The position numbers were made by a program, and so were the translations under genes. From Fulvia fulva (taxonomy: Eukaryota > Ascomycota > Dothideomycetes > Mycosphaerellales > Mycosphaerellaceae), in the NCBI RefSeq assembly GCF_020509005.1, contig NC_063012.1, positions 8,742,001 through 8,806,000 of the forward strand: a stretch of 64,000 bases of DNA, in the 5' to 3' direction. Position 1 is the stretch's first letter. The number at the start of each line of letters is the position of its first letter. The notes below the pieces were generated by a model. That model was not told the origin of the DNA and ran no database searches. It was given only the letters and a program-made list of their open reading frames with translations. This document shows, piece after piece, positions 1 to 64,000 of the stretch.

Positions 1-337
1 TCCTACGTAGGCGCGTATTCCGCGGTTACGTACTATTCAATCTTATTGTTATTAATAACTAAGTAAAATACCTTCCTAATAGCGGGCTTATTATCGCTAT
101 AGAAGTATACGAACCTACGACTAATAGAGTTAATAAAGCTTAGTAGGCTATTAAAGTAAGCTAATACCGATTACTAATCCCTATTCTTAATAGTAAACTA
201 GAAGTGTCTATAGGTATCTAGATCGTAGAAGTAGACAAGGTACCTATTACCGTTATAGGCGATAGTGAATTCTACTAAGTCTATAGCTATATAGCCGTAT
301 AGGGTCATTACCCTAATAGGCTAAGACCGATTATATA
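1..337 (-). pseudogene. Copia-A relic, integrase-core segment (RIP-damaged)
   Basis: Aligns without gaps to the undamaged Copia-C from 30629 onward and matches roughly residues 607-719 of that polyprotein, the integrase catalytic core. In the first 60 aligned bases all 9 differences are CpA to TpA (or TpG to TpA), and CpG sites are unchanged. No open frame survives. The element continues beyond the left edge of the window and is interrupted here by LINE-1; it resumes at 5269. Confidence 0.93.
325..337. repeat. 13-bp target-site duplication of LINE-1 (left copy)
   Basis: gaccgattatata at 325-337 is repeated exactly at 5269-5281. Removing 338-5281 rejoins Copia-A to match the uninterrupted Copia-C sequence at 30950-30970. 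Confidence 0.93.
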
Positions 338-537
338 GATAGATAGATTATTCATTCGCCTGTTTTAGTGCCCTATAGCCTATACAGGTCTCTCGCTATT
401 TAGGTCTATTTGTGTAGGTAGGAAACCCGATTAACGGATGAAAACCTCCTCGTCTTTGCCCTCCTCGTTCTTTCCTGTCTTGTCCTTTCGTTCTCCTTCC
501 TTCAGGGTACGCTAGTGTCATAGTTGTTACCCTATAA

Positions 538-3500
538 CTACCTTGCCCGTAACCCTAGTGATGTCCTCCTCTCGATTCCCTTTCTCCCTTCTGTTTCCCC
601 GGCTCTTCTCTCTCTCTCCCTCCTCTCTATCTACCTTTCCGTTTCTACTGCTAGGGAGAATTGCTCTAGGTAGTCCTCGTTAAGGATCTATCTTGTCACT
701 CTCCTTATATCTTGTCTGTCCTGGATGATGGCCTGGTATTGCCTGTCTCTTGCCTTCGCCCTCTACTAGCTTCTCCCTTTTACCCACTTAGTACAGTTCA
801 GCACTATGTGCTCCGGGTTTTAGGATAGGTAGCTATAGGGGCAACGTGTGGAATCGTATCCTAGGACTCTTCTTTAGTATAAGTATGCTCTTAGCCCAAT
901 GTGCTCAGAGCGAATCTGGATAGCTATGCTTGCTTCCGCCCTCTTCAGGTCTTTATAGATAAGGTAGTTATACCTCCCGAAGGTCCTGGCCGCTAGTAGG
1001 GCTCCTAGCCTCACCGGTTTTTGGTTCTAACGCGTTTCCTATAGGTGACCTACGATCCTTTCTGCTTGGCTTTGCTTCTTTTTCCCTTTGTCCCCTATAT
1101 TAGCTTGCTCCCTTAGAGCTTCTCTCTGTTCAAGGGCTACTAGGATTTCCTATAATGTTTTTAGGTCTGCTTCCTTCTATAGGATTATATATAGCCGGTT
1201 AGGTCTTCTCCTCCTCTCCTACTAGGTTCTTATCCTTTAAGTAGCTACTTAGATAGTTCCCTAGGCTAGGTATACTAATGTCTTCTCTACGTATTGACAC
1301 CTTATACCCTAGAGGTACTCCCTAATAGGGGCTGTACCTGATTCCATTTCTATCATCCTATAAGGGGTTGACTTATATACCCCTAGTACTCTCTTTAGGT
1401 AGGCTACCTACGCTCTATTAAGGGGGTCCTCAATTCTCTTCGGGATGTGTTTTTCCGCTGCCTAAATTGCTACTCTATATAGCATTACGGGCTTAATAAT
1501 AGGCTTGTATATAGTCTAGGCCTTTGTAAAGGTCGCCCCCTAGGTTAACGTAGTAAGTCTCTCGATTAATTATCTATTAGTATCCGCTCTCGCTTACGCC
1601 TTCTTCACTTATAGTCCCTAGCTGAGTTTCGGGTCTAGCTATATCCTAAGGACTCTGAAGCCCCTTATAGGATAGGTCTCGAACCCCTAGATTTTTACTA
1701 GTGCTGCTAAGTTGTGTTTTGTCTTTGCCTTACTAAAATGGATAAGTTGGTACTTGTCCGGTACGAATTTTGCCCTATGCTCTCTTGCCCACTTTTCGCA
1801 TTGTCTATGTCTCTCCTCTAGGAGTACGCAGTTTTCCTCTATAGACCCCGACCACGCTAGGATATTTGTGTTATCCACGAACCCCGATACTAAGGTATTT
1901 GCTGTTTCTAGGAGTGGGGTCAGGTCGGCTATAAAGAGGAGGAACAGAATTAGGGAGAGTATAGAGCCCTATAGGATGCCCGTGTTCGTAATTAGGGTCT
2001 ACGGGGCTTTAAAGGACCCTAGGAGGATCTGGGTTGTTCTGTCCTTAAGGAATGACTATATAAAGTGTACTATCTAGGCTAGGATGCTTTTTATTCTAAG
2101 GATGTATAGGAGCCTTACGTAGGACACATTGTCGAAAGCCCCTAATATGTCTAGTAAAAGCAGTAAGGCTACCTTGTTATTGCTATAGTGCTAGATGTGT
2201 CTGATTTGCTCTATGATCAGTTCGACTACTATAAGGGTAGATCTCTTTTATCTCCCCCCTATTTACGTTGCCGGGAGGAGGTTGTGTTCTTCTACTACTC
2301 CGGTGAGCCTTATAGCTACGACCTTCTCTAGGAGCTTCCCTAGTATGTTTAGTAACGCAATTAGTCTATATGACTTCAACTTGGTATAGTCTTCCTTTTG
2401 GGGTTTCCTTAGGACGCAAGTTAGTGATTGCCTAAAGGCCTTTAGGTAATACCCCTGCTTTATATACTAGGTAAAGATTGGCGTAAGTACTAGAGTGATA
2501 AGGCTACTACTAGCTTTTAGGTAACAGTTAGGGATCTTGTCTAGGCCTAGGGCTTTGTTGCCCTTTAGTTTCTTAATAATGTTTCCGATCTCTATAGTAG
2601 ACACTTACTAGTTAGCCTCCCTTAGCGGAGGAATGTATGTTCCTAGGATGTTGCTTAGGTCTGCCTCTACCTAAGTCCCGAAGAAGTGGTCTACGAATGC
2701 TTTCGCTTTCCCTATCGGAGTGGTTTGCGTTTCCCCGTCTTAGTCCTATATTAAGGGAAACTAGGGCGGGGAGTTTCGTTCCTCGTCTAGTTTCCTAGCC
2801 TATTCTACTAGTCTCCAGATTTGTTCCGGGTGTTCTATAATCATCCCTATAGTTGACCTCTACTCCTACGTCTTGTCTCTTCTGATCTACGCCTTCATTA
2901 CTTTGTACGCGTTGTTATAGGCTTCCTAGTTTGCTTAGGTACGTCGTTGCTCCTATCTCCTTCTTACTCTCCTTACCTCCTTGACTTTGGCTATATACTC
3001 TAGTGTCTAGTATAGCTTCTGGTATAGCGACCATCTCTTCTTAGGTATATAGGCCTAGGCTGCCCTTTGTATAGCTTCTATTAGCTACTCTACTGCTTGG
3101 TCAATCCCCTCCGTTATGTGTATATTATCAATGTTCACCTGTTCTAGTTCGCCTTCTAGCCGCTGCTATACTAGTGTCTACTCGGCCTGCTTCTAGCAGA
3201 GCCTCCTCTTAGGTTCCCTCTCCTCCTTAACTATGAGTTAGATGTCGGTTTGGATTGGATAGTGGTCTAATAAGGACTCTAGTTAGTTATTGACTATATA
3301 GCTTTCTACCCGTCGTGTTAAGGCGTAGGACATAAAGCATAGGTCTAGCGTGCTAGAACTGTTGTTTCTAGCCCAAGTTTCTGTTCCCTTTAGCGTAATC
3401 AAGTCTATTTAGGCTGTTTCCATCTGACCAATAAGCCTCCCTACTAAGAAGTAGTGTACTAGGGTGAAGTCCGATCCCTACTTTAGGTAGTAGAGGTTGA

Positions 3501-3939
3501 AATCTCCTATTACGATGTTATGGTTTTATTAGTCTATTGCTTCCGGGAGCCTTCCTAGCGTATGTAGTTATGTACTGCTTCTGGACTCTAGAGGTAGGTT
3601 GTATACGCTATAGATCAGGACTTGGCCTTAAGTTGTTTTAAGCTGTACTGTAGTAATATCCCTATCGGTTCTCGGCTAGGCCTACTAGTCCTCTACTAGT
3701 ACCTTCTTACTAACATAGATACAAGTTCGTAGGACTCCCTCGGTTCTGTTTATTACTACGTAGTATCTCGGGTCTCGTATAGTTAATAGAATCCTAGAGT
3801 ATAGGTTGATCTATAGTTCCTATATTGCTATAATGTGGTGTTCCTCCGGGTCTAAGGCTTGTAGAAAGCTCCTTTGGACCTTGTCTTTGCTTCTGTTCAC
3901 ATTATACTGAATGATTAATAGTCTGTTAGTATGAGGCAT
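538..3939 (-). pseudogene. LINE-1 ORF2 relic (AP endonuclease-reverse transcriptase)
   Basis: Conceptual translation follows LINE-i ORF2 from the endonuclease start (IQYNVN) through the reverse transcriptase block to a C-terminal tail ending in LGLRAR-stop. The RT catalytic FVDD reads as FVDN near 1860-1880, a G to A change in TpG context, and many Gln and Trp codons are stops. The start ATG at 3937-3939 overlaps the ORF1 stop as TAATG. The tail shows that the LINE-i ORF2 is prematurely truncated. Confidence 0.85.
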
Positions 3940-5231
3940 TAGGACATGTTTGTGTCTAGGTCCGTTTGGTCTTACTATTAGTCTTGCTGTTAGTTTTCCC
4001 GTCCCTCCTCCTGTTCTTCCCTTTGGGGTTAGCTCCCTATCATTTGGTTGATTCTCATTTGTCTATTACTCTACGCTGCCTTGTACAAGAACGTTAGTCT
4101 CCCTATTGCTAGTACTATTTATGGCTCCTCTTGTAGCCGGGGTCTCTTATTCGGGTAGGTGGTTCTCTCTAGTTGTTTCTGTTCACCTACTAGGAACCTA
4201 GTTAGTGTTGTTACCCTTGCTTCCCGCGCTCTCCACTAGGCTAATAGTCTAACTAGGCATTAGTTTGACTATGCCGGGTATTTTCTCCTATATACTGCGC
4301 ATCTTATGTCCTCCTTCCGTTTTTGGCACTCTTAGGTCGCGTGATTACTAGCATAGTGTGAGTAGACTAGTGTGGCTTTGCTATACTTTAGGGCAATATG
4401 TCCGTACTGTTAACAGTTGAAACATTAAAGGATTCTGTAGTTGCTCTAATAGATTTCTATATCTAGCCTCTTAAAGTCCTAGTACAACCCTTGGTCTAAG
4501 ACCTTGTTCGCTTACTCTAGTGTTGTAACCTATAAGATCAGCGAGGAGGCCCTCTTGCCCTCCTCTATCTTCTTCTTGACCTACGCTATCTTTGTGATCT
4601 ATAGTCCTAGTGCTGTTACCTAGTTTTGCCTCTAGAGGTTTAGTATATCCCTTTGTATATTAAAGGTTCGTAGGACCCTATACGCAATTACTATGTACTG
4701 TTAATAGGAGACTTTCGCTGTGCTCCCGATCTTTAGTGTCCACTCCTTGTTTATTTCGAGGGCCTTCTTGTCCTATACGTATACTATAAACAGCTTGACC
4801 CCTTTGTTGTCTGCCCTTGCCCCTACTATTCCCTTTACTCCGATCTTCTCGACTATCTCCCTCCCGGTCATCTTTCCTATCTCTTCCTTCTCTTTCTAGT
4901 CCGTAATATAGACTCGTAGTACTGTGCTTTAAGGGGGGGTGGGTTGGCTCGCAATTGTTGCCTACGTCGTTAGGCCCTAGGTCTGTCTCGGGTCTCTTTA
5001 AGGGTTGTTTCTTACGTTTCGTGTTGCTGCCTCGATTGCTATATTGATCGTAGTGCTTATTTATCGTTTAAGCGCCTTTAGTCCCCCGAGTAGTTCGCTT
5101 ATTACTCCTTTTAGTGCTCTCTCCGGAAACCTCCCTTCTTCTACCGCTACTATCTCTTCCGCCTTCTTATAGAGCGTCCTCCACTCGTCTCCTCCTTGCT
5201 CTCGGTCGTCTACTGCCGTCGTCGTCGCCAT
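3939..5231 (-). pseudogene. LINE-1 ORF1 relic (gag-like)
   Basis: Begins with ATG at 5231 and encodes MATTTAVDDREQ, then a segment (PERALKG...LLGGLKAL) homologous to the start of LINE-i ORF1. Its stop TAA at 3941-3939 overlaps the ORF2 ATG by one base. In LINE elements this protein binds the RNA and carries CCHC zinc knuckles near its C terminus. Multiple RIP stops break it here. Confidence 0.75.
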
Positions 5232-5268
5232 TTTTCAATCCCCTTTTCGCTATGTCTAGTAGTATATC

Positions 5269-7140
5269 GACCGATTATATACCTTATAAGCTTTGCTAAG
5301 CCTATATACTCTATAATATATAGTAAGGGGTACGCTTAGACTATTGTTAATAATCATCCCCTTAACTCTAAGCGGTAACTACTTGATACGTTTAGCGCTA
5401 ATATAACTAAAGATTTGATGCTACTAACGGCTAGAGAGCTTTCGGTATTTAATAGGGGTCCTACTAGACGTAGCTATACCTTAAGTACCCCTAGTACTAT
5501 TTATGACTACGATAACGGTACGGTTACTATCCTCTTAAGTAGTTAGAGATACTACGCTATTAGTAGGTTCATCGCCAATGTTTATACCCCTACTAATAGT
5601 GCTAATAAAGTACGCGTTACGTATCTTTTTAGTAACCTTCGGTAGTACTAGGCCCTCTTTTATAGGCTATTAGTAAATAATAGGTGACTTAGGTAGTATA
5701 ACTACCTTAAAGAAAGGGATTATACTAGTAGGGTGGTATAGGTCTATCAATTTAGTGTCGTTATGCTATATTGAATTACTACGTCCGTACTACTAGAGTC
5801 TGGCTCTTTCTATACGTATATAAGAGATAACATTTATATAAAAGCCTAGGTAGTAAGCTATATCTAGTAAGGTAAATAAATAGCCCCTAATTAATATATA
5901 AACACGCCCTAACGCTATAATTAGAAAGGTGGTTGTTCTAGCCTAGATTTCTAAGGTAGTAAGGCGCTCTATAATAAACTCTACACCCTCCTAGTCATAA
6001 TAATTAATTATATAAGTGTCTAAACAGTTATTATATACCTAGTAATCCCTAAAGTTAACGCTTAACTTGCTAATTGAGCTAGAAAGAACAGTAAGGCCAA
6101 TAAAGCCCTTATCGCTTAGTAATGCCTTCTTCGTATTAGTAATAGCCTTGTTACGTTCCTAGTCCTTACGATTGTTACGATTCAACACACTAAGTAGACG
6201 CGCGCCGTCGTCGCTTAAGTAGTAGTTAATAAAGTTTTTCTAGTACTTCTTCTACTACTCTAAGCGCTAATCCTTTACTAGGCGCTTGTCGGGGTTAATT
6301 ATATTGTATAAGAACAGGCCCTTATAATAGGTGTCCTTAGGCTCGCCGGTAATATCCTAGTAGCCGCTTAGCCTATTATTGTCCTTATCTTTATTCTTAT
6401 TACCGCGGCTACTACTACGACCCTTATTACCGCGGCTATTACTACGGTTATTATTACTACGGCTACTACTACGGTCACCCTCCTTTTGACTAGTACCTAT
6501 AGGTACTGTTTTATCCTCTACTAAGGTTTCTCCGGAGAAGGTTACGAAGACTAATCGACCGTTAGTTGTTACTAGTACGGTATCGCGTATCTATTCGAGG
6601 TAACGCTTAGTAAGCTTTTGTAGTAACATTTTGTTACGCTTCTACTCGTGATATAGAGAAGCACCGTAGGCTAGAGCAAACTTCTACTAAATAGTAAGTA
6701 GGAAGTGTCTACTAAGGTCGTCGTACTCGGCGTAGTTATACTTAAGTATCTTAGTCTATAAAACTAACTAGTCTAAGTACTAGTTATCGATTCTACGTAC
6801 GCTAGCCTTCTAAGGCCTAGACAGCTTAAGCGTAAGCTACCGCTTACGTAGTATATCGTCTAGACTATACTGATCCTTAAGAGCCTAGTATTTCGCTCTA
6901 AGGGTATTCTAGCCATATATTAGCTCTTGCCCTAGCTCTATCGTCGTACGGATAAGGTAGGTAATAAGCTTTGATCGCGTAGTAGTAAAGATGTCGTATA
7001 TCCGTTGCCTTCGGTCTACGTCTATTTGTCGTAGCTTAATAAGGTCTCTTAATATAGCGTCTCCTACCGTATACGCTTATTAGATTTCCTTAAACGTTAA
7101 GTAAGTGGGCTCTATTAGCTCGTTACTTAGTTAGTAAGGA
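5269..7140 (-). pseudogene. Copia-A relic, gag to integrase N-terminus (RIP-damaged)
   Basis: Collinear with Copia-C 30950-32825 (gag, Arg/Gly/Ser-rich linker, protease and integrase zinc region). The protease active site reads with Cys in the third position (aactgt near 6020), as in Copia-C, so that substitution is ancestral to the family. The position of the Copia-C CTG codon reads CTA here. Many stops, all of CpA to TpA type. The element is cut off at its 5' end by LINE-2, so no LTR is present. Confidence 0.92.
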
Positions 7141-9423
7141 TCTATATAGATAGATAGATAGATTATTTATTCGTCTATTTTAGTGCCCTATAGCCTATAT
7201 AGGTCTCTCGCTATTTAGGTCTATTTATATAGGTAGGAAACCCGATTAACGGATAAAAACCTCCTCGTCTTTACCCTCCTCGTTCTTTCCTGTCTTGTCC
7301 TTTCGTTCTTCTTCCTTTAGGGTACGCTAGTGTTATAGTTATTACCCTATAACTACCTTGCCCGTAACCCTAGTGATGTCCTCCTCTCGATTCCCTTTCT
7401 CCCTTCTGTTTCCCCGGCTCTTCTCTCTCTCTCCCTCCTCTCTATCTACCTTTCCGTTTCTACTACTAGGGAGAATTGCTCTAGGTAGTCCTCGTTAAGG
7501 ATCTATCTTGTCACTCTCCTTATATCTTGTCTGTCCTAGATGATAGCCTGGTATTGCCTGTCTCTTGCCTTCGCCCTCTACTAGCTTCTCCCTTTTACCG
7601 ACTTAGTACAGTTTAGTACTATATGCTCCGGGTTTTAGGATAGGTAGCTATAGGGGCAACGTTTAGAATCGTATCCTAGGACTCTTCTTTAGTATAAGTA
7701 TACTCTTAGCCCAATGTGCTTAGAGCAAATCTAGATAGCTATACTTGCTTCCGCCCTCTTTAGGTCTTTATAGATAAGGTAGTTATACCTCCCGAAGGTC
7801 CTGGCCGCTAGTAGGGCTCCTAGCCTTACCGGTTTTTAGTTCTAACGCGTTTCCTATAGGTGACCTACGATCCTTTCTGCTTAGCTTTACTTCTTTTTCC
7901 CTTTGTCCCCTATGTTAGCTTACTCCCTTAGAGCTTCTCTCTGTTTAAGGGCTGCTAGGATTTCCTATAATGTTTTTAGGTCTACTTCCTTCTATAGGAT
8001 TATATATAGCCGGTTAGGTCTTTTCCTCCTCTCCTACTAGGTTCTTATCCTTTAAGTAGCTACTTAGATAGTTCCCTAGGCTAGGTATACTAATGTCTTC
8101 TCTACGTATTGACACCTTATACCCTAGAGGTACTCCCTAATAGGGGCTGTACCTGATTCCATTTCTATTGTCCTATAAGGGGTTGACTTATATACCCCTA
8201 GTACTCTCTTTAGGCAGGCTACCTACGCTCTATTAAGGGGGTCCTCAATTCTCTTCGGGATGTGTTTTACCGCTGCCTAAATTGCTGCTCTATATAGCAT
8301 TACGGGCTTGACAATGGCCTTGTATATAGTCTAGGCCTTTATAAAGGTCGCCCCCTAGGTTGACGTAGTAAGTCTCTCGATTAATTGTCTATTAGTGTCC
8401 GCTCTCGCTTACGCCTTCTTCACTTATAGTTTCTAGCTGAGTTTCGGGTCTAGCTATATCCTAAGGACTCTAAGTTCCCTTATAGGATAGGTCTCGAACC
8501 CCTAGATTTTTACTAGTACTACTAAGTTGTGTTTTGTCTTTGCCTTACTAAAATAGACAAGTTAGTACTTGTCCGGTACGAGTTTTGCCCTATACTCTCT
8601 TACCCACTTTTCGTATTGTCTATATCTCTCCTCTAGGAGTGCGCAGTTTTCCTCTATAGACCCCGACTACGCTAGGATATTTATATTATCTACGAACCCC
8701 AATACTAAGGTATTTACTATTTCTAGGAGTAGGGTCAGGTCGGCTATAAAGAGGAGGAACAGAATTAGGGAGAGTATAGAGCCCTATAGGATGCCCGTGT
8801 TCGTAATTAGGGTCTACGGGGCTTTAAAGGACCCTAGGAGGATCTAGGTTGTTCTATCCTTAAGGAATGACTATATAAAGTGTACTATCTAGGCTAGGAT
8901 ACTTTTTATTCTAAGGATATATAGGAGCCTTACGTAGGACACGTTGTCGAAAGCCCCTAATATGTCTAGTAAAAGTAGTAAGGCTACCTTATTATTACTA
9001 TAGTACTAGATATGTCTAATTTGCCCTATAATTAGTTCGACTACTATAAGGGTAGATCTCTTTTGTCTCCCCTCTATTTACGTTACCGGGAGGAGGTTAT
9101 GTTCTTCTACTATTCCGGTGAGCCTTATAGCTACGACCTTCTCTAGGAGCTTCCCTAGTATATTTAGTAACGCACTTGGTCTATATGACTCTAACTTAGT
9201 ATAGTCTTCCTTTTAGGGTTTCCTTAGGACGTAAGTTAGTAATTGCCTAAAGGCCTTTAGGTAATACCCCTACTTTATATACTAGGTAAAGATTGGCGTA
9301 AGTACTAGAGTGATAAGGCTACTACTAGCTTTTAGGTAATAGTTAGGGATCCTGTCTAGGCCTAGGGCTTTATTGCCCTTTAGTTTCTTGATAATGTTTC
9401 CGATCTCTATAGTAGACACTTAC
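7141..9423 (-). mobile_element. LINE-2, 3' half (RIP-damaged Tad-like LINE)
   Basis: Near-identical to LINE-1 338-2630 apart from extra TpG to TpA changes. It starts with the (GATA)n 3' tail and covers the 3' UTR and the RT half of ORF2. It breaks at 9424, where Gypsy D1 inserted, and resumes at 15561. The 3' end adjoins Copia-A about 10 bp short of where the Copia LTR would begin. I could not find a clean TSD shared with the 5' end at 18195. Confidence 0.9.
9419..9423. repeat. 5-bp TSD of Gypsy D1 (left copy)
   Basis: cttac at 9419-9423 recurs at 15561-15565. LINE-1 shows the empty site cttactagttagcc at the equivalent position. Confidence 0.93.
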
Positions 9424-9866
9424 TGTCATAGTCTCCCTATAGAGTGTATAGAAGGTGGGGACAGAAGAGCCTTAGAGCGCTTAGAAGTCGTTAAGAAGTG
9501 ACAGTCTAGCTTAGTGTGTAAGCGCTAAGAATCACATACCCCGTAACATTTACTACGGGACCTAGCCCTCCAAATTTACCCCTCTACTAAACCTTGAAGC
9601 ACGTAGAAGACTCGGAACGTAGGGCAGGTTGGAATAAGGTTTTGAGTAAAGCTGCTAAGCGCGGCTTCGTACGGGTTAGCCCTGTTAATACGGGGACACG
9701 TACTCGCGAGGGTCGCGTATAAATATCTGGCCTTCCCTAGGCCTCTCTTGCTTTCTTCGTCTTTTGTTTTGTATAGCAATCATACTATACCCTTTTGCAT
9801 CTACACTTCGCACCTACATTCTCGCTTTTACCCTTATATCTTATAGGCCAGGCTCTCGCCCTAACA
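9424..9866 (+). repeat. Gypsy D1 5' LTR (443 bp)
   Basis: Starts tgtcatag and ends ctaaca. Compared with the 520-bp solo LTR at 33071-33590 it lacks a 77-bp internal block between aaacctt and gaagcacg. An antisense open frame in it (MLYKTKDEES...) recurs in all D LTRs only because they are homologous. Confidence 0.93.
9718..9767 (+). promoter_or_regulatory. Gypsy D1 TATA box and predicted RNA 5' end
   Basis: TATAAATA at 9718-9725 lies about 41 nt before gtcttttgt (9759-9767). This 9-mer is complementary to the sequence 2 nt inside the LTR (9869-9877), apart from one RIP-type mismatch. In Tf1-like elements the mRNA 5' end folds onto such a site to prime reverse transcription, so I infer transcription starts at or just before 9759. 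Confidence 0.6.
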
Positions 9867-9868
9867 TT

Positions 9869-9877
9869 ATAAAAGAC
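9869..9877 (+). other. Gypsy D1 primer-binding site (self-priming type)
   Basis: ataaaagac, 2 nt after the LTR end. If the T at 9870 is a RIP change from C, it pairs over 9 nt with 9759-9767 in the LTR. The D2 equivalent is acgaaagac and its LTR partner has the matching change. No standard tRNA 3'-end complement (TGG...) is present. Confidence 0.6.
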
Positions 9878-9908
9878 TAACAAACCGTCAACTACTCGAG
9901 TCATCCTT

Positions 9909-11120
9909 ATAGGTGACCACGCCACCGATAGAGGTGTTAACCTCGACAACCAAGACACTCTATTCCACTTTAGTGAGTAGACTAACATACCCTTCTCGAA
10001 CGCCGCTACCTTCGGTACCTAGGCAAACGCTAACCCCGACACCGCCTACGCTCTTATTAACCGCACCGTCTCCTCTTTCCGCGAGACCGCCTAGTAGGTC
10101 GAGCAAGTAAACAACTAAGCAATATACCTTTAAGGTATTATAAACACCTTCTAGAACCTCGTACCGTACGCCGACGATAACCGCCGCTAGTACTTCTCTA
10201 AGAAGGTTAATAACCTAGACGAGTTTGACGGTAATAAGAGTAAGTTCGAGGCATTTAAGACACAGCTCACTATTAAGCTATTAGCTAATGCCGACCACTT
10301 TCCGTAAGAGAAGGACAAGGTTACGTACGTCTTCTCCCTCGTTCGGGGAGACGCCGCGGCTTAGGTATAGTACTATATCGATAACGCTACGTAGACTATC
10401 GGCTACCGGGACGTCCTTACCTTAATATAGGACCTCCGTACTACCTTTAGTAATCTAGACCGTAGAGCTACCGTCTAGAACGCTATCTATAACCTCCTCT
10501 AGAAGAATAAGAGCTTCGCCGAGTACCTCGCGGCCTTTAACCGCGACATCGGGTTTACCGGCTATAACGAAGAGACTAAGAAGAGCACTCTCCGCCGTAG
10601 TTTGTTAGTAGAGCTTCTTCGAGCCCTCGAGGACAAGGACGTCGGTACTATAAGCTTCCGTAAGCTCGTCGAGACCTACTAGCGCCTCGACTCTAACATA
10701 AAACACACCGCCTCTCTCCTCGCTTCCCGTTCTTAAGGTCGTTAGCCTCGTAGTCCCGGAAGCCACTTCGCTACTCTACTAGGCGCCGCCGCTCCTACGG
10801 CTCTCCCTCCCGTCTCTATAGGTGACGCTATAGATCTTAGCGCTAGTGCCGCCGTCCCTCGAGTCTAGGGCCTCGTTAACGGTAAGCTCACTCCCGAAGA
10901 GAAGCTTCGCCGTCGCTAGGCCGGACTCTATACCTACTACGGCGGTCTAGGCTATATCGTAGCTAACTGTCCGTAGCTCGCTACCCGTAACGCCCGTAAC
11001 CCGGTTCGCGGCGCTATCGGCGCTATCGAGCCTACTCCTACTGCTCCCGCTAAGCAGGAAAAAGCCTAGGTCTTCCTTATCGACGCGATGAAGACTAAGA
11101 ATAACGTTTACCGAAAGTGA
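9909..11120 (+). pseudogene. Gypsy D1 gag relic
   Basis: A 403-codon frame from ATA (RIP-altered ATG) at 9909 to TGA at 11118. Stops inside are TAG or TAA where Gln or Trp would stand. It ends in a CCHC zinc knuckle at about 10927-10971, degraded to Y-x2-Y-x4-Y-x4-C by TG to TA changes. Gag forms the virus-like particle. D2 carries a frame of exactly the same length at 18639-19850. Confidence 0.88.
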
Positions 11121-14100
11121 AGAGAGGAAAGAAGTTAAGGATCAATACAGTATAGCTAGACCTATACGACGAGACGGGTAAGGACTACGCTTACAAACCG
11201 TTCGTTACGAATATAAATATCGGCTTGAAGAAACTCTCTTCTTCCAATCTCACTCTTATAGACACTAGCGTACTAGGCGAGTCTTTTATAGACTATAAAC
11301 TCGCGACCTCTCTTAACCTCGAACCCTAGGAACTGAAGTACCCTCGTACCCTTAAACTCTTTGACGGCACGGAGACTACTACTAGTAAGATTACTTATGT
11401 TGTACACACGTTAATCACCCTCGGAGGCAAGCGTATGTCGATCACTAGCTTCCTTACGTCCCTACCGCATTAGAAGTTTATCCTCGGCCTCCCCTAGTTT
11501 AGACGATACCGACCTATTATCGACTAGACTTCCCTTACTATCAGCTTCCCTCCAGAAGTTCCTCCGGCACCTCCGCCTTCTCCGCCGCCTTAGCGCGGTC
11601 CTAAGTATACTAAGATCTTCTAGGTGAATGCCGCTACCTTCACTACTACTACTAAGTAGCCTAAAGCTTAAGTCTTCGCCGCCTCTCTCCGCGATATCGA
11701 CATCGCCCTCGAGAAGCTCGATAAGAAGCGTACACCTACCGACCCTACTACGAAGGTCCCTCCTTAGGCACACTACATCCTCTACGTATTCGATACTAAA
11801 GCCGTAGACGAGCTGCCTCCTTATCGCCCTTACGACCACAAGATTAAGCTAGAAGAAGGTGTAGAGATACCGTTCGGACCGTTATATTCTATATCCCGAG
11901 AAGAGCTTATCGTCCTTAAGAGATACCTCGAAGAGAACCTAAAGAAGGGGTTTATTCGAGCGAGCCGTTCTAGCGCTAGCAGTCCCGTTATGTTCGTTAA
12001 GAAGCCCGGCGGTAGTCTACGCTTCTACGTAGACTACCGAGGCTTAAACGCTATTATAAAGAAGAACCGCTACCTAATACCGTTGATTTAGGAGACGCTC
12101 GAGCGCCTCTCTAAGGCCAAGTACTTTACTAAGCTCGATGTCATCGCTACGTTTAACAAGTTACGAATAGTAGAAGGACACGAGTATCTTATAGCCTTCC
12201 GTACTCGCTACGGGCTATTCGAGTCGCTCGTTATACCCTTCGGCGTTTATAACGGGCCTAGTACCTTCTAGAACTTCATTAACGACATCCTTTAGGAGTT
12301 CCTCGATCAGTTCTATACTGCCTATATCGACGACATCCTAGTCTATAGCGAGACTAAGGAGGAGCACCGCGAGTACGTCTATAAGGTCCTTTAGAAGCTC
12401 GTAGACGCCGGCTTATAGCTCGATATCGACAAGTACGAGTTTGAGAAGACCGAAGTCAAGTTCCTTAGTTTGATCATTACCGCAGACGGCATCAAGATGG
12501 ACTAAGAGAAGATCGACGCTATCGTCGAATAGGATGCTCCTACGAACGTTAAAGAGGTCTAGGGTTTCCTAGGCTTTACTAACTTCTACCGCCGCTTTAT
12601 CTACGTATTCTCGGGCGTAGTACGCCCTTTAACAAAGCTTACGCGTAAGGGTAAGAAGTTCGCCTAGACCGACGAATGCTAGGAGGCTTTTAACTTGCTT
12701 AAAGCGAAGTTTGTTAAGAACCCGCTTCTATAGCACTTCGATTTCGAACTAGAGACCCGTGTAGAGACCGACGTATCCGACGGCGTAGTAGGCGGTGTCC
12801 TACTATAACGCCGCTCGCCTAAATCCCCCTAGTTACCTGTCGCCTTCCTCTCTAAGAAGTTGACCGCTACGGAGTATAACTACGAGATCTACGATAAGGA
12901 GCTTCTCGCTATCGTCAAAGCTTTCGAAGAGTAGCGCCCCGAGCTCGAAGGCTCTACTATGCCCGTCTAAGTAAGCTCCGACTATAAGAACCTCGTCTAC
13001 TTTATGAAGAGTAAGCTACTTAATCGTCGCTAGGCCCGCTAGAGCGAGTTCCTCTCCCGGTTCAACTTCGTGATCTCGTACACGCCCGGTAAGGCCAACT
13101 CGATAGCCGACGCCCTTACCCGCCGCCCTAGTGACTCTCTAGTTGATCGAAGAGGGGGCCGGCAAATCGTAGGGTAACAAGTCATTAAAGAGCACAACCT
13201 CTCTTCCGAGCTTCGAGAGTACCTATCGAACGGCTAGCCTACGCTCGCCGCTTCCTTTGCTACTCTCGTGCTCGCTCCTACCTACCTTGACGAGAGTGAC
13301 GATGAATCCGAGCCTAAAGAATACGCCTCGGACGCTGAGGACTTAAACGACGATAAAGAGGGCTTAGTAACGACCGACGGCTCATCCGAATTAGACTTTA
13401 AGGGGTTTGATAATAAGGAGCAGCCCGAAGGCATTATAGTACGAGTACGAACAGCGTACGATACCGACATAGACGCCTAAGAGTTAGTTCAGGCCCTTAG
13501 ATCTAGCGCGAGGACATTCCCGGGCTTCTCGCTATCCGAGTACGAGCTCTAGGAAGGTGTCGTCTACTTCCGTAAGAAGCTTTACGTACCGTAGCCCGAA
13601 GGCTCTAATATCCGAGCTAAGATTCTTCAAATTATCCACGACTCCGCCTCTAGGGGTCACCTAGGCGTAGCTAAGACCCACAAGCTCCTCGCTAGGTGTT
13701 ACTAGTCGCCGTATTCCTAGAAGGACGTCCGCCGCTACGTACTAAACTGCGCTACTTACCGAAGAGCCAAAGCTAACCGCTACCGTCCCTACGGTCTCTT
13801 ATATCCTCTCCCGGCTCCTAATCGTCCGTAGAAGCACATTACTATAGACTTTATTACCGATCTTCCTCACGGTAAGACCTTTAGCGGCGTGAAAGCAAAG
13901 GCCCTTCTAGTGATCGTGGACCGTTACTCTAAGGACCGGTATATAATCCCGTACTAGAGCATGACCGTAAAGGAGACTACTCGCTTGTTCTACGAATTCG
14001 TCTGGCGCTTTTAAGGCCTCCCGGATAGCATCACCTCTAACAGAGGCACCTAGTTCATCTCGCACTTCTAGAAGCGTCTGTGTACTATCCTAGGCATCAA

Positions 14101-15060
14101 GTATAACCTCTCGACCAGTTTTTAGCTATAGACCGACGGCCAGACCGAAATTACGAACGCTATCCTCGAGCAGGTCCTTCGTTACTTCGTCGACTACTAC
14201 TAGAAGGATTGGCCTTAGCATATCCCTACGGTAGAGTTCGCTACTCGTAACTAGGACTCGGAGACTACTAGCTACTCTCCCTTCTATACTACGAGAGGTT
14301 ACTACCCTCGTATAGGTATAGAACTAGAAGAACCTCTCCCGCCTACCGAAGACGTAAACGAGCAAGCAGTAGACAAGTTCGCTACTATACTCTTACTAAT
14401 CTATAAAGAAGTTCACGACGAGATAGTGTACGTATAAGCAATCTACGAGGATCAAGCCAATCGTCGTCGCTAGCTAGCTCCCGACTACTAAGTAGGCAAT
14501 ATAGTCTACCTTAACTCTAAGAATATTAAGACGGACCGCCCCTCTAAGAAGCTGAACTAGAAGAACCTAGGTCCTTTTGAGATCACCGAGCGTATTAGTT
14601 CACACGCCTACCGTCTAGCTCTTCCTACGAACATAAAGATCCACGACGTCTTCTATCCCGTACGCCTTCGGCCGTCGGCTAAGGACCTATTCCCGAACCA
14701 AAACTAAGACATACTAGGTCCTCCCGATAAAGTAGAAGTCGACGAGCCTATTAACCTACCTTCTAACGACTATGCCGTCCGTAAGATCCGGGCAATCCGC
14801 GTAGAGCCTAACGACGTTAAAGGACTACCGCCGATTAAGTATAAAGTCGAATAGCAAGGTTACCCTAAGTAGGATACCTTATAGGAACCTATCTAACATA
14901 TTATCTTCAATCGTTAAGCAATCGAAGAATACCACGCCCGCGTAGACGGCCTAGAAGTCAATATCGGTAGGCTCTTCGAATCTAAGCTCTTCGACAGGGC
15001 TTACTAATAGTGTATCGACTATAATATTAGGCCTAGGCCTAGTACTAAAGCTGAATATCC
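11105..15060 (+). pseudogene. Gypsy D1 pol relic (protease-RT-RNase H-integrase-chromodomain)
   Basis: Lies in the -1 frame relative to gag and overlaps its end, so pol was probably made by -1 frameshifting. Visible in order: protease L-I-D-T-S at about 11255-11269 (Gly to Ser by RIP), RT with Y-I-D-D at 12323-12334, RNase H near 12770-12960, integrase HHCC at about 13630-13780, the TDGQTE region near 14130-14150, and a chromodomain-like end (IKYKVE...GYPK) at about 14830-14930. Stops are TAG or TAA in Gln or Trp positions. The C terminus may continue open almost to the polypurine tract. Confidence 0.9.
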
Positions 15061-15103
15061 TCGATATATAGAACTACTACGGCTTCGTAGGAACTTAGCT
15101 TTG

Positions 15104-15117
15104 TTCGGGGGGGCTAC
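15104..15117 (+). other. Gypsy D1 polypurine tract
   Basis: ttcgggggggctac directly before the right LTR, with seven G at 15107-15113. It is the expected plus-strand primer position, and the same run occurs in D2 at 23837-23843. Confidence 0.7.
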
Positions 15118-15560
15118 TGTTATGGTCTCCCTATAGAGTGTACAGAAGGTAGGGACAGAAGAGCCTTAGAGCGCTTAGAAGTCGTCAAGAAGTGACAGTC
15201 TAGCTTAGTATATAAGCGCCAAGAATCACATGCCCCGTAACATTTACTACGGGACCTAGCCCTCCAAATTCACCCCTCTACTAAACCTTGAAGCACGTAG
15301 AAGACTCGGAACGTAGGGTAGGTTGGAATAAGGTTTTGAGCAAAGCTACTAAGCGCGGCTTCGTACGGGTTAGCCCTATTAATACGGGGACACGTACTCG
15401 CGAGGGTCGCGTATAAATATCTAGCCTTCCCTAGGCCTCTCTTACTTTCTTCGTCTTTTGTTTTATGTAGTAATTATACTATACCCTTTTGTATCTACAC
15501 TTCGCGCCTACATTCTCGCTTTCACGCTTGCATCTTATAGGCTAGGCTCTCGCCCTAATA
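15118..15560 (+). repeat. Gypsy D1 3' LTR (443 bp)
   Basis: Starts tgttatgg and ends ctaata (RIP-altered ctaaca). Same length and the same 77-bp internal deletion as the 5' LTR. Followed by the TSD cttac at 15561-15565. Confidence 0.93.
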
Positions 15561-18195
15561 CTTACTAGTTAGCCTCCCTTAGCGGAGGAATGTATGTTCC
15601 TAGGATATTACTTAGGTCTACCTCTACCTAAGTTCCGAAGAAGTGGTCTACGAATGCTTTCGCTTTCCCTATCGGAGTGGTTTGCGTTTCCCTGTCTTAG
15701 TCCTATATTAAGGGAAACTAGGGCGGGGAGTTTCGTTCCTCGTCTAGTTTCCTAGCCTATTCTACTAGTCTCTAGATTTGTTCCGGGTGTTCTATAATCA
15801 TCCCTATAGTTGACCTCTACTCCTATGTCTTGTCTCTTCTGATCTACGCCTTCTTTGCTTTATACGCGTTGTTATAGGCTTCCTAGTTTGCTTAGGTACG
15901 TCGTTGCTCCTATCTCCTTCTTACTCTCCTTGCCTCCTTGACTTTGGCTATATACTCTAGTGTCTAGTATAGCTTCTGGTATAGCGACTATCTCTTCTTA
16001 GGTATATAGGCCTAGGCTACGCTTTATATAGCTTCTATTAGCTACTCTACTACTTGGTTAATCCCCTCTGTTATATAAATGTTGTCTATGTTCACCTATT
16101 CTAGTTCGCCTTCTAGCCGCTACTATACTAGTATCTACTCGGCCTAGTTCTAGTAGAGCCTTCTCTTAGGTTCCCTCTCCTCCTTAACTATAAGTTAGAT
16201 GTCGGTTTGGATTAGATAGTTGTCTAATAAGGACTCTAGTTAGTCATTGACTATATAGCTTTCTACCCGTCGTATTAAGGCGTAGGACATAAAGTATAGG
16301 TCTAGCGTGCTAGAACTGTTGTTTCTAGCCTAAGTTTCTGTTTCCTTTAGCGTAATCAAGTCTATTTAGGCTGTTTCTATCTGACTAATGAGCCTCCCTA
16401 CTAAGAAGTAGTATACTAGGGTGAAGTCCGATCCCTACTTTAGGTAGTAGAGGTTGAAATCTCCTATAACGATATTGTGGTTTTGTTAGTCTATTGCTTC
16501 CGGGAGCCTTCCTAGCGTGTATAGTTGTGTGCTGCTTCTAGACTCTAGAGGTAGGTTATATACGCTATAGATCAGGATCTAGCCTTAAGTTGTTTTAAGC
16601 TGTACTATAGTAATATCCCTATCGGTTCTCGGCCAGGCCTACTAGTCCTCTGCTAGTACCTTCTTACTAACATAGATACAAGTTCGTAGGACTCCCTCGG
16701 TTCTGTTTATTACTACGTAGTATCTCGGGTCTCGTATAGTTAATAGAATCCTAGAGTATAGGTTGATCTATAGTTCCTATATTACTATAATGTAGTGTTC
16801 CTCCGGGTCTAAGGCTTATAGAAAGCTCCTTTAGACCTTGTCTTTGCTTCTGTTTATATTATACTGAATGATTAATAGTCTATTAGTGTGAGGCATTAGG
16901 ACATGTTTATGTCTAGGTCCGTTTAGTCTTGCTGTTAGTCTTGCTATTAGTTTTCCCGTCCCTCCTCCTGTTCTTCCCTTTAGGGTTAGCTCCCTATTAT
17001 TTGGTTAATTCTTATTTGTCTATTGCTCTACGCTACCTTATATAAGAACGTTAGTCTCCCTATTGCTAGTACTATTTGTAGCTCCTCTTATAGCCGGAGT
17101 CTCTTATTCGGGTAGGTGGTTCTCTCTAGTTGTTTCTATTTACCTACTAGGAACCTAGTTAGTGTTGTTACCCTTGCTTCCCGCGCTCTCTACTAGGCTA
17201 ATAGTCTAACTAGGCATTGGTTTAACTATACCGGGTGTTTTCTCCTATATACTACGCATCTTATATCCTCCTTCCGTTTTTGGTACTCTTAGGTCGCGTG
17301 ATTACTAGCACAGTATAAGTAGACTAGTGTAGCTTTGCTATACTTTAGGGCAATATGTCCGTACTGTTAATAGTTAAAACATTGAAGGATTCTATAGTTG
17401 CTCTAATAGATTTCTATATCTAGCCTCTTAAAGTCCTAGTACAACCCTTAGTCTAAGACCTTGTTCGCTTGCTCTAGTATTATAACCTATAAGATTAGCG
17501 AGGAGGCCCTCTTACCCTCCTCTATCTTCTTCTTAACCTACGCTGTCTTTATGATCTATAGTCCTAGTGCTGTTACCTAGTTTTGCCTCTAGAGGTTTAG
17601 TGTATCCCTTTATATATTAAAGGTTCGTAGGACCCTATACGTAATTACTATATACTGTTGATAGGAGACTTTCGCTGTGCTCCCGATCTTTAGTGTCTAC
17701 TCCTTGTTTATTTCGAGGGCCTTCTTGTCCTATACGTATACTATAAACAGCTTGACCCCTTTGTTATCTGCCCTTGCCCCTACTATTCCCTTTACTCTAA
17801 TCTTCTCGACTATCTCCCTCCCGGTCATCTTTCCTATCTCTTCCTTCTCTTTCTGGTCCGTAATATAGACTCGTAGTACTGTGCTTTAAGGGGGGGTAGG
17901 TTGGCTCGCGATTGTTGCCTAGGTCGTTAGGCCCTAGGTCTGTCTCGGGTCTCTTTAAGGGTTGTTTCTTACGTTTCGTGTTGCTGCCTCGATTGCTATG
18001 TTGATCGTAGTGCTTGTTTGTCGTTTGAGCGCCTTTAGTCCCCCGAGCAGTTCGCTTATTACTCCTTTTAGTGCTCTCTCCGGAAACCTCCCTTCTTCTA
18101 CCGCTACTATCTCTTCCGCCTTCTTACAGAGCGTCCTCCACTCGTCTCCCCCTTACTCTCGGTCGTCTACTACCGTCGTCGTCGTCATTTTTCTA
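15561..18195 (-). mobile_element. LINE-2, 5' half (RIP-damaged)
   Basis: Continues LINE-2 after Gypsy D1. It covers the endonuclease half of ORF2 (ATG at 16894-16896, TAATG overlap with ORF1 kept) and ORF1, whose ATG is at 18186-18188. The 5' end is only a few bases upstream of the ORF1 ATG, shorter than in LINE-1, so it may be slightly 5'-truncated. Confidence 0.88.
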
Positions 18196-18226
18196 ACTAC
18201 TAGATATATACTAAATACGCTAATAT
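18196..18226. other. Junction between LINE-2 5' end and truncated Gypsy D2 LTR
   Basis: About 31 bp of AT-rich sequence matching neither neighbour. LINE-2 has Copia-A on one side and this sequence plus a broken LTR on the other, so some rearrangement or deletion probably happened here. Confidence 0.4.
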
Positions 18227-18596
18227 TAGCTTAGTATATTAGCGCTAAGAATTATATACCCCGTAACATTTACTACGGGACCCTAGAAGAAGCACGTAGA
18301 AGACTCGGAACGTAGGGTAGGTTGGAATAAGGTTTTGAGTAAAGCTACTAAGCGCGGCTTCGTACGGGCTAGCCCTATTAATACGGGGACACGTACTCGC
18401 GAGGGTCTAGCCCTATTAATACGGGGACACGTACTCGCGAGGGTTGCGTATAAGTATCCGGCCTTCCCTAGGCCTCTCTTACTTTCTTCGTCTTTCGTTA
18501 TATATAGCAATTATACTATACCCTTTGTATCTATACTTCGTACCTATATTCTCGCTTTTATTCTTATATCTTATAGGCTAGGCTCTCGCCCTAATA
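18227..18596 (+). repeat. Gypsy D2 5' LTR, truncated, with a 38-bp tandem duplication
   Basis: Homology to the D LTR begins at agcttagta, so the first part of the LTR is missing. It carries the D2-type 104-bp internal deletion (gggaccctagaagaag). A 38-bp unit beginning ctagccctattaatac occurs twice in tandem at 18369-18406 and 18407-18444; the right LTR of the same element has it once. The LTR ends at 18596. Confidence 0.88.
18490..18498 (+). promoter_or_regulatory. Gypsy D2 predicted RNA 5' end / primer segment
   Basis: gtctttcgt is exactly complementary to acgaaagac at 18599-18607, which starts 2 nt after the LTR. The D1 pair differs at the same position on both sides, a compensatory change that supports self-priming. 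Confidence 0.6.
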
Positions 18597-18638
18597 TTAC
18601 GAAAGACTAATAAACTATTAACTACTCGAGTCATCCTT

Positions 18639-19850
18639 ATAGGTGACTACGCTACCGATAAAGGTATTAACCTTGATAACTAAGACACCCTATTCTACTT
18701 TAGTAAGTAGGCTAATATCCCCTTCTCGAACGCCGCTACCTTCGGTACCTAGGTAAACGCTAACCCCGACACCGCCTACGCTCTTATTAACCGTACCGTC
18801 TCCTCTTTCCGCGAGACCGCCTAGTAGGTCGAGTAAGTAAACAACTAAGCAATATACCTTTAAGGTATTATAAACACCTTCTAGAACCTCGTACCGTACG
18901 CCGACGATAACCGCCGCTAGTACTTCTCTAAGAAGGTTAATAACCTAGACGAGTTTGACGGTAATAAGAGTAAGTTCGAGGCATTTAAGACACAGCTCAC
19001 TATTAAGCTATTAGCTAATGCCGACCACTTTCCGTAAGAGAAGGACAAGGTTACGTACGTCTTCTCCCTCGTTCGGGGAGACGCCGCGGCTTAGGTATAG
19101 TACTATATCGATAACGCTACGTAGACTATCGGCTACCGGGACGTCCTTACCTTAATATAGGACCTCCGTACTACCTTTAGTAATCTAGACCGTAGAGCTA
19201 CCGTCTAGAACGCTATCTATAACCTCCTCTAGAAGAATAAGAGCTTCGCCGAGTACCTCGCGGCCTTTAACCGTAATATCGGGTTTACCGGCTATAACGA
19301 AGAGACTAAGAAGAGCACTCTCCGCCGTAGCTTATTAGTAGAGCTTCTTCGAGCCCTCGAGGACAAGGACGTTAGTACTATAAGCTTCCGTAAGCTCGTC
19401 GAGACCTACTAGCGCCTCGACTCTAATATAAAATATACCGCCTCTCTCCTCGCTTCCCGTTCTTAAGGTCGTTAGCCTCGTAGTCCCGGAAGCTACTTTA
19501 CTACTCTACTAGGCGCCGCCGCTCCTACGGCTCTCCCTCCCGTCTCTATAGGTAATGCTATAGATCTTAGCGCTAGTACCGCCGTCCCTCGAGTCTAGGG
19601 CCTCGTTAACGGTAAGCTTACTCCCGAAGAGAAGCTTCGCCGTCGCTAGGCCGGACTCTATACCTACTACGGCGGTCTAGGCTATATCGTAGTTAACTAT
19701 CCGTAGCTCGTAGCCCGTAACGCCCGTAACCCGGTTCGCGGCGCTATCGGCGCTATCGAGCCTACTCCTACTACTCCCGCTAAGTAGGAAAAAGCCTAGG
19801 TCTTCCTTATCGACGCGATAAAGACTAAGAATAACGTTTACCGAAAGTAA
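18639..19850 (+). pseudogene. Gypsy D2 gag relic
   Basis: Same 403-codon frame as D1 gag, with ATA in place of the ATG and TAA at the end (19848-19850) where D1 has TGA. Numerous CAG/CAA to TAG/TAA stops. The zinc-knuckle remnant is at about 19667-19711. Confidence 0.87.
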
Positions 19851-22800
19851 AGAGAGGAAAGAAGTTAAGGATTAATATAGTATAGCTAGACCTATACGAC
19901 GAGACGGGTAAGGACTACGCTTATAAACCGCTCGTTACGAATATAAATATCGGCTCAAAGAAACTCTCTTCTTCTAATCTTACTCTTATAGACACTAGCG
20001 TACTAGGCGAGTCTTTTATAGACTATAAACTCGCGACCTCTCTTAACCTCGAACCCTAGGAACTGAAGTACCCTCGTACCCTTAAACTCTTTGACGGCAC
20101 GGAGACTACTACTAGTAAGATTACTTATGTTGTACACACGTTAATCACCCTCGGAGGCAAGCGTATGTCGATCACTAGCTTCCTTACGTCCCTACCGCAT
20201 TAGAAGTTTATCCTCGGCCTCTACTAGTTTAGACGATACTAACCTATTATCGACTAGACTTCCCTTACTATTAGTTTCCCTCTAGAAGCTCCTCCGGCGC
20301 CTCCGCCTTCTCCGCCGCCTAAGCGCGGTTCTAAGTATACTAAGATCTTCTAGGTAAACGTCGCTACCTTTACTACTACTACTAAGTAGCCTAAAGCTTA
20401 AGTCTTCGCCGCCTCCCTCCACGATATCGACATCGCCCTCGAGAAGCTCGATAAGAAGCGTATACCTACCGACCCTACTACGAAGGTCCCTCCTTAGGTA
20501 TACTACATCCTCTACGTATTCGATACTAAAACCGTAGACGAGCCACCTCCTTATCGCCCTTACGACTATAAGATTAAGCTAGAAGAAGGTGTAGAGGTAC
20601 CGTTCGGACCGCTATATTCTATATCCCGAGAAGAGCTTATCGTCCTTAAGAGATACCTCGAAGAAAACCTAAAGAAGGGGTTTATTCGAGCGAGCCGTTC
20701 TAGCGCTAGTAGTCCCGTTATGTTCGTTAAGAAGCCCGGCGGTAGCCTACGCTTCTATATAGACTACCGAGGCTTAAACGCTATTATAAAGAAGAACCGC
20801 TACCTAATACCGTTAATTTAGGAGACGCTCGAACGCCTCTCTAAGGCTAAGTACTTCACTAAGCTCGATATTATCGCTACGTTTAACAAGTTACGAATAG
20901 TAGAAGGACACGAGTATCTTATAGCCTTCCGTACTCGCTACGGGCTATTCGAGTCGCTCGTTATACCCTTCGGCGTTTATAACGGGCCTAGTACCTTCTA
21001 GAACTTCATTAACGACATCCTTTAGGAGTTCCTCGATCAGTTCTATACTGCCTATATCGACGACATCCTAGTCTATAGCGAGACTAAGGAGGAGCACCGC
21101 GAGTACGTCTATAAGGTCCTTTAGAAGCTCGTAGACGCCGGCTTATAGCTCGATATCGACAAGTACGAGTTTGAGAAGACCGAAGTCAAGTTCCTTAGTT
21201 TAATTATTACCGTAGACGGTATTAAGATAGACTAAGAGAAGATCGACGCTATCGTCGAATAGGATGCTCCTACGAACGTTAAGGAGGTCTAGGGTTTTCT
21301 AGGCTTTACTAACTTCTACCGCCGCTTTATCTACGTATTCTCGGGCGTAGTACGCCCTTTAACGAAGCTTACGCGTAAGGGTAAGAAGTTTGCCTAGACT
21401 AACGAGTACTAGAAAGCTTTTGACTTACTTAAAGCGAAGTTTATTAAGAACCCGCTTCTATAGTACTTCGATTTCGAACTAGAGACCCGTATAGAGACTA
21501 ACGTATCCGACGGCGTAGTAGGCGGTATCCTACTATAACGCCGCTCGCCTAAATCTCCCTAGCTAACTGTCGCCTTCCTCTCTAAGAAGATGACCGCTAC
21601 GGAGTATAAGTACGAGATCTACGATAAGGAGCTTCTCGCTATCGTTAAAGCTTTTAAAGAGTAGCGCCCCGAGCTCGAAGGCTCTACTATACCCGTCTAA
21701 GTAAGCTCCGACTATAAGAACCTCGTCTACTTTATAAAGAGCAAGCTACTTAATCGTCGCTAGGCCCGCTAGAGCTAGTTCCTCTCCCGGTTCAACTTTA
21801 TAATCTCGTATACGCCCGGTAAGGCTAACTCGATAGCCGACGCCCTTACCCGCCGCCCTAGCGACTCTCTAGTTAATCGAAGAGGGGGCTAGTAAATCGT
21901 AGAGCAATAAGTTATTAAAGAGTATAACCTCTCTTCCGAGCTTCGAGAGTACCTATCGAACGGCTAGCCTACGCTCGCCGCTTCCTTTACTACTCTCGTA
22001 CTCGCTCCTACCTACCTTAACGAGAGTAATAATAACTCCGAGCCTAAAGAATACGCCTCGGACGCTAAGGACTTGAACGACGATAAAGAGGGCTTAATAA
22101 CGACCGACGGCTTATCCGAATTAGACTTTAAGGGGTTTAATAATAAGGAGTAACCTAAGGGCATTATAGTACGAGTACGAATAGCGTACGATACTAACCT
22201 AGACGCCTAAGAGTTAGTTCAAGCCCTTAAATCTAGCGCGAGGACATTCCCGGGCTTCTTACTATCCGAGTACGAGCTCTAGGAAGGTGTCGTCTACTTC
22301 CGTAAGAAGCTTTACGTACCGTAGCCTAAAGGCTCTAATATCGGAGCTAAGATTCTTCAAATTGTCTACGACTCCGCCTCTAGGGGTCACCTAGGCGTAG
22401 CTAAGACCTATAAGCTCCTCGCTAGGTATTACTAGTAGCCGTATTCCTAGAAGGACGTCCGCCGCTACGTACTAAACTACGCTACTTACCGAAGAGCTAA
22501 AGCTAACCGCTACCGCCCCTACGGTCTCTTATACCCTCTCCTAGCTCCTAATCGTCCGTAGAAGTATATTACTATAGACTTTATTACCGATCTTCCTTAC
22601 GGTAAGACCTTTAGCGGCGTAAAGGTAAAGGCCCTTCTAGTAATCGTAGACCGTTACTCTAAGGACCGGTATATAATCCCGTACTAGAGTATAACCGTAA
22701 AGGAGACTACTCGCTTATTCTACGAATTCGTCTAGCGCTTTTAAGGCCTCCCGGATAGCATTACCTCTAATAGAGGCTCCTAGTTCATCTCGTACTTCTA

Positions 22801-23790
22801 GAAGCGTCTATATACTATCCTAGGTATTAAGTATAACCTCTCGACTAGTTTTTAGCTACAGACCGACGGCTAGACCGAAATGACGAACGCTATCCTCGAA
22901 TAGGTCCTTTGTTACTTCGTCGACTACTACTAGAAGGATTGGCCTTAGTATATCCCTACGGTAGAGTTCGCTACTCGTAACTAGGACTCGGAGACTACTA
23001 GCTACTCTCCCTTCTATACTACGAGAGGTTACTACCCTCGTATAGGTATAGAACTAGAAGAGCCTCTCCCGCCTACCGAAGACGTAAACGAGTAAGTAGT
23101 AGACGAGTTCGCTACTATACTCTTATAGATCTATAAAGAAGTCTACGACGAGATAGTATACGTATAGGCAATCTATAAGGATCAAGCTAATCGTCGTCGC
23201 TAGCTAGCTCCCGACTACTAAGTAGGCGATATAGTCTACCTTAACTCTAAGAACATTAAGACGGACCGCCCCTCTAAGAAGCTGAACTAGAAGAACCTAG
23301 GTCCTTTTGAGATCACCGAGCGTATTAGTTCACACGCCTACCGTCTAGCTCTTCCTACGAACATAAAGATCCACGACGTCTTCTATCCCGTACGCCTTCG
23401 GCCGTCGGCTAAGGACCTATTCCCGAACCAAAACTAAGATATACTAGGTCCTCCCGATGAAGTAGAAGTCGACGAGCCTATTAACCTACCTTCTAACGAC
23501 TATGCCGTCCGTAAGATCCGGGCAATCCGCGTAGAGCCTAACGACGTTAAAGGACTACCGCCGATCAAGTATAAAGTCGAATAGTAAGGTTGCCCTAAGT
23601 AGGATACCTTATAGGAACCTATCCAACATATCATCTTCAATCGTCAAGCAATCGAAGAATACCACGCCCGCGCAGACGGCCTAGAAGTCAATATCGGTAG
23701 GCTCTTCGAATCTAAGCTCTTCGACAGGGCTTACTAATAGTATATCGACTATAATATTAGGCCTAGGCCTAGTACTAAAGCTAAACATCC
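19835..23790 (+). pseudogene. Gypsy D2 pol relic
   Basis: Collinear with D1 pol and in the -1 frame to gag. RT Y-I-D-D survives at 21053-21064. The protease, RNase H, integrase and chromodomain regions follow the D1 order. It is more degraded than D1 in the RNase H and integrase parts (about 21360-23230), and nearly identical to D1 at about 20881-21190 and 23240-23580. Confidence 0.88.
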
Positions 23791-23847
23791 TCGATATATA
23801 GAACTACTACGGCTTTATAGGAACTTAGCTTTGTTCGGGGGGGCTAC

Positions 23848-24262
23848 TATTATAGTCTCCCTATAGATTATATAGAAGGTAGGGATAGAAGAGCCTTAGA
23901 GTGCTTAGAAGTCGTTAAGAAGTGAAAGTCTAGCTTAGTATATAAGCGCTAAGAATTATATACCCCGTAACATTTACTACGGGACCCTAGAAGAAGTACG
24001 TAGAAGACTTAGAACGTAGGGCAGGTTAGAATAAGGTTTTGAGCAAAGCTACTAAGCGCGGCTTCGTACGGGCTAGCCCTATTAATATGGGGACACGTAC
24101 TCGTAAGGGTCGCGTATAAGTATCCGGCCTTCCCTAGGCCTCTCTTACTTTCTTCGTCTTTCGTTTTATATAGTAATTATACTATACCCTTTATATCTAC
24201 ACTTCGTACCTACATTCTCGCTTTCACTCTTACATCTTATAGGCCAGGCTCTCGCCCTAATA
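23848..24262 (+). repeat. Gypsy D2 3' LTR (415 bp)
   Basis: Starts tattatag (RIP-altered tgttatgg) and ends ctaata. It has the same internal deletion as the left LTR relative to the 520-bp solo LTR. The seven-G polypurine tract is at 23837-23843. Confidence 0.9.
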
Positions 24263-24477
24263 AGAAGGCCTATATACCTTCGTTAGAACCTCCGGTAACT
24301 CTTAGCTAGCTCTAATACTAGTAAACGACTCGAACCTCGATAAGGATATAACTAAAACTTATGACCTTGTTCGTAACCTTACTCGTAACGTTATACTTGC
24401 TTTACTTAATACTAAGAACCTTGACCTTAGGTGCCTTAATACCTTAAGATTTCGACTTCGAGTCGACCTTAACCTTA
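24263..24477. other. Unassigned RIP-damaged sequence between D2 and Copia-B
   Basis: About 215 bp with many TpA and several cgtaacctta-like direct repeats near 24360-24400. A plus-strand frame (KKAYIPSLEPPV...) can be read with a few stops, but I recognise no family. Before Copia-B inserted this was contiguous with 54272. Confidence 0.4.
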
Positions 24478-24482
24478 ATTTT
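24478..24482. repeat. 5-bp TSD of Copia-B (left copy)
   Basis: atttt directly before the left LTR, repeated at 54267-54271 directly after the right LTR, 29.8 kb away. This shows that everything between belongs to one insertion plus later nested ones. Confidence 0.9.
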
Positions 24483-24717
24483 TGTTAAATAGGTACGGGT
24501 AGATAGTAGCGGAGTAGAGTAAGAGATTAATCTTCAACTGACTAATAGCACGAGCATATAGCAATATATTAGGAACTAATATATTGATTATATTAGATGT
24601 CTATCTAAGCTAAAGGGGAGAGAAGGTATCTCCCTATAAGCTAAGTTATCGTAGATGCCTTAGGCTACTAGATCACTTCCTAATTATTAACTCTCTTTAA
24701 GATGCTACATCTTAACA
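24483..24717 (-). repeat. Copia-B 3' LTR (235 bp)
   Basis: tgttaaatagg...cttaaca, same length as the partner at 54032-54266, differing at RIP-type and a few other sites. Confidence 0.92.
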
Positions 24718-26296
24718 CTCCTACTTATCTCGTATAGGAGGTTATAGTCTGCTCACTTCCTGTTAATAGTACTTAGACCTTTTTATAACAGGTTTAGCTA
24801 GCTTATAAACCTCTAGAAGTATAGACTAGTCTTTAGTTTTGTAAACCCGTCTATAACTATCTTAGAGGTTAATGTGTACTTAATAGTAATAAGCCTCCTC
24901 TACTAAAGTTTCCTAATAGCGTTATAGGCAATGTCAATGTACTTCGACTTGTTATAAACATATATATCTTTTACTAGGGTAAGGGCAGCTTGATTATCAC
25001 CTCTTAATTAGACTGGTCTCAAATTTGATATAGTCTCCTAGTTTCTAGTGATTCTTAGTTAATAGGAACAGTCTCCTACTAACTCTAGACAATCTATTTC
25101 TCTTAGTAGTAAAGCTAGGAATTGGGACTACTTCGTATATATATTTATAGCTATATATTCAGCCTCTATTATAGATGTTGCTACAGACTTTTACTTCTTA
25201 CTTATCTAAGAAACTAGTGCCCTATAGAGGAAGAAGACATACCTAAGGATTAAGACTCTATCTGCTTTGTCTATTATATAATCAGAATTATAGTATCTAA
25301 TAAGGTGTCCTTTTCTAGACTTTAAGAACTAAAGTCCTAGATCAGGGTATGATCTTAGGTACCTAGTAATCTTCTTTAAAGCCTTTATGTAGTAGGTGGA
25401 TAGGTCACTTATAAATGAGCTCATCCTTCCTAGGGCAAAAGTAATGTCTAGCCTTATAATTGTTACTAGCTACATCTAAGTACTATTGATACTCTAGTAC
25501 TCTGCTTTGTCACACCTCTTATCTATATAGCTTGAAGGTTTGAGGGCCTTATAGCTGTCTATAGGTGAGTGTGTAGGTGCTACCTTCTTATAGTTCATTC
25601 CTATCTTAGCTAGGCTGTCCCTAACAAAGTGTCCTTAGTCAAGTTTTAGGATTCCTCTCTTCCTATCCCTTGTAACTCTTATGCTAAGGATCTTTTCAGG
25701 TTCACCTAGATCTTTAATCTTGAAGATCTTACTAAGTTCTCTTTTGAACTAGAGAATATCTATTAACTTTAGTGTAGTAATTAGAATGTTATCTATATAT
25801 ATAAGGATTATGATCTCCCTCTTCTTATAGATAAGTAGGTATAGATCCACTTCTAACTATATAAATCTAATCTCTCTAAGCTTTAATATATAGAGTTGAT
25901 TCCAATCTCTAGCTACTTACTTAAGTCTATATAAGCTTTTAAGGATTTTGAACACTATATTTAGTAGAAGCTCAACTCCTAGTAGTAGTAACATAAAGAT
26001 GTCTTTATAGAGGGTGCTTTCTATAAATGTATTGTTCATATCTACTTAGTAAAGATGAAGATCCTTCTTATACACAATAGCTATAAGCACCCTAAGGGTG
26101 TCCTATCTTACTATAGGTGCAAATGTCTCTATAAAGTCAATACCAAACTTCTATAAGAAGTCCCTTATAACTAGTCTAGCCTTGAACTTTTCAATAGCTC
26201 TACTAATGCTTCTCTTAATATTAAAGACCTATCTTGATGTAACTAGATTTGCTCCTTTTAGTAGAATACAATTTTCCTAGGTGTTATTACTCTATA
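24718..26296 (-). pseudogene. Copia-B reverse transcriptase-RNase H relic
   Basis: The minus strand around 26060-25670 reads KILKSLYRLK (for SLYGLK), then IYID near the catalytic aspartates (degraded YVDD), ELSKIFKIKDLGEPEKIL and VTRDRKRGILKL, all hallmarks of a Copia RT. Stops are of RIP type. The 3' end adjoins the LTR with a short purine stretch. Confidence 0.9.
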
Positions 26297-26553
26297 GAGC
26301 ATCTAGTTCCTTTTAGATTGCTTCCTTCTAAAGATGTCCCCATTTCTTATTATTTATAGCATCCTTATAGGATTTTGGAATTAGGACCTCTTGCTTATAT
26401 ATAATAGCTTCTATAGTTACTATAAAGGCCATTTCCTTAACTTCTTCTAGGAATTCGCTATCCTATAGTATTGAACTATCTACTGATTATATAGCTATAT
26501 AGAAAGCTTAGTGAAAAGTAGTAAGGTTCTCTAAGAGGTCTATTACTTCTCCT
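26297..26553 (-). repeat. 312-bp duplicated Copia-B segment, copy X1 (first part)
   Basis: Starts gagcatctagttcc and corresponds to 33591-33847. X1 continues at 33016-33070 after the Copia-C insertion; total 257+55 = 312 bp, the same as X2 (33591-33902). The copies differ only by a few transitions. Its last 6 bases (tctcct, 26548-26553) recur at 33010-33015 as the likely Copia-C TSD. Confidence 0.92.
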
Positions 26554-26579
26554 ATCACGTTAGAAGTGTGGGAAGTTAT
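26554..26579. other. 26 bp of extra sequence between TSD and left LTR of Copia-C
   Basis: atcacgttagaagtgtggga and six more bases occur between the target duplication and the TGTACG LTR start. They are not part of the pre-insertion site (compare 33842-33856) and, except for the last six bases (agttat), are not shared with the inner side of the other LTR. It may be a terminal extension left by aberrant reverse transcription or integration. Confidence 0.5.
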
Positions 26580-26759
26580 TGTACGGGCTCATATAGGGTG
26601 TTTCAAAAGCAGGTTGTGTATTGCATGTGTCTATCTAGAATGGACAAGTGTTGCTCTTGAAGAGGCTGCAGGTGACTAATCAGTCACCTGATTCTTAGCG
26701 TACGTGGCCTCAAGTTTTGATGATGGGATGTTGCCCATGTGCACGCTCGGATCGCGACA
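26580..26759 (-). repeat. Copia-C 3' LTR (180-bp TG...CA core)
   Basis: tgtacggg...atcgcgaca, reading identical to 32830-33009. It contains the inverted repeat caggtgact-aatc-agtcacctg at 26669-26690. A purine tract (gctgagggggtg on the minus strand) abuts its inner end as the polypurine tract. Confidence 0.88.
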
Positions 26760-27813
26760 CACCCCCTCAGCTCGTGCGCTGGAGTGAATGAGCTGATTCC
26801 CATGTGATCGCGTGCACCCTGTCATAACTACCCCCCCTATCTATGGCAGTGACGTCAGGCCCTCGGTGTTGCTGCTGCTGCAGTGAGGGTAAGTCAGCTG
26901 TTTCAAGTGAAGTGAGGTGAGGTGAGTGAGGTGAGCTTTGTACCCCTTCCCTCATTCCTCACTTTCACTGCTGCCATTGTTACCTATATAATAAAGCATA
27001 GAATGTGTGACTGTTGCCGGTGAGATGGCTCAGGTGATGGTCCCGTTGCACGGACTTTCACTTGAGTGTGCAATCATCTCACCCACCGGCAAACATCAGA
27101 GGTCCTGAGTTCAATCCAGGGGTAGCCTTAGTCCTATCGTATGCTTAAACATATATTGTCGTCCGCTCAACTTATTGAATTGTCCGATAATTGCTCTGTG
27201 CCAAGTTATTTCGCTCCGGCGAATGGTGAGAGAGCTCGCTCTGCCCCTGGGGAGTATGAGATACTAGTCAGTGGCGCAATGCACTGGGCTGTCTACGACA
27301 GAGCTTGCACCATGTGAGGTGTAATGGGGCTCCAATGGGTAACACCGGAGCAACGGTATCGGAAAGTTGAAAAGGCACCTTCGGGGTGCCTTGCTTTCTG
27401 CACTTTTAAAGGTCCATCACCTCAGGGTGGTGACACCTTTTTGTTTTGGGCAAGTGTGTGCTATGTGTGAGGTGCGAAAGCAGCGGATGATGTGGTGACA
27501 AGGTGGTAGTGTTGTAGCTAGCAGCAAGTTGGAGGCGTTTCTCGCTTTCTGATTGGACGCGCTGCTGCTAGTGACAGGGGTGTTTCTCGCCCTTGCGCTG
27601 TTAGCCAATGGGAGTCCGAGAAACACCTGTTGATGATGGTGCCAGGGCCGCACCGGTGAATGGTGGATGCTTTGCCCTGGCCTCGTTGTTTAAGCATTGG
27701 TCGCTGCTGGTGGCCGTGTTTTGCGCCTGCTGGCGCTTCCAGAGAGGTGTCCGTAAAGATGAAGCCGTTCGGTGTTCGTTTCGAGATGAGGTGAGGCCGC
27801 TGCTGCGGGCTTC
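26760..27813 (-). other. Copia-C 3' non-coding region
   Basis: 1054 bp between the LTR and the polyprotein stop, unusually long for a Copia element. It holds a GTGAG-rich repeat stretch at about 26906-26935 and a tRNA-like Pol III module from 27017 on the plus strand. No open frame worth reporting. Confidence 0.7.
27017..27407 (+). ncRNA. tRNA-derived (SINE-like) Pol III module inside Copia-C
   Basis: Plus strand, opposite to the element. Box A-like TGGCTCAGGTG at 27027-27037 (consensus TGGCNNAGTGG) and box B-like GAGTTCAATCC at 27107-27117 (consensus GGTTCGANTCC). Between them gccggtg (27017) pairs with caccggc and ttgcac with gtgcaa. Downstream is a strong hairpin, aaggcacc-ttcgg-ggtgcctt (27372-27392), then TTTT at 27404-27407, a possible Pol III stop. 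The 5' and 3' ends do not close into a standard acceptor stem, so this is not a functional tRNA gene. A captured SINE or a structured element RNA would fit. Ends are approximate. Confidence 0.45.
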
Positions 27814-30800
27814 TCAGGCGTCTGTTGGCCCGTTACCTCCTGATGCGGCTGCAGAGGGCACTGAGGTGCGTGGGTCCACGCCTTCCTCAGCCATATTGAG
27901 CAGCTTGACGAAGTGCTTGTGCTTCTGTGGTGGAAGCAGCTTGGTCAGCCCGTCTGCAGGCATGTCGTTGGTGCTGAGATACTTGATCTCAATGTCTCCG
28001 CGCTGGTCTCGCTGTCGGAGCCAGTGGTGGTGGATGTCAACGTGGCGTAGCTTCGTGTCAAGCTTTTGCCCTTGTTGGTTGACAAGGCGGATGGTCTGCG
28101 TGTTGTCGCAGTACAAGTGGGTGCGCTGATTGAACTGAAGGTGTATCTCAGCGAAGACTCGTTCCCACTGTATGAGCTCTGAGGCGGCTTGCGAAAGCCC
28201 GAGTAGCTCAGCCTCTGTTGAGGACTTGGTGACAGTGATTTGTTTAGATGCCTTATAATCCACTGGTCCACCGAACAGCATGAAGACCCAGCCATTTGAG
28301 CTGGTCCTGTCATTATTCATGCCGTAGGACGCGTCCGATGCTCCAAAGAACTCGTGGTTGCTACCGAGGTGCTCTGGTTGGCTGTGAAGGCCAGTGATGT
28401 GTTTGCTGGCGCCATATACAAGGCAGAGGTTCTTGGTCTCCAGGAGATAGCGCAAGCACTGATCTGCAAGCTTGAGGTGTGTCTCAGTTGGCTTGGTCAG
28501 ATACTGCGATAGCATGGACAAGGAAAAGGCGATGTCAGGCCGCGTGTGTGTGGCGGCGAAGTTGAGGGATCCTATACGTTGTTGGTACGTAAGGATGGCG
28601 ATAGAGGTGGGTTGATGACCCTCTGGAACGGTCCAATCAAGGTGTTGATCTACTGGCACTGTCGTTTTGCGTGCATTCGTGGATATGCTGAATTTGGCGG
28701 CTAGCTTCTCAATGTAGTCTTCTTGAGAGAGCCACAGCAAGCGCTTGTTTCTGTCGCGCGTAACCTTGATTCCTAGGAACCAGGAGAGATCACCGAGCTC
28801 GTGCATCTCGTACTTGGCAAGCAGCCGCTGCTTGATGTTGGCAGCATGGGCCTTGTGCTTGCGGTGGTAGAGCATAACCAGGTCGTCAACGTAAAAGAAG
28901 AACATAACCTTGTTGTCATGGTAGATGCATTCGGAGTCCGACAGGGGTACTAGTCCAAGGGAGGCCAGCGTCTCGGTTAGGGAGTTGTACCACAATAAAG
29001 GGGACTCCTTCAGACCGTAGAGGGCCTTGACCAGCTTGAGGGCGTGTCCATGGGATGGCCTGTCGATTCCAGGAGGTGGTTGCAGATACATGGTGTATGG
29101 CAGGTCCGAGTTCAGGAAGGCGTTGACAACATCGAATTGTTCGGCTTCTAGGTCGAAGCTCGCGGCCATAGCACAGCAGAGGCGGAACATGCTTGCTGGC
29201 AGTGTGGCGGCGTATGTGTCTAAGTGTGTTCCTTGCAAATCGCCTCTTGCGCATAGCCTAGCCTTGAAGCTCTTCAGCATGCCGTGCTCGTCCAGTTTGT
29301 ATTTGTACACCCACTTGAGCGGCAGTAGTGGCTGAAGTCCCTCCTCTTGCTGAGCATCCTGATCCTTCTCTTCCTTTGTTGCCCATCTGAATGTGCCTGT
29401 TGCCAGGGCTTTGGCAAACTCCTTGGCCATAGCTTCGATCCACTGTTGGGAGAAGCGGTGTTTCATAGCGGCTCGGTAGTTAGAAGGTTCGGGCGGAAGG
29501 TCATCGCGGTGCATAGAGGTAGTGGTGTTGACACGCCTTAGAGGGCTGTTGCCTCTTCGTGTAGGGCTTCGATCGCTCTTGTCGCGATAGGCGCGTGTTC
29601 TGGGTCGTATGCCGGACATCTGGCCGATGATTACATTAGCGACCATGATCTGGTGCAGTGCATAGTGGAAGTAGGCCGTTCGTAGGCGCTTTCCATTCTC
29701 TGTGACTGCATAGTTGGACTCCTCTGGTGTGTAGAGCTCTGGCTCCAGGGGGAAGAGTGGTGTGTTGGACGCGTTGTGTGTTAACGCGTCTTCTGGTGGT
29801 GTGAATGTGAATGGATATGGCTCGCGATCAGGGTCCGTGTTGCCCATGATCTCCTCACGGTCTTCTGCGGTGAGGGCATCCATTATCTGCTGCTGCAGGG
29901 TATCGTAGTAGTCAGTGGTGTTGGGTGCTGACTGCTGTGTCTTGTCTTGAGTCACGTGATCTGTTACGTGCTCGATTTGCCGGTCTTTTTGGTTATATGT
30001 TGCTGACTCGCGGTGTTGCGGCCAGTGTGGTTCTTGCCCAAGGAGCTTTTGGTGGGCGTCTCGAGGTTGTTGGGTGTGCGGCTGCTGAGCCTGTTCTTCC
30101 ACCCCCTCGGCCTGTGCTGTGTCTTGCTCGTGATGAGCGACATACAGGTCGTAGTATTGTTCAGGCTCTTCAGCCGGTTCCGCTGTTGCGATGTTCTCGA
30201 CAGGGGTCGTGTACCCTGCTGTCAGGCGTGATGGGTCATAGAACGTGGTCTCATCGAAGAGGACGTCCTTGACTCGCATAACCCTATCTTTTGATGGGTC
30301 CCATACGCGGTAGATGTTAGTGGAGTCGTATCCCACAAGGTAGCCTATGAGCGCTCTCTCTTGGAGTTTCTCGCTCTTGCCAGGCTGATCTGGTCCATGG
30401 ATGAACACGTATGCAAGGGAGCCATACACCACCATGTGACCCACGTTCGGAATTCGTCCTGTTGCCAATTCGAATGGGGTCTTCCAGCCCTTTGACTGGA
30501 TAGGGGATCGCCAGAGGATGTACGCCGCTGCTGCAGTGCATTCTGGCCAAAGCTTTTCCGGCAATCGTGCGTGGATGCGAATGGTTCTGCTCATGGTGAT
30601 GATCAGAGCTCCAGCTCTTTCTGCTGGGTCCTGCGCAGGCGCGTATTCCGCGGTTGCGTGCCATTCAATCTTGTTGTTGTTGATGACTGAGCGAAACACC
30701 TTCCCAATGGCGGGCTCGTTGTCGCTGTAGAAGCATACGAACCTGCGACCAATGAAGTTGATGAAGCTCAGCAGGCTGTTGAAGCAAGCCAACACCGATT

Positions 30801-32787
30801 GCTGATCCCTGTTCTTGATGGTGAACTGGAAGTGTCCATGGGTATCCAGATCGTAGAAGTGGACGAGGTACCTGTCACCGTTGTAGGCGACAGTGAATTC
30901 TGCCAAGTCCATGGCCATGTGGCCGTATGGGGTCATCACCCTGATGGGCTGAGACCGATTGTGCACCTTGTGAGCTTTGCTAAGCCCACATGCTCTGCAA
31001 TGTGCAGTGAGGGGTGCGCTTGGACCATCGTTAATGATCACCCCCTCAACTCTGAGCGGCAACTGCTTGATGCGTTCAGCGCCAATGTGACCAAAGATTT
31101 GATGCCACTGGCGGCCAGAGAGCTTTCGGTGTTTGATGGGGGTCCTGCTGGACGTAGCTGCACCTTGAGTGCCCCCAGTGCTGTTCATGACTGCGAGAAC
31201 GGTGCGATCACCATCCTCTTGAGCAGTTGGAGATGCTGCGCTGTTGGCAGGTTCATCGCCGATGTTTGCACCCCTGCCAATAGTGCTGATGAAGTGCGCG
31301 TTGCGCATCTTTTCAGTGACCTTCGGCAGTACTAGGCCCTCTTTTGTAGGCCATTGGTAAATGATGGGTGACTTAGGTGGTGTGACCACCTTGAAGAAAG
31401 GGATTGTACCAGTAGGGCGGTGTAGGTCCATCAATTTAGTGTCGTTGTGCCACATTGAATTGCTGCGTCCGTGCCACCAGAGTCCGGCTCTTTCCATGCG
31501 TGTGTGAGAGATGACGTTCACATGAAAGCCTGGGCAGTAAGCCACATCCAGCAAGGTGAATGAATGGCCCCCAATTGACATATGAACGCGCCCTAACGCT
31601 GCAATTGGAAAGGTGGTTGTTCCAGCCTGGATTTCTGAGGTGGTGAGGCGCTCTGCAATGAACTCTACACCCTCCTGGTCATGATGATTGATCACATGAG
31701 TGTCTGAACAGTTATCATACACCCAGCAATCCCTGAAGTTGACGCTCAACTTGCTAATTGAGCTAGAAAGAACAGTAAGGCCAACAAAGCCCTTATCGCT
31801 TGGTGATGCCTTCTTCGCATCAGCAATAGCCTTGTCACGTTCCTGGTCCTTGCGATTGTTGCGATTCAACACGCCAAGCAGACGCTCGCCGTCGTCGCTC
31901 AAGCAGTAGTTGATGAAGTTTTTCCAGTACTTCTTCCACTGCTCTGAGCGCTGATCCTTTGCTGGGCGCTTGTCGGGGTTGATCACATCGCATGAGAACA
32001 GGCCCTTGTGACAGGTGTCCTTGGGCTCGCCGGTGATGTTCCAGCAGCCGCTTGGCCTGTTGTTGTCCTTGTCTTTGTTCTTGTCGCCGCGGCTGCTGCC
32101 ACGACCCTTGTCACCGCGGCTGTTGCCACGGTTGTCACCACGGCTGCTGCCACGGTCACCCTCCTTTTGACCAGCACCTGTGGGTGCTGTTTCATCCTCT
32201 GCTTCTGCTGAGGTTTCTCCGGAGAAGGTTGCGAAGACTGATCGACCGTTGGTTGTTGCTGGTGCGGTGTCGCGTATCCATTCGAGGTAACGCTCAGTAA
32301 GCTTTTGTAGTGACATTTTGTCACGCTTCCACTCGTTGTATAGAGAAGCACCGTAGGCTGGAGCCTGCTTCTGCTGAATAGCAAGTAGGAAGTGTCTACT
32401 AAGGTCGTCGTACTCGGCGTGGTTGCACTTAAGCATCTTGGTCTGCAAAACTAACCAGTCTGAGCACCAGTCATCGATTCTGCGTGCGCTAGCCTTCTGA
32501 AGCCTAGACAGCTCAAGCGTGAGCTGCCGCTTACGCAGCATATCGTCTGGACCATACTGATCCTTGAGAGCCTGGTATTTCGCTCTGAGGGTGTTCTGGC
32601 CGTGCATTAGCTCTTGCCCTAGCTCTGTCGTCGTACGGATGAGGTAGGTAATGAGCTTTGATCGCGCAGCAGCAAAGATGTCGTACATCCGTTGCCTTCG
32701 GTCTGCGTCTGTTTGTCGTAGCTTGATGAGATCTCTTGATGTAGCGTCTCCTGCCGTGTACGCTTGTTGGATTTCCTCAAACGTCAA
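27814..32787 (-). CDS. Copia-C gag-pol polyprotein (1657 aa, uninterrupted)
   Basis: A single frame encodes all functions needed for retrotransposition. Order: gag (1-~250) ending in an Arg/Gly/Ser-rich stretch (about 212-236) and an atypical Cys/His cluster (C248, C259, H260, C266); protease with D-N-C at 358-360 and LLDVAYCPG at 412-420; integrase with HHCC H562/H567/C597/C600 and acidic residues D627, D689 and E723; a 250-aa low-complexity linker; RT with YVDD at 1299-1302; RNase H with D1485, E1525 and D1561. The start is uncertain: the coordinate given is a TTG, the frame stays open upstream to a TGA in the LTR with no ATG, and the first in-frame ATG is codon 34 (32688). A CTG at 32817-32815, followed by SNEPTEPTH, is the best upstream candidate. 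Other long ORFs here are shadows. Confidence 0.93.
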   Translation of the reverse strand: MTFEEIQQAYTAGDATSRDLIKLRQTDADRRQRMYDIFAAARSKLITYLIRTTTELGQELMHGQNTLRAKYQALKDQYGPDDMLRKRQLTLELSRLQKASARRIDDWCSDWLVLQTKMLKCNHAEYDDLSRHFLLAIQQKQAPAYGASLYNEWKRDKMSLQKLTERYLEWIRDTAPATTNGRSVFATFSGETSAEAEDETAPTGAGQKEGDRGSSRGDNRGNSRGDKGRGSSRGDKNKDKDNNRPSGCWNITGEPKDTCHKGLFSCDVINPDKRPAKDQRSEQWKKYWKNFINYCLSDDGERLLGVLNRNNRKDQERDKAIADAKKASPSDKGFVGLTVLSSSISKLSVNFRDCWVYDNCSDTHVINHHDQEGVEFIAERLTTSEIQAGTTTFPIAALGRVHMSIGGHSFTLLDVAYCPGFHVNVISHTRMERAGLWWHGRSNSMWHNDTKLMDLHRPTGTIPFFKVVTPPKSPIIYQWPTKEGLVLPKVTEKMRNAHFISTIGRGANIGDEPANSAASPTAQEDGDRTVLAVMNSTGGTQGAATSSRTPIKHRKLSGRQWHQIFGHIGAERIKQLPLRVEGVIINDGPSAPLTAHCRACGLSKAHKVHNRSQPIRVMTPYGHMAMDLAEFTVAYNGDRYLVHFYDLDTHGHFQFTIKNRDQQSVLACFNSLLSFINFIGRRFVCFYSDNEPAIGKVFRSVINNNKIEWHATAEYAPAQDPAERAGALIITMSRTIRIHARLPEKLWPECTAAAAYILWRSPIQSKGWKTPFELATGRIPNVGHMVVYGSLAYVFIHGPDQPGKSEKLQERALIGYLVGYDSTNIYRVWDPSKDRVMRVKDVLFDETTFYDPSRLTAGYTTPVENIATAEPAEEPEQYYDLYVAHHEQDTAQAEGVEEQAQQPHTQQPRDAHQKLLGQEPHWPQHRESATYNQKDRQIEHVTDHVTQDKTQQSAPNTTDYYDTLQQQIMDALTAEDREEIMGNTDPDREPYPFTFTPPEDALTHNASNTPLFPLEPELYTPEESNYAVTENGKRLRTAYFHYALHQIMVANVIIGQMSGIRPRTRAYRDKSDRSPTRRGNSPLRRVNTTTSMHRDDLPPEPSNYRAAMKHRFSQQWIEAMAKEFAKALATGTFRWATKEEKDQDAQQEEGLQPLLPLKWVYKYKLDEHGMLKSFKARLCARGDLQGTHLDTYAATLPASMFRLCCAMAASFDLEAEQFDVVNAFLNSDLPYTMYLQPPPGIDRPSHGHALKLVKALYGLKESPLLWYNSLTETLASLGLVPLSDSECIYHDNKVMFFFYVDDLVMLYHRKHKAHAANIKQRLLAKYEMHELGDLSWFLGIKVTRDRNKRLLWLSQEDYIEKLAAKFSISTNARKTTVPVDQHLDWTVPEGHQPTSIAILTYQQRIGSLNFAATHTRPDIAFSLSMLSQYLTKPTETHLKLADQCLRYLLETKNLCLVYGASKHITGLHSQPEHLGSNHEFFGASDASYGMNNDRTSSNGWVFMLFGGPVDYKASKQITVTKSSTEAELLGLSQAASELIQWERVFAEIHLQFNQRTHLYCDNTQTIRLVNQQGQKLDTKLRHVDIHHHWLRQRDQRGDIEIKYLSTNDMPADGLTKLLPPQKHKHFVKLLNMAEEGVDPRTSVPSAAASGGNGPTDA

Positions 32788-32829
32788 GTGAGTAGGCTCT
32801 GTTGGCTCGTTACTCAGTTGGTGAGTTAT

Positions 32830-33009
32830 TGTACGGGCTCATATAGGGTGTTTCAAAAGCAGGTTGTGTATTGCATGTGTCTATCTAGAATGGACAAGTG
32901 TTGCTCTTGAAGAGGCTGCAGGTGACTAATCAGTCACCTGATTCTTAGCGTACGTGGCCTCAAGTTTTGATGATGGGATGTTGCCCATGTGCACGCTCGG
33001 ATCGCGACA
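32830..33009 (-). repeat. Copia-C 5' LTR (180-bp core)
   Basis: Reads identical to 26580-26759. The inner flank continues into the polyprotein frame within about 10 nt, leaving almost no leader. No canonical tRNA primer complement (TGG...) follows the LTR. Confidence 0.88.
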
Positions 33010-33015
33010 TCTCCT

Positions 33016-33070
33016 ACTTTAGTAGTTAGTTCGGGCCTAGGGACTATAGATTTTAGGGCTTTCTGTTTCA
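33016..33070 (-). repeat. 312-bp duplicated Copia-B segment, copy X1 (end)
   Basis: Last 55 bp of X1, corresponding to 33848-33902. It keeps C or G at sites that are T or A in X2 (for example gggctttctgtttca versus gggttttctatttca). It ends in tttca directly against the solo LTR. Confidence 0.9.
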
Positions 33071-33590
33071 TGTTAGGGCGAGAGCCTAGCCTATAAGATG
33101 CAAGGGTGAAAGCGAGAATATAGGTGCGAAGTGTAGATACAAAAGGGTATAGTATAATTGCTATACAAAACGAAAGACGAAGAAAGCAAGAGAGGCCTAG
33201 GGAAGGCTAGATATTTATACGCGACCCTCGCGAGTACGTGTCCCCGTATTAACAGGGCTAACCCGTACGAAGCCGCGCTTAGTAGCTTTGCTCAAAACCT
33301 TATTCTAACCTGCCCTACGTTCCGAGTCTTCCACGTGCTTCTTCTAGGGTCTAGCGTAGTCGCGGGTGCTCGCGGGAGTGCCGTGAGTTACATAGTCACG
33401 AGCCGAAGTGAATCTGTTAAGGTTTAGTAGAGGGGTGAATTTGGAGGGCTAGGTCCCGTAGTGAATATGACGGGGCATATGATTCTTGGCGCTTACACAC
33501 CAAGCTAGACTATCACTTCTTGACGACTTCTGAGCACTCTGAGGCTCTTCTGTCCCTACCTTCTATACACTCTATAGGGAGACTATGACA
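33071..33590 (-). repeat. Gypsy-D solo LTR (520 bp), reversed
   Basis: Starts tgttaggg and ends gactatgaca, the reverse complement of the D LTR. It is the longest D LTR here and contains both blocks that D1 (77 bp) and D2 (104 bp) have lost. It is less RIP-damaged than the D1 and D2 LTRs. The flanking 5-mers do not match (tttca on the left, gagca on the right); instead it lies between two 312-bp copies of Copia-B sequence. Confidence 0.9.
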
Positions 33591-33902
33591 GAGCATCTAG
33601 TTCCTTTTGGATTGCTTCCTTCTAAAGATGTCCCCATTTCTTATTATTTATAGCATCCTTATAGGATTTTGGAATTAGGACCTCTTGCTTATATATAATA
33701 GCTTCTATAGTTACTATAAAGGCCATTTCCTTAACTTCTTCTAGGAATTCGCTATCCTATAGTATTGAACTATCTACTGATTATATAGCTATACAGAAAG
33801 CTTAGTAAAAAGTAGTAAGGTTCTCTAAGAGGTCTATTACTTCTCCTACTTTAGTAGTTAGTTCGGGCTTAGGGACTATAGATTTTAGGGTTTTCTATTT
33901 CA
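33591..33902 (-). repeat. 312-bp duplicated Copia-B segment, copy X2
   Basis: gagcatctagttcc...ctatttca, the second copy of the segment found at 26297-26553 plus 33016-33070. It continues rightward into ordinary Copia-B sequence (tgtcatagccc). Confidence 0.92.
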
Positions 33903-34445
33903 TGTCATAGCCCTTAACATTATAGTCAGCCTTTCTCTTTCTAAGGGATGATTTAGGGACCGTTACTTATAACCTAGTAACGTCTATTTCCTAGGGATCT
34001 AGGGAGCTTCTCTTAATTAGCTAATCGATTTTCTGAAATTCCCCTACGTTCTCCGGAGGTTAAGGAAGTTATATAAACAGCTTTCTCGGCTAAGCGACTT
34101 TAGGGCTCTCAATTAGCTAATCTATCTCGGGGGTACTCTAATAGACGCCTAAATAGTAGGTAGATTGTCCTAAGGATACGTTCTTCCTCGGCCTTCCTAA
34201 GGGCTTCCTAGCTAGTATACTACTTAGTAGATTTAATGTTAGAACATTAAGACCTATATCACCTCTAGGCTAGTCCTTAAAGAAGTCTATATATATATGT
34301 TATTTAACAGCTCTTATGTCTAGTTCCTAAAAGAGCTAGGCTTTAGCTATGTTTTTAATATACCTAATAAACACTACTTCTTTACCCCTATTTATTAGCT
34401 TGTCACTTCTTACCTATTAAGGTTAGGATCTTATGTCTATATAGA
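33903..34445 (-). pseudogene. Copia-B integrase C-terminal relic
   Basis: RIP-damaged. On the minus strand the frame from 41584 (GYEAIVY) continues across the Gypsy-E insertion as IDIRS, showing that both pieces belong to the same gene. No intact frame. Confidence 0.8.
34441..34445. repeat. 5-bp TSD of Gypsy-E (left copy)
   Basis: ataga before the left LTR, repeated at 41515-41519 after the right LTR. Confidence 0.95.
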
Positions 34446-34817
34446 TGTTATGTCTCGTTCCAGGGCTAGTCTCAAAGAGGAGATCAGTCAAGTCACGTGG
34501 CGGTATTCTTTGGAGAGGCTGAAGCAAGCTGAGCGAAGATGAATGATTGAGATAGAAGTCGTATTCCAATCAGTGAGATAGTAACATGAGTTGAACGCCT
34601 CGAAGCCATAAGGGCATCTCGTCGTTCCTAAATACAAAGGAGACATCGCCATTCCAGGCGATGATCAATGTGATCAGTGTGATCAGTGTCGCTGAGCATA
34701 CTGATCACTGAGCACTGATCACCCCTGTCACGTGACAGGTGATCAGTTCTAGTGAGGCAGGGTCCCGTGACTCTACAGGTGAGGGTTGTGGGGCAGCGCG
34801 CTGCTTAAACCGTAACA
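34446..34817 (-). repeat. Gypsy-E 3' LTR (372 bp)
   Basis: tgttatgtctcg...ccgtaaca. It contains a cluster of GATCA motifs (about 34662-34745) and a perfect 16-bp palindrome cctgtcacgtgacagg at 34724-34739 with an E-box CACGTG core. Any promoter for the antisense ORF would have to lie in or just after this LTR. Confidence 0.95.
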
Positions 34818-34831
34818 CCATCCCCTTTTTA
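34818..34831 (-). other. Gypsy-E polypurine tract
   Basis: On the minus strand ctaaaaaggggatgg directly precedes the LTR start TGTTACGG, the expected plus-strand primer. Confidence 0.75.
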
Positions 34832-34902
34832 GCCTAGCTCAGTCCCTTGAGCTTACTTATGATGGTGACGTCCCCAGGTCTGTTTCTTCATGGCTTTCTG
34901 CG

Positions 34903-35460
34903 ATGCCTAACCCACAACGCCCTTCTAGCACAATCCGTCGCCGTCGTCTTTACGATTTTGTCGAGTCCGCGGGCGAAGTCATGGTCAAGAAGTGTTCGTC
35001 GTGCGAGAGGCATGGTCGTGTGTGCAAGGTGCACATTCGCTCTGGAAAATGTAGCGAGTGTCTTCGTCGTGGCCAGCGTTGCGACGTAAAGGTGACTCAG
35101 TCGGAGTTCAAGAGGTTGGCGGAGGAGAAGGTTCGTCTTCGGGAGAAGATCCAGGAGTCCCGGGCTGCGCAAGAGGAGGCGATGCGCATACATGAAAAGG
35201 CCTTAGAAGACCTCAAAGTCGCAAGGGCTCGGGAGGAGCGCCTGCGCCAGCAGATGGACTTGATCGATCGCCGTGCTGAAGAGGCGATCTCCGTCGAAGA
35301 GCGGAGTATTGAGGAGCAGGAGGCCGCGGAGGCTTCTTCACTGCTTCCGGAGGTGGAGACCGTTGGTCTCTCATTAAGCCTGTCTCCTAGCACCTGGGGT
35401 GCTCTAGAGGGTTTCGGTGACGACTTCTGGGAGATCCCCGAGCTGCTGCCGGCGGGTTGA
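34903..35460 (+). CDS. Antisense ORF of Gypsy-E: Zn2Cys6-like cluster plus coiled coil (185 aa)
   Basis: Not a standard retrotransposon gene. Lies on the strand opposite to gag-pol, 85 nt inside the 3' LTR, and overlaps the last 24 pol codons (35387-35460). Seen: six cysteines at 31, 34, 41, 50, 53 and 60, spacing C-x2-C-x6-C-x8-C-x2-C-x6-C, which fits the fungal Zn(II)2Cys6 binuclear cluster; a basic N terminus (IRRRR at 11-15); a charged helical stretch at about 67-143 that looks like a coiled coil; and an acidic, hydrophobic end (DDFWEIPELL, 173-182) resembling an activation segment. The ATG has G at -3. Inferred: a DNA-binding regulator made by the element. Alternatively a CCCC-type zinc protein of other function. 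The minus strand is also open here, so ORF length alone proves nothing; the cysteine spacing is the main evidence. Confidence 0.7.
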   Translation: MPNPQRPSSTIRRRRLYDFVESAGEVMVKKCSSCERHGRVCKVHIRSGKCSECLRRGQRCDVKVTQSEFKRLAEEKVRLREKIQESRAAQEEAMRIHEKALEDLKVARAREERLRQQMDLIDRRAEEAISVEERSIEEQEAAEASSLLPEVETVGLSLSLSPSTWGALEGFGDDFWEIPELLPAG

Positions 35461-38400
35461 CGGGTACGTTTGCGTTGTGGTATTCCTGTATTCTTTGCTG
35501 ACAGCTCCGTAGGTTCGCTTTTGGTTCCCAGGTATTTTCTGATTCGTCGTATCCTTTCCACTTGACAAGGTATCGCTGACCTTTTTTGTCCAGGATTTTT
35601 TCGACCTCGAATTCGGTTTCTTCCTCTGGCTGGTAATGAAATGATTGTTGGCATGGTGTTCCGGGGTCCGCTGGTTCCAGCATAGATATGTGGAATACTG
35701 GGTGGATTTTTGCGTCTTTGGGCAGCCGTAGTCGGTAGTTGACTGGTCCTCGAGATTCTTCAACGAGAAATGGTCCGACTTTCACATGGTCCAGTTTCTT
35801 GGTCTTTCTTCTTGTTCTGAGATTTTTGGTGAGAAGATAGACCTTATCCCCCTTCTTTAGCTGAGGTGCCATTTGTCGTTTTTGTCGGGAGGTTGATAGT
35901 TTCCCCTGGCTCTTCTCGATTTCTTTGCTGACAGTTTCGTGTACCCTCTTTAGGTCTTGTGTCGTGGCGATAGCTCTGTCAGCTTGTGGGTGTTTTCCTT
36001 CTTCGCCAAACAGTGTAGGATGTTTTCCGTAGTTTGCGAAGAATGGTGTCTCGTCCGTCGTCTCGGATTTATGATTGTTCAGTGCTAATTGCGCCATGGG
36101 TAGGAGTGATACCCAATTGTCTTGTGCGTAATTTACGTAGTGTCGAAGGTATTGTTCCAGTGTCTGGTTTGTTCTTTCCGTTTGTCCGTCCGTCTGCGGA
36201 TGGTACGCTGTCGACAGCTTGTGTTGTATGCCGATCGTTGACACTAGAGTCTTCCAGTAATTCGATGTGAATAGCTTGTCACGGTCGGTGATGAAAACCT
36301 TAGGGAATCCGTGATATCGAACTAGTCTGTCGAGAACAAGGTATCCGAGTTGCTCTGCGGTATATGTCTCGCTCGCTGGTATGAAGTGTGCATATTTGGT
36401 TAGGCGGTCGACCATGACTAGAATCATGTCGTAGGTAGTGCCTGTTGCCTTGTCCGCTGAGTTGGGTAACTTGGTAATAAAGTCCATCGTTACTTCATCC
36501 CACGGTTGTGTCGGTGGTTTCCTGAACTGTATTTGTCCGTACTTCTCGTGTCGTGCAGCCTTGTTCTGTTGACAGTGCACGCATCGTTTGATGTACTGTA
36601 GCACTTTCTGTCTCATCTGCGGGAATGAGAAGCTCCGCTGCATGACCTCGAGAGTTTTCGTGGTTCCAGGATGTCCATATGTTGGATTGTCGTGATGTTG
36701 TCGTATGCATTCTTCTTCTCGTTCCCTCGGTACCTGGTACTTCCCGTGTGCTAGTGGGAACTGTTCCGTGGTATCCTGAAGGACTTGCACTATGTTGTTG
36801 AACTCCTTTGTGTTGGCGCTCAGACTCCCGTCGTGGTTAGTCTTAAGTACTTGTTGCCGTACCGGTTCTTTGCCTTCCATGTAGTCGCTTCTTCGGCTTA
36901 GTGCGTCGGCCCTACCATTGTCTTTGCCGGGTGTATAGCGGATTTCGAACTTGTACTGACCGAGCAGTTCCGACCAGCGGGACTGCCTTCGTGTTAGCAC
37001 TTTTGTCGTAGTGAAGTAAGTGAGATTCTTATGATCAGAAAGAATCGTCAGCTTGGGTGCTCCTTCTGCGTATACCCTCCAGTGCTGCATCGCAGCGACA
37101 ATGGCGAGAAGTTCCTTGTCATGGATGTCGTAGTTTTGTTCCGCGGGTGTCATTTTTCTTGAGTAATAGGCCACCGGGTGTCGTTTCCCATCATGTTCTT
37201 GAGTAAGGCATGCTCCTATGGCCATGTCCGATGCGTCCGTCTCGATCTGGACTTCTTTCGTACCGTCGAATAGTCGTAGCGTAGGTGCTGAGGCGCATTG
37301 TTCCTTGAGTAATTCGAATGCTTGCTGTTCTTTGGTGCCCCAGGCCCATTTGGTATCCTTTCTGGTGAGTGCCGTCATTGCCGCTGCTGTCTTGGAGTAG
37401 TCCTTAATGAACTTGCGGTTGTAATTCGCTAGTCCCAAGAAGGATTGTACGTCCTTGACGTTCGCTGGTTTTGGCCACTCCCGGATGGATTGCGTCTTTG
37501 CTGGATCGATTCTTATCCCCGTCGTGCTTATAATAAAGCCGAGGAACTTGACTTCTTTCTTGTGGAACTCGCATTTTTCTGGTGCCGTCTTGAACCCTGC
37601 TTGTGTGAGTCGTTCGAAGACGTCCCGGACTTTCTTAACGTGATCTTGGAGCGGTCCTTTCGTGTATACCAGTATGTCATCCATGTAGGCGATAACGCAG
37701 ACGTCGAGAAGATCTCGTAACGTCTCGTTAACGAGGTCCTGGCAGGATGCTGGTGCATTAGTCAAACCCATGGGCATGACTAAGAATTCGTAGAGTCCAT
37801 ATCTTGTCCTGAATGCGGTCTTCCATTCTTCGCCTTCCGCCATGCGGATTGCGTAGAATGCGTCTCGTAAGTCGATTTTGGTGTACCAGTCTGATCCAGT
37901 AAGTCTGTCTTGTGCTTCTTCGATGTTCGGTAGTGGATATCGGTTCTTTATCGTGACCTCGTTCAACTTTCGGTAGTCTTGTACGAGTCGTAACTTCCCG
38001 TTTGGTTTTGGAACAAACATACATGGAGTTCCCGCGCTAGAGGTGGATCGTCGTATCCATCCTTTGGCGAGTTTCTCCTTCAGCCATTCTCGTAGGGTTT
38101 CTAGCTCTTTCTCGGACATTTGATATAGGGGTCCCCATGGAGGCTCTTTCCCTGGCTGAATGTTTATTTTGTGGTCCCATGGTTGGTGTTTAGGAAGTGC
38201 GTCTTTGCCTTTTTCCTCTTCAAAGAGCCTCTTCCACCTGAGGTACTCCTTGGGAATGCTCGGTTCCGATATGCGGGCATTCTTCGATGGTGCGTTACTT
38301 CCATCCGTTCCAGTGATTTCATGATCCGGCGGCCCCACGCCAGTATCTATCCCGGTCGAAGGTGGTTCCTGGTTCCTTCTGTTCGGCGCAAGCTCGAATG

Positions 38401-38872
38401 CGTTGAGCTGTTTCCTTGCCTCATCTACCGCCTCTCGCTGTCGACGCGTAGGTTCAATGCCGATAACGCAGTTGCATTGCTTAAATGTGAGTACTCCTCT
38501 TCTCCAGTCGATAACTGGGTTGTGCTTTCTCAACCAAGGCATACCTAGTACTATGTCATGACTGGCCATATCAGTGACATCCAAGGTAATATTCTCGTGG
38601 TGCTGTTGGATAGCCAGTGGCAATGGTCTCGTCTCCCATTCCACGCTAGGTAACGATGATCCATCTACTGCGATCAACTCGTAACCCCATTTCTTCTTCA
38701 GGGTAGCTAACCCGTTTCTGGTAGTGAAAGACTCGGAGATAAAGTTCCCCGCTGCTCCTGAGTCGATCATGACACTGGTTCGGTGTCCGTTGACGATTGC
38801 TTGTGTTTGGAAAACTGTGTTTGATGTCGATGCCTGAGCTTGAGTGTTGCATAACTCCCTTTGGGTGCTCAT
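35387..38872 (-). CDS. Gypsy-E pol: protease-RT-RNase H-integrase-chromodomain (1161 aa)
   Basis: Copies the element RNA into DNA and integrates it. Domains: aspartic protease DSG at 37-39 and IVLGMPWL at 107-114; RT with RYPLPNIEE, LVMPMGLTNAP and YMDD at 396-399; RNase H from TDASD at 545 to ADALSRR near 655-661; integrase zinc binding (HHDNPTYGHPG, then C764 and C767); catalytic D797, D863 and E899 (TDGQTERTNQ); and a C-terminal chromodomain at about 1087-1132 (EVEKILDKK, YLVKWKGYDESENTWEP), which in chromoviruses directs integration to modified histones. Starts with ATG at 38872, overlapping the gag TGA as ATGA, so translation may be by termination-reinitiation. The last 24 codons overlap the antisense ORF. 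No RIP stops. Confidence 0.96.
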   Translation of the reverse strand: MSTQRELCNTQAQASTSNTVFQTQAIVNGHRTSVMIDSGAAGNFISESFTTRNGLATLKKKWGYELIAVDGSSLPSVEWETRPLPLAIQQHHENITLDVTDMASHDIVLGMPWLRKHNPVIDWRRGVLTFKQCNCVIGIEPTRRQREAVDEARKQLNAFELAPNRRNQEPPSTGIDTGVGPPDHEITGTDGSNAPSKNARISEPSIPKEYLRWKRLFEEEKGKDALPKHQPWDHKINIQPGKEPPWGPLYQMSEKELETLREWLKEKLAKGWIRRSTSSAGTPCMFVPKPNGKLRLVQDYRKLNEVTIKNRYPLPNIEEAQDRLTGSDWYTKIDLRDAFYAIRMAEGEEWKTAFRTRYGLYEFLVMPMGLTNAPASCQDLVNETLRDLLDVCVIAYMDDILVYTKGPLQDHVKKVRDVFERLTQAGFKTAPEKCEFHKKEVKFLGFIISTTGIRIDPAKTQSIREWPKPANVKDVQSFLGLANYNRKFIKDYSKTAAAMTALTRKDTKWAWGTKEQQAFELLKEQCASAPTLRLFDGTKEVQIETDASDMAIGACLTQEHDGKRHPVAYYSRKMTPAEQNYDIHDKELLAIVAAMQHWRVYAEGAPKLTILSDHKNLTYFTTTKVLTRRQSRWSELLGQYKFEIRYTPGKDNGRADALSRRSDYMEGKEPVRQQVLKTNHDGSLSANTKEFNNIVQVLQDTTEQFPLAHGKYQVPREREEECIRQHHDNPTYGHPGTTKTLEVMQRSFSFPQMRQKVLQYIKRCVHCQQNKAARHEKYGQIQFRKPPTQPWDEVTMDFITKLPNSADKATGTTYDMILVMVDRLTKYAHFIPASETYTAEQLGYLVLDRLVRYHGFPKVFITDRDKLFTSNYWKTLVSTIGIQHKLSTAYHPQTDGQTERTNQTLEQYLRHYVNYAQDNWVSLLPMAQLALNNHKSETTDETPFFANYGKHPTLFGEEGKHPQADRAIATTQDLKRVHETVSKEIEKSQGKLSTSRQKRQMAPQLKKGDKVYLLTKNLRTRRKTKKLDHVKVGPFLVEESRGPVNYRLRLPKDAKIHPVFHISMLEPADPGTPCQQSFHYQPEEETEFEVEKILDKKGQRYLVKWKGYDESENTWEPKANLRSCQQRIQEYHNANVPVNPPAAARGSPRSRHRNPLEHPRC

Positions 38873-41124
38873 TCCTTGGGAGTCGATCCTTTTCCCGAAT
38901 GGTATGTGGTTCGCTGTGCTTCGTGCCTAGTAGCTTCGGCTAGAACCTGTAGCCCGTTGCCTTGTGTCCACACTTGTAGTCTGTTGCGTTCCTGGATCTT
39001 TTGCGATTCTAAGTAGAGAGCCCGTACGTGCTGTACTGCTGTTCGTAGTTCATTGGAGACGAATGTTCCTGCTGGTGTCAGGTATCCGGCACCCGTCACC
39101 TTGCTTCCTATAGGTGGCCGTTCCATAACTGCCTTCGACAGGTCCTCAGTGTTGCTCATGGTTGGGAAGCCCCAAACCATGCCTCTCATCGTGTCGAGCG
39201 TCTTGTCAAATTCGACAGGATTTAAGTATCTTTTGCCTGAGAACTTCGGTAGGAATTCTTCGTGTCGTCGCTGGAGGTAGATGATTAACTCATGGAGTTT
39301 TCTTGGCGCGTCTACCGTGAACGTATATATTTCGTTTTCGTCGTCTGTATCGCTCTCTTCTCCTTCGGATGATTCTTCGCTAGAATCTTCCGGATCTTGT
39401 TCTTCGGCGATGTCGTCTAAGCCCGGGTCTCTTTGTGCTTCGGATGGTGGTGGCGACCACGATCCGTCCCATGCTGGGTCTTGGTTTTCTTTGTCGTCGT
39501 CGTTAAAACAAGATTCGTCGATGTCCACTTCTTGGAGCTTCGAGTTTTGTCTGTGCTGGGCTCCCAGGGTACCGCGCGGTTGTTGCGGCCAGTATCCTGC
39601 TCCTTCTTTGGCGGAGTAGTGGGTTTGGCACGAGTCCTGGTAACAGAAGCGCCAGTGAAGGCCTCCGTGACCGTGTCGAGATTCCCTCTCGACTTCGTGG
39701 TTGACTCCTCGTGCCATCATGCCAAACAATCTCTCTTTTCTTCCTTCTGCTTCAATGCGGCTCGTCAGGGTCCACCATTGAGTATGCAGTTGGTCGTAAA
39801 AAGGCTTGCATAGTAACTGCAGCCCTTGTTCTTCTGCTTCTTCTGTAACTTCGTCAAGTAGGAGGATTGCCTTGTCCACGCAGGACAAGACTTCCTTGGT
39901 CCTGGGTAGTATATAGATGGTTTTAATCCTCTGGAGATCTTCCTCGAGGTTTCGTTGCACCCGAAGAATCTTCCACTTGACGTTGTCCCGAGATTGTTGG
40001 TCATTGGGTGGTAGTGGATGTTGTTGTACATGGTAGCCTCCTCTTCCTTGCGAGGGGTCCAGGAGAGATGTCGCAACCCGGTTGCTGTCCTTCTCCTCCA
40101 CTCTCTGAGTATAGTTGAATTGTCGGGGTCCAACGCTGCTCCCAGATTTGCCCACCGTGGGTTGCATCATGTTGAATTGCTCGCGGCGCACCATATTTTT
40201 ACCGCGGCAATCCCTTGCCATGTGGCCTTCCTTGCCACATGCGTAACACGTTAGTTTTCCTTTACCTTTGAAGGGTCTTCCGTTGCCCTTGCTTTTGTCG
40301 ATCCTCCTTCCTCGCTGGGTAGCGTCCAGTTCCATTGGCTGTGGTCCATAGTAGGGCTGGCTTTGTCGCTGGAATCCTCCCTTCGCAACATACCCTCCGG
40401 TATTCCTGCGGTCTGGGATAAATCCTGCCATGCCTCCTACTTTGGAGTCGTATCGTTTTTCCTGGTATCGCTCCCAGAGTTGATCATCGATATCGATCGA
40501 TGCTTTCATCAACTGCTCGAGGCTAGAGATCGATCCTCCGTGTCTCATAAGCTCGTCCTTGACCGAGTCCTTGAGACCACGTCGGAACATAGTCATCAGC
40601 GCCGTCTGGTCCCATCCGGTGATCTGTCCATACTCCTCGAATTTGGCCGCATACTCTGAAGTAGAAGTCTTCTGTTTCAGGTGTTGGATAATGCGTACGG
40701 CTTGTTGTACTTCGTTCGAGGTTCCAAAGATAGACTTCATCTTGTCCTTGAAAAGGGTGTAGTTCCTGAACATTCCGGTGGGGTCGTGTCGTCCCATACC
40801 GTCAAGGTATTCCTTGAGATAGGATTTGATCCAGTTTTGCGCACTTCCGCGAAGGAACGTGATGGCGAAGATAGTTCTTTTGTCGGAGTCGACTGGGTTG
40901 AACATGAGGTACATGTCCATCTGGTTAACCCAATCGTCGTATTTGGCCCTATCGCCATGGAAGAGATCCGGCTTGGCAGCCTTAACGTCCTTCTTCCTTG
41001 GGATGGAGTCTTCGTCATCAGACTCATCGTCCTTCGTGGTGGTCTGTCGAGGTGGCGCACGGCGGATGCTTCCTGCTTCGCTGGGGGCGGGTGTTCCCCT
41101 ACCAGCTGCTTGAGTAGCGCTCAT
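38869..41124 (-). CDS. Gypsy-E gag (751 aa from its first ATG)
   Basis: Structural nucleocapsid protein. The ATG at 41124 (MSATQAAGRG) is 17 nt inside the LTR; the frame is open further back into the LTR but without an ATG. An acidic N-terminal segment (DDESDDEDS, 32-40) precedes a retrotransposon gag fold at about 53-225 (DWVNQMDMYL, FLRGSAQNW), a PMELDA motif near 263-268, and a CCHC zinc knuckle CYACGKEGHMARDC at 293-306. About 445 residues follow the knuckle, including a very acidic region (EEQDPEDSSEESSEGEESD), far longer than usual for a Ty3/Gypsy gag. Ends in TGA at 38871-38869 within ATGA. Confidence 0.92.
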   Translation of the reverse strand: MSATQAAGRGTPAPSEAGSIRRAPPRQTTTKDDESDDEDSIPRKKDVKAAKPDLFHGDRAKYDDWVNQMDMYLMFNPVDSDKRTIFAITFLRGSAQNWIKSYLKEYLDGMGRHDPTGMFRNYTLFKDKMKSIFGTSNEVQQAVRIIQHLKQKTSTSEYAAKFEEYGQITGWDQTALMTMFRRGLKDSVKDELMRHGGSISSLEQLMKASIDIDDQLWERYQEKRYDSKVGGMAGFIPDRRNTGGYVAKGGFQRQSQPYYGPQPMELDATQRGRRIDKSKGNGRPFKGKGKLTCYACGKEGHMARDCRGKNMVRREQFNMMQPTVGKSGSSVGPRQFNYTQRVEEKDSNRVATSLLDPSQGRGGYHVQQHPLPPNDQQSRDNVKWKILRVQRNLEEDLQRIKTIYILPRTKEVLSCVDKAILLLDEVTEEAEEQGLQLLCKPFYDQLHTQWWTLTSRIEAEGRKERLFGMMARGVNHEVERESRHGHGGLHWRFCYQDSCQTHYSAKEGAGYWPQQPRGTLGAQHRQNSKLQEVDIDESCFNDDDKENQDPAWDGSWSPPPSEAQRDPGLDDIAEEQDPEDSSEESSEGEESDTDDENEIYTFTVDAPRKLHELIIYLQRRHEEFLPKFSGKRYLNPVEFDKTLDTMRGMVWGFPTMSNTEDLSKAVMERPPIGSKVTGAGYLTPAGTFVSNELRTAVQHVRALYLESQKIQERNRLQVWTQGNGLQVLAEATRHEAQRTTYHSGKGSTPKE

Positions 41125-41130
41125 CCTGAG

Positions 41131-41139
41131 GGCGTTCAA
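41131..41139 (-). other. Gypsy-E primer-binding site (self-priming type)
   Basis: On the minus strand TTGAACGCC starts 2 nt after the 5' LTR, within the 17-nt leader. It is complementary to GGCGTTCAA in the LTR (plus 41287-41295), located just downstream of a TATA-like box. No tRNA 3'-end complement is seen. Confidence 0.65.
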
Positions 41140-41141
41140 AG

Positions 41142-41514
41142 TGTTATGTCTCGTTCCAGGGCTAGTCTCAAAGAGGAGATCAGTCAAGTCACGTGGCGGT
41201 ATTCTTTGGAGAGGCTGAAGCAAGCTGAGCGAAGATGAATGATTGAGATAGAAGTCGTATTCCAATCAGTGAGATAGTAACATGAGTTGAACGCCTCGAA
41301 GCCATAAGGGCATCTCGTCGTTCCTAAATACAAAGGAGACATCGCCATTCCAGGCGATGATCAATGTGATCAGTGTGATCAGTGTCGCTGAGCATACTGA
41401 TCACTGAGCACTGATCACCCCTGTCACGTGACAGGTGATCAGTTCTAGTGAGGCAGGGTCCCGTGACTCTACAGGTGAGGGTTGTTGGGGCAGCGCGCTG
41501 CTTAAACCGTAACA
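41142..41514 (-). repeat. Gypsy-E 5' LTR (373 bp)
   Basis: Same as 34446-34817 except one extra T (ttgttgggg versus ttgtgggg). The palindrome cctgtcacgtgacagg is at 41420-41435. Followed by the TSD ataga. Confidence 0.95.
41287..41330 (-). promoter_or_regulatory. Gypsy-E TATA-like box and predicted RNA 5' end
   Basis: Minus strand: TATTTA at 41330-41325, then GAGGCGTTCAA starting 33 nt later at 41297-41287. The latter pairs with the primer-binding site at 41131-41139. The spacing fits a TATA-to-start distance, so the transcript probably begins at about 41297. Confidence 0.55.
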
Positions 41515-41519
41515 ATAGA

Positions 41520-41570
41520 CAATAGCTTCATATCCCTAAACTTTTAAATAGTTAATAGTCAGTTTGATAC
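41520..41570 (-). pseudogene. Copia-B integrase relic, small piece between Gypsy-E and LINE-3
   Basis: The minus-strand reading (KAFNSIKLTINYLKV-stop-GYEAIVY, running from the LINE-3 target site) joins the integrase piece ending at 51382 to the one starting at 34445. Confidence 0.8.
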
Positions 41571-41584
41571 TATTAAAAGCCTTA
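41571..41584. repeat. 14-bp TSD of LINE-3 (left copy)
   Basis: tattaaaagcctta repeated exactly at 51382-51395, just after the (ATCT)n tail. Confidence 0.93.
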
Positions 41585-42704
41585 AGCCTTATAGATATCT
41601 TAGAGCGATTTTTGCCCCCCCCCTAAAACACGACACATTCGAAAGCTCTTATCGAGGCTATTCTAACGATATATAAAGCAGGCCACTACCCCTAGGATTA
41701 AGGGAGTTCTACCTCATTCAATCTGGATAGCTTAAAGCTCTCTTCACTCTATTTCTTTAGCTCTAAACGCCGCGGAGGTGCCTAGCTATATTAGGTAACT
41801 CCTAGGCGATAGTAGCCTAGGCTACGGTACTAACGGCGCCTACGGCTCTATAGGCGAAGCTCCCCTAAGACAACTAGTAGCAACTTATAGAGGACGCAAA
41901 AAGTATAGAAACTAACGATTAGCTCCCTTACCGGTCTCTATAGGTAATAATTACTTAGCTACGTACGGCGCTTATACTATCGTATTACCGAGGGCAATAA
42001 GAAATAAGGACGACGTCCTAGGCGATTAGTAAGGCCACCCGGGATCAACACCCCTATAGCTAGGCATCGGTCGTGGCATCGATACTAGGCCCCCGCCTAA
42101 CGTACGATATAGTTACGATCCGCATTATAGTAAAGGAAGACTAGGCCGAAGTTACGAAGCTATCGAACAAGGAGCTCGCCTAACGAATTAACTAACTAGG
42201 GGTGGTCGTAGTGAACTAATAGTCTAACGGTACTCTATAGATCTATACTAGCTCTACTACTACTAGGAGGTACCTAGAGGCATAGCTATAGTAGGTATCT
42301 AAGGTTGCGGTATTAGCGAAGGTCTTAACGAAGCAATTTACGATCCTAGTCTACGATATACCTAAGGAGTTCGACCTAACTAACTAAGGTCACCTACGCG
42401 CTCTCTAAGAGGACAACCCGGTCACTCTTAACTCTCTAATCTAGAAGGCGACTTAGCTCTATAGGAAACAGCTAGAAGGCAAGAAGGCCTCGGCGCTAAT
42501 AGTATAGCTATAAGACGCGAAAGCGGCGGATCTAGCGATAGAACAAGGCCTAGTCTAGTAATATAGCCTTAAGATAGTAGAAAAGCACTCCTTATCCTTT
42601 CGTGTCCTCTAATACTTTAAATACTAATAGTATAGACACCAAACCTATACGTATATAAACAAGTAGGCCTACTCGAACTATATAGGAGACTATATATCTA
42701 GGGA
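41585..42704 (+). pseudogene. LINE-3 5' region and ORF1 relic
   Basis: Saturated with TAG and TAA, so no frame can be followed for long. It begins with a possible 5' UTR (a run of nine C near 41624-41632). By position it is ORF1, interrupted by LINE-i. I could not recognise a domain in it. Confidence 0.55.
42691..42704. repeat. 14-bp TSD of LINE-i (left copy)
   Basis: tatatatctaggga repeated at 47565-47578. The target was already RIP-altered sequence, so LINE-i is younger than RIP here. The exact right border blends with the (ATCT)n tail. Confidence 0.88.
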
Positions 42705-42724
42705 ATAAGGTTCAGAGAGACACG

Positions 42725-43982
42725 ATGATAGCGATCGCAGGAAACGACCAGGAGCAGGAGAGTAACGAGTGGAAGGAGGTCTGCAGGAAGGCAGAAACAA
42801 TGGCAATGGCAGGAGATGGCGAGCACCCAGAAAGAGCACTTAAGGGGATGATTTTGGAGCTCCTTGGAGGGCTAAAGGCACTAAGGAGCCAAACAGGCAG
42901 ATCATTAACAGCACAGTAGCAGCAGCAGCAAAGAAGAGGACACAGGAAGGCCAGAAACTAAGCCAACCAACCTGGGCAGCAGTTGCATCCCAAAACCCTC
43001 CCCCCCAGAAAACAGCTATCAAGGTCTACATTTCCGACCAGCAAGAGCAGAAAGAGATTGAGGGCCTGTCAGGCAAGGAGATCATACAGAAGATTGGGAT
43101 ACAAGGCATGATTGGAGCCAGGAAAGAGAAGGGAGGTGTCCTTAAGCTGTTCACAGCACAGGAGCAAGACAGGAAGAGGCTAGAGACACAGAAGGAGTGG
43201 ACAGTCAAACTAGGCAAGACGGCTAAGGTCTCACACCAACAAAATATGGTTATTGCCTATGGGATGACCACAAAGTTTGACATTGAAGGAGACCTTAAGA
43301 GGCTGCAGGACCAGAACCAGGCTGTATGCCCAGGGCTATAGATCACAAAAGCAGCATGGGTCAACAGAAAGACAAAGGACACAAAGAGAGAGTCTTCTCA
43401 GTGCTCTGGATAGGCACTGTAGAACAGGCAAACACCGTGCTTGACAAGGGCATCTTCTGGGAATGCTAAAGAATGGACACAGAAATCTATAGAAGCACCC
43501 ACAGACTACTGCAATGCTTCAAGTGCCAACAGTATGGTCATATCTCTACTAGATGCCCAAGCCAAAAGGACACTTGTTCCCACTGTGCTGGTAGCCACAA
43601 AGTACAGAATTGCACAGCCCCAAAGAGTGAAGCCAGATGTGCATGCTGTGGAAAGAAACACCCTTCCTGGTCCCAAGACTGCACAGCTAGGATTGAGGCA
43701 AAGAGGAGGGCAAGAGAAGCCAGGATCAACACCCCTATCAGATTCCAGACAGGGACAATCACCCAAGAACCCCTAAGGACTGTCTACAACCCTCTGAAAA
43801 GAGGCAGAACAGAAGAGACCACACAGGCCCAAGGCCACCCTGCTATGGGTAGACCAAAATCAATTGTGGTTGCAGGAAGAGACCCGTCACAAAGCAGGCT
43901 CAACCTTACCACAATCCCAAATAGCAGCCAGCAGCAGGAAGCACGAGAAGACCAGCAGGAGACCAGCATGGATGAGTCATGA
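42725..43982 (+). pseudogene. LINE-i ORF1 (gag-like, broken)
   Basis: RNA-binding ORF1 protein. Starts at ATG 42725 (MIAIAGNDQEQ; homologous to the LINE-1 ORF1 start). Needs a frame change near 42897 to continue into the frame open to 43341, which stops at TAG 43339-43341; a second frame change near 43390; then TAA at 43467-43469. Both stops fit CAR to TAR. The last part (43473-43982) encodes three zinc knuckles: CFKCQQYGHISTRC, CSHCAGSHKVQNC and CACCGKKHPSWSQDC. The end TGA overlaps the ORF2 ATG as ATGA. Confidence 0.85.
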
Positions 43983-46900
43983 TTGAGACACCTAATCTTA
44001 CCACTATCCAGTACAACGTCAACAAAAGCCAGCACAAGGTCCAGAGAAGCTTTCTCCAAGCACTGGACCCAAAGAAACACCTAGTTATTGCAGTCCAGGA
44101 ACCTTGGATCAACAGCAAATCTAACAGACCATCTACTGCTAACGACCCAAGGTATCACACACTCCTAGCCAAACAAGGCACCCCTAGAACATGCATGTAC
44201 ATCAGCAAAGAGATGGCAACAGACAGCTGGGAACAAATCCAACAGGAAGGGGGAGACATCACCTCAGTCAGACTCAACACCAACCAAGGCAGCATCCACA
44301 TCCACAGTGTATACAACCCACCCCCCAGCTCCAGAAGCAGCACCCAGCTGGGCACACTACAACAGCTGCCAGACATCCTGCAGAGTGACTCCCAACACAT
44401 CGTGCTGGGAGACTTCAACTTGCACCATCCTACATGGGGATCAGACTTTGCACCTGCCCATCACTTCCTAGCTAACAGACTCCTCTCCACTACCCAAAGC
44501 AACAACATGCACCTAGTTACCCCAAAGGGCCTAACTACCTGGTCACAGAGAGCAAGCTCAAGCACCATTGACCTGTGCTTTGCATCACATGACCTGCAGC
44601 AGAAGGTCACCAGATGCTGGGTTAACCAGGACTTGGAGTCCTCATCAGATCACCTCCCAATTCAGGTGGAGTTTGAAACACAGACACAGCAGGAAGGAGA
44701 CCTAGAACCTCAGCTGGCCTGGAAGGCAGCCAACTGGGAACAGATCAGACAAGACCTGGAACAGAAGCTAGCTGGACTAGAGACCAGGAGACTGGAAACA
44801 GCCTTAGACATAGACCAAGCAGTGGCAGAACTGGTTAGAACAATGCAGGAAACTGCGGCAGCCCACACCAGAGAAAAGAAACAGTCACTGTACCAGAAGC
44901 CATTCTGGACAAAGGAATGCTCAGAGAAGGTCAAGGCAGCCAGGCAGGCCAGGAGAGCCCTTACCCAGAGCCACTCCCAGGAAGCATGGGACAGATACAA
45001 CCAGGCAACCAGAGACAAGAAGGCCCAGATCAAGAGGGACAAGATGCTGGAGTGGAGGTCAACAGTTGGATCCATTACCCAGAATCCTGAGAAGATGTGG
45101 AAACTAGCAAAGTGGGCAAGACAACCCACACAGGACAGAAACATGCTGCCCCAGTTTCCAAACATTGAAGACCAGGAAGGAGTAATCCAACACACTCTCC
45201 CAGGAAAGGCACAGGCATTGGGGAAACATTTCTTTGGCACACAGGTAGAAGCTGACCTGCAGGATCTGGAGGGCAGTGTGTATCCAACACCACTAGAGCA
45301 ATCCTGCACAGTGGGAGAGGGAGAGATCAAGAGCATCATTAAGACACTCTCAGGAAACAAGGCCCCAGGACCAGATGGGATTCCAAACTTGTTCATTAAG
45401 ACATGCAAGGACCAGATCTCCCCTGCACTGTCAAACATCTTTTCACAGTGCATGGCCCAAGGACACTGCCCTAAACACTTCAAGGAGTCACTGACTGTGG
45501 TCTTGAGAAAACCACAGAAAGAGGACTACACAAAGCTAAAGGCATACAGACCTATTGCCTTGCTCAACACACTAGGCAAACTCCTGGAAAAGATCATAGC
45601 AGAAAGGCTGACAAACCTAGCTGAAGAACATGGAATCCTTCCTGAAGAACAGATGGGAGGCAGGAAACAAAGATCAACACTAACAGCTGTGGAACTTATC
45701 ACAGAGCAGATCAAGACCCTATGGCACTTTGGGAACAACAAAGCAGCCACACTCCTCTCACTAGACATATCAGGAGCCTTTGACAATGTCTCACACCAGA
45801 GGCTGATCCACATCCTGAAACAGAAGGCTATCCCTAACTGGACAGTCCAGTTTATCCAGTCCTTCCTCAGAGGCAGAACCACAAGACTAAGACTGGGCAG
45901 ATACAAATCTGACAGCATGCCTACAGAGACAGGAATCCCACAGGGATCAACAATGTCTCCAATCCTGTTTCTCCTCTTTATAGCAGACCTGCCAGCAAAG
46001 CTAAACTCCAGAAACACATCAGCCTCAGGGTTTGTAGATGACACAAACATCCTAGCCTGGTCAGACAGCACAGAAGAGAACTGCAGAATCTTGCAGAAGA
46101 AACACAAGGAATGTGAGGAATGGGCCAGGAAACATGGAGCCAGATTTGCCCCAGAGAAGTATCAACTCATCCACTTCAGTAGAGCCAGAAACAGACACAA
46201 TATGCAAGCCCCAATCACTATTCAGGGACACACAACAGAACCCTCAAGTGAATTAAGGGTGCTAGGAATATGGATGGATCCAAAGCTCAGCTGGGGACCA
46301 CAGGTCAAGAAAGCACAGGCAAGAGCAGACAACAACAGGCAATCAATTGACAGGCTTACAGCCTCCACATGGGGAGCCACATTTGCGAAAGCAAAGGTTA
46401 TGTACAAGGCCATTGTGAAGCCAGCCATGCTATATGGAGCCCAGATCTGGTCAGCCCAAGACAAGATCCCAAAGAGAATTGCAGATCCCGTCAGCAGAGC
46501 CCAAGCCTCCTGTCTGAAAAAGGTGCTTGGAGCATACAAGTCAACTCCAACAAGGGTGGTCGAAATGGAGTCTGGCTCCCCACCAGCCAAGCTCTACCTT
46601 CAAGGGTTGAGATACCAGTATGCAGGAAAGACGTCTGCATACCCAGCCCAGCTAGTAATCCAGAAGGCAGTCAACAAAATCAGGAGCCAGTGCACAAGAA
46701 GGCACAGACAAGCAAGACCCAATCCAGCCCCACAGAAGCAGCAGGACCTGCAGAAGTTCAAAGAACTAACAGAACAGCTGCACCTAGCCCAGCAGGAACA
46801 GGACAGAAGGGCTCAAGGGAGAGGATCAGCAGCCAGCCAAGGGAAGAAGCAACAGTCTCTAGCTGAAAGGATGGCAGGACTCCTCTGGAAGACTGAATGG

Positions 46901-47224
46901 ACAAGAACCCCACAGAGGCCAGGAACCCCAAAGGCACTCCAACAGTTTGGTAGCCACAACTACCTACTGTACTCAGACCTGACCAGGTCAGAAGCAAGCA
47001 TAGCAATACAAATCCGCTCTGAACACATCGGAGTCAGGGCATACCTGCATCAGAGAAAAGCCCCAGGTATCGAAGACAAGAGTTGCCCATGCGGCTACCT
47101 GTCCCAGAATGTCGAACATAGACTTCTGGTTTGCAAAGAATGGAGTACAGGGAGAGGTGAATGGAGGGCAAGGGCAAGGAACAGAAACTTCCAAGCCATG
47201 ATCAGCAATAAGGGAGACCTCTAG
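43979..47224 (+). CDS. LINE-i ORF2: AP endonuclease-reverse transcriptase (1081 aa)
   Basis: Nicks the target DNA and reverse transcribes the element RNA there. Endonuclease 1-~232: YNVN at 12-15, QEPW at 40-43, GDFN at 144-147, SDH at 223-225. RT: KAPGPDGIP at 461-469, LDISGAFDNVSH at 595-606, GIPQGSTMSPILF at 652-664, FVDD at 685-688. A C-terminal Cys/His motif CPCGYLSQNVEHRLLVC at 1036-1052. I do not see an RNase H domain, which Neurospora Tad1 has. The stop TAG (47222-47224) is probably premature: the same frame runs on for 46 codons to TAG 47363-47365 and matches the LINE-1 tail (TRWI...LEQFSL, ending LGL..R-stop). Confidence 0.93.
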   Translation: MIETPNLTTIQYNVNKSQHKVQRSFLQALDPKKHLVIAVQEPWINSKSNRPSTANDPRYHTLLAKQGTPRTCMYISKEMATDSWEQIQQEGGDITSVRLNTNQGSIHIHSVYNPPPSSRSSTQLGTLQQLPDILQSDSQHIVLGDFNLHHPTWGSDFAPAHHFLANRLLSTTQSNNMHLVTPKGLTTWSQRASSSTIDLCFASHDLQQKVTRCWVNQDLESSSDHLPIQVEFETQTQQEGDLEPQLAWKAANWEQIRQDLEQKLAGLETRRLETALDIDQAVAELVRTMQETAAAHTREKKQSLYQKPFWTKECSEKVKAARQARRALTQSHSQEAWDRYNQATRDKKAQIKRDKMLEWRSTVGSITQNPEKMWKLAKWARQPTQDRNMLPQFPNIEDQEGVIQHTLPGKAQALGKHFFGTQVEADLQDLEGSVYPTPLEQSCTVGEGEIKSIIKTLSGNKAPGPDGIPNLFIKTCKDQISPALSNIFSQCMAQGHCPKHFKESLTVVLRKPQKEDYTKLKAYRPIALLNTLGKLLEKIIAERLTNLAEEHGILPEEQMGGRKQRSTLTAVELITEQIKTLWHFGNNKAATLLSLDISGAFDNVSHQRLIHILKQKAIPNWTVQFIQSFLRGRTTRLRLGRYKSDSMPTETGIPQGSTMSPILFLLFIADLPAKLNSRNTSASGFVDDTNILAWSDSTEENCRILQKKHKECEEWARKHGARFAPEKYQLIHFSRARNRHNMQAPITIQGHTTEPSSELRVLGIWMDPKLSWGPQVKKAQARADNNRQSIDRLTASTWGATFAKAKVMYKAIVKPAMLYGAQIWSAQDKIPKRIADPVSRAQASCLKKVLGAYKSTPTRVVEMESGSPPAKLYLQGLRYQYAGKTSAYPAQLVIQKAVNKIRSQCTRRHRQARPNPAPQKQQDLQKFKELTEQLHLAQQEQDRRAQGRGSAASQGKKQQSLAERMAGLLWKTEWTRTPQRPGTPKALQQFGSHNYLLYSDLTRSEASIAIQIRSEHIGVRAYLHQRKAPGIEDKSCPCGYLSQNVEHRLLVCKEWSTGRGEWRARARNRNFQAMISNKGDL

Positions 47225-47564
47225 AGAATTACAAGGTGGATCATCCACCAAGGATTTTTGGAGCAGTTCTCTCTTACTAGGGAAAGAGAGAGATGGATTG
47301 AGGAGAGAAAGAAGGAGGAGGAGAGCAGGAAGAGGGGGACAACTCTAGGGTTGCAGACAAGGTAGTCAGAGGCTAACCACCATGACACTAGTGCACCCTA
47401 ATGGAAGGAAAACTGAGAACTCATGGCAAGGAAGCTATTAGAGAAGGAGAGGAGGTTTTTACCTAGGAGTAGGTTTCCTACCTTATGTAGTAACATATAT
47501 AGACATAAACCCGCATGGGCCGGAGGGTACCACAACGGGTAAATGAATCATCTATCTATCTATC
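47225..47564 (+). other. LINE-i ORF2 tail and 3' UTR with (ATCT)n
   Basis: 47225-47362 keeps the ORF2 frame beyond the apparent stop. The 3' UTR follows and ends aatgaatcatctatctatc, shared with the 3' end of LINE-1 (aatgaataatctatctatc). The tetranucleotide tail takes the place of poly(A). Confidence 0.8.
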
Positions 47565-47578
47565 TATATATCTAGGGA

Positions 47579-50500
47579 CTATATATCGACTACGAGACGG
47601 TACGCGAACTGTCCGGGGCACTACCTATCGTATAGTACGGAATGCCTATAGCGGAAACTAGCGAAAAACAAGGCAATCACAAATAGAACCGTCGCCCTAA
47701 GATTCTACGGCGACCGTAAGGCTAGCCTATACCGGAACTAACTAGCGGCGGTCGGGTATAAGCGCCCTAGGGCCGAGAACGATATAAAGGATACGTAACC
47801 TAGGGCGTACGGGAGGCTACGTGCTCTACTAGCTACGGCGAGGGAATCTAACTAGGCCCGGCTCCCCTTTAGTATATAGCCGATAGGCGTAGACTAGGAC
47901 GTATAGGGTAGTAGGATATAGGACGCTATAGAGGAAATGATTATCGATACCGATAACTAGCCTCGACACGCTTAGTATTATCTAGTATAATGTTAACTAT
48001 AGTAAGGATATAGTCTAGAACCATTTCCTATACGAGGCGGACCTACGCGTCTACTACGTCCTTATAATCTAGGAGCTATAGATTAACCCGTACTATAAGA
48101 GACTAACGACCTATAAGTTACTAGGCTATACGACATACCTACGAGACGACGGTAGACCCCGTACGTACTTCTATATTAGCAAGGACATACTAGAATCCGA
48201 CTAGGAGGTAGTGTACTACGTAGATAAAGAAGGCGGGGGCGATATTACCTCCCTCTACGTAGGTAGTACCTAGATATACAACCTATATATAACCGCTAGC
48301 CTCGAGGTCTAGCCGCGACCTAGGGGTCTATAGACACCTAGACAGTGCGCTTAAGAGACAAGGGTACTATATCGTAGTAGGAGACTTTAATATATACTAC
48401 CCTTCCTAGGAAAGCCTTATATAGCCGCACCCTATAGCCGACGAAGTACTCGACTTAATAGCGAGCAACGTAATTGCCCTTAATACCCCGAAGGACCTAG
48501 GCACCTAGAAGAGAGGGGGACTCTAAGGCACGATCGACCTCTCCTAGATCTTAGATAGCTACTACTATACGGTAACCTACTATAGGATCGAATATAAACT
48601 CGAGGCGTCGTTAGACTATATACTAGTTAGGACCTCTATTACGATATAGATATAACGTATACTAGTGAGAACCCCTAAGCTAAACTAGGGAAAGGCCTAC
48701 TAGGCTAATATCTAGGCGTACCTCGATGACTCTAAGAGGCTAGTCTAGATCGCGTAGCAGCAATACAATAGTAAAGACGAGATAGACAAGGTAGTCTAGG
48801 GGTTAATAGACGAAATAAGAAAAGCGACCTTACTTCACGTTCCGCTTACCTAACTAACGACATAGTCTAAACTATACTAGACGCCGAAGTGCACTACGGT
48901 AGTAAGAGAAGTAAGGAGAGCCCGCCGGGTATAGACGAGTAGCTATAGCGAGGAGGCCTAGAACGTATATAGGGAGGCATACTAATAGAAGAAAGCTATA
49001 ATACGGAGGGAGAAAGTAGTCGGCTAGAGGGCTATAGTAGAAGAAATCGCCGGCAAGCTAGAGAGGATGTAGAAGCTAGCGAAATGGGCCCGATAGGACC
49101 CTATATAGGGCCCCTCCTTCTCTATCCTAGCGCTACAATCGCCTAGTAGCCCGGTTAGCGACCCCGAGGCTAAGGCGCGTCTACTAGCTAGTAAGTTCTT
49201 CCCGCCCCTAGTCGAGGCTAATCTAAGCAATATAAACAGCTCTACTCCCCTAGCCCCTAGTATTACGGTCTAATAGGAGGTGTCCGAGGGAGAAGTTGCC
49301 GCTATACTAAGGAAGTTACCGGCGAAGAAAGCCCCGGGGCCGGATAGGATCCTAAACGAGCTACTAAAGAAGTGTTGAGATTAACTAGCCCTAGTAGTTA
49401 TAGCGATCTTTAACGCCTACCTATAGACCGGATACTACCCGATAGTATTTAAACAATCGACGATAGTAGTCCTACGTAAGCCGTAAAAGGAAGACTATAC
49501 GTAGGTGAAGTCGTACCGCCTAATTACGCTCCTTAACACTCTTAGGAAGGCGCTCGAGAAGCTAGTTATAACGAGACTCTCCGAGGCGGTAGAGGAACAC
49601 TCCCTACTCCCGGACACCTAGATAGGTACGCGCCTATAGCGATCGACGCTATCCGCGATAGAACTTATTACCTCTTAGACATATCGGGAGCCTTTAACTA
49701 CGTGTCACACCCGCGGCTACTCTATATCCTAAGGTCGAAAGGACTCCCTAGGTAGCTTATTAACTTCGTACGGTCCTACCTCTAAAACCGTAGTACGTCG
49801 ATCCTAGTCGGCTAGTATAGAAGCCTATTTTAAGCAGTCTATACTAGAATCCCGTAAGGCTTAACGCTAGTACCTATTCTATTCCTCTTCTTTATAGCGA
49901 CGCTACTCCTAGCCCTAGAATCCTAGAACACCGCTACGAGCGGCTTCGTAGACGATATAAACATCCTAGCGTAGTCTTCCTCGACTAAGGAGAACTATAG
50001 GCTACTATAAGAGAAGTATAAGATCTACGAGGACTAGGCTAGGAGGCACGGGGCTCGGTTTGCCCTAGAAAAGTACAATCTAATACACTTTACGCGCCGG
50101 CTACGGTTCTACAATATATAAGCTTCTATCTAGATATAGGGGCACACGACTAACCCGGTAAATCAGCTTAGGATCCTCGGACTATAGGTAGACCCGGCGC
50201 TACGGTAGAGGAAGTACGTATAGGTAATATTACGGAAAGCTAAACAGAATATAGCATTATACTAGAGGCTTACTACGTCTATATAGGGGGTAGACTTCCG
50301 GTAGTTACGACTTCTATATACGGCTATTATACGGCTAGTCCTTACCTATAGTAGCTAAGTATAGTCCTTAGACGAGAGGACCTACCTATCGAAGGGACTC
50401 GTCGCGCCGCTAGCGAAGATCTAAAACTAATACCTAAGGAAGGTCACCGGGGTATATAAGTCGATACTAACGAGGATGCTTAAGTACGAGACCGCTATAC

Positions 50501-51381
50501 CGCCGATCGACCTATATATCTAGGGACTACGGACCTCCTACTTAGGTAAGTCGGCATAGTACCTAGTATAGAAGGTTATCGCTAGTATAGTCGTAAGGTC
50601 CCGTAAATTAGTACTAGCGTATAAGGGTATTCGACCCGGAAACGAGCCGAACTACCGGGTAAGGGACGAATAGCTAGTAATATAATAGGAAGGTAAGAAA
50701 TCGTTTATAGAGTAACTATAGAAAGAGAGGTAGAACAACTAGGTTATAGGGCATAGTAGACGCCCTTAGCTAGCGGGACAACCTAAGGAATAGTTAGCTA
50801 CGAAATCTGCGGTTAAGTACCCCCCGAAGCTTATCTACTACCGCCTTATAAGGGTATAGAGTAGTATAGTAACCTAACTACGAAGCGAACACATCGGCCT
50901 CTAGGGGTACCTATTATAGAGGAAGGTTCTAGAATACACGAATACTAGCTACCCCTACGGCTATCGCTCCTAGAACGTACGGTACGTACTTCTCGTCTGT
51001 CCGAGGTAGTCGCTAGGAAGGGGGGAGTAGATAGTAAAGGCGAGGAACCGGACGATTAGGGCACTTCTTAATAACGCTAAGGACCTACGGCGTATTACGA
51101 ACTAGATACTAGAGAAGGGCTAGCTAGAATAGTACCGCCTAGTAGGAATAGTGTAGGAAGAGAGGATACGACGTAGCGCGACGAGACCGGCTAGGAGCGG
51201 GGGCTAACGGGGTAGTGACATAGACTACGTACGTTTAGAGGGAAAGCTAAACTAGATAAGGAGTAGTTAGGGGCGGGAAGGGTTTTCACCTATTCGGGTT
51301 TCCCTTTATATATAACAATAGATATATACCTATATAGGCCGGATAGGGTCCTAGAACAGGGGAATGACAAATCTATCTATC
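47579..51381 (+). pseudogene. LINE-3 ORF2 relic (endonuclease-RT)
   Basis: The plus-strand reading shows a YNVN-like endonuclease start near 47990, RT motifs LDISGAF near 49675-49695, IPxG...LFLFFIATLL near 49850-49910, an intact FVDD at 49944-49955, and ARRHGARFALEKYNLIHFT near 50040-50090, the same order as in LINE-i ORF2. Broken by many TAG/TAA. The last few hundred bases are 3' UTR. Confidence 0.87.
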
Positions 51382-51395
51382 TATTAAAAGCCTTA

Positions 51396-54031
51396 TCTAG
51401 TGAAACCTTGAACCTATCGTAATCTAGGCTATTTAGCAGTTTGTTCCTTATATAAATTTGGGCCTCTAGTGCTTTAGGCCAAAATTTAACCGGCATTTTA
51501 GCCTCTTTAAGCATTGCCCTTATAGAGTTCTCTAAGGTTTGTATTGACCTCTTAACTAGTCTATTCTATAGAGAGTTGTATGCCTTAGTCGGCTCGAGCC
51601 TAATCCCTAAATCCTTCTCCTACTACTTTACTAATATAATAAGTTCTTTTATATTATTAAGTCTTACTACTTTTAGCTACGCTAATGATTTCCTCTCTAC
51701 TTTGATCTTCTAGTTCTAGAGAGCAACTGGAGCATCTTCTCTTTTCCTAAGAGGAAAGGTCTACTTCTTCCTAGAGAAGTTGTTAATAATCTTAAGCTAG
51801 TATTTGAATCCTAGTCTTAAGATTAGTAGTGGGCTATATATGTCAATAGATATAAGGGTAAGTCTTTTAGGTCTTCTCTCTATAACTTTGCCTTTATACT
51901 TCTTCATCTTTGCTATTAAATATACTCTATACTAGTGAAAGCCATCCTTAGTAATAGGAATAGGTTCTTTTAAGTCTATTACCTTATGAAGATTCTAGAG
52001 CAAATTCTTCCTAAAGTATACAAATCTTCTATACTAAAGCTCCTACTACTTTAGGTCGGTCTCTTATTAAGCAGTCACAAAGGCATTCTCTATTAGTAGT
52101 GCATATAATGAGTAATGTGCCCGTTCTTATAGGAGAGGAGAAATCTTATTAATAAATAGAACCCCCCTAAGGAGCTTTGTCTAGACAATAGTCTTACTAG
52201 AGGGGGAAATAAGAGAAAATGATAGAGGTTATATACTAAACTGCTTACTAAACTAGTTCTATAAAACTAGGTTCACTCCTAGCTTAGGTATAAGTAGGAT
52301 ATCTTCCAAAACAACTTTTCTACTAGCTCTCCTACTTATCTCTACATTCCTAATATAAGTGGCCAATAAAAACCTACCTCCTACTTTGATCCATTTCTTC
52401 CTTATTAAGGGAGTTATAGATCTAAAGAGGTAGCTTTGGTCAGTTATATAGGATAAAGTATAGGAGTTAAGTAACTACTCTAACGAGGGGAACTTGCCTT
52501 AGACTTCTACAGTTAAGTAAGCCACTTCATTATACTCATTATCATTAGACATTGTCTCTAGGGATGAGCTACATAAGTCACGTAAATCTTAGGCAGAAAA
52601 ACCTTTTCTAGTCTTCTTTACTTTAGAGGTATAAGACTAGGTCTAGTTCTTCTAGAGTAATAGTATATTAGAGCTGAGTTTCTTTACTATTTTCTTAAGT
52701 TCTTCTATAGAGGACTTCTCTCTTAGTGTCCTCCTTAAAGTAGGTAGTAGAGTTCTCTTCTTCTTAATATGTGTTATATTCTAGGAAGATAGTAGTTAGA
52801 AATGAGATCTAAGGACCTTTCTTACCTTAGGTAGACTAGGGCAGTCCTTGATTAGATGATCCTTCTTATAGAGAAGGCAGGAGAGTGGTCTTACTAGACC
52901 TAAGGGCTTGACCTAGGTGGCTACTATACTATACTTAGCCTTAGAGGGATCTAACCTAGCTTCTTAAGCTTCAAGGATCTTTAAGGTCCTTTTATAATCT
53001 ATCTTTAGCTAAGCTATAATAGTATCCCTAGCTACATAGTAGTTAGGTAGTAGTGAGCTTAAGAGCTAGGTTATCCTTATATTAGCTTTCCTATAATACT
53101 GACCCTCTAGGTCAACATTAGCAATCCTTTTTCTAAGAGAAACTAGGTGTGTCTATATAGATCTAATAGTGAACTCTTCACTTATCTTAAAGGTCACAAA
53201 TTGCTTTATAAGCTTATATATATAGGTTAGTAGCACCTAGCTATACTTGTTCTAGAGATATACCTACTTCTTAGTAGCTCTTCTAGATTTATATAAGCCC
53301 TTAAGCTCAAATTCATCTTCTTCTATAATCCTACTAAGGATACTGAAGTTGTATACTATATTATGTCTTGTCTATATTAGCGTATTAAGGATCTCTTTAG
53401 TTATAGCCTCTTCTTAGAGTTTCAGAGTCTTGCCCTTAATGTTGTCAAAAGACACTTCTATTAGGTCATTAATTATAAAGAATGCTGATTAGCTCTCTAT
53501 CTTATATCTCTAAAGGTTGAACTATCTCTTCTAATTGTCCCTCCTAAGAATTAGGATTTTGCCTCCCTTCTCCTCTGTCTTCTCTTAGTATAAATCTATA
53601 ATAAATTGGATGTAATGAAACAAGGTATATATGTTCTAAAGTAGTGGCTCAGATCCTACTAAGGCTTCTAGTATAGAATAGAAAAGTTCGTAGGTGTAGA
53701 TTAAGGTAAAGAAGGAGCGGTATAAGGTCTCGGGGCTAGGATATAGGTCTGTCTCTCCTAGCAGAGCTTCAAATGATTTACTTAAAGTCCTTCTTAATAG
53801 TATCTCGATGCAGTTCTGCCTATAGAGTATCTTTAAGGTATTGGCTTTAAGTAAGCCGTATAGAGTCCTTGTCTAGGTTACCTATTACTTAGTATCGAAC
53901 TAAGCTCCTTAATAGGATAGACGGGGTAGACTTCTGATTCCTAGATGTTTTCTACTACGATAGCAAGGGATATAAGTAACCTATACTAATAAAGGTTGCT
54001 CTTATTCCTATATAAACCCGGGCTTATAACC
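51396..54031 (-). pseudogene. Copia-B gag-protease-integrase relic
   Basis: Minus-strand reading: a gag region with a zinc-knuckle remnant near 52851-52893 (CLLYKKDHLIKDC, second Cys changed to Tyr in TpG context), and an integrase end near 51590-51400 (EPTKAYNSL, IQTLENSIRAMLKEAKMP, KFWPKALEAQIYIRNKLLN). No intact frame; all changes seen are of RIP type. Confidence 0.88.
54018..54031 (-). other. Copia-B primer-binding site, initiator-Met half-tRNA type
   Basis: Minus strand directly after the 5' LTR: G, then GTTATAAGCCC. With the RIP-type change reversed (GTTATGAGCCC) this is complementary to the anticodon stem-loop of initiator tRNA-Met (GGGCUCAUAAC). Copia and Ty5 are known to prime from such an internal half-tRNA. 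Confidence 0.6.
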
Positions 54032-54266
54032 TGTTAAATAGGTACGGGTAGATAGTAGCGGAGTAGAGTAAGAGATCAATCGTTAACTAACTAATAGCAC
54101 GAGTATATAGCAATATATTAGGAACCAATATATTGATTATATTAGATGTCTATCTAAGCTAAAGAGGAGAGAAGGTATCTCCCTACAAGCTGAGTTATCG
54201 TAGATGCCTTAGGCTACTAGATCACTTCCTAATTATTGACTCTCTTTAAGGTACTATATCTTAACA
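54032..54266 (-). repeat. Copia-B 5' LTR (235 bp)
   Basis: tgttaaatagg...cttaaca, partner of 24483-24717, followed by the TSD atttt at 54267-54271. Confidence 0.92.
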
Positions 54267-54271
54267 ATTTT

Positions 54272-54650
54272 ACTAAAATGTACTAATAATACCACCGGGT
54301 ATATACTTAAAAACCCCCCTTATTAACCACTAAAATATAGACGACTAACTACCCTAGTAAGTAAGGGCGCGCCTAGTGACCTTAAGATAGCTTACGCGTA
54401 GGTATATATACTTATCGGTCCGCGGGCCGTAAAGTATATATAGTAATCTTAAAAAAAAGATAATAAATCTAAAAATTTTAGATTCCCGTATCTTCGCCTT
54501 ATAGAGAGATTCCTCGTAAATCCTTAGCTTCCTACTAAGGTTGCCTCCTAACTATATATATCTTAGTAGTACCCCTATATACCCCTACTACGTAATTAAC
54601 CGTTAAAGGTTAACGAGATTAGACGCGCAAATTTCAGGGTCTAAAGAGGC
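54272..54650. other. Non-coding RIP-damaged sequence, unassigned
   Basis: TA-rich. Includes an A-run with a 19-bp near-palindrome aatctaaaa-a-ttttagatt at 54466-54484. May include the 5' LTR or leader of Copia-F, but I find no partner LTR in the window. Confidence 0.35.
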
Positions 54651-56270
54651 CCTTAGCTCGTTAATACTAGCCTAGCTAAATCTAGGATAGGAATCCGCTA
54701 TAGTCCTACTTAAATCCTACGAATCGCGAATCTAAGAAGGTAAAGGCGAGACCGCTATATACTCCTAGAGGTAAGAGGGAAAAGGCGGCTACTTTGTCTA
54801 CGAAGGTAACTACCTAGTTATATCCTACCTAGAGCTAGAATCGGTAAAAGAGTTCGTAAAGAAGAAGAAAGCCTAGAACGTTCTAAAGAAGCCTAGGAGA
54901 TAATAGAAGGATAGGAAAAGCCAATCCGATAATAAGGATAAGACAAAGGTAAAGGCCGGACGAGCCTATACCTCCCGAGAAAGCGTTACCGAGGAAATAT
55001 ACGACGACGAAGTCGCTTATTCTACTACCGAAGTAAAAGGTAAGTTTCCGGCCTCCGAATAGTTACTCGACTCCTATACCTCCTTATATATAACTAACAA
55101 TAAGTCCCTATTCAGATCGCTTAGGAAACTAGCGAGGAGGAAGGTAATTAAAGTCGGTAGAGGGTACCTAGATACCTTCTATAAAGGAATAGTAACTATA
55201 GGGGGACTAGCGGGGAAACAAATTACGTTAGAGAAAGTCTTGTTTGTTCCTAATCTCGGAGTTAATCTAGTTTCGTAGAGGTAGTTTAGTAAGTAATTCG
55301 ATATCGAACCTCTAAACTTTATACTTAAGTCTAAGAGCGGAAAGCCTATCGTACGAATAGTATTACGGGGGGAGTACTAATAGTATCTTCGATATCCGAC
55401 TCCCTAAACAGTACTTATCGGTCGAGATTACTAAGCTAGGTAGGTAATATATCTCTAGAGATATTACCCGCGGGTAATATTCCCGATAAGGAAGCTCTAG
55501 CCGCGGTAACTACCGAAGATTAGTAGGAGCTTTAGTATAGGAGATTCGTATACCTAGGAAAAGGATTACTCCGGAATATCTATAGAGAAAGTATATAAAT
55601 ATAGCCTAGGAGCGGTACGGAGCGATAGTTTACCTAAGCTACTAATAATCCTAAAAGAGTAGGAGAGGGATTCTAGTATCTAGTACGATACGACGGATCC
55701 CTATAACTCTTTATAAAACGGAGTAGTAGAAAGGTTAATCTAAGTATCGGAGAATACGATCCGCGTAATACTCGAAGAAACGGGAATACCGGTAGAATTC
55801 TAGCCTATAGTACTAGAGGTATAGGTGGTTATACGTAACCTACTAGCGAACGGGCCGCTACTTAATAGCGTCTAACTATTGCCGGAAGAAGCGTTTACTA
55901 GGAAGGTACCGACGGTATATCACATAAGAGTATAGGGCTATAGGGTAGTCGTTTACATAGACCCGAAATCGTATCTATAAGGGCTACGAAAGGATAAGTT
56001 AATAAACCGGGGTAAAGAAGCTATTTTCGTTAAGTACGGTTAATCGACTAAGTAATAGTTATTCTAGGAGCTAGATATACGAGCTATTAGGTAATATAGC
56101 TAGGTAGATTAGTTCGAAAACGAGAAGGGGGGAGATCTAGATTTAGGTCTCTCCTTTATAAACTAATCTAGTAAGGCACCTAAACGAAGGCTAGTCGGTA
56201 GACTACCGGCGGTCTCGCGGCTACCGGCGACCTAGTAACTAGTAGATGTCCTAATAGTAATCTTACGATC
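54651..56270 (+). pseudogene. Copia-F relic (gag-protease-integrase)
   Basis: The plus-strand reading shows a Copia protease: LLDSYTS at about 55063-55083 (active-site Asp-Ser kept, third residue changed), LARRKVIKVGRG and LEKVLFVPNLGVNLVS near 55220-55275. Then the integrase end: YNSL-stop-NGVVERL near 55702-55737 and LEETGIPVEF. No RT-RNase H follows, so the element is 3'-truncated or interrupted. A separate family from Copia-A/C and B. RIP-saturated. Confidence 0.82.
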
Positions 56271-57480
56271 CTCGGTTAGTATAATACCTAAACCTATAAG
56301 GGCGCGCGTACTATAGAGTCCGAATAAGAGAGTTATTATTCTACGAAGCTATAAAAGAGGAGCGCGTAGCGCGGCGAAGTTATAAAGTAAAGCTAAGCCG
56401 CGCTAACCCGATACGGAAGGTCCGCGGTTTACCCGGGCCGACGTAGCTATAGTAAGGGGTCGCGGTCTACCTATAATAGTACCCCCCCTCTTAAAATACG
56501 TCTTAGTCCTCTAAGCGTTATCTATCTTATACGGCCACTTGCCCGTACTACTCTATAACCGTACGAAAGTCTAATTATCCTCTAATACCTTGTTATCGTC
56601 TAGTAACATATCTACATCCTATCTATCTATAACTAGCCTATCCGCGACCGGCTCCCTTCGAGAAATATACTGCCTAGTTAGCTAGTTTACCCTAGACCTA
56701 AGTCTGTCTTCGGCTAGTACTCGCGTATAATCCTTAGAGCTAAGGTTAGGTATTATTATAGGCTCTATAGGTTTTACTCGAGTATCGGTATAACTACCGG
56801 TACTATCGTAGAGCTAAGAGTAGTAGGTAATACCGGAGTCCTTAGTTAAGAGAGTAGGCTTCCCCGTAACCTAGCTAGTATAGCGGTACGTAGTAAATAT
56901 ATACTAAGTAGATTCTATTAGAGGTATAGCTCGAGACAACTTATTCGTAACTATTACGGTTTACTACTACCGTAACGTCGCGCCGCGGCTCTTCTCCGCG
57001 TACTAGCGCCTTAGCGCTTCCCTATATATCTCGCGCGCTTTACGCTTCTCTTTCGTAGCCTTACCGAAGAACGCTTATTTTACGGTAACCCTATACTATC
57101 TTATAGATCACTACCCGTAATAGTTTGTTCGGTCTTATAAGCGGCCTATCTAGTTAGGCTAGTAGTTATAATCAAATCGTACTAGTAAAGTACGCGTTAA
57201 GGTAGGTCAAGTTTACTATAGTTACTAACCGTCGAGTCGCGCGTATAGGCGTATTAATAATAACTATAGTCGCGTAAATAAGCGTATTAGTTAAGTCAAT
57301 AGATTATCTCTCTCCTTCGCGTAAAACGCGCGCCTCTCTACTCTTATAGGGCCCTTATATACCTACTAAGAGAGCAGTCTTATCTACTACGTAATAGTAT
57401 AATATAGCTATACCCGGTAGTACTACTAACGGGGTACTCTTACCTAAGTAACCTCTTTATCTAGGTCTTAGTAAGTATAA
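56271..57480. other. Unassigned RIP-damaged stretch, possible minus-strand element remnant
   Basis: On the minus strand about 56800-56490 reads almost openly (SKDYTRVLAEDRLRSRVN, then TGKWPYKID) and ends at an A/G-rich tract with seven G (56481-56490), followed by TACTATTATAGG. This would fit the 3' end of a minus-strand LTR element (frame, polypurine tract, LTR start altered from TG to TA). I recognise no family and find no second LTR. 56900-57480 shows nothing recognisable. Confidence 0.35.
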
Positions 57481-58735
57481 GCGTTAGTCGCTTATACGCG
57501 CTAAGCTTTTCCTAACCGTATCTACTAAAACGTAGACACTCGATAACCTAGGTATCGATACCGCCCTAGGTGCCTTCCCTTCCGACGACGACTCGAACGT
57601 ATTCGCCGCCGAACAATAAGAGATCGAGAAGGATCTACTACCTAAAGAATAGTAGTTTGCCTTAACCTCCGACCCTATTAACTTCGTACAATTCCTCGAC
57701 AAAGAATAGATCTTAGAAGAAGGAGGAATCAAGGTGTATAAGATTATAGAGCTAAGAGATGATATATCTATATAAGATAGTAAAACTAATGATATACGCT
57801 AACCTAAGGAGTAGGCAATCGCCTTAGAATATACTACTATTAAGAGCCTAGCCGAGTTCGCGACTCGTACTATAGTACACCCGGAGATCTTGTTTTACCT
57901 CGTTCGATAGATATAGTTAGACTTGATTATACTTTTTAACTAGGTCGAGTCCCTAAAGAAGGCTAATAAGGTTATATAGCGTAAGTACGCCAATATAAAG
58001 AAGGAACGTAATATCGTATCCGAGAGTCTTAGTTAACTCGAAAAGGATAAGGATGTTAAGGGCCTCTTTATATTCTACTTTAAAAAATACTAGAAGTATA
58101 AGAGTTAGATATAAGACCTTAAGGAAGCTAATTAGCGCCTCCGATAGGACATCGATACGCTTTTCGGATAGGTCGAGGAGTCGTAGGTAGGTATGTTACC
58201 TAAGGACATTAAAGCCCTATCTAAGCGCAATTAGGCTCTAAATAAGGAGGTGGTAGAGCTAAAGGCTTAGCTAGTAGCTAAAGATACTACCGGTACTAGC
58301 GATACTAGCGGTACTAACGGTAATAATAATAATGACCGTAGTTATTAGGTCTACGTCTACTCCCCTCGTCGTAACGGTATTTCACGATTACCTACGCCTC
58401 CTACTTAGTAGGACCGTATAGGTAGAGGCACCCGACGAGGAGGTAGTAGAGGTAGTAGCGATAACGACGGAGACAACTTTAATAAAGATAAGGGTAGAGA
58501 TAATAGTCGACTACGCCGTTACCTACGCCGTAACTCCTTACGACGAGAACGCTAGGGCATACCTAGTAGTACTTCTAGGGTGACTAGCAATACCGCCGTT
58601 AGCTAGTTCACTACTATCGAACCCTCCGTTAATGTTATATATACTAATAAGTTAGTTAAGGACCTAGAAAGTAAGTTCGATAATAAGAATATAAACTTTG
58701 ACCGTTAGCTCGATTAGCTAGAGATTAAGCTGTCC
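57481..58735 (+). pseudogene. Gag-like relic G, first part
   Basis: One plus-strand frame can be followed from about 57530 with only RIP-type stops. It has an acidic N-terminal part (SDDDSNVFAAEQ), a long Lys/Glu-rich probable coiled coil (about 57940-58270), a Thr/Ser/Gly/Asn-rich stretch, then an Arg/Gly-rich segment (GTRRGGSRGSS). It continues after LINE-4 at 63670. Probably the gag of a Gypsy element whose pol lies beyond the right edge. Confidence 0.6.
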
Positions 58736-58744
58736 GTAATATAG
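58736..58744. repeat. 9-bp TSD of LINE-4 (left copy)
   Basis: gtaatatag repeated at 63670-63678. Joining at this repeat restores the frame of relic G (EIKLSVI then TIEDGLRYIL). Confidence 0.85.
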
Positions 58745-61700
58745 ATAAATAGATAGATTATTCATTTGCCTATTTTAGTGCCCTATAGCCTATATAGGTC
58801 TCTCGCTATTTAGGTCTATTTATATAGGTAGGAAACCTGATTAACGGATAAAGACCTCCTCGTCTTTACCCTCCTCGTTCTTTCCTATCTTGTCCTTTCG
58901 TTCTCCTTCCTTTAGGGTACGCTAGTGTTATAGTTGTTACCCTATAACTACATTGCCCGTAACCCTAGTAATGTCCTCCTCTCGATTCCCTTTCTCCCTT
59001 CTATTTCCGCGGCTCTTCTCTCTCTCCCTCCTGTCTATCTACCTTTCCGTTTCTACTACTAGGGATAATTGCTCTAGGTAGTCCTCATTAAGGATCTATC
59101 TTGTCACTCTCCTTATATCTTGTCTGTTCTAGATAATAGCCTAGTATTGCCTATCTCTTACCTTCGCCCTCTACTAGCTTCTCCCTTTTACCTACTTAGT
59201 ATAGTTTAGCACTATATACTCCGGGTTTTGGGATAGGTAGCTATAGGGGTAACGTTTAGAATCGTATCCTAGGACTCTTCTTTAGTGCAAGTATACTCTT
59301 AGCCTAATGTGCTTAGAGCGAATCTAGATAGCTATACTTACTTCCGCCCTCTTTAGGTCTTTATAGATAAGGTAGTTATACCTCCCGAAGGTCCTAGCCG
59401 CTAGTAGGGCTCCTAGCCTCACCGGTTTTTAGTTCTAACGCGTTTCCTATAGGTGACCTACGATCCTTTCTACTTAGCTTTGCTTCTTTTTCCCTTTGTC
59501 CCCTATATTAGCTTGCTCCCTTAGAGCTTCTCTCTGTTTAAGGGCTACTAGGATTTCCTATAATGTTTTTAGGTCTGCTTCCTTCTATAGGATTATATAT
59601 AGCCGGTTAGGTCTTCTCCTCCACTCCTACTAGGTTCTTATCCTTTAAGTAGCTACTTAGATAGTTCCCTAGGCTAGGTATACTGATGTCTTCTCTACGT
59701 ATTAACACCTTATGCCCTAGAGGTACTCCCTAATAGGGGCTGTACCTGATTCCATTTCTATTATCCTATAAGGGGTTGACTTATATGCCCCTAGTACTCT
59801 CTTTAGGTAGGCTGCCTACGCTCTATTAAGGGGGTCCTTAATTCTCTTCGGGATATGTTTTTCCGCTGCCTAAATTACTACTCTATATAGCATTATAGGC
59901 TTAATAATGGCCTTATATATAGTCTAGGCCTTTGTAAAGGTCGCCTCCTAGGTTAACGTAGTAAGTCTCTCGATTAATTATCTATTAGTGTCCGCTCTCG
60001 CTTACGCCTTCTTCACTTATAGTCCCTAGCTAAGTTTTAGGTCTAGCTATATCCTAAGGACTCTAAGTTCCCTTATAGGATAGGTCTCGAACCCCTAGAT
60101 TTTTACTAGTACTACTAAGTTGTGTTTTGTCTTTATCTTACTAAAATAGATAAGTTAGTACTTGTCCGGTACGAATTTTGCCCTATACTCTCTTGCCTAC
60201 TTTTCGTATTGTCTATGTCTCTCCTCTAGGAGTGCGTAGTTTTCCTCTATAGACCCCGACTACGCTAGGATATTTATATTATCTACGAACCCCAATACTA
60301 AGGTGTTTACTGTTTCTAGGAGTAGGGTCAGGTCGGCTATAAAGAGGAGGAACAGAATTAGGGAGAGTATAGAGCCCTATAGGATGTCCGTGTTCGTAAT
60401 TAGGGTCTACGGGGCTTTAAAGGACCCTAGGAGGATCTAGGTTGTTCTGTCCTTAAGGAATGACTATATAAAGTGTACTATCTAGGCTAGGATACTTTTT
60501 ATTCTAGTGATATATAGGAGCCTTACGTAGGACACGTTGTCGAAAGCCCCTAATATATCTAGTAAAAGTAGTAAGGCTACCTTGTTATTACTACAGTACT
60601 AGATGTGTCTAATTTGCTCTATAATCAGTTCGACTACTATAAGGGTAGATCTCTTTTATCTCCCCCCTATTTACGTTACCGGGAGGAGGTTATGTTCTTC
60701 TACTATTCCGGTGAGCCTTATAGCTACGACCTTCTCTAGGAGCTTCCCTAGTATATTTAGTAACGTAATTAGTCTATATGACTTCAACTTAGTATAGTCT
60801 TCCTTTTAGGGTTTCCTTAGGACGTAAGTTAGTAATTACCTAAAGGCCTTTAGGCAATACCCCTACTTTATATACTAGGTAAAGATTAGCGTAAGTACTA
60901 GAGTAATAAGGCTACTACTAGCTTTTAGGTAACAGTTAGGGATCTTGTCTAGGCCTAGGGCTTTGTTGCCCTTTAGTTTCTTAATAATATTTCCGATCTC
61001 TATACTAGACACTTACTAGTTAGCCTCCCTTAGCGGAGGAATGTATGTTCCTAGGATATTGCTTAGGTCTGCCTCTACCTAAGTCCCGAAGAAGTGGTCT
61101 ACGAATACTTTCGCTTTCCCTATCGGAGTGGTTTACGTTTCCCCGTCTTAGTCCTATATTAAGAGAAACTAGGGCGGGGAGTTTCGTTCCTCGTCTAGTT
61201 TCCTAGCCTATTCTACTAGTCTCCAGATTTGTTCCGGGTGTTCTATGATCATCCCTATAGTTAACCTCTACTCCTACGTCTTATCTCTTCTAATCTACGC
61301 CTTCTTTGCTTCATACGCGTTATTATAGGCTTCCTAGTTTGCTTAGGTACGTCGTTACTCCTATCTCCTTCTTACTCTCCTTGCCTCCTTGACTTTGGCT
61401 ATATACTCTAGTATCTAGTATAGCTTCTAGTATAGCGACTATCTCTTCTTAGGTATATAGGCCTAGGCTGCCCTTAATATAGCTTCTATTAGCTACTCTA
61501 CTACTTAGTCGATCCCCTCCGTTATATATATATCGTTAATGTTCACCTATTCTAGTTCGCCTTCTAGCCGCTACTATACTAGTGTCCACTCGGCCTACTT
61601 CTAGTAGAGCCTCCTCTTAGGTTCCCTCTCCTCCTTAACTATAAGTTAGATGTCGGTTTGGATTAGATAGTAGTCTAATAAGGACTCTAGTTAGTCATTA

Positions 61701-63669
61701 ACTATATAGCTTTCTACCCGTCGTATTAAGGCGTAGGACATAAAGTATAGGTCTAGCGTACTAGAACTATTGTTTCTAGCCTAAGTTTCTGTTCCCTTTA
61801 GCGTGATCAAGTCCATTTGGGCTGTTTCTATCTAACTAATAAGCCTCTCTACTAAGAAGTAGTATACTAGGGTGAAGTCCGATCCCTACTTTAGGTAGTA
61901 GAGGTTGAAATCTCCTATTACGATATTGTGGTTTTGTTAGTCTATTGCTTCCGGGAGCCTTCCTAGCGTGTATAGTTGTGTGCTGCTTCTAGACTCTAGA
62001 GGTAGGTTATATACGCTATAGATCAGGATCTAGCCTTAAGTTGTTTTAAGCTGTACTATAGTAATATCCCTATCGGTTCTCGGCCAGGCCTACTAGTCCT
62101 CTGCTAGTACCTTCTTACTAACATAGATATAAGTTCGTAGGACTCCCTCGGTTCTGTTTATTACTACGTAGTATCTCGGGTCTCGTATAGTTAATAGAAT
62201 CCTAGAGTATAGGTTGATCTATAGTTCCTATATTACTATAATGTAGTGTTCCTCCGGGTCTTAGGCCTATAGAAAGCTCCTTTAGACCTTGTCTTTGCTT
62301 CTGTTCACATTATACTAAATGATTATTAGTCTGTTAGTATAAGGCATTAGGACATGTTTATGTCGAGGTCCGTTTAGTCTTACTATTAGTCTTACTATTA
62401 GTTTTCCCGTCCCTCCTCCTATTCTTCCCTTTAGGGTTAGCTCCCTATTATTTAGTTGATTCTCATTTGTCTATTGCTCGACGCTGCCTTATATAAGAAC
62501 GTTAGTCTCCCTATTACTAGCACTATTTATAGCTCCTCTTATAGCCGGGGTCTCTTATTCGGGTAGGTAGTTCTTTCTAGTTGTTTCTGTTTACCTACTA
62601 GGAACCTAGTTAGTATTGTTACCCTTGCTTCCCGCGCTCTCTACTAGGCTAATAGTCTAACTAGGCATTAGTTTGACTATACTAGGTGTTTTCTCCTATA
62701 TACTATGTATCTTATGTCCTCCTTCCGTTTTTAGTACTCTTAGGTCGCGTAATTACTAGTATCGTAGGAGTAGACTAGTATAGCTTTACTACACTTTAGG
62801 GCAGTATGTCCGTACTATTAATAGTTAAAACATTAAAGGATTCTGTAGTTGCTCTAATAGATTTCTATATCTAGCCTCTTAAAGTCCTAGTATAACTCTT
62901 AGTCTAAGACCTTGTTCGCTTGCTCTAGTGTTATAACCTATAAGATTAGCGAGGAGGCCCTCTTGCCCTCCTCTATCTTCTTCTTAACCTACGCTGTCTT
63001 TGTGATCTATAGTCCTAGTGCTATTACCTAGTTTTGCCTCTAGAGGTTTAGTATATCCCTTTATATATTAAAGGTTCGTAGGACCCTATACGCAATTACT
63101 ATATACTATTAATAGGAGACTTTCGCTATACTCCCGATCTTTAGTGTCCACTCCTTATTTATTTCGAGGGCCTTCTTGTCCTATACGTATACTATAAATA
63201 GCTTGACCCCTTTATTATCTACCCTTGCCTCTACTATTCCCTTTACTCCAATCTTCTCGACTATCTCCCTCCCGGTCATCTTTCCTATCTCTTCCTTCTC
63301 TTTCTAGTCCGTAATATAGACTCGTAGTACTATACTCTAAGGGAGGGTAGGTTGGCTCGCGATTATTACCTAGGTCGTTAGGCCCTAGGTCTGTCTCGGG
63401 TCTCTTTAAAGGTTGTTTCTTACGTTTCGTATTACTGCCTCGATTACTATATTGATCGTAGTGCTTGTTTGTCGTTTAAGCGCCTTTAGTCCCCCGAGTA
63501 GTTCGCTTATTACTCCTTTTAGTACTCTCTCCGGAAACCTCCCTTCTTCTACCGCTACTATCTCTTCCGCCTTCTTATAGAGCGTCCTCTACTCGTCTCC
63601 CCCTTACTCTCGGTCGTCTACTACCGTCGTCGTCGCCATTTTTATATTCTAGTTATTATCTTCCTATTA
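58745..63669 (-). mobile_element. LINE-4: RIP-damaged Tad-like LINE, full length
   Basis: Same family as LINE-1 and LINE-2, with more TpG to TpA changes than LINE-1. The 3' tail (GATA)n is at the left. ORF2 relic 58948-62347, ORF1 relic 62347-63639 (ATG at 63637-63639), again with the TAATG overlap. About 30 bp of 5' leader precede the ORF1 ATG. Confidence 0.92.
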
Positions 63670-64000
63670 GTAATATAGTTCTAGACTATCGAGGACGGAC
63701 TACGCTATATCCTTAACTACCTCGACAGGTACCCGTACTAGCTATATAATCCGCGAGTACCCTCTAAGCGTACTAAGCGTAATTACGTTAACCCCTTTAA
63801 GTCTATCGATAGGATGATCTAATTCCTTATCGATCGGTATAGTAAGAAGGACGTCGTAGGTAAGGCCTTCTAGAAGCTCTAGGTCTTATAGTAGGGTAAG
63901 AACGAGTCATTTTCTATCTTTATCGCTAAGTACGACGAACAGCGTAACTTATACGACCTATTAGCTAAGACTAATCACCGCCTACTCGAGGGTAAGCTTA
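63670..64000 (+). pseudogene. Gag-like relic G, continued
   Basis: The frame continues to the window edge (DRYPY, NPRVPSKRTKR, FKSIDRMI, FLIDRYSKKDVVGKAF, FSIFIAKYDEQRNLYDLL), a pattern like the capsid part of a Gypsy gag, with RIP-type stops. No later domains are visible. Confidence 0.6.

What the first reader, a model, noticed from the sequence alone, without database searches (positions are those of the whole stretch)
34903..35460. Gypsy chromovirus with an antisense gene for a Zn2Cys6-like, coiled-coil protein
Between the 3' LTR and the end of pol, on the opposite strand, lies a 185-codon ORF with cysteines at 31, 34, 41, 50, 53 and 60 (C-x2-C-x6-C-x8-C-x2-C-x6-C). That is the spacing of the fungal Zn2Cys6 DNA-binding cluster; a basic patch precedes it, a long charged helix follows, and an acidic/hydrophobic tail ends it, the layout of a small Gal4-type regulator. 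A retrotransposon coding a candidate transcription factor on its antisense strand, overlapping pol by 74 bp, suggests self-regulation or control of host chromatin. The cysteine spacing is seen; the DNA-binding role is inferred.
Basis: partly seen in the sequence, partly recalled or inferred. Interest (0 to 1): 0.88.

Follow-up and report, generated by a model that had tools for sequence, protein, structure and literature searches.

The report
Retrotransposon's antisense zinc-cluster regulator gene
A jumping gene in a fungus carries, back to front, a conserved gene for what looks like a small DNA-binding switch protein, and this gene is replaced together with the control region beside it, as if each element family brings its own lock and key.

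Summary
In detail: a 185-codon ORF (34903-35460, +) lies antisense between pol and the 3' LTR of a young Gypsy chromovirus, with the stated cysteine spacing. It is a real, conserved gene: 249 of 264 fetched homologues keep the six-cysteine pattern. In the window's own genome 32 of 32 stop-free pol places of this lineage carry it at the same antisense place, and pol-less families keep just gag plus this gene. AlphaFold models of two divergent members have a cysteine domain best matched by Zn2Cys6 regulators (weak scores), then a long helix and an acidic tail; the Pfam Zn_clus match is sub-threshold. New here: the ORF and the U3 region upstream of the TATA box are both replaced between families whose remaining DNA is 85-96% identical, and each variable U3 holds family-specific iterated motifs. 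Best reading: a dimeric, sequence-specific regulator, probably an activator or anti-silencer, made from the 3' LTR and acting on its own U3. DNA binding, expression and sign of action are inferred. ORF-U3 pairing is striking in some pairs but not significant overall (Mantel p 0.095). Antisense genes at this place are known (plant aORFs, Botrytis brtn) without known function.

The parts
34441..34445 (.). target-site duplication ATAGA, one copy (other copy 41515-41519)
34446..34817 (-). 3' LTR, 372 bp, TGTTA...TAACA
34644..34817 (-). variable part of U3 in the 3' LTR (no DNA match to the sister family F6 here except scattered motif similarity)
34662..34745 (.). array of six TGATCA sites in U3 (34662, 34671, 34680, 34702, 34716, 34740), candidate binding sites
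34818..34853 (.). polypurine-tract complement and conserved hairpin, leader of the antisense ORF
34903..35460 (+). antisense ORF (aORF), 185 aa, candidate sequence-specific regulator
34993..35082 (+). six-cysteine domain, residues 31-60, Zn2Cys6-like in the model
35098..35340 (+). long helix, residues 66-146, candidate dimerisation helix
35341..35457 (+). acidic, aromatic tail, candidate activation domain; last 24 codons overlap pol
35387..38872 (-). pol, 1161 aa (protease, RT, RNase H, integrase, chromodomain)
38869..41124 (-). gag, 751 aa
41128..41141 (-). primer-binding site, looks self-primed
41142..41514 (-). 5' LTR, 373 bp
41323..41332 (-). TATA-like box of the sense promoter, near where the conserved part of the LTR begins
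41340..41514 (-). variable part of U3 in the 5' LTR, upstream of the sense TATA box, with the same TGATCA array (41358-41441)

Best explanation
The ORF is a genuine accessory gene of a clade of ascomycete Gypsy elements. Its product is a small, probably homodimeric protein with a Zn2Cys6-like cysteine cluster, a long dimerisation helix and an acidic, aromatic tail. It is transcribed antisense from the 3' LTR (inferred) and binds the iterated short motifs in U3 just upstream of the sense TATA box (inferred). In the 5' LTR this raises gag-pol transcription, either as an activator or by countering silencing; in the 3' LTR the same motifs lie upstream of its own gene, giving autoregulation (inferred). 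Because ORF and U3 flank the polypurine tract at the 3' end of the RNA, one template switch in pol and one at the U3/R boundary can exchange both at once, so element families trade regulator and control region as a cassette (the replacement is shown; the route is inferred).
For: Conservation of protein and cysteines. Same antisense place in 32 of 32 stop-free pol places, and kept in pol-less gag-only families F4, F5, F8rip, F9rip and F10 (3' part of one copy). Fold: Foldseek's best match in two models is Pho7, and all second-look rows spanning the cysteine domain are Zn2Cys6 (HAP1, Pho7, LAC9, Leu3, PUT3); profile-profile score against 30 host Zn_clus domains is reached by cysteine-kept permuted columns in 0 of 60 trials (canonical spacing) and 1 of 60 (all members); three homologues bear the source name 'Zn(2)-C6 fungal-type domain'. 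Charge layout in homologues. ORF and U3 both replaced in F3/F7, F2/F3, F2/F7, F1/F6 and F4/F5 while the rest stays 85-96% identical in DNA (dS for three of these pairs). Iterated motifs in variable U3 of 9 of 9 families tested; in the conserved half only F3 stands out. F10, fetched as a possible counterexample, has an F7-type ORF and an F7-like U3 on an F4/F5 backbone; F6 has an F5-type ORF and F5-like U3 on an F1 backbone. The ORF tree rejects one origin for the pol-less backbone (AU p 8.8e-6).
Confidence: 0.6

Rival explanations
1. Anti-silencing factor: like plant VANC proteins, it binds family-specific motif arrays and removes repressive chromatin or methylation from its own element rather than recruiting the transcription machinery.
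For: Same logic of element-encoded protein, tandem target motifs and fast divergence of both as reported for VANC (PMC5735166, abstract and one results section read); iterated motifs differ between families.
Against: The acidic, aromatic tail looks more like an activation domain; no VANC domain is among the six Pfam families listed for the window protein.
Confidence: 0.2
2. Repressor and copy-number control: it represses its own U3, so that families with different ORF/U3 pairs are blind to each other, as heteroimmune phages are.
For: Cassette replacement of protein and target region is what diversifying immunity would give; four intact pol-bearing families (F1, F2, F3, F7) and the degraded F6 share this genome.
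Against: Pol-less, highly copied elements keep the gene; a parasite gains little from repressing itself. Acidic, aromatic tail.
Confidence: 0.14
3. A nucleic-acid-binding accessory protein acting after transcription (packaging, nuclear entry, integration), for which the tie to U3 is hitch-hiking on a neighbouring exchange.
For: ORF and U3 are neighbours at the 3' end; a hairpin lies between them in 10 of 10 families; global ORF-U3 correlation is not significant.
Against: Family-specific iterated motifs in exactly the replaced U3 stretch upstream of the TATA box; F7/F10 and F5/F6 pairs share ORF type and U3 type on different backbones.
Confidence: 0.12
4. No protein function: an open frame kept by overlap with pol, or an antisense RNA acting as such.
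For: The last 24 codons overlap pol; no expression data.
Against: F7, F4, F5 keep the ORF without overlapping gag or pol; 249 of 264 homologues keep six cysteines; long ORFs are rare in shuffles.
Confidence: 0.03

Closest known systems
brtn of Boty-like retrotransposons (Botrytis cinerea)
   Same: Antisense gene between pol and 3' LTR of a fungal element with gag-pol and chromodomain (title of Zhao et al. 2011 seen in reference lists; passages in PMC7264820, PMC8365987, PMC4227169; PMC5987419 mentions a Monilinia transcript similar to BRTN).
   Different: The 2011 paper is not held, so its sequence and any cysteines could not be compared; the 2020 review calls such functions unknown. No U3 coupling or pol-less carriers were seen in the passages read.
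Plant antisense aORF-3R genes (Grande gene23, RIRE2, Retand TRP28)
   Same: Antisense gene at the same place, conserved in most copies, suspected to bind DNA (PMC7264820, passages and one section; PMC11963269, passages).
   Different: TRP28 (PF04195) is not among the six Pfam families listed for the window protein; different host kingdom; no coupling to U3 described in the passages read.
VANC anti-silencing proteins of Arabidopsis VANDAL transposons
   Same: Element-encoded, sequence-specific, targets are tandem motif arrays that vary between related elements (PMC5735166, abstract and section 9 read).
   Different: Not an LTR retrotransposon (recalled), other protein domains (DUF1985, DUF287); demonstrated by experiment there, inferred here.
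HTLV-1 HBZ (recalled)
   Same: Antisense gene for a coiled-coil regulator made from a promoter in the 3' LTR (antisense promoter of HTLV mentioned in PMC7264820; HBZ itself recalled).
   Different: bZIP, not a cysteine cluster (recalled); a retrovirus; no homology was tested.
Fungal Zn2Cys6 regulators (Pho7, HAP1, LAC9, Leu3, PUT3)
   Same: Six-cysteine spacing, predicted fold of the cluster, long helix behind it.
   Different: Sub-threshold sequence match, element-encoded, C2-C3 spacing of 13 in F4 and F5, U3 motif of F1 is not CGG.
CfT-I, the Gypsy element of Cladosporium fulvum (McHale 1992, recalled)
   Same: Family F2 here (6963 bp, LTR about 426 bp) fits its recalled size; the window element is a sister family.
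   Different: The paper was not seen; whether it noted the antisense ORF could not be checked.

Membership tests
Fungal Zn2Cys6 (Zn_clus, PF00172) regulators | C-x2-C-x6-C-x5-12-C-x2-C-x6-8-C spacing (recalled consensus) | tested here: met
   window protein fits exactly; 117 of 166 homologues of the first two searches have 2-6-8-2-6; F4 and F5 have 13 between C2 and C3
Fungal Zn2Cys6 (Zn_clus, PF00172) regulators | curated Pfam score | tested here: not met
   no match for the window protein at E <= 1; 0 of 46 members of A1 at E <= 0.1; 26 of 50 members of A5 at E <= 1, best E 0.013; the one printed has 11.3 bits against cut-off 21
Fungal Zn2Cys6 (Zn_clus, PF00172) regulators | binuclear cluster fold | tested here: inconclusive
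Fungal Zn2Cys6 (Zn_clus, PF00172) regulators | zinc binding and CGG-type DNA recognition | not testable with these tools
   no binding data; CGG/CCG twice in variable U3 of F1, six times in F2, nine in F3
Antisense aORF-3R of LTR retrotransposons | antisense ORF between pol and 3' LTR, kept in most copies | tested here: met
   (32 of 32 stop-free pol places; 11 of 31 with stops)
brtn family | sequence homology to BRTN | not testable with these tools
   BRTN sequence not held; paper not held
VANC proteins | DUF1985/DUF287 domains | tested here: not met
   neither is among the six Pfam families at E <= 1 for the window protein; lists for other members are capped at 25 families and do not show them
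VANC proteins | binding to own tandem motifs and loss of methylation | not testable with these tools
   only the presence of iterated motifs was shown
Chromovirus (Gypsy, Metaviridae) | RT, RNase H, integrase and chromodomain in Gypsy order | tested here: met

The most novel reading that the evidence does not exclude
Ascomycete Gypsy elements, with the pol-less elements that live off them, use an exchangeable specificity cassette: an antisense zinc-cluster regulator gene plus its cognate iterated U3 control region, traded between backbones by template switching and kept as old alternative types shared between fungal genera. It would be a eukaryotic retrotransposon counterpart of the heteroimmune regulator/operator cassettes of phages.
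Probability: 0.45. Interest if true: 0.9.

Novelty: new variant of a known kind. Interest (0 to 1): 0.82.

Why it matters
Antisense genes beside the 3' LTR of Gypsy elements have been known in plants and Botrytis with function unknown (PMC7264820). Here the anatomy gives that class a testable function: a concrete predicted fold, concrete candidate binding sites, natural cassette swaps, and gag-only elements that keep the gene after losing pol. It would also show that a retrotransposon can evolve its own promoter-specific regulator, and would explain why such a gene sits antisense and next to the 3' LTR.

Tried and rejected
dN/dS between families was rejected as a test because dS is saturated or undefined. 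A pure chance ORF or a by-product of pol was rejected. The idea that the gag-only family F10 lacks the gene was tested and rejected on the one copy read, L059. A scan of viral contigs for related elements found none. NCBIfam gave weak matches, mostly to long coiled-coil or unrelated proteins. The bacterial Gfh1 match in PDB sequence searches lies on the long helix alone and was set aside as a coiled-coil resemblance. The other Gypsy lineage of the genome (2 loci of 4 kb read, L057 and L058, of 83 listed pol matches at 37-41% identity) shows no six-cysteine ORF in the stretch read; its LTRs were not delineated there. In the second-look structure searches the absence of other folds proves nothing.

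One search was discarded: two degraded copies were read in wrong frames; one search replaces it. In one search the F10 stretch was misplaced; one search replaces it.

Full report
What is there. The window lies in a 67,169,167-base, 14-contig genome, the exact size printed for Cladosporium fulvum Race 5 in PMC10823647 (passages read); the name is therefore an inference. On the minus strand lies a complete Gypsy chromovirus: 5' LTR 41142-41514, gag 38869-41124, pol 35387-38872 with protease, RT, RNase H, integrase and chromodomain, 3' LTR 34446-34817. The two LTRs differ by one single-base indel and the element is flanked by the duplication ATAGA, so the insertion is recent. On the plus strand, starting after an 85-base spacer inside the 3' LTR and ending 74 bases inside pol, is the ORF of the finding (34903-35460, 185 aa) with the cysteine spacing as described.

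It is a real gene. A search of predicted proteins gave 195 relatives at E <= 0.01 (120 listed), a pol-less family's ORF gave 46, and a profile of distant members gave 215 at E <= 0.1 (120 listed). Of the 264 distinct proteins so listed (the window's own among them), 249 keep the six-cysteine pattern (155 of 166; 94 of 98); by my reading of the other 15, nine are fragments and six have altered cysteines. Names given by the sources include Cercospora, Elsinoe, Sporormia, Hortaea, Cladosporium, Cryoendolithus, Fusarium, Pyricularia, Cordyceps, Beauveria, Colletotrichum, Hirsutella and Chaetomium, that is Dothideomycetes and Sordariomycetes (classes recalled). In 46 close relatives five cysteines, and residues such as G48, R113, R115 and D119, are invariant and C50 nearly so. 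Shuffled DNA rarely gives an ORF of that length (0 to 4 of 1000 per family, six families).

Same place in every intact relative. The own genome gives 79 matches to the ORF, 66 without a stop in the matched part (such counts are lower bounds by the tool's note). They fall into families that I call F1 (the window, 5 copies), F2 (15), F3 (7), F7 (6), F4 (9), F5 (23) and the degraded F6 (1). Of 63 pol places of the same lineage (55% identity or more over the matched C-terminal part; two of them pieces of one broken copy), 32 have no stop in the matched part and all 32 carry the antisense ORF at their 3' side; of the 31 with stops 11 do, and four more are seen with another query (counted by eye). 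Two loci of a different Gypsy lineage of the same genome show none in the 4 kb read. In F7, F4 and F5 the ORF overlaps neither gag nor pol, so its conservation does not come from pol.

Pol-less elements keep it. F4 (2367 bp) and F5 (2517 bp) are LTR-gag-antisense ORF-LTR and nothing else; in the copies read their LTR pairs are identical and flanked by 5-bp duplications. Degraded F8rip and F9rip have the same plan. Of F10 only the 3' part of one copy was read, out of 17 stop-free gag matches at 77-78%; there the ORF ends close to the gag end, which leaves no room for pol. All 32 stop-free ORF copies without a pol of this lineage beside them belong to F4 and F5. On the other side, one of ten F4-type gag places (C9:1164202) has no ORF match beside it. 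After loss of pol, gag and this ORF were what remained. Gag-only elements as such are known in plants (TR-GAG; search listing only).

The ORF and the U3 change together. Between F3 and F7 the gag is 98.5% identical (dS 0.03), pol 92% (dS 0.34) and the core LTR 92%, yet the ORFs are 23-28% identical and U3 upstream of the TATA box cannot be aligned. The alignment breaks off 88-148 bases before the end of pol, comes back for about 45 bases at the polypurine tract and LTR tip, breaks again in U3, and resumes at the TATA-like box. F2/F3, F2/F7, F1/F6 and F4/F5 behave alike (F4/F5: gag 97%, ORF 42%), except that F1/F6 shows no island at the polypurine tract in that search and the island is longer and weaker in F2/F3 and F4/F5. 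For F3/F7, F2/F3 and F4/F5 the gag dS is 0.03, 0.32 and 0.10 and pol dS at most 0.43, while ORF dS is 1.7 or undefined; the ORFs were replaced rather than drifting in place. The F7 ORF is 73% identical to one of Cercospora kikuchii (P0184), far more than to F3 in its own genome. A tree of 34 ORFs needs four changes between the pol-bearing and the pol-less backbone (three forced by well-supported branches) and rejects the pol-less ones as one clade (AU p 8.8e-6); F10 is a long branch whose join with F7 the program flags. So regulator types appear older than the backbones they now sit on.

The replaced U3 is made of iterated motifs. In 9 of 9 families tested the variable U3 holds more repeated 7-mers than shuffles (0 of 1000 shuffles reach it in seven, 4 and 5 of 1000 in F4 and F2); in the conserved part of the LTR only F3 stands out (11 of 1000). 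F1, F5 and F6 have CTGATCA-type sites, partly palindromic, F3 AGGCACTCC, F7 TCACCAAGTCRCTGGTGA. F7 and F10 share both ORF type and U3 similarity on unlike backbones, and so do F5 and F6. The best ORF partner is also the best U3 partner in 5 of 10 families (F5, F6, F7, F9rip, F10; F5 and F9rip also have like backbones); the best backbone partner is so in 0 of 10. Against this, over all 45 pairs the correlation is not significant (rho 0.20, p 0.095), F1 and F5 share the motif with distant ORFs, and F1/F2, F1/F3 and F4/F5 have related ORFs but unlike U3s. Ten families in one genome are too few to settle it.

How it most likely works. Shown: conserved antisense gene, Zn2Cys6-like model, replacement together with U3, motif arrays upstream of the TATA-like box. 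Inferred: transcription from the 3' LTR, dimerisation, binding to the arrays, positive effect on sense transcription, autoregulation, and exchange by template switching between co-packaged RNAs. The antisense place makes sense on this view: the same U3 drives gag-pol from the 5' LTR and the regulator from the 3' LTR, and regulator and target are inherited as neighbours. I put 0.6 on a sequence-specific regulator of its own U3 acting positively; anti-silencing in the manner of VANC (PMC5735166) is the nearest rival and only experiments can part them.

What is known. PMC3248453, a survey of fungal LTR elements, has no occurrence of 'antisense' in the text held. I therefore call it a new variant of a known kind.

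Noticed in passing
34818-34853 and the same place in nine other families: A hairpin, in most families with loop GTCCC and compensatory stem changes, sits between polypurine tract and ORF start in 10 of 10 families (no shuffle control); F8rip is weakened and F10 has another stem. It could serve the sense RNA or the antisense leader.
   Followed up: partly
41128-41141 and 41287-41297 (-): The primer-binding site CTTTGAACGCCCTC is complementary, with one extra base, to GAGGCGTTCAA about 30 nt downstream of the TATA-like box, as in self-primed Tf1 elements (recalled).
   Followed up: partly
38869-41124 (-): Gag carries an extra C-terminal region of some 370 aa, whose last 286 aa are about 71% identical between F1 and F2, with a Pfam WCCH match; the 330-aa gags of the pol-less elements lack it.
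   Followed up: no
38869-38872 (-): gag stop and pol start overlap as ATGA here, and by four bases in F3 and F7 too, suggesting reinitiation or a shift rather than a fused frame.
   Followed up: no
L016 (G000:C1:11151200-11161199) and G000:C11:1744996-1804984: F5 forms a head-to-tail array with 2161-bp spacing (element minus one LTR), and elsewhere three copies 29,780 bases apart.
   Followed up: no
variable U3 of F3, F5, F6, F7, F8rip and F10: A CCAAT or ATTGG box occurs in six of ten U3s (sequences printed, read by eye), in five of them near the LTR tip, a possible part of the antisense promoter.
   Followed up: no
27814-32688 (-): A second long retrotransposon ORF of 1624 aa (Copia-like by inspection) precedes the element in the window.
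   Followed up: no
members of alignment A5: 8 of 50 members match Pfam DUF3716 weakly (best E 0.0073), a family that may be a cousin of this cysteine domain.
   Followed up: no
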